Assembly: GCA_002373775.1 (NCBI GenBank)
Contig: DFJW01000111.1
Coordinates: 231 to 32,873 of the forward strand
Source: Ruminococcus flavefaciens
Lineage (GTDB): Bacteria > Bacillota > Clostridia > Oscillospirales > Ruminococcaceae
Direction: 5' to 3'
Length of the DNA stretch: 32,643 nucleotides
Each line of letters begins with the position of its first letter. Position 1 is the first letter of the stretch. The notes beneath the pieces were generated by a model. It saw only the letters and a program-made list of their open reading frames with translations, made no database searches and had not been told where the DNA came from. Both the position numbers and the translations under genes were made by a program. This document shows, piece after piece, positions 1 through 32,643 of the stretch.

Positions 1-1267
1 GGTTGAACGCCCAGTCCTTCATCTTATACTGTACGCCGCGCTCTCCGCATCCCTTCTCTTCAAGGACTTTGAGTATCTTCTCTATCGCGTCCTTCTTGTT
101 TGAGATGCCGTTGAGTTCACCGGAATTCACCAGTTCACCTTCGCCGGTATAGGCTTCCTTGGAAATGTCGCCGCCCTTTATTACTTCGATTATGTCTATG
201 CCGAATTTCTTTGCGAAATCATAGTCTCGGGTATCGTGTGCAGGTACTGCCATGATAGCACCTGTACCGTAACCCATCATTACATAGTCGGATATGTAGA
301 TCGGTATCTCTTTGCCGGTCACAGGATTTACTGCTGTAAGTCCTTCGATCTTGACTCCTGTCTTGTCCTTTACAAGCTGTGTCCTCTCGAACTCGCTCTT
401 CTTTGCACATTCAGCCTTGTAATCGTCAAGTGCCTGTATGTTTGCTATGGAATCACGGTACTTCTGGATGATCGGATGCTCAGGAGCAATGACCATGAAG
501 GTTACACCATAGAGTGTGTCAGGACGTGTGGTGTATATCCTCAGCTTCTCATCCTGCTCCTTTATCCCGAAGTTCACGAATGCACCTGTGGACTTGCCTA
601 TCCAGTTCTGCTGCTGGAGCTTTACGTTGGGAAGGTAATCAACCTCTTCAAGTCCCTGAAGGAGCTTGTCTGCGTACTCTGTGATACGGAGGTACCATAC
701 TTCCTTTGTCTTCTGGATTATATCGCTGTGGCATACGTCACATTTGCCGCCCTGTGAATCTTCGTTGGAGAGTACGACTTTACAGCTGGGGCAGTAGTTT
801 ACGGATGTCTTGTCACGGAATACGAGTCCGTTCTCGAACATCTTGAGGAATATCCACTGTGTCCACTTATAGTATTTCTCATCTGTGGTGTCAACAACTC
901 TTGACCAGTCAAATGAAAATCCGACGGTCCTGAGCTGTCCGGTGAACTTCTCGATGTTTCTGTCTGTAACTATTCTCGGGTGTATGTTCTCTTTGATAGC
1001 TGTATTCTCGGTAGGAAGTCCGTACGCGTCAAATCCTATGGGGAAAAGCACATTGTAGCCTTCAAGGCGTCTCTTTCTGCTTACCACTTCAAGTCCGGAA
1101 TATGCCTTGATATGGCCGACGTGCATGCCGTGTCCGGAAGGGTAAGGAAACTCAACAAGGCCATAGAACTTCTTCTTGGAGTAATCATCACTCGCCTTGA
1201 AAGTTTCATGCTCATCCCAGTATTTCTGCCATTTTGACTCTACAGATCTGAAATCATATCTGCCCAT
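1..1267 (-). CDS. leuS: Leucyl-tRNA synthetase, C-terminal part cut off by window edge
   Basis: Cytoplasmic class I aminoacyl-tRNA synthetase that charges tRNA-Leu. About 422 N-terminal residues are visible, starting MGRYDFRSVE. The HIGH-type signature is present as PYPSGHGMHVGHI. A four-cysteine zinc-ribbon follows (NYCPSC ... CDVCHS). The editing-domain block TTRPDTLYGVTFMV and the GTGAIMAVPAHD motif are also present. The frame runs off the left edge at YKMKDWAFN, just before the expected RQRYWGEP block, so the KMSKS loop and anticodon-binding domain lie outside. An AAAGGA ribosome binding site precedes the ATG by about 10 bases. It is last in the visible rsfS end of the operon, an order usual in Clostridia. 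Truncation is only by the window; nothing suggests a broken gene. Confidence 0.97.
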   Translation of the reverse strand, partial: MGRYDFRSVESKWQKYWDEHETFKASDDYSKKKFYGLVEFPYPSGHGMHVGHIKAYSGLEVVSRKRRLEGYNVLFPIGFDAYGLPTENTAIKENIHPRIVTDRNIEKFTGQLRTVGFSFDWSRVVDTTDEKYYKWTQWIFLKMFENGLVFRDKTSVNYCPSCKVVLSNEDSQGGKCDVCHSDIIQKTKEVWYLRITEYADKLLQGLEEVDYLPNVKLQQQNWIGKSTGAFVNFGIKEQDEKLRIYTTRPDTLYGVTFMVIAPEHPIIQKYRDSIANIQALDDYKAECAKKSEFERTQLVKDKTGVKIEGLTAVNPVTGKEIPIYISDYVMMGYGTGAIMAVPAHDTRDYDFAKKFGIDIIEVIKGGDISKEAYTGEGELVNSGELNGISNKKDAIEKILKVLEEKGCGERGVQYKMKDWAFN

Positions 1268-1294
1268 TTCATATCATTCCTTTATATTATTTTT

Positions 1295-1657
1295 TCATTT
1301 GTTTATCAGGTCATCTATCGTTACAGATGTAAAATGTTCCTTAACGTCGCCCTTAGTCACAAGAACTGCGGCGCAGGCAATGTCTGCTATGCCCTCAGCA
1401 AGATATATCCAGTTTGAACTGATATTGCTGATATTATCCGGCAGATGCACAAGCGCCACAAGCACAAGAAGTGCCGCTGCTATATAGTTGGTGTACTGTA
1501 TCCCTATATACAGTACCGCAACTTCTGCTGCCGCGATAATTATGCCAAGTATCGAAAGACCTCCGCCCAAGACCATATTGAGTATGGTCTTTACGATAAG
1601 GTATATGCCGATCATGACGCAGACTTTCCTGCCGTTTTCATTGCTGCTGTTCATCAT
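1295..1657 (-). CDS. Small hypothetical integral membrane protein
   Basis: I do not recognise a named family. The 120-residue protein has a short polar N-terminus (MMNSSNENGRK). Three to four hydrophobic stretches follow, roughly residues 12-32, 34-54, 56-72 and 84-100, and then a charged tail ending DDLINK. This predicts a multi-pass inner-membrane protein with little outside the bilayer. It lies 6 bases after rsfS and 27 bases before leuS on the same strand, so it is probably cotranscribed. Two adjacent ATG codons could serve as start. A GAGG motif lies about 11 bases before the first, which I chose. No catalytic or binding residues are visible, so no function is proposed. Confidence 0.75.
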   Translation of the reverse strand: MMNSSNENGRKVCVMIGIYLIVKTILNMVLGGGLSILGIIIAAAEVAVLYIGIQYTNYIAAALLVLVALVHLPDNISNISSNWIYLAEGIADIACAAVLVTKGDVKEHFTSVTIDDLINK

Positions 1658-1663
1658 ACGTCA

Positions 1664-2023
1664 TCAATCCTCTGTTATAAGGCTGCTGATGTCTATCTGT
1701 TCTCCGTCTGCCCAGAGGCCTTCAAGTTTGTAGAAATCACGGGTGTCTTTATAGAAAACATGCACGATGATATCGGCATAATCAAGGATTATCCATGTAT
1801 TGCCGGTATCTGCTTCACGGCGTTCAGGCTCTATGCCCTGCTGTGAAAGCTGGAACTCTACTTCGTCTGCCAGTGTACGGGTGTGAGTATTGCTCGTACC
1901 GTTTGCAATAACAAAGTAGTCCGCAAGTATTGTCAGGTCTGATATCTTTATCGCCTGTATGTCCTCTCCCTTTTTAAGGTCGAGTGTCTTGATTATAAGT
2001 TCGAGTTTTTCTTTTTCGCTCAT
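1664..2023 (-). CDS. rsfS: Ribosomal silencing factor RsfS
   Basis: RsfS (Iojap/YbeB family) binds ribosomal protein uL14 on the 50S subunit and blocks subunit joining under nutrient limitation. The 119-residue length is typical. Family blocks are visible in order: DIQAIKISDLTILADYFVIANGTSNTH, split here as the DLT..ADYFVIA..TS core, then the E-x-GNTWIILDYADIIVHVF strand pair, and the final TRDFYKLEGLWAD motif. It follows the LCP gene by 23 bases, with an AGGCGG-like ribosome binding site, and precedes the small membrane protein and leuS. The order nadD, yqeK, LCP, rsfS, leuS is common in Clostridia and supports the call. No anomalies are seen. Confidence 0.96.
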   Translation of the reverse strand: MSEKEKLELIIKTLDLKKGEDIQAIKISDLTILADYFVIANGTSNTHTRTLADEVEFQLSQQGIEPERREADTGNTWIILDYADIIVHVFYKDTRDFYKLEGLWADGEQIDISSLITED

Positions 2024-2046
2024 AATTACCGCCTTTCATTATTCGG

Positions 2047-3603
2047 TCAATTCGGTGCTCTTGCAGGCTCAGCTGAGTTGAGCACCTCGTCAAGAGTTAC
2101 TGTTTTATCATCGTAGCTTGATACTGCATGTTCTGTTATCCACTCTATTATTGCTGTATCATTTCTGGTCAGTGGCTTCTGATATGGTCTGTAGTATTTA
2201 TTCAGGAGGTCAAGTGTCTCCTGAAGGTGGATGGAGTATATTGAGTATTCATTTCCGTCAGGACCGATATACGGCTTTGTTACGTCGCTTCCCTCTCCGG
2301 GTATCATATCGACCTGTACATCTTCCATTGTCAGATTGGATGCAAAATCTATCAGCTTGCTCAGGTCTTCGACACTCATATCTGTGGCTATCCACTTGTG
2401 ATCGTAGATCTGCTTCATGTAGCTGTAGAGCTTTGTCTTGCCTTCGTTCTTTGAAATATCCAGCATCTTCTGCATCGCTGCTGCCATGAATCTTCTCTGG
2501 TTCTGCATACGTCCGATGTCGCCTTCAAGCCAGCCGGCTCTGTAGCGGATGAACCACTCTGCCTGTACGCCGTCAAGAACGACATCACCGGAATCTACTA
2601 TTGTGACACCGTCATACTGGATAGGCGCATCAAGAGTCATCGGTATGCCTCCGACGCAGTCTACAAGATCTACTATGTCAAAACATGTTGTGGTCACATA
2701 GGCGTCTATCGCAATGCCGAAGCACTGGTATACTGCGTTGAAAACACGCTGTATCGGCGGATTTATATTCTGGTCGCCCATTGAATATATGCTGTTGAAT
2801 TTGGTATTCACGCAGCTTGTGAAATCCGGGACAGCTGTGTCTCGCGGTATCTGGAGTATCCTCAGCTTTCCTGCCATGATGTCGAACTGACACAGCCACA
2901 TAACATCGGTATTGAAGGATTCCTCATCAAATCCGAGGAAAAGTACTGTATACTGTCCCTCGACGATCTGGGGAAGGTCAAGTCCGTCATTGAAATCCTC
3001 AGGAACTACTTCTTCGTTGATCTTCGGATCAACTATCGTCTTGTCAAGCTCACCTTCGATCTCAACGAGCGGCTGCCAGCGCTTGAAATAGGTTATCAGC
3101 GATACTCGCTCTTTGCTGCCGTTCTTCTTGTACCATACGATAGGAAGATTCAGCACCATTACCGCTATTATCACAAGGCTCACCGCTATCGACATTACTT
3201 TCAGGACTACGTCGAGCCAGCTTCCTTTTTTCTTTTCATCGGCTTCATTGTATGCCTCATACATAGGCGGTATATATCCGCCCTGCATGTTTCCTCCGGG
3301 ATACTGACCGTTCTGCGGCATATTGCCGTATGCCGGAGGAGCTTCATGCTGTCCGCGGTACACATGCGGCGGTGCTTCATGCCTGCCGTGGTATTCCTGC
3401 GGCGGTGCTTCGTGCTGTCCGTGATACTCTTGCGGAGGTGCTTCATGCTTGCCGTGATACTCCTGCGGAGGAGCTTCGTGCTGTCCGTGATAAACTTCAC
3501 CGGACCTTGCGTTTCTGTCAACTTTAACAAGCTTCTTCAGCGGTTTCGGACGCTGCTCTTTATCCTGCACGCCCTGCGCCTCTAAATTATCATTGCTGTT
3601 CAT
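2047..3603 (-). CDS. LytR-CpsA-Psr (LCP) family cell-wall protein with N-terminal 11-residue repeats
   Basis: LCP proteins are membrane-anchored phosphotransferases that attach wall teichoic acid or capsule-type glycopolymers to peptidoglycan. Residues 1-128 are a polar, presumably cytoplasmic N-terminus. It contains five tandem repeats of the type YHGQHEAPPQE (residues 37-91) and a Gly/Asn/Tyr-rich stretch. One membrane segment spans about residues 129-153. The LCP domain runs from about 217 to 480 and shows the TVLFLGFD strand, the R254-D255 pair in QIPRDT, the VGGIPMTL block and the RYR ... GDIGRMQNQRRFM motif that binds polyprenyl pyrophosphate in the family. Its start overlaps the nadD-yqeK stop by 4 bases. 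The cytoplasmic repeat tail is unusual; the enzymatic domain is ordinary. The exact substrate cannot be told from sequence. Confidence 0.92.
   Translation of the reverse strand: MNSNDNLEAQGVQDKEQRPKPLKKLVKVDRNARSGEVYHGQHEAPPQEYHGKHEAPPQEYHGQHEAPPQEYHGRHEAPPHVYRGQHEAPPAYGNMPQNGQYPGGNMQGGYIPPMYEAYNEADEKKKGSWLDVVLKVMSIAVSLVIIAVMVLNLPIVWYKKNGSKERVSLITYFKRWQPLVEIEGELDKTIVDPKINEEVVPEDFNDGLDLPQIVEGQYTVLFLGFDEESFNTDVMWLCQFDIMAGKLRILQIPRDTAVPDFTSCVNTKFNSIYSMGDQNINPPIQRVFNAVYQCFGIAIDAYVTTTCFDIVDLVDCVGGIPMTLDAPIQYDGVTIVDSGDVVLDGVQAEWFIRYRAGWLEGDIGRMQNQRRFMAAAMQKMLDISKNEGKTKLYSYMKQIYDHKWIATDMSVEDLSKLIDFASNLTMEDVQVDMIPGEGSDVTKPYIGPDGNEYSIYSIHLQETLDLLNKYYRPYQKPLTRNDTAIIEWITEHAVSSYDDKTVTLDEVLNSAEPARAPN
3331..3495 (-). 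repeat. Five in-frame 33-base repeats encoding His/Pro-rich 11-mers
   Basis: Inside the LCP gene, five consecutive 33-base units encode variants of Y(H/R)G(Q/K/R)HEAPP(Q/H)(E/V). The nucleotide units differ mostly at third positions and at the Gln/Lys/Arg codon. They are therefore coding repeats under protein-level constraint, not a noncoding array. They lie on the predicted cytoplasmic side of the single membrane segment. Confidence 0.9.
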
Positions 3604-4817
3604 TTTGTTCCTCTTTTCGAATTGCTGCTCTTTTCTTCTCTTTCCAGTCTGATATAGAAATTATACCCCTCTGCTGTACATACCGGGATGAGTCCGCCTT
3701 TCTTTATGACCGCTTTCATCGAAAATGAAAGCGCTTCAAGCATTGCGGCATTCAGACTGGTGTAGGTCAGTTTCCGCATTTTATCAACATCCTTATAGTC
3801 CCTTTCAGCCGAGATAAGGTCACCCAGATACACTATCTCTTCAAGCCTTGACATTCCGGCTCTTCCGACTGTATGGAACCTTACCGCATTAAGGATGTCT
3901 ATGTCTTCAACTCCGAAATTAGTCTTTATGAAATACGCTCCTGCTATAGCATGCCAGAGTGACCGCGTTTCAAGTTCTTCGCGGCATACTGTGAATCCGC
4001 TGTTGATAACAAGAGCTTTCTGCTCTTCATCCGGAAGTTCCTTGCATATATCATGAAGAAGTCCTGCGTAATATGCTTTATCAGGATCTTCTCCGTACTT
4101 CTGCGCCAGTTTTCTGCATTCAGCCGCCACATTCAGTGAATGTGCGTACCTCTTTGCCGAAAGATGCGCTTTGAGATACTTCTTCTTTTCGTCGGGATCG
4201 TAATGCACTTTTGTTTCACCTCGTAATGAATATAATCCCTTCAATCTTATATATTGTACTACATTTTCGTCCAGATAGCAAGAGATATTCTTATTTTTTG
4301 CAATTTTTTTGCGTATCTCTGTCGATGATATCTCAAGCGGCTCGGCATTTCCGATAAGGACTTCGCCGAATTTTCCCAGTTCTTCAGCTTTTTTCCGAAG
4401 CTGCTCAGAGTCTCCGGTAATACGCGATATCACGCACAATGATGCCTCTTCAAGTATATCTTCGTATCTGAACCATTTATCAAAGCACATGAGCATGTCG
4501 CTGCCCACCAGCAGGAATAATTCGTCATCCGGGTAAAGGCTGCGGAAATGCTCTATGGTGTATATCGTATAGCTGACACGATCTACGCTGAGCTCATAGT
4601 CGCTGACATCCAGCCTTTCATCCACCGAAACTGCCGCATGCAGCATAGCAAGTCTGTCCTCGGCAGATACATACTCAGAACTTGAACGGTGAGGCGATAT
4701 CCTTGAAGGGACAAGGAACACCTTGTCCAGCGAGAATTCATCAGCTGCCGAACGTGCAAGATGTATATGACCGTTGTGGACAGGATTAAAACTGCCGCCG
4801 AATATTCCTATGCGCAT
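3600..4817 (-). CDS. nadD: NadD-YqeK fusion: nicotinate-nucleotide adenylyltransferase joined to HD-domain Ap4A hydrolase
   Basis: Residues 1-198 are NadD, which converts nicotinate mononucleotide and ATP to deamido-NAD. Visible are the GIFGGSFNPVHNGH nucleotide-binding motif, the LVGSDML..FDKW block and the EISSTEIRKKI signature. Residues 204-395 are YqeK, an HD-superfamily metal enzyme known to hydrolyse Ap4A symmetrically. Its metal ligands include H226 (RYAHS), H255-D256 (LLHDICKE), H289 and H315. NadD and YqeK are usually separate adjacent genes; here one 405-residue frame covers both. At the junction a GAGGTGA ribosome-binding sequence precedes an in-frame GTG (start base 4208, residue 204) at good spacing, so free YqeK could also be made. 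It sits between the flavodoxin-fold gene and the LCP gene. The fusion is read directly and the double-product idea is inference. Confidence 0.94.
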   Translation of the reverse strand: MRIGIFGGSFNPVHNGHIHLARSAADEFSLDKVFLVPSRISPHRSSSEYVSAEDRLAMLHAAVSVDERLDVSDYELSVDRVSYTIYTIEHFRSLYPDDELFLLVGSDMLMCFDKWFRYEDILEEASLCVISRITGDSEQLRKKAEELGKFGEVLIGNAEPLEISSTEIRKKIAKNKNISCYLDENVVQYIRLKGLYSLRGETKVHYDPDEKKKYLKAHLSAKRYAHSLNVAAECRKLAQKYGEDPDKAYYAGLLHDICKELPDEEQKALVINSGFTVCREELETRSLWHAIAGAYFIKTNFGVEDIDILNAVRFHTVGRAGMSRLEEIVYLGDLISAERDYKDVDKMRKLTYTSLNAAMLEALSFSMKAVIKKGGLIPVCTAEGYNFYIRLEREEKSSNSKRGTK

Positions 4818-4830
4818 TATTTACCTCCGA

Positions 4831-5526
4831 TCATTTCCAGGGGCGTTTTTTGCCGAGCCAGCCCTTTTCTTTCCAGTAGTCCGCATCTGTCTTGTTCCAG
4901 CCGCTGCGCTGTACCATGCTCATTATCTTAAAAAAGAACTTGGTCTTCAGCGGAACAGATACTTTCCCCTGCCTTTTCAGTATCTTCTTTGCTATTGCCT
5001 CTGCCTTTGACTTTATCTTTTCCTTTTTCTCAGGCTTAACACCGTCCCAGTCCGTCGCTGCTACAGCTTTTCCAAGTTTATAGGTCTGAGGTATGCCCCA
5101 GAAGAAACAGCTGTCTGCCATATCTTTAAGCGTTGACTTCACGCCTGCTCCGGCTGCCGTCGCAACAACTACTGCCTGCTTTCTGAACATCTTCTCCTCC
5201 GGACGATGTGCCATCCAGCGCCAGCCATAGTGGTCGAGAAATGCCTTCATCTGCCCTGTGCAGTGATATACATAAACAGGCGATGTAAGTATGATGACAT
5301 CCGATGCGTCTATCATTTCGGTTATCCTGTGCAGTTTTTCATAATGCGGACAAGTCGTCTCTCCTTTGGTGAAACAGCTTGTGCATCCGCAGCAGAATTC
5401 GCCGAAATCACGGGGCAGGAACACTTCGCTGATATTCTCCGCTGTCGTCAGCTTTTCCGCTGTCATTCGCCCGATACTGTAAGTCGAACCCTTATGGACT
5501 GTGCCGCTTATCAAAATAACTTTCAT
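4831..5526 (-). CDS. Flavodoxin-fold NAD(P)H-dependent FMN oxidoreductase
   Basis: This is a 231-residue member of the NADPH-dependent FMN reductase/flavodoxin-like family. It has the N-terminal strand and phosphate-binding turn VILISGTVHKGSTYSIGRM. A cysteine cluster FCCGCTSCF near residues 44-52 is of the type seen in iron-sulfur flavoprotein relatives. Residues 77-98 hold the LTSPVYVYHCTGQMKAFLDH flavin-contact block. A Lys-rich region and an amphipathic C-terminal tail (KTKFFFKIMSMVQR) follow. Its electron partner and substrate cannot be assigned. It starts directly after the yhbY stop on the same strand and precedes nadD-yqeK by 13 bases. It is an accessory insertion in an otherwise conserved yhbY-nadD order. 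A GAAGG motif lies about 11 bases before the ATG. Confidence 0.88.
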   Translation of the reverse strand: MKVILISGTVHKGSTYSIGRMTAEKLTTAENISEVFLPRDFGEFCCGCTSCFTKGETTCPHYEKLHRITEMIDASDVIILTSPVYVYHCTGQMKAFLDHYGWRWMAHRPEEKMFRKQAVVVATAAGAGVKSTLKDMADSCFFWGIPQTYKLGKAVAATDWDGVKPEKKEKIKSKAEAIAKKILKRQGKVSVPLKTKFFFKIMSMVQRSGWNKTDADYWKEKGWLGKKRPWK

Positions 5527-5529
5527 GGT

Positions 5530-5832
5530 TTACTTTACCTTCGGGATGTTCTCTATGACCGGCTCTTTCGGATTGCGCTTGAAAAGCACGAATTTGCTGC
5601 CGATCACCTGAACTACGTCCGCACCTGTTGCCTCTGCTATGGCATCAGCTGCTTCTCTTGCCGTATAGCCTGAATTCTCAAGTACTCTCAGCTTTATGAG
5701 TTCCCTCTTGCGGAGGGCTTCGCCGATATCCTTGCACATTGCCTCGGATACTCCGCCTTTTCCTATCTGAAATATCGTTTCATATGTCGATGCTATACCT
5801 CTGAGGTATGCTCTCTGCTTGCTTGTAAGCAT
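5530..5832 (-). CDS. yhbY: YhbY-type CRM-domain RNA-binding protein
   Basis: About 100 residues forming a single CRM (YhbY) domain, which associates with pre-50S ribosomal particles. The family signature is clear: MLTSKQRAYLRG at the start, then FQIGKGGVSEAM with the GxxG-like loop, ELIKLRVLENS, and a final GADVVQVIGSKFVLFKRN. I placed the start at the ATG of MLTSKQ because homologues begin there. An ATG four codons upstream (first base 5844) would add MVNE, and neither has a strong ribosome binding site. The frame is near-contiguous with the rdgB stop (TGA at 5834-5836), implying translational coupling. The order rdgB, yhbY, then nadD is typical of Clostridia. Confidence 0.93.
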   Translation of the reverse strand: MLTSKQRAYLRGIASTYETIFQIGKGGVSEAMCKDIGEALRKRELIKLRVLENSGYTAREAADAIAEATGADVVQVIGSKFVLFKRNPKEPVIENIPKVK

Positions 5833-5833
5833 T

Positions 5834-6433
5834 TCATTCACCATATCTTTCTTTGAGTAAACGGTACAGCGCTCTCATTGCCGCACCTCTGTGACTTATG
5901 GAATTCTTTTCATCTGCGGACATCTCCGCAAGTGTCCTTCCCCCGTATTCGAATACCGGATCATAGCCGAAACCATTGGTACCGCGCTCTTCGTATCCTA
6001 TCTTGCCGCGGCACTCGCCGCTTACTGATGCGGCTTCTCCGTTTTCATCCACGAATACCACCGAGCATACGAATTTTGCTCCGCGCTCGCTTTCGGACAC
6101 TCCTTCCATTTCTGAAAGAAGCTTTGCGCACTTCTCGCCGTCAGGCGCGTATCTCGCGGAATGTACCCCCGGTCTGCCGCCGAGAGCATCTACGCAGAGT
6201 CCGCTGTCGTCTGCAAAGACCGCTATCTTTATACCATTCGCACGGGCTGCCTCTTTCTGGACAGCTCTCGCTTTTATCCCGGCATTCTCTTCAAATGTAA
6301 CGCCGTTTTCGTCAGGATCACAGTCTATGCCAAGTTCTTTTAGCGATACCACTTCTATGCCGAGAGGAGACAGTATCTCCCTCGCTTCACGGAGCTTCCC
6401 GGCGTTGTTGGTCGCCATAAGTATCTTATTCAT
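5834..6433 (-). CDS. rdgB: XTP/dITP diphosphatase (house-cleaning NTPase, RdgB/HAM1 family)
   Basis: This enzyme hydrolyses non-canonical purine triphosphates such as dITP and XTP to monophosphates and pyrophosphate, protecting DNA and RNA. The chosen start gives [13 protein letters not shown], the invariant N-terminal substrate-binding motif. Further family blocks are FADDSGLCVDALGGRPGVHSARYA with metal and base contacts, GTNGFGYDPVF, and the C-terminal SHRGAAMRAL. The length of 199 residues is normal. The frame extends six codons further upstream, but GAGGA sits about 8 bases before the MNK ATG, which decides the start. The gene begins inside the last codons of ftsY, overlapping by 8 bases, so the two are probably translationally coupled. 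Confidence 0.95.
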   Translation of the reverse strand: MNKILMATNNAGKLREAREILSPLGIEVVSLKELGIDCDPDENGVTFEENAGIKARAVQKEAARANGIKIAVFADDSGLCVDALGGRPGVHSARYAPDGEKCAKLLSEMEGVSESERGAKFVCSVVFVDENGEAASVSGECRGKIGYEERGTNGFGYDPVFEYGGRTLAEMSADEKNSISHRGAAMRALYRLLKERYGE

Positions 6434-7850
6434 CCTGATCTTCCTCATCATCGCTCAGGTCATCGTCTGAGCCGTCATCATCGTCCTCTTCAGGCTCTTC
6501 CTCATACTTCTTTCTGCCGAAAAGTCTGCTGAAGAATCCGCGCTTCTTCTTTTTCTCCGGTTCAGCAGGAACTGCCTCTTCCTCTTCTTCATCTTCATCG
6601 GTTTCCTCAGAAGCATCGCCGAGGTCTTCGTCATATCCCTCGCCTGACTCTTCTGATGTCTCTTCGTCATCCGCATCATTCTCTGCTGATGCAGCTGCAA
6701 ATGATACATTCTCCGGCTCTGATGCGTCTTCATCATCTGCGTTCAGACCGTCAGCCGACTCTTCTTCATCTTCCTCAGGTACGGACTGTCCGTAATACTC
6801 ATATACAGCTGCTTCTGCTTCCTGTACATCTGTTTCCTCGTCTGCATCTTCTGCATCGGTATCTGCGTCATAGTCTTCAAGGTCAGCATCTTCAGCTTCT
6901 CCGGCTTCGTCTGTGCGCTCTTCATCTTCATCATCAAGATCAGTATCACTGAACAGTGCCTCAACAAAGGTGTGGCTGTCAAATGGCTGGAGATCGTCTA
7001 TCTTCTCGCCGACGCCGATGAGCTTTACCGGTATGCCGAGTTCGTTCTTTATGGATATGACTATTCCGCCCTTGGCTGTTCCGTCAAGCTTGGTGAGCAC
7101 GATGCCGGTGATAGGTGCTGTCTCACTGAAAAGTTTCGCCTGATTTACCGCATTCTGACCTGTTGTCGCATCAAGTACGAGAAGGACTTCTCTTGAACAC
7201 TCTTCCGACTTCTTGTCTATTATACGGTTTATCTTCGCAAGTTCTTCCATGAGGTTCTTCTTGTTGTGGAGACGGCCTGCTGTGTCTATTATAACTACGT
7301 CACACTCTCTCGCTCTTGCTGCTTCAAGTGCGTCATATACTACTGCTCCCGGATCCGAACCCTCGGCATGCTTCACTATGTCAACGCCTGCGCGCTGTGT
7401 CCACACTTCAAGCTGATCTATCGCAGCTGCACGGAATGTATCTGCTGCTGCTACAAGAACCTTCTTGCCCTCGTTCTTGAACTGATAGCAAAGCTTTCCG
7501 ATCGTGGTAGTCTTGCCTGCTCCGTTTACGCCGATAACCATTATTACTGCCGGAGTTTTCGTGAGGTCAAGACCTGTGTCGTCGCCCATCATGTCTGCGA
7601 TTATCTCCTGTATAAGATCCATGATCTCGTTGGGATCGGTGATGCCGCGCTCCTTTATGGTCTTGCGCAGTCTGTCACATATCTCCTCAGAGGTCTCGAC
7701 TCCTATATCGCTCATTATCATGGCTTCTTCAAGTTCTTCGAAGAGTTCTTCATCTATTTTTGTGAATGAGTTGAATATGCGCTTCAGCCTTCCAAGGAAA
7801 TTGTCCTTTGTCTTTCTGAGACCGGCTGCTATCTTTGCTATTATTCCCAT
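6426..7850 (-). CDS. ftsY: Signal recognition particle receptor FtsY with relocated C-terminal acidic domain
   Basis: This SRP-receptor GTPase docks SRP-ribosome complexes at the membrane. Residues 1-300 are the NG domain: N-helices, G1 [14 protein letters not shown] (107-120), DTFRAAA, G3 [12 protein letters not shown], the TTGQNA loop, [10 protein letters not shown] and the closing [13 protein letters not shown]. The protein starts almost directly at the NG domain. After residue 300 comes a 174-residue, very acidic tail. It contains a basic-amphipathic patch, [16 protein letters not shown] (433-448), then more Asp/Glu. In E. coli FtsY an acidic A domain with a similar KKRGFFSWL motif is N-terminal, so this arrangement looks inverted. 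An AGGAGG ribosome binding site precedes the ATG. The gene lies after smc and overlaps rdgB. The function of the tail is inference. Confidence 0.95.
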
Positions 7851-7871
7851 ATTGTCCTCCTGAATGGTAGG

Positions 7872-10800
7872 TTATTGTATATCAGCTGCATCCTCCTGGA
7901 AATCCACCTGCTCCATTTTCAGCAGCTTGGATATCCCGTCTTCCTGCATCGTTACGCCGTAGAGTACATTTGCCTCTTCCATGGCGCTGCGTCTGTGCGT
8001 TACAAGCACGAACTGCGTGGTATCTGTGAAGTGTTTCAGATACTGCGCGTACTTTCTTACATTTACTTCGTCAAGAGCTGCATCGATCTCGTCAAGTATG
8101 CAGAACGGCGCAGGTCTCAGCCTGAGTATCGCAAAATATATCGCTATCGCTACAAAGGACTGCTCGCCTCCGGACAGCGATATCAGATTCTTTATTACTT
8201 TTCCGGGCGGCGCTACGCTGATCTCGATACCGGATTCAAGCACGTTCTCGGGATCACTGAGTATGAGCTCTGCCTTTCCTCCGCCGAAAAGTTCTGTGAA
8301 TATGGACTTGAAATTTGAATTGATTATCTGGAAACTCTCAGAGAATATCCTGCACATCTCTTCTGTGAGGCTGCTTATGAGTTTTTCAAGTTCAGATTTG
8401 GAGCGCTGTACGTCTGCAATCTGCTGAGACATGAACTCATATCTCTCGGATACTTCCTTGTATTCCTCTATTGCTCCCACATTTACATTGCCCAGTGCGC
8501 TTATGCTGCGTTTGATGCTGGTCAGTTCAGCCTGTGCTGCACTCATGTCCTCTATCTTCTCCGCAAGCTGCACCGCCTCAGACCTTGTGAGTTCATACAC
8601 TTCAAGGAGCTGATTCACTATGCCGGATGCGTCACGGTTCACGGATTCTCTCTGGGATTCAAGGCGCGTCATGTCCGCTGAGCTCTTTTCCTTTGCTTCA
8701 TTCAGCCCGCGCAGTCCCTTCTTCATCTCGTTCACAAGACGATTCTGCTCTGTGCTCATGTCCTGCCAGCGCTTTATCTCTTCAAGATATGCGGCACTGT
8801 TGTCTTTAAGTCCGGCAAGAGCATTTTTCAGCTTGTCTATCTCGATCTGCTTATGTGTGATTATGTCTTCCTGACGGAATATCTCATCTTCAAAGCGTTT
8901 GCTGCCGCCTTCGAGATCTTTGAGCTGTTCCTCTATGCGCTGCACTTCACGTTCCTGAGCCTCAGTATCCTTGGCGAGTTCTACCGCCTTCAGCCTCTTC
9001 TGAGAGAGCAGTTCGGATAATTCTGCACGCTTCAGACGCAGTTTCTCGCGAACGCCCTGCTCTTCTGCAAGGGCTTCCTCAGCTTTTCTTATCAGCTCAT
9101 CAGTTCCGGCAAGAGCCGCTTCAGCATCAGCTGCTGCTTTTTCATGCCCGGCTATGAGCGCTTTGGTATCTTCTATGAGTTTTCCGGAATTCTCCGCCTG
9201 CGCTATGAACTGCTCTATCAGCTGTTCAAGGCTGCTTTTTTCCGCTTTTATACGGAATGACTCAGCCTCATTGGCTGCCTGCTCTTCCTTTGCGGCTTCG
9301 GTATCGTATCTCAGTTTTTCTGCCTCGGCACGAAGTTTGTCCACATTTTTGCTGAGTTCATCACGGGATGCCGAAAGATCTGATATCTCCCTGTCGAGTG
9401 TATCTATCTCGTTCTTTCTCGTTATAACTCCTCCGGACTTCTGCGCTGAACCGCCGGTAAATGAACCGCCGGCATTTATCACCTGTCCGTCCAGTGTTAC
9501 TATGCGGAATCTGTAGCCGTACCGCTTGGCTATATTAGTCGCTGTATCAATGTCTTCTGCGATCACTATGCGTCCCAGAAGCGACGTCATTATGCCGCTC
9601 AGTTTAGGATCAAAGTCGATGATCTTCACTGCCATTGCTACAAAGCCTTCGCAGTTCTCGATCCCCTGCTCCCGGAGTTCATTGCCGCGCACTGAAGTTA
9701 TGGGAAGGAATGTCGCTCTTCCGCCTTTCTGCTCTTTCAGGAAACGGATGCACCTCTTGGCGATGTCTTCGTTCTCAACTATGATATTCTGCATCGCTCC
9801 GCCAAGTGCTGTTTCAACTGCTACGGCATACTCCGGAGCAACTCCGATATTCTGCGCTACTGTTCCGAGCACGCCTCCGATGCGTCCCTGTTTTGAAGCA
9901 CGGAGGACCTGCTTGACGCTGCCCGCAAAGCCTTCCATATTGCTTTCCAGATCAGAAAGTATCCTCCGGCGCTGCTGCTTGTCCTTCAGTTCATAGAGAG
10001 CTTTCTCAAATTCGCTTTTCGCCTGCTCAAAACGCTCTCTGCGCGAACCGTAAAGCTTTTCTGTTCCGGCAAGTTTATTGCGTATGCTCTCGGCAGCCTG
10101 AGCGTTCTCTGCAAGCCTGTCTTCACATGCCCTTATGCGTCCGCGGTATTCTTCAAGTGTACTCTCGGCTGCGTTTCCGCTGTCGTTCAGTTCAGCCAGC
10201 CTTCTGCGCTGCTCATCAGCTGCTTTTTTCGCAGCTTCAACCGCAAAACGGTATTCGCTCTGCTTTATATAAAGACTGTTCACCTCGCTGCCGGCTTTAT
10301 CAACATTTTCACCGATCTGCGAATTGTCCTTCTCTGCCTTTTCAAATTCAGCAGCTGCTGAGGCGATCTCAGCTTCAAGTGCTTTTCTCGTCTCTTCCAG
10401 TTCGGAGAGCTTTTTCTCTGCGGATGCCTTTTCAGACAGAAGCTGTCTGCGTACTTCTCCGGAATCGGATATGTTCTTCTTCGCTGTTTCAATTGCTTCG
10501 CTGCAGTACCTGATATCAGTTTCATATACTGCTATTCCGGATTTCATGTCAGAAGCCGACTGCTCCTCTTCAAGCATTTTTCTGCGTATCTCATCCTGAC
10601 GTGCTGTGCTTTCGTTTATCTTGCGATATCCGTCGTCTATCTTCTGCTCTTCACGCCGGATGTCGTTTTCAAGATTGGTGTACTCGTTCTGACATATCAG
10701 CAGTTTCTCATCCAGTGTGTCCAGCTTCGTCTTGTATTCTTCAAGCTTTCGCACCCAGACAGATATCTCCAGTCTCTTCTTCTGCTCTGCCAGCTTTATG

Positions 10801-11444
10801 AACTTCTCTGCCTTTTCAGACTGGGTTTTCAGCGGTCCTACGCGGCTTTCCAGTTCGGAAAGGATGTCTGTCAGACGCACAAGGTTCTCCTGCGCTGCTG
10901 ACAGTTTCCTTTCAGCTTCGAGCTTCTTGTACCGGAATTTGGATATTCCTGCTGCTTCTTCGAAAATATCTCTTCTCTCACTGCTCTTTGCTCCGACTAT
11001 CTCGGCTATCCTGCCTTGTCCGATTATAGAGTATCCGTCTCTGCCGAGTCCGGTATCCATGAAGAGCTCGTTTATGTCCTTCAGACGGCACTGCCTGCCG
11101 TTTATCATGTATTCGCTCTCTCCGCTGCGGTAAAGTTTTCTCGTGACCGCAACTTCATCTTCCATGTCTGCAAGAGTCTTGTCTGTATTGTCGATATTCA
11201 GCGTTACAGCTGCGAATCCCATAGGTTTCCTTGCAACAGTACCGGAAAAAATAACGTCTTCCATTTTATTGCCGCGGAGAGTTTTGGTGGACTGCTCTCC
11301 AAGTACCCAGCGGACTGAGTCGCCGATGTTACTTTTTCCGCTGCCGTTAGGTCCTACTACTGCGGTAAGTCCTTTGTCAAAGGTCAGGCTTATCTTGTCG
11401 GGAAACGACTTGAAGCCCTGTATTTCCAATGATTTGAGGTACAC
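7872..11444 (-). CDS. smc: Chromosome segregation ATPase SMC
   Basis: SMC is a DNA-loop-forming condensin ATPase that acts with ScpA/ScpB in chromosome organisation. The 1190-residue length is typical. The N-terminal head shows Walker A GPNGSGKSN (about residues 32-40) and the WVLGEQS Q-loop. Two long coiled coils (about 170-500 and 690-1000) flank the hinge (about 515-675, with GGVLGTVAQNI and INAGGSFTGGSA). The C-terminal head has the signature LSGGEQSFVAIAIYFA, Walker B CILDEIDAALDE and the final VLVTHRRSAMEEAN switch. The start is GTG at 11444, preceded by AAGGCGG that overlaps the radical SAM gene end. The order rnc, radical SAM, smc, ftsY is characteristic of Clostridia. No scpA or scpB is in the window. 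Confidence 0.98.
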   Translation of the reverse strand: MYLKSLEIQGFKSFPDKISLTFDKGLTAVVGPNGSGKSNIGDSVRWVLGEQSTKTLRGNKMEDVIFSGTVARKPMGFAAVTLNIDNTDKTLADMEDEVAVTRKLYRSGESEYMINGRQCRLKDINELFMDTGLGRDGYSIIGQGRIAEIVGAKSSERRDIFEEAAGISKFRYKKLEAERKLSAAQENLVRLTDILSELESRVGPLKTQSEKAEKFIKLAEQKKRLEISVWVRKLEEYKTKLDTLDEKLLICQNEYTNLENDIRREEQKIDDGYRKINESTARQDEIRRKMLEEEQSASDMKSGIAVYETDIRYCSEAIETAKKNISDSGEVRRQLLSEKASAEKKLSELEETRKALEAEIASAAAEFEKAEKDNSQIGENVDKAGSEVNSLYIKQSEYRFAVEAAKKAADEQRRRLAELNDSGNAAESTLEEYRGRIRACEDRLAENAQAAESIRNKLAGTEKLYGSRRERFEQAKSEFEKALYELKDKQQRRRILSDLESNMEGFAGSVKQVLRASKQGRIGGVLGTVAQNIGVAPEYAVAVETALGGAMQNIIVENEDIAKRCIRFLKEQKGGRATFLPITSVRGNELREQGIENCEGFVAMAVKIIDFDPKLSGIMTSLLGRIVIAEDIDTATNIAKRYGYRFRIVTLDGQVINAGGSFTGGSAQKSGGVITRKNEIDTLDREISDLSASRDELSKNVDKLRAEAEKLRYDTEAAKEEQAANEAESFRIKAEKSSLEQLIEQFIAQAENSGKLIEDTKALIAGHEKAAADAEAALAGTDELIRKAEEALAEEQGVREKLRLKRAELSELLSQKRLKAVELAKDTEAQEREVQRIEEQLKDLEGGSKRFEDEIFRQEDIITHKQIEIDKLKNALAGLKDNSAAYLEEIKRWQDMSTEQNRLVNEMKKGLRGLNEAKEKSSADMTRLESQRESVNRDASGIVNQLLEVYELTRSEAVQLAEKIEDMSAAQAELTSIKRSISALGNVNVGAIEEYKEVSERYEFMSQQIADVQRSKSELEKLISSLTEEMCRIFSESFQIINSNFKSIFTELFGGGKAELILSDPENVLESGIEISVAPPGKVIKNLISLSGGEQSFVAIAIYFAILRLRPAPFCILDEIDAALDEVNVRKYAQYLKHFTDTTQFVLVTHRRSAMEEANVLYGVTMQEDGISKLLKMEQVDFQEDAADIQ

Positions 11445-11448
11445 TGAT

Positions 11449-12432
11449 TCACCGCCTTTCTATGATCTCTATCCCCTCGCCGGGAGAAGGATATATCAGG
11501 ACTATCGTCCCCATTGCTTTCATACGCTCTATGTTGCTCTTCTTGTGTCCGACAGCTTTGCTTATCTCTTTAGCAGGCACTGTTATCCTCAGAAGGCTGC
11601 ATCCGTCCGCTATCTCCATGAGTCTGCTCAGATATACCTCGCTTTCACAGAGTTCACGGAATGCCGGATGATAGTATCCTGCTACCATGTCTTTTTCCAC
11701 GAATTCACTGGCGTGAAGTCCGCATTTTATCACTCTGATGCCATTCTCCTGAAAACGCAGCATTATCCTCGAACACATGCTGACCATTTCTTCAAACGGT
11801 ATCATCTCATATACGCCTTCTTCATACAGTTCTGCCAGCTTTGTGCCGCGCAGTACTACTACCGGATATATCCTGACTGTGTCCGGACGCAGTGCGATTA
11901 TCTTTTCCGCCGTCTCTTCATCTGATGTGATGCTGCTCTTGTACAGCCCTGTCATCATCTGGAGTCCCAGTTCAAAACCTTTTGCCTTTATAAGCTCTGC
12001 TGCTCTTTCCACGTCGGCTGAACTGTGTCCGCGTTCGTTGGCTTCAAGCACTTCATCATTCATCGACTGTGCTCCCAGTTCTATCGCCGTAACGCCATAG
12101 CTTCTGAGTATATCCAGCACTTCTTCGTCGATGCAGTCAGGACGTGTGGAACAGCGTATGCCTCTGAACCTGCCGCTGCCTGTGAAACTGTGCGCAGCTT
12201 CAAGCAGTTCAGTCATATAATCTCTCGGCACTGCTGTAAAACTGCCTCCGAAAAACGCTATCTCCGTATTCTCCGGCTCTTTCACTTCTGAAAGTGCGCC
12301 GGCACATATCCTCCTGACTTCGTCCCCGTCCGGCAGATGCTGTGCGCCGCTTATGGTCCTCTGGTCACAGAAACTGCATGTATGAGGACATCCCACATGC
12401 GGGATGAATATGGATATATTACTGTGTTTCAT
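11449..12432 (-). CDS. Elp3-like radical SAM protein without acetyltransferase domain
   Basis: The 327-residue protein has the radical SAM cluster motif C15-x3-C19-x2-C22 (VGCPHTCSFC) that binds a 4Fe-4S cluster and S-adenosylmethionine. The glycine-rich FFGGSFTA motif follows. Blocks such as RPDCIDEEVLDILRSYGVTAIELGAQS and GLQMMTGLY place it in the Elp3-related radical SAM subfamily. The GNAT acetyltransferase domain of true Elp3 is absent. About 40 C-terminal residues (ISKAVGHKKSNIERMKAMG) resemble a small KH-like nucleic-acid-binding element; this is inference. The gene overlaps the rnc end by 14 bases and stops 5 bases before smc, with a GGAG ribosome binding site about 10 bases upstream. 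RNA is the likeliest substrate given the neighbours, but the reaction is unknown. Confidence 0.88.
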   Translation of the reverse strand: MKHSNISIFIPHVGCPHTCSFCDQRTISGAQHLPDGDEVRRICAGALSEVKEPENTEIAFFGGSFTAVPRDYMTELLEAAHSFTGSGRFRGIRCSTRPDCIDEEVLDILRSYGVTAIELGAQSMNDEVLEANERGHSSADVERAAELIKAKGFELGLQMMTGLYKSSITSDEETAEKIIALRPDTVRIYPVVVLRGTKLAELYEEGVYEMIPFEEMVSMCSRIMLRFQENGIRVIKCGLHASEFVEKDMVAGYYHPAFRELCESEVYLSRLMEIADGCSLLRITVPAKEISKAVGHKKSNIERMKAMGTIVLIYPSPGEGIEIIERR

Positions 12433-13108
12433 ATCCCATCAGCTCCAGAGCTTCTTTTGCGGCAAGCTGCTCAGCTTCTTTCTTGCTCCTGCCTTTGCCG
12501 CGTCCTATTACCTGTGAATTGAGACGTACTTCAACTACGAACCGCTTGTTGTGATCCGGTCCTTCTTCGCCTATCAGCGCGTACTCTACCTTCTCTTCGG
12601 GATTCTTCTGCACTACTTCCTGAAGGACTGTCTTGAAGTCCCTGAATGCCGGCTTACCTGCATGCTGAAGATCCTCAGGCATGAAATGAAGGATGTGCTT
12701 TGCTGCGGCTTCGATACCGCCGTCGAGATATACTGCCGCTATCACAGCTTCAAATGCGTCGGCAAGTATGGAAGGACGCTCCCTGCCGCCTGTATTCTCC
12801 TCGCCTTTTCCAAGGTAGAGATACTCGCCGAGATCTATCTTTTTCGCAAATATATAAAGCGACTTCTCGCATACCAGAGACGCACGCATTTTCGTGAGTT
12901 CCCCTTCCGGCACGTTAAGGTTCTTGTAGAGATAATCCGATACCACTATTGAGAGAACACTGTCGCCGAGAAATTCAAGGCGCTCATTGCTTCCGCCCAT
13001 ATGCTTTCGCTCATTGGCGTAGGATGAATGTGAAAGTGCCTGCTGAAGCAGTTCCGTGTTGTGAAATCTGTATCCTATTTTGTCCTGTAACTCATCAATG
13101 CTGCTCAT
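12419..13108 (-). CDS. rnc: Ribonuclease III
   Basis: This double-strand-specific endoribonuclease processes rRNA precursors and structured mRNAs. The 229-residue protein has the catalytic domain at residues 1-150, with the signature NERLEFLGDSVL (metal-binding Glu and Asp) and the second acidic set in DAFEAVIAAVYLDGG. A C-terminal dsRNA-binding domain follows (about 155-226: FKTVLQEVVQK ... GKGRSKKEAEQLAAKEAL). The ATG overlaps the plsX stop in an ATGA arrangement, and the 3' end overlaps the radical SAM gene, so all three are probably translationally coupled. In many bacteria acpP lies between plsX and rnc; here it is absent. Confidence 0.97.
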   Translation of the reverse strand: MSSIDELQDKIGYRFHNTELLQQALSHSSYANERKHMGGSNERLEFLGDSVLSIVVSDYLYKNLNVPEGELTKMRASLVCEKSLYIFAKKIDLGEYLYLGKGEENTGGRERPSILADAFEAVIAAVYLDGGIEAAAKHILHFMPEDLQHAGKPAFRDFKTVLQEVVQKNPEEKVEYALIGEEGPDHNKRFVVEVRLNSQVIGRGKGRSKKEAEQLAAKEALELMGYETQ

Positions 13109-14106
13109 TCTTTTTCACTTCCTGACATACCTGCTATATATGAAGCTATCTCACCGCAAACATCCGCCTCTACACACCTTACTGCCTGACGGACTGCATT
13201 GAAAAATGCTGTGGAATCAGAACTGCCGTGGGCTTTGATGACCGGTCTTCTCAGTCCGAGAAGAGGAGAGCCTCCTACTTCCTTGTAATCCATCTGCTTG
13301 CGGAATTCTTTTATCTTTCCGAGAGAGAACAGTGCTCCTGCCTTTCCTGTACCGGAGAATATCCATTTGAGTTTCCTGCCGAAGAAGCTGCCCATTCCTT
13401 CGTAGAGCTTCAGCGCAACGTTTCCTGTGAAACCGTCTGTTACCACTACCTGTACATCGCCGAGAGGCATATCTCTGGCTTCGATATTTCCGACAAAATC
13501 CAGTCCCGATCTTTCAAGCTGCTTGTATGCTTCTATCTCAAGATCTCTGCCTTTTGTCTCTTCTGCACCTATATTGAGCAGAGCTACCTTCGGTGACTCT
13601 ATGCCCATTACTTTTTCCATATACGCACTGCCCATTACTCCGAACTGCACAAGCATCTCAGGACGGCATTCTGTATTCGCGCCTGCATCTACAAGCAGGA
13701 AACTGCCGTTCTCAGCAGGCATTATCGGTGAAGGTGCGATGCGTCTGATGCCTTTGATGCGCTTGACGATGAATGATGAGCCCATTACAAGCGCACCTGT
13801 ACTGCCGGCTGATACGAATGCATCGCCGTGTCCGTCAGCAAGAAGCTGAAGACCAAGTCCCATGGAACTGTTCCTGCCGCTCTTGATTATGTTCTTAGGT
13901 TCGTCGTGTATATCGAATACTTCATCTGTATGTGCTACTTTTATGCCTCTGAGGCTTATGCCGTTCTCTCTGGCACATGCTACTATCTTTTCCTTGCTGC
14001 CGGTGAGAACTATCTCTGTATCAAGCTCTTTTACAGCTCTTGCGCAGCCTTTTATAACTTCAAGAGGAGCATTATCTCCTCCGAAGGCATCAACAATTAT
14101 CCTCAT
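13105..14106 (-). CDS. plsX: Phosphate acyltransferase PlsX
   Basis: PlsX converts acyl-ACP and phosphate to acyl-phosphate, the donor for PlsY in the first step of phospholipid synthesis, and acts peripherally at the membrane. The 333-residue length is normal from the chosen ATG (MRIIVDAFGGDNAPLEV), the conserved start. The open frame runs 19 codons further upstream into trmFO. I rejected that extension because it is not family-like and because an AGAGG motif lies 7 bases before the internal ATG. Further markers are SAGSTGALV, LLVDAGANTECRPEMLVQF and VVTDGFTGNVALK. The gene overlaps the trmFO 3' end by 17 bases and rnc by 4. Confidence 0.95.
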   Translation of the reverse strand: MRIIVDAFGGDNAPLEVIKGCARAVKELDTEIVLTGSKEKIVACARENGISLRGIKVAHTDEVFDIHDEPKNIIKSGRNSSMGLGLQLLADGHGDAFVSAGSTGALVMGSSFIVKRIKGIRRIAPSPIMPAENGSFLLVDAGANTECRPEMLVQFGVMGSAYMEKVMGIESPKVALLNIGAEETKGRDLEIEAYKQLERSGLDFVGNIEARDMPLGDVQVVVTDGFTGNVALKLYEGMGSFFGRKLKWIFSGTGKAGALFSLGKIKEFRKQMDYKEVGGSPLLGLRRPVIKAHGSSDSTAFFNAVRQAVRCVEADVCGEIASYIAGMSGSEKE

Positions 14107-15418
14107 GATCCAACCTCTCAAGTTCCTTGGCAAGTGCTTCAACTGCCCTTGCAGAATATGCACCGTATCGTTCCTTCTTGTCTCTTATGCGTCTGCCGAT
14201 ATCCGGCAGTATTCCCATATTCGCTCCCATCGGCTGGAAGCTCCCGCTGTTGTACGGATCGCTTATATATGCCGAAAGCGCTCCTGTCATAGTCTCTTTA
14301 GGGAGACACATGGGCACCAGTCCTCTGAGCCTTCTTGCACAGGCTTTGCCGGCAATTATACCGCTTGCCGCTGATTCCATGTAACCTTCCACACCGGTCA
14401 TCTGTCCGGCAAAGAAGATATCAGGTCTGCTTCGCATCGAAAAATCAGACGCAAGCAGATCGGGACTGTTTATGAATGTGTTCCGGTGCATTACTCCGAA
14501 ACGCATGAATTCTGCATTTTCAAGTCCCGGTATCATGGAAAACACTCTCTTCTGTTCTCCGAATTTCAGATTTGTCTGGAAGCCGACAAGGTTGAAGAGT
14601 GTCCCTTCACGGTTCTCGCGCCTGAGCTGCACAAGTGCATAAGGACGTCTGCCTGTCTTCGGATCATCTATCCCCACCGGCTTCATCGGTCCGAAACGCA
14701 TGGTGTCAACTCCGCGTGACGCCAGTTCTTCTATAGGCATGCAGCCTTCATATACGCTGAAGGGATGCGTCTCAAAATCGTGGAGCTGAACTTTTTCCGC
14801 TGATATAAGTGCTTCGTAAAATGCAAGATACTCTTCCTTGTTCATGGGACAGTTGATGTAGTCAGCATCCCCTCTTCCGTATCTTGAAGCATAGAATACC
14901 TTATCCTTATCAAGACTCTCATATGTCACTATGGGAGCTGCTGCATCATAGAAACTTAGTCCCTCTCCGCAGAGTTCCTTTATCTTTTCCGCAAGCTTTC
15001 CCTGCGTCAGCGGTCCGGTCGCGATTATCACTACGCCTTCCGGAAGTTCGGTCACCTCGCCGTGAATAACTTCTATAAGAGGATGCTCCGTTATCTTTGA
15101 CGTCACAGCGTCCGAGAATCTCTCGCGGTCTACCGCAAGCGCTCCTCCGGCTTCTACCGAATTCTCCTTGGCACAGGGAACTGTCAGCGAGCCGAGCATC
15201 TCCATTTCGTATTTCAGCAATCCTGCTGCCGATTCGAGCCTTGCGGCTTTTAATGAGTTCGAGCATACCAGTTCAGCAAAACCGGTGTATTTATGCGCCG
15301 GAGTATACTTTTCAGGCTTCATTTCATACAGGCGGACGTTTATGCCGTTCTGTGCAAGCTGCCATGCAGCCTCGCATCCGGCAAGTCCCGCTCCTATAAC
15401 ACTAACGGCTGTGCTCAT
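14090..15418 (-). CDS. trmFO: Folate/FAD-dependent tRNA (uracil-54-C5) methyltransferase TrmFO
   Basis: This flavoprotein makes 5-methyluridine at position 54 of tRNA using methylenetetrahydrofolate, the common Gram-positive alternative to TrmA. Its length is 442 residues. The N-terminal FAD-binding dinucleotide fold is VSVIGAGLAGCEAAWQLA. Characteristic blocks follow: YEMKP..YTPAHKYTGFAELVCSNS, ENSVEAGGALAVDRERFS, IIATGPLT, and near the C-terminus FFAGQMTGVEGYMESAASG. The start overlaps the topA stop by 4 bases. Placement directly after topA, with dprA upstream, is a conserved Firmicutes order. Confidence 0.97.
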   Translation of the reverse strand: MSTAVSVIGAGLAGCEAAWQLAQNGINVRLYEMKPEKYTPAHKYTGFAELVCSNSLKAARLESAAGLLKYEMEMLGSLTVPCAKENSVEAGGALAVDRERFSDAVTSKITEHPLIEVIHGEVTELPEGVVIIATGPLTQGKLAEKIKELCGEGLSFYDAAAPIVTYESLDKDKVFYASRYGRGDADYINCPMNKEEYLAFYEALISAEKVQLHDFETHPFSVYEGCMPIEELASRGVDTMRFGPMKPVGIDDPKTGRRPYALVQLRRENREGTLFNLVGFQTNLKFGEQKRVFSMIPGLENAEFMRFGVMHRNTFINSPDLLASDFSMRSRPDIFFAGQMTGVEGYMESAASGIIAGKACARRLRGLVPMCLPKETMTGALSAYISDPYNSGSFQPMGANMGILPDIGRRIRDKKERYGAYSARAVEALAKELERLDHEDNC

Positions 15419-17496
15419 TTCTTCAGCTCTCTTTCGTATCCGCAGCCTTCATTCTCGCATATGAGCTTTCCGGCTTTTCCGCCCTTGTTGAAAAGTGTCT
15501 TTCCGCATACGGGACAGAGTTCGGAAGTCGGAACGTTCCACGTCATAAAGCTGCAATCAGGATATCCTTCGCAGCCGTAGAAACTCCTGCCCTTCTTCGA
15601 CTTTTTCAGCAGCATCTTCTTTCCGCATCTCGGACAGCTGCCGTCTGTTTCGGTCACTATCCTCTTCGTGTTGCGGCACTCGGGGAATCCGGGGCATGCG
15701 AGGAATTTGCCGTACTTGCTGTACTTTATGACCATGTTCCTTCCGCACATCTCACATACCACGTCTGTCTCTTCATCGGGTACTTTTACGCGCTTGCCGT
15801 CCATTGCTTCTTCGGCTTTTTTCAGTGTCTTCGAAAAATCATCGTAGAACTCATGCAATGTGCTTACCCAGTCCTTCTCGCCGTGTTCAACTTCATCCAG
15901 ACTGCTCTCCATGCCGGCTGTGAATTTGGCATCTACTATCTTCTTGAAATGCTCCTTCATCAGCTCTGTTATGACCTCTCCGAGATTTGTGGGTTTCAGT
16001 GCTTTGCCCTCATGCTCGACGTACCTTCTCGATGTTATAGTGGTTATGGTGGGAGCATAGGTACTCGGTCTGCCGATGCCGTTCTCTTCAAGTGCTTTGA
16101 TGAGCGAGGCTTCGGTATACCTCGGAGGCGGCTGAGTGAAATGCTGATTGCCGTTTATGGACTTGAGCTTCAGTTTATCCTGCGCTTTCAGCTCGGGAAG
16201 CATTTTCCTGCTGCCTTCCTCGCTGTCTGTGGACTCAACGTAAAGTGCCATGAATCCTTCAAATTTAACTGAGTATCCGGATGCTCTGAATGTGCATCCT
16301 GCCGCTTCAATATCCGCCGAAACTGTATCGAGAAGAGCGTTCGCCATCTGGCTCGCTATGAATCTCTCCCATATAAGCTTGTAGAGCTTGTACTGATCGG
16401 CTGAAAGGCTCGATTTTACACGTTCCGGTGTGAGCTCGGGCGTTGACGGACGAACTGCTTCATGGGCATCCTGAGCGTTGTTCTTGGAACGGTAGTTTCT
16501 CGGCTCCGGGGGGAGGTACTCTTTTCCGTACACCGTTCCGATGTACTGTGCCGCTGCTGCTTTTGCCTCATCCGATATACGCAGACTGTCAGTTCTCATG
16601 TAAGTTATGAGACCTACTGCGCCTACGCCCTGTACGTCAACACCTTCGTAAAGCTCCTGTGCAGCTTTCATTGTCCGCTTTGCGCTGAAACCAAGTTTAC
16701 GTGATGCCTCCTGCTGGAGCGTTGATGTGATGAAAGGCGGTGCCGGCTGTTTCTTTGTAACGCGCTTCTTTACTGCGCTTACTGTATATTCTGCACCTTC
16801 AAGCCTTGCGAGCAGTGCATCTGCTTCTGCCTGTCCGGGTATCTCCAGTTTCTTTCCGTCAACCGCGATAAGTGCGGCGTCAAATACTTTTCTGGATGAC
16901 GGTGCTGTGAATTTTGCGTCTATAGACCAGTATTCCTTCGGGATGAAACTGCGTATCTCATTCTCGCGGTCTACCACAAGTCTTACTGCAACTGACTGTA
17001 CACGTCCGGCTGACAGTCCGCGCTTTACCTTCTTCCAGAGGAAGGGGCTAAGCTCATATCCCACAAGACGGTCGAGTATGCGTCTCGCCTGCTGTGCATT
17101 CACAAGATCAACATCTATCTTGTGCGGATTGCTCATTCCGGACTGCACACCGCTCTTAGTGATCTCATTGAATGCCACGCGGTTGTTGTCGTTCATGTCC
17201 AGTTTCAGCATCTGGGCTATGTGCCATGATATGGCTTCTCCTTCGCGGTCAGGGTCGGTAGCGAGATATACTTTGCCGCTCTTCTTGGCGCGTTTCTTCA
17301 GTTCCTTTATCACATCTTCCTTGCCCTTCATATCAGTGTACTGAGGTGCAAAGTCGTGCTCTTTGTCAACGCCCATCTTTGACTTAGGAAGATCACGGAC
17401 ATGGCCCATTGATGCTATTACTTCATAGCCCGGGCCAAGATATTTCTGTATGGTTTTTGCCTTTGCAGGCGACTCAACTATTACTAAATCAGACAT
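15415..17496 (-). CDS. topA: DNA topoisomerase I (type IA)
   Basis: This enzyme relaxes negative supercoils by single-strand passage. The 693-residue protein starts MSDLVIVESPAKAKTIQKYLG. The TOPRIM domain includes the acidic triad in ATDPDREGEAISWH (80-92). The catalytic tyrosine is Y299 in GLITYMRTDSLRIS. Central type IA domains run to about 560. Three C-terminal C4 zinc ribbons follow, with cysteine pairs CEMC/CPGFPEC, CPRC/CEGYPDC and CPVC/CENEGC; these bind single-stranded DNA or RNA polymerase in the family. A GGGGA motif precedes the ATG. It is flanked by dprA and trmFO in the usual Firmicutes order. Confidence 0.98.
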   Translation of the reverse strand: MSDLVIVESPAKAKTIQKYLGPGYEVIASMGHVRDLPKSKMGVDKEHDFAPQYTDMKGKEDVIKELKKRAKKSGKVYLATDPDREGEAISWHIAQMLKLDMNDNNRVAFNEITKSGVQSGMSNPHKIDVDLVNAQQARRILDRLVGYELSPFLWKKVKRGLSAGRVQSVAVRLVVDRENEIRSFIPKEYWSIDAKFTAPSSRKVFDAALIAVDGKKLEIPGQAEADALLARLEGAEYTVSAVKKRVTKKQPAPPFITSTLQQEASRKLGFSAKRTMKAAQELYEGVDVQGVGAVGLITYMRTDSLRISDEAKAAAAQYIGTVYGKEYLPPEPRNYRSKNNAQDAHEAVRPSTPELTPERVKSSLSADQYKLYKLIWERFIASQMANALLDTVSADIEAAGCTFRASGYSVKFEGFMALYVESTDSEEGSRKMLPELKAQDKLKLKSINGNQHFTQPPPRYTEASLIKALEENGIGRPSTYAPTITTITSRRYVEHEGKALKPTNLGEVITELMKEHFKKIVDAKFTAGMESSLDEVEHGEKDWVSTLHEFYDDFSKTLKKAEEAMDGKRVKVPDEETDVVCEMCGRNMVIKYSKYGKFLACPGFPECRNTKRIVTETDGSCPRCGKKMLLKKSKKGRSFYGCEGYPDCSFMTWNVPTSELCPVCGKTLFNKGGKAGKLICENEGCGYERELKK

Positions 17497-17508
17497 TCTG
17501 ATGTCCCC

Positions 17509-18756
17509 TTATCTGCTTATTTCAAACATTTTTCCCGGGAGCGACCTGACTATACCCATTATCTCCAGCTCTGTGAGTTCCATCATGAGCTCGGAAGCGT
17601 CGATATCAAGCTGCTGGACCATGATATCAGCATGTACAGGTCCTGAGAGCAGTGTCTCTGCTATCCGCTTCTGGAGTTCTGTAAGGTCATCCGGCAGCTC
17701 CGGTACGGCTTTTTTGTCAGCTTTCAGTTTCTCATTCTTCACTTCGGGAGAGACTGGTATTTCAGCTGCTTTTCTATTTTCGTTTTCTGTGCGCTTCTTC
17801 CTGCGCTTCACTTCACGTCCAGCTATGCCGAAACTGCTTATCCCTGTATATCTTTCAGAGCGTATCTCTGTATCAACCGAACTTCCTATCAGGAACCTGT
17901 CGGTTATATCAGATGCACCGAAAAGCGGTATCGCTCCACTGCGCAGTAATTCGACATTTCCGCTGTATGAATCTGCGAATATATCCGCAGGCGGAAGGCA
18001 GAATACGTCTCTGCCCTGCTCAGCTGCAAGGTTCGCGGTTATAAGTGAGCCGCTCTTTGCGGAGGCTTCGAATACAACTGCTGCACGTCCCAGACCTGCG
18101 AGTATCCTGTTTCTCTTCGGGAAGTTCGCCGGATACGCCGGTGTTCCGGGCGGATATTCGGTTATGAATACCCCGTCGTTTTCGATGACCGCATCCCTGT
18201 ACTGAAAATTCTTCTTCGGGTAATTCACATCTGCACCGCAGCCGAGAACACAGGCTGTCGGACGATGAACGCCCACCGCCGCAAGATGTGCGGTGATATC
18301 AGTGCCTACTGCAAATCCGCTGACGATCACAAATCCGTCAGACGCAAGTTCGCTGCATATTCGGTGTGCAGCTCCAAGGCTGTATTCGGATGCGTTTCGT
18401 GTACCAACTGCCGTTATTGTCTTAGTTCCGCTCAGGCATCCTATATTTCCTTTATAAAAGAGGACCGCAGGCGGATTCGATATGTGGCGCAGCTGATGCG
18501 GATATTTTTCGCTGCTGTATCCCACTGCCTCTACGCCCATGCTCCTGCACTGCTCAAGGAACTGCACCGCCTGATGCGTGCTTATGGTCTGTATATTATG
18601 GAGTTCTGATTCTTCAAGATTCATATCATGTTCCGAACCGGTAAGGCATGCGTACGCCTCCTCAGCCGTCTCGAACATGCACATAGCTTCCCATATCCTG
18701 CGGCTGCCAACACCGAACACCATGGTCAGCCACATCCAGTATCTGGTCTCGTCCAC
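17509..18756 (-). CDS. dprA: DNA-processing protein DprA (Smf)
   Basis: DprA binds incoming single-stranded DNA during transformation and loads RecA. I place the start at GTG (18756) because GGAGG lies 7 bases before it. A longer open frame beginning at 18801 would overlap the upstream methyltransferase and lacks a ribosome binding site. The resulting 415-residue protein has an N-terminal helical region. A Rossmann-like core follows (TITAVGTRNASEYS, GFVIVSGFAVGTDITAH, FPKRNRILAGLG, AKSGSLITANLAAEQGRDVFCLP). The C-terminal winged helix covers roughly the last 60 residues. Between core and winged helix is a Lys/Glu-rich linker. The motif usually read SGLARGID is SGFAVGTD here, a mild divergence. 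No other competence genes are in view. Confidence 0.94.
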   Translation of the reverse strand: MDETRYWMWLTMVFGVGSRRIWEAMCMFETAEEAYACLTGSEHDMNLEESELHNIQTISTHQAVQFLEQCRSMGVEAVGYSSEKYPHQLRHISNPPAVLFYKGNIGCLSGTKTITAVGTRNASEYSLGAAHRICSELASDGFVIVSGFAVGTDITAHLAAVGVHRPTACVLGCGADVNYPKKNFQYRDAVIENDGVFITEYPPGTPAYPANFPKRNRILAGLGRAAVVFEASAKSGSLITANLAAEQGRDVFCLPPADIFADSYSGNVELLRSGAIPLFGASDITDRFLIGSSVDTEIRSERYTGISSFGIAGREVKRRKKRTENENRKAAEIPVSPEVKNEKLKADKKAVPELPDDLTELQKRIAETLLSGPVHADIMVQQLDIDASELMMELTELEIMGIVRSLPGKMFEISR

Positions 18757-18779
18757 AGTAACACCTCCGTTCAGTGAAC

Positions 18780-19562
18780 TCAGTTTTTGGTGAGTTCCCA
18801 CATTATAATGCCGGCTGCCATAGCTGCATTAAGGGAGTTTATCGTACCGTTCATCGGTATAGTTATCCTGCGCGTGCAGCGTGCTGATATCTCAGCCGGC
18901 AGTCCGTTTCCTTCATTGCCTATGAATACCGCCTGGCATCCGCTGAATCCTATGCTGCTGATCGTATCCGCATCCTTGTCGATAACAGCTGCGGATGTAA
19001 CTACGCCGTTTTCAGCAAGGTACCTGAACAGTTCGTCAGCGTCATTCTCTATCAATATCTCTGTCCTGAACACTGAGCCCATCGTTGAACGTATCACCTT
19101 TGGACTGTACAGGTCACAGCTTCCGGACATGATAATGCCGTCTACTCCCAGTGCGTCGGCTGTCCTGATTATCATTCCCGCATTTCCGGGATCCTGAAGT
19201 CCGAAAAGCACGATATAGCGCCCGTTTCCTTTTATAAGGAGCCTCCTGCTCTCAGGTATCCTGCATATTGCAAATATGCCCTGAGTAGAATCCGTCGAAG
19301 CTATCCTGCTTCCAAGTTCATTTGAGATCACAATTACTTTTGTATCTCTCAAATCAGCTTGCAGCAGCGAACCGTCCTTTTCAGCTGCACGTTCTGTGAT
19401 GATGAGATGTGTCAGATCAGCATGCTCTTTTACAGCATCTTCAACTATCCTGAGCCCTTCCAACACGAATAAGCCGTACTGAAGCCTTTCTTTTTTCGAA
19501 GAAGACAGCTTCTGATACAGCTTGATCACCGGATTATCTTTTGATGTTATGATATTGTTCAA
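18780..19562 (-). CDS. TrmH/SpoU-family RNA 2'-O-methyltransferase
   Basis: This is a 260-residue SPOUT-class methyltransferase expected to methylate a ribose in rRNA or tRNA. An N-terminal substrate-binding region (KLYQKLSSSKKERLQYGLFVLEG) is followed by the knotted domain. All three motifs are present: GLQDPGNAGMIIRTADALG (motif 1), VFIGNEGNGLP (motif 2) and TINSLNAAMAAGIIMWEL (motif 3). The exact RNA target cannot be assigned. The apparent start is TTG at 19562, with AGGAGG 11 bases upstream. That ribosome binding site can pair with an upstream CCTCCT arm, suggesting translational control. It follows rplT after a terminator-like hairpin; this linkage to rplT is common in Firmicutes. Confidence 0.93.
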   Translation of the reverse strand: MNNIITSKDNPVIKLYQKLSSSKKERLQYGLFVLEGLRIVEDAVKEHADLTHLIITERAAEKDGSLLQADLRDTKVIVISNELGSRIASTDSTQGIFAICRIPESRRLLIKGNGRYIVLFGLQDPGNAGMIIRTADALGVDGIIMSGSCDLYSPKVIRSTMGSVFRTEILIENDADELFRYLAENGVVTSAAVIDKDADTISSIGFSGCQAVFIGNEGNGLPAEISARCTRRITIPMNGTINSLNAAMAAGIIMWELTKN

Positions 19563-19570
19563 TACTAAGA

Positions 19571-19621
19571 TCGCCTCCTGTATCGTGCGCAGGAGGCGGA
19601 ACGGCGACTGCTCCGCCTCCT
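19571..19621 (-). promoter_or_regulatory. Two mutually exclusive hairpins over the trmH-like ribosome binding site
   Basis: On the minus strand, AGGAGGCGGA (19621-19612) pairs with TCCGCCTCCT (19600-19591). The same arm, read as CGCCTCCTG (19598-19590), is also perfectly complementary to CAGGAGGCG (19580-19572), which contains the ribosome binding site of the downstream gene. Only one pairing can form at a time. The first frees the ribosome binding site and the second buries it. The pairings are read directly from sequence; regulation is inference. Confidence 0.6.
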
Positions 19622-19626
19622 ACAAG

Positions 19627-19660
19627 AAAACACGCTCTTTTATTATAAGGAGCGTGTTTT
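19627..19660 (-). terminator. Hairpin terminator after rplT
   Basis: An 11-base-pair perfect stem (AAAACACGCTC / GAGCGTGTTTT) with a 12-base A/T-rich loop lies just past the rplT stop codon. In the minus direction it ends in TTTTCTT, a short T-rich tract. Leakage is plausible because no separate promoter is evident for the long downstream gene run. Confidence 0.7.
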
Positions 19661-19670
19661 GTATTCGCGA

Positions 19671-20024
19671 TTAAAGAGCTGCCTTTGCCTTGTCAGCGAT
19701 CGCTGTGAAGCCTGCTGCATCATTGATAGCGATCTCGGAGAGCATCTTTCTGTTGAGAGAGATACCAGCCTTCTTGCAGCCGTTCATGAATGTTGAGTAG
19801 TTCATGCCGTTGAGCTTAGCTGCTGCTGAGATTCTTGTGATCCAGAGCTGTCTGAACTGTCTCTTCTTCTGCTTTCTTCCGATGTATGCATAGTTGCCGG
19901 ACTTCATTACAGCCTGCTTAGCCATCTTGAAGTGCTTGCTCTTTGCTCCGAAGTAGCCCTTAGCCAGCTTTAATGTCTTATTTCTTCTCTTACGAGTCAT
20001 CATTGCACCTTTGATACGTGCCAT
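19671..20024 (-). CDS. rplT: 50S ribosomal protein L20
   Basis: L20 binds 23S rRNA early in 50S assembly and in Firmicutes represses its own infC-rpmI-rplT operon. The 117-residue protein has the basic N-terminal extension [26 protein letters not shown]. The globular part contains [20 protein letters not shown] and the [14 protein letters not shown] region. All match family expectations in length and order. GGAGG precedes the ATG by 9 bases. It is the last gene of the operon before a hairpin terminator. Confidence 0.98.
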
Positions 20025-20082
20025 AGTATTATACCTCCAATATTAAAAATACAAAAACGGTTAAAATCCTTATTGCCCCGGA

Positions 20083-20286
20083 TCAAAGATACGGTACGAG
20101 CTTCTTGATTGTAGGAGCGTTTGTGCAGTCAGCTACACCTGCGTTACGAGCGATTCTCTTGCGCTTTGTATCCTTCTGTGTAAGTCTGTGTCTCTTGTTT
20201 GTGTGCTGGTACTTTACCTTACCGCTTCCTGTAATCTTAAAACGCTTCTTTGCGCCTGAGTGAGTTTTTACTTTTACCTTTGCCAT
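20083..20286 (-). CDS. rpmI: 50S ribosomal protein L35
   Basis: This 67-residue, highly basic ribosomal protein has the family signature [21 protein letters not shown] near the N-terminus and the middle block [12 protein letters not shown]. It sits between infC and rplT, its standard position, with a GGAGG ribosome binding site upstream. The first residues MAKVK are slightly longer than the common MPKMK form but within normal variation. Confidence 0.98.
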
Positions 20287-20321
20287 TGTATGATCCTCCT
20301 TAATTCAGAACAGATTAGTCC

Positions 20322-20837
20322 TTACTTGTTTTTAGGTGAGACGAACATCACTATGCTGCGTCCCTCCATTTTAGCCGGTTTGTCAACAGCGCCGACCGCT
20401 GAAACTGCTTCCTTGAAACGGTCAAGAAGCTCATTTCCAAGCTCAGGATGAGCTATGGCGCGCTTACGGAATCTTACTGAGACTTTGAGCTTATCTCCGC
20501 CCTGTAAGAACTTAACAGCCTGATTCACCTTTGTTTCGAAGTCGTGAGTATCTATGTTGGAGAACATTCTGATCTCCTTGATAGCGACAACTTTCTGATT
20601 CTTTCTTGCTTCCTTCTCGCGTTTAGCCTGCTCAAAGCAATACTTTCCGTAGTCCATTATACGGCACACGGGCGGTGTTGCCTGCGGAGCTATCTTAACG
20701 AGATCAAGATCCTTATCAATGGCGATCTGCTGAGCCTCCTTAGCCGATAACACACCGAGCTTAGTTCCGTCAGCGTCGATAACGAGAATCTCCTTGTCTC
20801 TTATCTCTTCATTGATCTGCAGTTCCTGTTTGCTAAT
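20322..20837 (-). CDS. infC: Translation initiation factor IF-3 (apparent AUU start)
   Basis: IF-3 binds the 30S subunit, prevents premature 50S joining and checks the start codon. Both domains are present: the N-terminal part ELQINEEIRDKEILVI through ARIMDYGKYCFEQAKREKEARKNQ, then the C-terminal part EIRMFSNIDTHDFETKVNQAVKFLQGGDKLKVSVRFRKR. I start it at ATT (20837), read as Met-Ser-Lys-Gln-Glu. GGAGG lies 9 bases upstream of it, and AUU is the known autoregulatory start of infC in E. coli. A TTG two codons earlier is only 3 bases from GGAGG, too close. The nearest in-frame ATG, at 20894, lies inside a leader hairpin and gives non-family sequence. The resulting 171 residues match the usual length. 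Confidence 0.93.
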   Translation of the reverse strand: MSKQELQINEEIRDKEILVIDADGTKLGVLSAKEAQQIAIDKDLDLVKIAPQATPPVCRIMDYGKYCFEQAKREKEARKNQKVVAIKEIRMFSNIDTHDFETKVNQAVKFLQGGDKLKVSVRFRKRAIAHPELGNELLDRFKEAVSAVGAVDKPAKMEGRSIVMFVSPKNK

Positions 20838-21005
20838 GGTCAAGCACCTCCAAGCTAATAATATAAAACAAAATGAGTGCGGGACTATCCGCACTCACAC
20901 AATACGCTAATATCCTGATGAGCCTGCAAGCTCATTAATACATCAACATACTGACCGTTTCAGCCTTTGCTTTACGGTGAGAACGCATAGTTCTGCTTTG
21001 TTTCC
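20838..21005 (-). promoter_or_regulatory. Structured leader of infC-rpmI-rplT, probable L20-type autoregulatory leader
   Basis: About 165 bases of untranslated RNA precede infC. In order on the minus strand it holds AGAAC/GTTCT, an ACCGT...ACGGT pairing that encloses GCAAAGGCTGAA, ATGAGC/GCTCAT, and the attenuator hairpin. In Firmicutes this operon is controlled by L20 binding a leader RNA and causing termination. Position and form fit that model; I could not run a covariance model. Confidence 0.6.
20860..20896 (-). terminator. Attenuator-like hairpin in the infC leader
   Basis: In the minus direction GAGTGCGG (20896-20889) pairs with CCGCACTC (20882-20875) across a 6-base loop. The T-rich run ATTTTGTTTTATATT follows immediately. 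It lies between the operon promoter and the infC ribosome binding site, the position of a regulated transcription terminator. Confidence 0.7.
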
Positions 21006-21011
21006 TTATCA

Positions 21012-21040
21012 AGTATACTCTAATGCGCGGCGTTTGTCAA
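21012..21040 (-). promoter_or_regulatory. Sigma-A-type promoter of infC-rpmI-rplT
   Basis: On the minus strand the -35 TTGACA (21040-21035) and -10 TATACT (21017-21012) are separated by exactly 17 bases. The start of transcription would be near 21005, giving a leader of about 165 bases before infC. This is a near-consensus housekeeping promoter. Confidence 0.85.
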
Positions 21041-21077
21041 GCACATCAGTAATTTTCGTTATTTTGCACAATATTTT

Positions 21078-21689
21078 TCAGAACAGGCCTTTCACCTTAT
21101 CCCATATTGCAAAACGAATGCGGTATTTTTTAGGATGATATATGACATCACGCTCTTCATCGCTGAAATACTCCTCTTCCGTCTCCTTATCATCCTTAAC
21201 GCTGACCGCTGCCGGTATGCACAAAGGCGGATACATCACGCACCACCAGTTGTGACCTTCTGCCTTGCCTATCTCTACTCTCAGCGCACGGTACTCGCCC
21301 GCCGGCATGGTGATATCACCGTATACCCTCTCATCGAATACTGTATCTGCTATCTCTGCATGTACTTTATAGTTGCAGCCGTGTGCCGCAAGCGTCTCTT
21401 CTGCTATGTGTTCTATCTCCGGCAGCTTATCTTCTGCTGCTTCTTCAGCCTCTGTCAGTGAGGCTGCATCTCCAAATAGCTCTTCGCTGTGTTCAAGAAG
21501 TGCATCCCTGACGCACAGTTTCAGTTCCTGATCGGCGGCACTGTCAGAATTCGCAAGTATGTGCAGTCTGAGCACACTTCCGCGGAGTTGTTCGAGCGTC
21601 CGCCCGTCCTTGATGAATCCGCATATCCATGTTACCGCCAGCGTCATTATCATGCCGGCTGCTGCTATAAATGATGTGTATTTTTTCAT
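21078..21689 (-). CDS. spoIIR: Stage II sporulation protein R (SpoIIR)
   Basis: SpoIIR is the forespore-secreted signal that triggers SpoIIGA processing of pro-sigma-E in the mother cell. The roughly 203-residue protein has an N-terminal hydrophobic signal/anchor (about residues 2-24). The family motif LRGSVLRLHILANSDSAADQELKLCVRDALL follows, seen as the RLHILANSDS core, and later GHNWWCVMYPPLC. I start at ATG 21689, 8 bases after GAGG; a GTG three codons upstream is an alternative. It lies just upstream of the infC promoter, on the same strand. Its presence suggests that at least part of the sporulation programme is retained, although many cellulolytic ruminococci are described as non-sporing. 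Confidence 0.93.
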   Translation of the reverse strand: MKKYTSFIAAAGMIMTLAVTWICGFIKDGRTLEQLRGSVLRLHILANSDSAADQELKLCVRDALLEHSEELFGDAASLTEAEEAAEDKLPEIEHIAEETLAAHGCNYKVHAEIADTVFDERVYGDITMPAGEYRALRVEIGKAEGHNWWCVMYPPLCIPAAVSVKDDKETEEEYFSDEERDVIYHPKKYRIRFAIWDKVKGLF

Positions 21690-22006
21690 TCTCGTCACCT
21701 CATACCTGAGGATTGACGGGCAGAAACCGTTTTATTCACTCTCTCGCTTTTTAAATATTGCAGCACAAGATCGTGAAAAATACAAGAGTCACAGCCTTCC
21801 GTGCTGAATATCGACTTATTCCGCAAAAATTTTTTTGCTCCAGATATCATTATATGATATATTTCTCTGACGAAAAAAGGAAAAACACGCTGCACTGCCT
21901 TCTATGCTGTCGATGAATGTCGCTGCCGGTCGTATTCTTTCCGTTCACAACCGCTGCCGGATATTGTATAATTGTATATCAGTAAGTTCAAAGGAGCAAT
22001 GCCGCA
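21690..22006. other. Divergent intergenic region with two AT-rich palindromes
   Basis: This 317-base region separates spoIIR (minus) from the leucine-rich-repeat gene (plus). It holds no credible gene. Two palindromes stand out: GCAAAAATTTTTTTGC at 21823-21838, and ATATCATTATATGATAT at 21844-21860, which has 7-base arms around TAT. The LRR promoter lies downstream at 21944-21972. I could not identify a convincing spoIIR promoter. Confidence 0.5.
21944..21972 (+). promoter_or_regulatory. Sigma-A-type promoter of the LRR gene
   Basis: TTCACA (21944-21949) and TATAAT (21967-21972) are 17 bases apart. The start codon is 35 bases beyond the -10, with an AAGGAG ribosome binding site at 21991-21996. 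Confidence 0.7.
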
Positions 22007-22894
22007 ATGTCACGTTTTACCGCCATATTATCCGCTTTTCTGCTTTTCTTCTGTTTCTTTTCGGGTACGCTGCCGGAAGAGAAAGCTGACGGTTACGAAT
22101 ACACTATCATCGGTGAAAGAGCAATAATAACCGGTTACACCGGAACTCCTTCTTATATAGGTATACCGGATACGCTCGAAGGATATCCTGTCACTGAAAT
22201 AAGAGACAACGCTTTTTATCAGTGTACATCCCTGCGCAGTATCAGTCTGCCGGATTCTGTAACTGTTCTGGGACACCACTGTTTCTACGCCTGCTCCTCT
22301 CTCGAAAGTATCGTTCTTCCGCCGGGCACTAAGGAAATAGGTATGGGATGCTTCTGCGGCTGTACTTCGCTTTCAGCTGTAAGTCTGCCGCAGGCTCTCA
22401 GCGTGCTTCCGGACTCGTGCTTCCGTGCATGCACCTCACTGAGCGATATAGTCATGCCTCCGGACATAGTCACCATAGAAAAATTCTGCTTTTCCGGCTG
22501 TACCGGTCTTAAATATGTGTCTCTCAACAGCGGTCTTGAAAGTATCGGAGAATACGCTTTTTATATGTGTCCCTCTCTTGAAAGCATTTACATACCGGAG
22601 ACTGTCCGGGGGATAGACTGCTGTGCCGCAGGTTTCACTCCCGGGAACGACGGTGAATGTAACCGCAGTGACGGATTCACTGTTCTCGGCGGACTGGATT
22701 CGGCTGCTATGGACTACGCAGAAACAAACGGATTCGCTTTTACAGAAGCATCCGAAGCTGTTCAGGCTTTTTCAGAGCTTCCTCCGGATAAGCAGCAGGA
22801 CAGTATCCCTCCGGCACTGATAGCTGCCGGAATGATGATGTTCCTCATACTGTTTATAGTCGTCTTGAAACTTACCAAAAACAGCGAGCACTAA
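22007..22894 (+). CDS. BspA-type leucine-rich-repeat protein, secreted or membrane-anchored
   Basis: The 295-residue protein has an N-terminal signal peptide (about residues 1-27). Five 23-residue repeats follow (about 65-210), of the type AFYQCTSLRSISLPDSVTVLG, each with a conserved Phe-x-x-Cys-x-x-Leu core. These are BspA/LRR_5 repeats. A short spacer leads to a C-terminal membrane segment (about 268-287) and the basic tail KLTKNSEH. This predicts a surface protein held by its C-terminus, or anchored at both ends if the signal is not cleaved. Such repeats usually mediate protein or host-surface binding; the ligand is unknown. AAGGAG lies 10 bases before the ATG. Its stop overlaps the convergent polymerase stop by 3 bases, with no terminator between them. 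Confidence 0.88.
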   Translation: MSRFTAILSAFLLFFCFFSGTLPEEKADGYEYTIIGERAIITGYTGTPSYIGIPDTLEGYPVTEIRDNAFYQCTSLRSISLPDSVTVLGHHCFYACSSLESIVLPPGTKEIGMGCFCGCTSLSAVSLPQALSVLPDSCFRACTSLSDIVMPPDIVTIEKFCFSGCTGLKYVSLNSGLESIGEYAFYMCPSLESIYIPETVRGIDCCAAGFTPGNDGECNRSDGFTVLGGLDSAAMDYAETNGFAFTEASEAVQAFSELPPDKQQDSIPPALIAAGMMMFLILFIVVLKLTKNSEH

Positions 22895-24129
22895 GCCTTG
22901 TTCCTGAACCCCACCGGATGTGCATCTCCTATCTCCTTCGGATCAAACATGCCAAGTCTTCTGTCCTGCATCAGCAGAGCACGGTATACTGCGCCGTATC
23001 CGTAACGCTTCCTTATCATATCCACTGCGCGGTTCACGCTCTCCTTTTTGCTGTCACGCAGTGCCTCGCCGCTGAAATCCAGCTGTATCTCATCCGTGTA
23101 TGGCACCAGTTCGGCGGCACACACCGTCAGGCTCCTAACCGGCAGCGGCATGGCTATCTCCTTATACAGCCGGAAAGCCTCTTCCGCTATCTGTGTGCTG
23201 TCGGAGATGTTGCACTCAAATCTGCTTTGGTGACTTACATGTATCAGATCACATCCGCGTACATTCACAGATATCATCCTCGCCCTGAGTTCGAGTTTTC
23301 TGAGCTGTGAAGCGATATTTTCGCTGAGCGCAGTTATGAGTATACGGGCATCAGCGTCGTTTTCAATGTTCCTGTAAGGCGTCGAACCGCTGCTGACCGA
23401 CTTAGGCACATACTTTTCATCAAATCTGGACACTCGGGATGTGTCAAGTCCATTGGCATAGCGATACAGCTGCTCCCCGGATCTGCCGAACCACCTGCGC
23501 AGAGTATCCGGATCTGTATCCGCCAGCTCTCCTATAGTTTCAATGCCATACGAATGCAGTCTTTTCGAAACCGAACGTCCTACGCCCAGAAGGTCACCGA
23601 CCGGAAGCGGCCATACCTTGCTGCGAAAATCGTCTTCTGTTATGACTGTTACCGCATCCGGCTTCTTCATGTCTGAGCCAAGCTTGGCGAACACTTTGTT
23701 GAAGCTGACACCTACCGATACGGTAAGTCCGTACTCTTCTTTTACGCTTCTGCGTATCTCTTCCGCTATTTCCAGCGGACTTTTTCTGTTTCCGGTGACA
23801 TCCAGCCAGCACTCATCTATGCCGAAACTCTCAAGCAGATCAGTATACCGGAAGCATATCCCTTTAAAAAGCTTCGAATACTTATTGTATCGGTCAAAAT
23901 GAGGATCAACGGTCACAAGATCCGGACATTTCCTGACCGCCTGCCATACTGCTTCGCCTGTGGACACTCCGTATTTTTTGGCAAGTTCATTCTTGGCAAG
24001 TATTATTCCGTGCCGGTCTTCGCTCCTGCCGGCAACTGCGCACGGTACATTTTTCAGCTGTGGCTGGTATACGCTCTCTACGGATGCAAAAAAGTTGTTG
24101 CAGTCAACATGAAGTATGCTTCTCTTCAT
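22891..24129 (-). CDS. dinB: Y-family DNA polymerase (DinB/UmuC type)
   Basis: This is an error-prone translesion polymerase. The 412-residue protein has the catalytic acidic residues in HVDCNNFFASVE (D9) and SFGIDECWLDVT (D105, E106). The palm/fingers domain is at 1-230, with the helix-hairpin-helix block DLLGVGRSVSKRLHSYGIETIGELA at about 178-202. The little-finger domain follows to about 370. The tail QDRRLGMFDP resembles a beta-clamp contact. The ATG follows a GGCGGTGAG ribosome-binding region. Upstream is a promoter with a LexA-type operator, so SOS induction is likely. It could be assigned to the Pol IV or the Gram-positive UmuC/UvrX branch; I favour Pol IV loosely. The 3' end overlaps the LRR gene stop. 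Confidence 0.92.
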   Translation of the reverse strand: MKRSILHVDCNNFFASVESVYQPQLKNVPCAVAGRSEDRHGIILAKNELAKKYGVSTGEAVWQAVRKCPDLVTVDPHFDRYNKYSKLFKGICFRYTDLLESFGIDECWLDVTGNRKSPLEIAEEIRRSVKEEYGLTVSVGVSFNKVFAKLGSDMKKPDAVTVITEDDFRSKVWPLPVGDLLGVGRSVSKRLHSYGIETIGELADTDPDTLRRWFGRSGEQLYRYANGLDTSRVSRFDEKYVPKSVSSGSTPYRNIENDADARILITALSENIASQLRKLELRARMISVNVRGCDLIHVSHQSRFECNISDSTQIAEEAFRLYKEIAMPLPVRSLTVCAAELVPYTDEIQLDFSGEALRDSKKESVNRAVDMIRKRYGYGAVYRALLMQDRRLGMFDPKEIGDAHPVGFRNKA

Positions 24130-24162
24130 TTATCTCACCGCCTGTAAACAAAACATATATTC

Positions 24163-24213
24163 AGAACTATTGTTCTTATATCATATAATAGCACATTTGT
24201 TCTCGTTTGTCAA
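24163..24213 (-). promoter_or_regulatory. dinB promoter with LexA (SOS) box
   Basis: On the minus strand TTGACA (24213-24208) and TATTAT (24190-24185) are 17 bases apart. Nine bases past the -10 is the perfect palindrome AGAACTATTGTTCT (24176-24163), containing GAAC-N4-GTTC, the core of the Gram-positive LexA/DinR operator. A repressor there would cover the transcription start. Confidence 0.82.
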
Positions 24214-24295
24214 CAGGCATTTCAACCATGACGCTGACCAAATATTGCATCCTTTAATTAACTGACCGAAATTTGGGATTTTTGGAAAAATCTCT

Positions 24296-24323
24296 TGATT
24301 TTTTGTTCAAGATGTGATATCAT
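24296..24323 (+). promoter_or_regulatory. Candidate promoter of the GH26-GH9 operon
   Basis: TTGATT (24296-24301) and TATCAT (24318-24323) are 16 bases apart, giving a leader of about 85-90 bases before the TTG start. The spacer contains part of the inverted repeat TCTTGA/TCAAGA. It is a weaker match than the other promoters in the window. Confidence 0.5.
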
Positions 24324-24343
24324 ATTCTCGTATAAATACGTTT

Positions 24344-24368
24344 AGTTGAATTTTGGCGAATTTCAACT
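24344..24368 (+). repeat. Inverted repeat in the GH26 leader
   Basis: AGTTGAA (24344-24350) and TTCAACT (24362-24368) form perfect 7-base arms around 11 bases. They sit about 15-40 bases past the expected transcription start and 50 bases before the start codon. This could be an operator or an RNA stem. Confidence 0.5.
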
Positions 24369-24417
24369 TAATTTCACAACTTAAATCTTTATAATTTAAT
24401 CTAAAGGAGGGCTTGAT

Positions 24418-26274
24418 TTGAAAAGCAAACTGCTGAAAAGATCGTTCTGCACAGCACTGGCAGCTACGATCACTGCCGCAGGAACTTCTTTCGTTCCTGA
24501 GATACCGGAGTTTGTATCAGCGGCAGACAGCACACTCAAATACGAATTCGAGGACGGTTCCACCGAAGGCGGAAAGATATATTCCAACGGTACAGCCGGA
24601 GTAAAAATGAATGACTATCCGGAAAATACTGACCTCACAGGATTCTCCGGAAAAGGATTCGCTTACCTCGACCAGAAAGGTACTACCCTTTCCGTGGATG
24701 TGGATGTGCCGGAAGCCGGTCTCTACGAACTCAGCGTCGGTTACTGTGAACCTTCGGATCCGAATAAGAAGGTACAGTATCTCAACATCAACGGCAGCAA
24801 TCAGGGTGAAGTGACTTTTCCCTATTCTCCGTCATTCACAGAAACTTCCGGCGGCCTTGTGAACCTGAAAAAAGGTGTAAACAAGATAGAGTTCAAGGCT
24901 TACTGGGGATATACGTTCCTCGATTACCTTACGCTCAGACCGGCAGATGAGAAGATATCCAGTCTCTCACCTACAAAACAGCTTTCCAACCCGAATGCTT
25001 CAGATTCAGCAAAAAGGCTCTACAGCTACCTCTGCGATCAGTACGGTCACCATATCCTTGCCGGTCAGCAGGAGTACTGCGGCGAGCATAACTACAACCT
25101 CTGGAATTCACCGGATGTGTTCATCAAGGACAACGAAGCCGAATTCACCTACATCCAGGAACAGACCGGAAAACAGCCTGCTATCCGCGGCATAGACCTG
25201 CTGGCTTACAATACCACTTCAGACTGGCGTGACCATGCGCCGGAACGTGCTATCGAATGGACCAACAAGTATCACGGCATAGCTACTCTGACATGGCACT
25301 GGAACGTTCCGCTCGAAGAGGGCAGCGATGATGTCGCTTTCTATGTGGAATCCGCAAACCCTAAATTCACTACATTCAGCATAAGCAACGCTCTGAAGGA
25401 AGGCACATGGGAAAACGAGAAGCTGCTTGCCGATATCGACCTTATCGCCGGCGAACTCAAAAAGCTGAAAGACGCCGATGTTCCGGTACTCTGGAGACCT
25501 CTGCACGAAGCTGAGGGAGGCTGGTTCTGGTGGGGTGCAGAAGGTCCGGAGCCTTGCAAGAAACTGTACCGCCTGCTCTATGACAAGCTCACGAATGAGT
25601 ACGGTCTCGACAATCTCATCTGGGTATGGACGGGCTATACCTCCCCTGCTTCTTCAAGCTGGTATCCCGGTGACGATGTGGTGGATATAGTCGGCTACGA
25701 TAAGTACAACGCAGCTGACGGTCTGCCGAATCTCAGTTCCATAGCTTCCACTTTCTACAGCCTTGTTCAGAGTACGGACGGTCAGAAAATGGTGGCAATG
25801 TCCGAAAACGACTCTATCCCTTCGCTGGAAAATCTGGTCAACGACAGGGCTGCATGGCTCTACTTCTGCCCATGGTATATGAATTACCTCACCAGCGAGC
25901 AGAATAACCCGGTGGACAATCTCGTTGAGATATACAACAGTGAATACTGCATAACTCTCGACGAACTTCCTGACCTGAAATCCTATCCGATAGATACGGA
26001 AGGTGCTTCAGCAGTTACCGGCAGCACTTCCGAATACGAAGATACTCTCTGGGGAGACGCTAACTGCGACGGCGAAGTAAATATGGCAGACGCGGTACTT
26101 GTAATGCAGTATCTTGCCAACCCGGATACTTACGGTCTCAACAAGCCCGACGGTATCACTGAAAAAGGAAAAGCAAATGCCGATGTAGCATCTCACGGTG
26201 ACGGTATCACTAACAATGACGCACTTGAGATCCAGAGCTACAAGCTCGGCATTATAGATAAATTTAATATATGA
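24418..26274 (+). CDS. Secreted GH26 beta-mannanase-like enzyme with CBM35-like module and C-terminal dockerin
   Basis: Predicted cellulosomal endo-mannanase. Start is TTG, with GGAGG 7 bases upstream. The signal peptide covers residues 1 to about 35 (cleavage near FVSA-A). A CBM35-like beta-sandwich at 38-176 begins YEFEDGSTEGG and ends FLDYLTLRP. The GH26 catalytic domain at about 185-525 has general acid E364 in WRPLHEAEGGWFWWG and nucleophile E463 in AMSENDS. The dockerin at 544-612 has first loop DANCDGEVNMAD and a 13-residue second loop (DVASHGDGITNND). GH26 also includes 1,3-xylanases and lichenases, but the motif context favours mannan. It is followed 12 bases later by the GH9 gene, so both are probably on one transcript. 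The 618 residues look intact. Confidence 0.93.
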   Translation: MKSKLLKRSFCTALAATITAAGTSFVPEIPEFVSAADSTLKYEFEDGSTEGGKIYSNGTAGVKMNDYPENTDLTGFSGKGFAYLDQKGTTLSVDVDVPEAGLYELSVGYCEPSDPNKKVQYLNINGSNQGEVTFPYSPSFTETSGGLVNLKKGVNKIEFKAYWGYTFLDYLTLRPADEKISSLSPTKQLSNPNASDSAKRLYSYLCDQYGHHILAGQQEYCGEHNYNLWNSPDVFIKDNEAEFTYIQEQTGKQPAIRGIDLLAYNTTSDWRDHAPERAIEWTNKYHGIATLTWHWNVPLEEGSDDVAFYVESANPKFTTFSISNALKEGTWENEKLLADIDLIAGELKKLKDADVPVLWRPLHEAEGGWFWWGAEGPEPCKKLYRLLYDKLTNEYGLDNLIWVWTGYTSPASSSWYPGDDVVDIVGYDKYNAADGLPNLSSIASTFYSLVQSTDGQKMVAMSENDSIPSLENLVNDRAAWLYFCPWYMNYLTSEQNNPVDNLVEIYNSEYCITLDELPDLKSYPIDTEGASAVTGSTSEYEDTLWGDANCDGEVNMADAVLVMQYLANPDTYGLNKPDGITEKGKANADVASHGDGITNNDALEIQSYKLGIIDKFNI

Positions 26275-26286
26275 GGAGGAAATCAC

Positions 26287-28857
26287 ATGAAGATTTCAAA
26301 ACGCATAGTTTCCGGTGTCTTGTGTGCGCTGACTGCCGCTTCACCAATGTCACAGGCACTTGTAACGGTCGCTGAAGATTCAGAGGAGAAGACATACTCT
26401 GCTCCTATCAGCGAAGTAGTCCAGGACTCAGGTCTTGATGTAGACTACGCACGCGCATTGCAGTATTCGCTCTATTTCTATGACGCTAATATGTGCGGAG
26501 ATACCGTTGACGATCATACACTTCTTTCATGGCGCGGAAACTGTCACACATATGATGCTCACGTTCCGATGATCGAATGGGACGGAGTGAAAACCAAATC
26601 CAGCAAGGGAGGCACAAACCTTTCCGCTGAATTCATGGAAAAGTACAAGGATATCCTTGATCCGGACGGCGACGGCACTATAGACGTTGCAGGCGGCTTC
26701 CACGATGCCGGCGACCATGTTGAATTCGGTATCCCCGAAAACTACACTGCCGCTACTCTCGGCTGGGGCTACTACGAGTACCGTGACGTTTACAAAAAAC
26801 TTGAACAGGATGCTCATATCGAGACTATCCTCCGTCACTTCAACGACTATCTGATGAAGTGTACGTTCCGCGATAAGGACGGTAATGTTATCGCTCACTG
26901 CTATCAGGTTGGCGAGGGTAATATCGACCACGCTATCTGGAATTCACCCGAGGTCGATACTATGCCGCGTCCTGCGTTCTTCCTCACGGCTGACAAGCCT
27001 CAGACTGACTATGTAGTTTCTGCCTGTGCTTCACTCGCGATAAACTACCTCAACTTCAAGGATACAGACGCTGAGTATGCGGAAAAATCACTGGATTACG
27101 CTAAGGCTCTCTGGGATTTCGCAAATTCACACCCGAAAGAGCTGTCTGACAACGACGACGGTCCTGTTCAGTTCTACGGATCCGGCAAGTGGGAAGATGA
27201 CTACTGCTGGGCTGCTGCATGGATGTATCTTGCGACCGGCGATGCTACTGTATTCGACCACGGTGCATATGAAGTATTCGACTACTACGCTCCCTCCGGT
27301 TACTGCTATAACTGGAACGATATGTGGGGCGGAGCTGCTATGATGTGGGCTGTCATCAATCAGGAACACCCTGAGCTTGACCTCGTTCAGCACATCAGAG
27401 ATGCACAGGGCAAGAACCAGTATGTATTCAAGGATTTCTGGGATGATGACTGCCTCGGAAAGTGTCTGAATACATGGCGCGGCAAGGAAACTCCTCAGGG
27501 CTTTGCATGGCTCAGCACATGGGGAAGCTGCCGTTATAACACTGCTATGCAGTTCATATGCCTCCTCTATGATAAGTATCACAACGATCAGCCGACTGAA
27601 TGGAGCGAATGGGCTAAGAAGCAGATGAACTACATCCTCGGTGCTAATGATACTACATTCAAGGAGAGAGCAAAGTATACCGTACTCGCAGGACTAAACG
27701 GAACACACGGTCCGAGATGCTATATCGTAGGCTACAATGATATCGCAGTAAAGAATCCTCATCACCGTGCTGCTTCAGGTCTTCTCATGGCTGAAGATCC
27801 CCGCGAGCAGAAGCACATACTCTGGGGCGCACTTGCAGGCGGTCCGGATATTAATGATGCCCACATGGACGAAACAAGAGAGTATACCGAAAATGAGGTA
27901 ACTATCGACTATAACGCCTGCCTCCCGGCAGCAGCAGCAGGACTTTATGCTGTATACGGAACTCCTGAAATGGCTATAACTCCCAACTTCCCGCCCGAAG
28001 ACGAAAAGCGTGCATACGGCGGCGGCAACGGTGAAGGCGGAAGCGGATACTGGATCGAGGCTGTTGCTCTTGACAAGCCCAACGGCGGCGGCTCAGGCAC
28101 AACACAGGTCTCCTTTAAGGTACTCACCGGCGAGAACACGCCCTCGACTGACACTACAGTACGCTATTACTTCAATGTAAGCGAGTGCGCTAATGGCATC
28201 GCAGGTGTAACTACAGCTTCCGAGCTTTATGACCAGTCACAAGCAGAGGACAGGGAAGTAGGAGCTGACGGAATAATCTCCGGTCCATTCAAGTATGACA
28301 AGACTCCCAACACATATTATGTTGAGATCAACTGGAAGGACTACATCATTGCCAATTCCGGCAAGAAATACCAGTTTGCGGTGGGTATGTACTCCGGCGA
28401 TACATGGGATCCCTCCAATGACTGGAGCTACCAGACTATGAAGATAGGCAAGGAGGGAGACTTCGCAGCTGTTGACAATCCCCCGGAGGTAAAGTGTGAG
28501 AATATGTGCGTCTATGTTGACGGCGTACTTGTTGGCGGTACTGAACCTGACGGTTCTACTCCGAAAAAAGATGAAAATGAAGGAACTTCAACTCAGCCGG
28601 ATACAGACAATGAGCTTAAAGTTACTCTCTGGGGCGATGCAAACTGCGACAAGGAAGTAAATATGGCTGACGCTGTACTCATCATGCAGTTCCTCGCTAA
28701 TCCTGACGTTTACGGAAAGAACAAGCCCGACGGTATATCATCGCTCGGATGCCTCAACGGCGACGTTTACAATAACGGCGACGGACTTACCAACAGCGAT
28801 GCTTCCACTATCCAGGAATACAAACTCGGACTCAGGGATACTCTTCCTGTAAAATAA
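26287..28857 (+). CDS. Secreted GH9 cellulase with CBM3c-like module and C-terminal dockerin
   Basis: Predicted cellulosomal endoglucanase, possibly processive. The signal peptide covers about residues 1-29. The GH9 domain at about 45-575 has the base/nucleophile Asp pair in HDAGDHVEFG (D140, D143), the His signature PHHRAASG (490s) and catalytic acid E537 in TENEVTIDYNA. Residues 588-735 form a CBM3-type beta-sandwich (YYFNVSE, YVEINWKDY, NDWSYQTM). Fused behind GH9 this is the arrangement known for processive theme-B enzymes. An acidic linker leads to a dockerin at 780-850, closely matching the GH26 dockerin. GGAGG lies 7 bases before the ATG, and the gap to the GH26 stop is 12 bases. A long hairpin terminator follows. 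No defects are seen. Confidence 0.95.
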   Translation: MKISKRIVSGVLCALTAASPMSQALVTVAEDSEEKTYSAPISEVVQDSGLDVDYARALQYSLYFYDANMCGDTVDDHTLLSWRGNCHTYDAHVPMIEWDGVKTKSSKGGTNLSAEFMEKYKDILDPDGDGTIDVAGGFHDAGDHVEFGIPENYTAATLGWGYYEYRDVYKKLEQDAHIETILRHFNDYLMKCTFRDKDGNVIAHCYQVGEGNIDHAIWNSPEVDTMPRPAFFLTADKPQTDYVVSACASLAINYLNFKDTDAEYAEKSLDYAKALWDFANSHPKELSDNDDGPVQFYGSGKWEDDYCWAAAWMYLATGDATVFDHGAYEVFDYYAPSGYCYNWNDMWGGAAMMWAVINQEHPELDLVQHIRDAQGKNQYVFKDFWDDDCLGKCLNTWRGKETPQGFAWLSTWGSCRYNTAMQFICLLYDKYHNDQPTEWSEWAKKQMNYILGANDTTFKERAKYTVLAGLNGTHGPRCYIVGYNDIAVKNPHHRAASGLLMAEDPREQKHILWGALAGGPDINDAHMDETREYTENEVTIDYNACLPAAAAGLYAVYGTPEMAITPNFPPEDEKRAYGGGNGEGGSGYWIEAVALDKPNGGGSGTTQVSFKVLTGENTPSTDTTVRYYFNVSECANGIAGVTTASELYDQSQAEDREVGADGIISGPFKYDKTPNTYYVEINWKDYIIANSGKKYQFAVGMYSGDTWDPSNDWSYQTMKIGKEGDFAAVDNPPEVKCENMCVYVDGVLVGGTEPDGSTPKKDENEGTSTQPDTDNELKVTLWGDANCDKEVNMADAVLIMQFLANPDVYGKNKPDGISSLGCLNGDVYNNGDGLTNSDASTIQEYKLGLRDTLPVK

Positions 28858-28870
28858 TAACCGATCATGC

Positions 28871-28908
28871 AAAATCCTCTTGCGGTCCAGACCGCAAGAG
28901 GATTTTTT
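28871..28908 (+). terminator. Strong rho-independent terminator after the GH9 gene
   Basis: A perfect 16-base-pair stem (28871-28886 with 28891-28906) around the loop CCAG ends in a T run (28903-28908). It closes the GH26-GH9 unit and separates it from the next enzyme gene. Confidence 0.93.
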
Positions 28909-29068
28909 AGTTCCTGACAACAGAAATATAATTATTGTGCTGCAAAGTTCGTCCCAAATTCACCTTCAAACTCTGGTCGGAAACATCTGAAGTTCGCAAG
29001 ATATACACTAATGTATGACAAAGTCAGCAATTTTTGAACAATTCATACTTTTATCGGCAAATCATAAC
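28909..29068. other. Gene-free stretch before the xylanase promoter
   Basis: Together with the terminator and promoter this makes a 329-base gap between coding regions. I see no credible gene. Minor repeats are ATACA/TGTAT at about 29004-29017 and a TTGAACAATTCA element near 29034. The 9-mer AATTTGGGA occurs here on the minus strand and also upstream of the GH26 gene on the plus strand, which may be chance. Confidence 0.4.
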
Positions 29069-29097
29069 TTGAATCGCCGCTTCAAATATGGTATAAT
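29069..29097 (+). promoter_or_regulatory. Promoter of the xylanase/esterase gene
   Basis: TTGAAT (29069-29074) and consensus TATAAT (29092-29097) are 17 bases apart. The -35 is the left arm of TTGAA-N7-TTCAA, which could be an operator. The start codon is about 85 bases past the expected transcription start. Confidence 0.75.
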
Positions 29098-29186
29098 AAG
29101 TGGAGAAAATTAAGGATCGTAAATGGTCACAGCAGCATCAATACATCACTATTACGCTGAATCATTATGAAAGTGAGGTATCCAGC

Positions 29187-31604
29187 ATGAAAAGCAAAAT
29201 TTTGCGAAGGGTGCTGAGTTCTGTCCTTGCGGGCATGACATGTTTTATAGGCATCCCTTCCGGAACACCTGCTCCGTCTAATGCCGCGACTGAAGTCTAT
29301 ACCAAAAGCATACAGTCAAAGTCGCAGGACGGATTCGATTTTGAGCTGTGGAACGAGAACGATACCGGAAATGTTATCATGACACTTAACGGTGAAGGCT
29401 CTTTTTCCTGCGATTGGAGAAATATCCAGAACTGCCTTTTCCGTACCGGAAAGAGACTCGGAAGCACTCAGAAATGGCAGGAATACAACGGAATCACACT
29501 CGACTATAACGTTGACTATCATCCCGAAGGAAATTCGTATATGTGCGTTTACGGCTGGACTCAGCAGCCGCTGGTCGAATACTACATCGTTGAAGGCTGG
29601 GGCGACTGGAAACCGCCGGAGGGCAACAATGCTGCACCGATAAAACAGGTAACTATCAACGGCGAACTCTATGACATCTACAAGTCCATGCGCTGGAACA
29701 AGCCGTCTATCGAAGGCGATAAGGACTTCCCGCAGTACTGGAGCGTAAGACACACAAATCCTGCCGGACCATATCAGGAGACTCATATGGAAGGTACTGT
29801 CGATGTCGCCGCTCATTTCAAAGCGTGGGAAGACTGCGGATTCGAAATGGGCAATCTGTACGAAGTCGCTCTTAATATTGAAGGCTATATGTCAAAGGGC
29901 AGCGCTGTTGTAAACAAAAACAAGCTCACCTTCGGTGAAGGCGGTACTGAGCCTGAAGATGTTAAGCCTCTCGAAGCCGATGAGAACGGCGTTTACTTCA
30001 CCAGTACCTTCGAAAAAGGAACTGACAGCTGGAACGGCAGAGGAAATGCAGCTGTATCCAAATATGACAAGAGCTACTACGAAGGTAGCAATTCACTGCT
30101 GGTCAGCGGCAGAAAGAATAACTGGAACGGTGCATCCTATAGTCTGGACGGAAAAGCTTTCGTTGCAGGAAAGTCCTACAGTTTCAGCGGCGCTGTCCTG
30201 CAAAACAGCGGTTCACCGGTGGACATCAAAATGACACTCCAGTATATCGACAAGAACGGTGAAGAAAAATACGACGAGATCAGAACTGTGACCGCAAAAA
30301 GCGGTGAATGGACAGAAATCTCAAATACGGGATATACCATTCCGGAAGGAGCTTCAAATCTCCTGCTCTACTTCGAAGCGCCGAATGATCTGACAGATTT
30401 CTATATTGACAGCTTTACCGCAGCAGTCGGCGGCAAGCCTTCTTCGATAGTTACCGGAAAAGGTGTGGTCGAAGGTTCAGAAATTATCATACCTCCAGTA
30501 CCTGACGGACAGATCCGCGGCGATTTCAACGGCGACAAGGTCGTTGACAGTTTCGATCTTATCACTGCAAGAGACGCTATCATAAAGCGTATGGCAGGCA
30601 CAAAGATCTCGCTCCCACTCAGCGTCTCGGACCTTAATGCTGACAACGATTTCACTATCGCTGATATCGTAACACTCCAGAAATACGTTCTGGGTTCAGT
30701 CAGAAAGCTCAAGGAACCTGTAACTACCACGACTGCCACCACTTCTTCAACAACTACTACGACCGTTACCACAAACAAAAACAACGACGACTATATGCAG
30801 AGCATACTCCCTGAAATGCAGATAAGTGCTCCCAGCGGATTCAATCAGAAACGCGGCGGTGTTGACTACGGAAAGCTTGAGACCGTCACTTATTACTCGA
30901 AGGACGGCAACATGAACAAGAATATGTGCGTCATCCTCCCTGCCGGCTATAACACCAGCGAAAAGTATCCCGTCCTCTACTGCCTGCACGGTATAGGAGG
31001 AAACGAGACTTCAATGCCGGGCATGGGCGTACAGACGATGCTCGGAAATCTGCTGGCTGACGGATTATGCGAAAAAATGATAATCGTCTGCCCGAATATG
31101 TATACGGCTCCAGGCAATTTCAGCTATACTGCTGAATCCATGAGAAACTACGACCGTATCCGCGAAGACATCGAAAACAGCATCATGCCTTATATGGAAG
31201 AGCATTACTCTGTAAAGACCGGCAGAGACAATACCGCGATCACCGGTTTCTCACTCGGAGGCAGAGAAGCTCTCTATACAGGCGTCACAAGATCTCAGCT
31301 CTACGGATATATCGGCGGTGCATGCCCAGCTCCCGGAATATTCAAGACAAAGGACTTCATTATGGAACACGAAGGCTGCTTGCAGGAAAGTGAATTCAAG
31401 CCTTCTACTGAGCCTTACATGCTCCTCATCTCTGCTGCTGCTAATGACGGCGTTGTCGGAACTTATCCGCAGTCATACAGTCAGGCACTGGATAACAACA
31501 AGGTAGAGCATATATGGCAGGTGATCCCAAACGGCGATCATGGAAATGCTACAGTTGATCCCCATATGTACAATTTCCTCAGATTTGTCTTCAAAGCAAA
31601 CTAA
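29187..31604 (+). CDS. Bifunctional xylanase-esterase: GH11-CBM22-dockerin-CE1
   Basis: Predicted cellulosomal enzyme that cuts the xylan backbone and removes ester groups. I start at ATG 29187 (MKSKILRRVLSSVLAG, a signal peptide) with GAGG 8 bases upstream; the frame is open 29 codons further but that part is not signal-like. The 805 residues hold GH11 (about 35-248; nucleophile E131 in PLVEYYIVEGWG, acid/base E232 in NIEGYMSKGSA) and a CBM22-like module (about 262-415). An internal dockerin follows (443-505; loops DFNGDKVVDSFD and DLNADNDFTIAD), then a Thr-rich linker (511-529) and CE1 (about 560-805; S689 in GFSLGG, candidate D754, H785). CE1 covers feruloyl and acetyl-xylan esterases; which applies is unclear. 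R. flavefaciens xylanases with GH11, CBM22, internal dockerin and esterase are known. Confidence 0.94.
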   Translation: MKSKILRRVLSSVLAGMTCFIGIPSGTPAPSNAATEVYTKSIQSKSQDGFDFELWNENDTGNVIMTLNGEGSFSCDWRNIQNCLFRTGKRLGSTQKWQEYNGITLDYNVDYHPEGNSYMCVYGWTQQPLVEYYIVEGWGDWKPPEGNNAAPIKQVTINGELYDIYKSMRWNKPSIEGDKDFPQYWSVRHTNPAGPYQETHMEGTVDVAAHFKAWEDCGFEMGNLYEVALNIEGYMSKGSAVVNKNKLTFGEGGTEPEDVKPLEADENGVYFTSTFEKGTDSWNGRGNAAVSKYDKSYYEGSNSLLVSGRKNNWNGASYSLDGKAFVAGKSYSFSGAVLQNSGSPVDIKMTLQYIDKNGEEKYDEIRTVTAKSGEWTEISNTGYTIPEGASNLLLYFEAPNDLTDFYIDSFTAAVGGKPSSIVTGKGVVEGSEIIIPPVPDGQIRGDFNGDKVVDSFDLITARDAIIKRMAGTKISLPLSVSDLNADNDFTIADIVTLQKYVLGSVRKLKEPVTTTTATTSSTTTTTVTTNKNNDDYMQSILPEMQISAPSGFNQKRGGVDYGKLETVTYYSKDGNMNKNMCVILPAGYNTSEKYPVLYCLHGIGGNETSMPGMGVQTMLGNLLADGLCEKMIIVCPNMYTAPGNFSYTAESMRNYDRIREDIENSIMPYMEEHYSVKTGRDNTAITGFSLGGREALYTGVTRSQLYGYIGGACPAPGIFKTKDFIMEHEGCLQESEFKPSTEPYMLLISAAANDGVVGTYPQSYSQALDNNKVEHIWQVIPNGDHGNATVDPHMYNFLRFVFKAN

Positions 31605-31623
31605 CAGAACCATGATATAGTTT

Positions 31624-31651
31624 ATGCCCTTCACGAAATGTGAAGGGCATT
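31624..31651. terminator. Bidirectional hairpin terminator between convergent genes
   Basis: ATGCCCTTCAC (31624-31634) pairs perfectly with GTGAAGGGCAT (31640-31650) around GAAAT. It lies 20 bases after the xylanase stop and 17 bases beyond the 3' end of the acyl-CoA synthetase, and so can serve both. Confidence 0.85.
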
Positions 31652-31666
31652 CTGTTTATGTATTAT

Positions 31667-32643
31667 TTACTTTGCTGCTTCTTCGTCATTGTGTCTTATC
31701 TGGGCTCTCTTTATCTTTCCGCCGAGTGTCTTGGGAAGCTCGTCAACGTATTCGATAACACGAGGATACTTATAAGGCGCTGTCTCGCGCTTTACATGAT
31801 CCTGAAGTTCCTTGGTCAGCTCGGGTGACGGTGTGTAGCCCTTTGCAAGAACTACTGTCGCCTTTACTATCTGACCGCGTATAGGATCTGGAGCACCGGT
31901 GATAGCGGACTCAACTACAGCAGGATGTGTGAGAAGTGCGCTTTCAACTTCGAAAGGTCCGATACGGTATCCGGAACACTTGATAACGTCGTCATTTCTG
32001 CCGACGAACCAGTAATAGCCCTTGGAATCACGCCATGCTACATCTCCGGTATCGTAATTCTCACCGCCGAGTACAGCATCGGTGAGTTCGGGATTCTTGT
32101 AGTATCCGCAGAAAAGTCCTGTGGGATGCTTCTTGTCTATGCCGCATACCATTATGCTGCCCTCTTCGCCGTCTTCTGCTTCTGTTCCGTCAGGACGAAG
32201 GAGGTGTATGTTGTAGAGCGGTGAAGGCTTGCCGGTCGAACCCGGTTTCGGATCTATCCATGGGAAGTTGGCGATGAGCACAGTACCTTCCGTCTGACCG
32301 AAACCTTCACGCATCTTCTTGCCGGTCAGCTCATAGATACGGTTGAATACCTCGGGATTGAGCGGCTCTCCGGCGTTGCAGAAATTCTGTATGGAAGAGA
32401 GGTCATACTGCGACATGTCCTCCTGGAGCATGAAACGGTACATTGTCGGAGGTGCACAGAATGTGGTCAGCTTATACTTGCTGATGACTGAAAGCATGTC
32501 CTTGGCATTGAATCTGCCGGTGAAATCGTATACGAACTGTATCGCACCGCATATCCACTGACCGTAGAACTTGCCCCAGCCGAATTTTGCCCAGCCGGAA
32601 TCTGAGATGGACATGTGGAGCTTGTTCTCCTGTACCTGATGCC
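31667..32643 (-). CDS. AMP-forming acyl-CoA synthetase, N-terminus cut off by window edge
   Basis: About 325 C-terminal residues of an adenylate-forming enzyme that activates a carboxylic acid to acyl-AMP and then acyl-CoA. The frame is open to the right edge, reading [17 protein letters not shown], so the ATG of MSISDSGW is internal. Visible motifs are [29 protein letters not shown], the [11 protein letters not shown]5 block, [39 protein letters not shown] spanning the A7-A8 hinge ([13 protein letters not shown]), and the catalytic lysine region [15 protein letters not shown]. The pattern is closest to medium-chain acyl-CoA or acetyl-CoA synthetase-like proteins; chain length cannot be decided. 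Its ATP-binding P-loop lies outside the window. Confidence 0.93.

Follow-up and report, generated by a model that had tools for sequence, protein, structure and literature searches.

The SRP receptor FtsY encoded in the window (the whole stretch of 32,643 nucleotides that was analysed, from contig DFJW01000111.1 of the Ruminococcus flavefaciens assembly GCA_002373775.1) ends in a long acidic tail that follows the GTPase domain and carries a basic-aromatic patch. This tail is a real, conserved variant of FtsY architecture. By analogy with E. coli FtsY, the patch of this predicted-disordered tail likely binds the membrane surface and would serve, at the C-terminus, the role that the A domain plays at the N-terminus of the E. 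coli protein. The best reading of the evidence is that the patch-bearing tail is a mirror variant of the known A-domain-like tether.

The ftsY gene (6426..7850, minus strand) encodes 474 aa with matches to PF02881 and PF00448, and to TIGR00064 over residues 31-300 (368.9 bits, cut-off 260.7). The SRP54_N domain spans residues 20-82, the GTPase (G) domain residues 100-300 (6951..7553, minus strand; PF00448, 266.7 bits), and solved relatives are matched (e.g., 1vma, E 1.1e-96). Only one of the six TIGR00064 matches in the genome is over the cut-off, and that one is this FtsY; the second-best (237.8 bits) falls below it, in a 465-aa frame that is Ffh-like by length. The order of genes on the minus strand is smc (7872-11444), ftsY, rdgB, and a yhbY-like gene that scores 78.3 bits against a cut-off of 78.5; a nadD-YqeK HD domain fusion (3600-4817, minus strand; PRK07152 over cut-off) is an ordinary fusion. 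The earlier note, made from the sequence alone, held that the protein begins directly with NG. Instead, residues 1-30 correspond in alignments to the N-terminal helix region of solved FtsYs (1vma, 7o9h), and residues 3-26 form a helix in an AlphaFold model, at low confidence (pLDDT <50 for residues 1-23) in what is a poor model overall (mean pLDDT 55, alignment of 30 sequences). The N-terminal helix alphaN1 (residues 1-26; 7773..7850, minus strand), which in FtsY is the usual region for membrane targeting, is thus retained. A circular permutation of the NG core was considered and ruled out, given the normal domain order and the retained alphaN1. Downstream, the longest rdgB frame starts at 6451, and TIGR00042 and PRK14822 (XTP/dITP diphosphatase) match it from residues 9 and 7. 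Because the PRK14822 match begins at residue 7, the likely start is 6433 (gene at 5834..6433, minus strand), which gives an 8-base overlap with the ftsY stop. This overlap had been taken as a sign that the tail is translated; it is real but short. On its own it says little about the tail, and conservation says more.

The tail (residues 301-474) extends an ordinary NG core by 174 aa, among them 39 Asp, 46 Glu, 6 Lys, and 4 Arg, so that 49% of it is Asp/Glu, in agreement with the earlier description of an Asp/Glu-rich tail. It comprises an acidic, predicted-disordered linker of low identity (residues 303-432; 6555..6944), the basic-aromatic patch (residues 433-448; 6507..6554), and, as read in the sequence, an acidic C-terminal cap (residues 449-474; 6429..6506), all on the minus strand; in many relatives, the patch is followed by only a few, mostly acidic residues. 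The patch is supported by conservation, codon change across loci, a genus-wide profile, and its likeness to the E. coli FtsY N-terminus. Nine of the 10 Lys/Arg residues of the tail lie inside one 16-residue stretch, an arrangement matched in 0 of 2000 shuffles, and the net charge of the patch (+8) is the highest among all 18-residue stretches of the protein. It had been proposed to model this region as an amphipathic helix. However, the hydrophobic moment of the patch 12-mer (0.358) was equaled or exceeded by 40% of shuffles, and 18-residue moments were 0.14-0.16 for the patch versus 0.25-0.33 for the E. coli FtsY N-terminus and 0.48-0.50 for alphaN1 helices. Residues 302-471 have pLDDT <50 in the same poor model, with no helix in the patch region. 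An amphipathic helix was therefore rejected on the moment, and the patch is instead a basic-aromatic cluster. As in an A domain, the tail is acidic, variable, and without stable structure (49% Asp/Glu, linker identity 0.41, pLDDT <50) and, as in E. coli, bears a distal basic-aromatic patch. A domains are located N-terminal to NG, whereas the tail follows residue 300, and we therefore regard it as probably A-domain-like in its working without filing it as an A domain.

Among the best 120 of at least 7993 scored candidates, a set that favors tailed proteins because ranking was by full-length score, all 120 matches listed have a long acidic tail with a patch, and a single patch pattern fits 119 of them; the exception (P0012) reads GFFSRLFSRK (KKKKKGFFSRLFSRK). 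Mean pairwise identity, calculated for 40 sampled of the 119 homologues listed, is 0.91 for NG, 0.41 for the linker, and 0.89 for the patch. Across 21 loci, pN/pS is 0.139 for the patch and 0.197 for NG, values to be read with a pS near saturation (0.75-0.78) and with a patch pN that is lowered because the loci were picked by the patch pattern. Patch codons thus change mostly silently; in 15 Ruminococcus loci, eight of 11 patch positions keep one amino acid throughout, and seven of those eight vary in codon. Records under the name Ruminococcus flavefaciens (ND2009, MC2020, and SAb67) have the tail as well. An assembly artefact or frameshift was ruled out by these records together with the 120 homologues listed. 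The earlier note had named a frameshifted tail, or homologues with unrelated low-complexity sequence, as findings that would overturn its proposal; neither was found, since the tail recurs in all 120 listed and patch identity is 0.89. We consider it very improbable that the tail is a functionless low-complexity acidic expansion in which the patch is a hitch-hiking remnant or a product of chance: although the linker diverges fast and most of the family does without a tail, a patch identity of 0.89 against 0.41 in the linker, a pN/pS of 0.14, and the occurrence of tails in separate lineages speak against it.

The pattern of conservation within the patch also bears on what it could bind. One alternative is an RNA- or ribosome-binding tail, whose lysines would contact rRNA or SRP RNA and help ribosome handover, with the linker as a spacer; the exceptional +8 charge, and the lysine runs that end some relatives (L012, L044), would suit such a role. 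What is conserved, however, is a core, GFFxRLFG, and not lysine alone: G438, F439, F440, F444, and G445 are invariant in 30 aligned homologues, and several bulky hydrophobic residues accompany the lysines in the patched tails, as judged by eye. We therefore think RNA binding improbable.

To see whether the patch is a feature of FtsY, a profile built from 14 patches was run against 30 relatives, of which 18 were same-genus genomes (counting that of the window) and 12 were others of the order. It matched at E <= 9.1e-6 in 16 of the 18 same-genus genomes and in none of the 12 others (best E 0.026). Fourteen of the 16 strong matches lie in one frame with an FtsY NG domain, and the remaining two (L238, L250) are pieces of FtsY-like tails at the ends of contigs. 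The L250 genome also encodes, on another contig (L273), an FtsY with a tail that runs past the contig's end, whereas in the L238 genome no FtsY exceeds the cut-off. Of the two same-genus genomes without a strong match, G533 has a truncated tail with the patch variant QGLFGKLFGNK; the FtsY of G546 is complete, but its mostly acidic tail of 21 aa lacks the patch, which indicates that the tail is dispensable there. Four weaker matches (G531, G537, G540, G542) fall in another, non-FtsY protein, and the sequence fetched for a further weak G537 match (E 0.083) has no patch in it. This other protein is encoded in the four same-genus genomes (L267-L270) by a 666-794-aa frame with an internal patch, worded KKGFFSRIKSVI in L269, KKGFFSKI in L270, and KKMGFFKKL in L267 and L268. 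In the L269 frame (P0121, L269:176-2173, minus strand), which has no Pfam or NCBIfam match, the patch is embedded in an extended acidic region, after which comes one likely transmembrane segment, as judged by eye. The patch may be a membrane-surface device shared beyond FtsY. We also observed that the FtsY tails of L252 (G532:C35) and L041 carry two patches each and that the L041 linker contains EEVP-like repeats, which recall those of the archaeal R region. In G535, no FtsY exceeds the cut-off and two frames, of 470 and 463 aa, are Ffh-like, probably because of an assembly gap or contamination.

The wider distribution of the tail was surveyed within the window's own phylum. An even draw from the family (119 genomes) gave 113 with an FtsY over the cut-off, of which 102 were parsed; the 11 outside the parsed set have open frames of at most 325 aa. 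C-terminal tails in the family are bimodal, with 93-213 residues in 11 of the 102 and at most 17 in the rest, and most of the family has neither an N- nor a C-terminal extension. By eye, a basic-aromatic patch is present in all 11 long family tails: four share one 12-residue type, six are GKFGFLFKEI[ST]FGKKKK-like (with variants in L036 and L042), and one has two patches. No C-tail was seen among the eight long frames fetched from the order draw (137 of 142 genomes over the cut-off), and none longer than 25 aa among 17 fetched from the phylum draw (130 of 139). One of the 23 fetched from the class draw, where 130 of 143 genomes were over the cut-off, has a C-tail; this is L134, which belongs to another family and ends KKSGGFFSFFKKKK. 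A scan of named genomes returned 80 loci, a sample biased because three of the six search words came from the acidic tail, and C-tails of at least 60 aa were found in 24 of these (L159 truncated; L193 left out because of a parsing error). The tails of L180, L184, and L186 end KKKKGFFGRLFG, while those of L179 and L181 consist of 274-284 aa of charged repeats (EKAEAERIAA in L179) and end RRGLFGFFNRHS and RKGLFGLFNRHS, respectively. L177 and L197 have C-tails without a basic patch, with similar-looking but different endings (SLYGSIDKFYL and DIYGSVGKFYF). Clustering of Lys/Arg is significant (p<0.01) in only 21 of 36 C-tails and in five of the 11 family tails, and is weak in type B. As to how far the C-terminal form extends, a question that the earlier note had raised, C-tails whose patches are worded otherwise are present in further branches of the family, in a distinct Oscillospiraceae/Clostridia clade, and, in a single case (L134), in a different clostridial family.

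These differences in wording are informative about the target of the patch. The tail could be a protein-protein module in which the patch docks on SecYEG, YidC, or the protein's own NG (autoinhibition), or recruits SRP, with lipid of minor importance. Passages of PMC8082313 report that the E. coli A domain shields the SRP site until FtsY meets SecYEG, and parts of PMC2905702 suggest that the Haloferax A domain may recruit SRP; very high patch constancy among close relatives would also be expected of such a module. However, patches of other wording stand at the same tail position in other groups (GKFGFLFKEITFGKKKK, KKKKGFFGRLFG, RRGLFGFFNRHS), and varied wording is easier to reconcile with a physicochemical target than with a single fixed protein surface. 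We therefore view a protein-docking role as unlikely, if a little less so than RNA binding. In the membrane-binding reading that we prefer, the patch would make a second, distal contact with the membrane surface (lipids, perhaps SecYEG too), its lysines meeting anionic lipid head groups and its Phe/Leu side chains inserting into the membrane. The acidic linker would act as an extended spacer repelled by the membrane, and alphaN1 would be a second, NG-proximal membrane contact. Because the patch is made last, its contact could form only near the end of translation. The analogy draws on the statement, in the consulted part of PMC8082313, that the E. coli A domain and adjacent sequence at the NG junction mediate membrane binding. 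The Haloferax A domain, described in sections of PMC2905702 as dispensable for membrane attachment, counts against it.

The mirror arrangement, with the acidic module at the N-terminus, also occurs. A script identified an acidic N-extension in 22 of the 40 long FtsYs that were taken from the class and phylum draws (L116-L122, L124, L126, L127, L129-L133, L135, L144, L147-L149, L152, L153), and several of these extensions start with a basic-aromatic patch (MANFFKKLFGK, MATEKKKGFFSRLKEG, MANFFKKLFGKD, MGNFFKNLFKKN). Script parses of L116 and L193 were wrong, so that the former was read by hand and the latter dropped from the set; the long N-terminal frames of L043, L051, L054, and L059 seem to be read-through from upstream of the true start, and the parsed FtsYs include two identical pairs (L017/L175, L124/L199). 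Across the 229 parsed FtsYs, 31 have an acidic N-extension, 36 have a C-tail, and none has both, an exclusivity that is no more than suggestive, given non-random sampling and shared ancestry among the sequences. The patch of the window had been described as close in form to the N-terminal motif of E. coli FtsY, and residue order bears this out: against the E. coli N-terminus (read from L236) it reaches a local score of 52, which none of 1000 composition shuffles equaled, and against the N-terminus of the clostridial FtsY L116 a score of 44, again reached by 0 of 1000. A panel of 26 N-termini was also picked by hand, made up of E. coli, L128, and 24 of the 31 acidic N-extensions, with starts that were set at the first Met and may be wrong for some. 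Against this panel, the mean score was reached by six of 1000 shuffles; taken singly, seven of the 26 fall below 0.05 and 19 show no order-specific likeness. Type B patches show no order-specific likeness to this panel (0.43 of shuffles). A control with the linker minus the patch scored 25.4 against the panel, and the patch 24.7; this control is uninformative, since the much greater length of the linker and the partly acidic make-up of the panel account for its score. Comparison of the patch with an alphaN1 start (GFFSKI-like) gave a shuffle fraction of 0.048; on this sequence likeness, the patch could have arisen as a copy of the start of alphaN1, but the case is weak.

Whether the A domain was moved from one end to the other, as the idea of a transplanted domain implies, is a separate question. 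An A-domain-like module does stand at the other end, and to that extent the idea holds, but nothing has left the N-terminus: alphaN1 is retained and relatives lack the tail. With the N-terminal helix kept and most of the family without either extension, the tail is most simply a gain. In a first NG tree (110 rows, bootstrap not settled), the GFFSRLFG group (95/60) stands apart from the GKFGFLFKE group (bootstrap 100, starred), with tail-less lineages between them, and L045, the one family member with a long acidic N-extension, is sister to the GFFSRLFG group with modest support (92/71). A quick tree without bootstrap (139 rows, 26 tailed; long branches L047 and L112 dropped) needs seven changes between tail and no tail, at least four of them forced by starred branches, and places L045 and L012 in an open fork; in it, the C-tailed L134 pairs with L152, which has an acidic stretch at its N-terminus. 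Gain and loss are not rigorously separable on these trees, on which several gains are the simplest account, so the tail probably evolved more than once. Compensation for a weak alphaN1 was ruled out as the reason for the tail: between the 11 tailed and 91 tail-less family FtsYs, alphaN1 does not differ in moment (p 0.87) or charge (p 0.54), and on average it is slightly more hydrophobic in the tailed ones (p 0.012). With alphaN1 unchanged, the tail adds to it.

No description of a bacterial C-terminal FtsY tether was found in the open-access literature; as subscription papers lie mostly outside this search, absence from print is unproven. According to the portions of PMC7987157 considered, some FtsYs have extended N-termini that arose several times, and C-terminal regions are typical of Ffh. 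The C-terminal extensions in the relevant part of PMC8321541 concern Oxa1 and MAP67. A remark in PMC12826062, itself a personal observation in the text seen, calls a negatively charged A domain uncommon outside gammaproteobacteria, and the clostridial acidic N-extensions reported here argue against that rarity. Parts of PMC4737761 and PMC7549839 were also taken into account. The role of the E. coli A domain is disputed: in extracts of PMC8082313, it is dispensable for targeting, yet is said to bind the membrane, to shield the SRP site, and to raise fidelity. A natural mirror version separates these roles, since a tether should tolerate a shift to the other end, whereas a gate of the SRP site or a translation-time signal of membrane arrival should not. 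We put at nearly even odds, leaning slightly to doubt, a broader proposal in which the FtsY tether would be position-independent, a module of acidic spacer and basic-aromatic patch built repeatedly on either end. The A domain would then be a generic electrostatic fishing line with no fixed allosteric seat, and the C-terminal site in Ruminococcus would force post-translational anchoring there.

Set against known systems, the window FtsY shares its NG core and alphaN1 with FtsYs that have no A domain, the form of most of the family, and differs from them by its tail. The nearest precedent for the location comes from archaeal FtsY, in which an R region with EPVP repeats likewise extends the protein past NG at the C-terminus; its function is given as unknown in sections of PMC2905702. 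This region is unrelated, and differs in its proline-rich EPVP/EPTP repeats, none of the EPVP type being present in the window tail, and in that those sections describe no basic-aromatic patch. Several N-extensions of other Clostridia and Bacillota consist, like the window module, of a patch and acidic residues, patch first, but at the opposite end of the protein. The closest likeness is to E. coli FtsY, where alphaN1 is also kept next to NG and the A domain likewise combines an acidic, variable stretch with a distal basic-aromatic patch, the motif KKRGFFS being identical in both; in E. coli, this module precedes the GTPase domain, whereas in the window FtsY it follows it.
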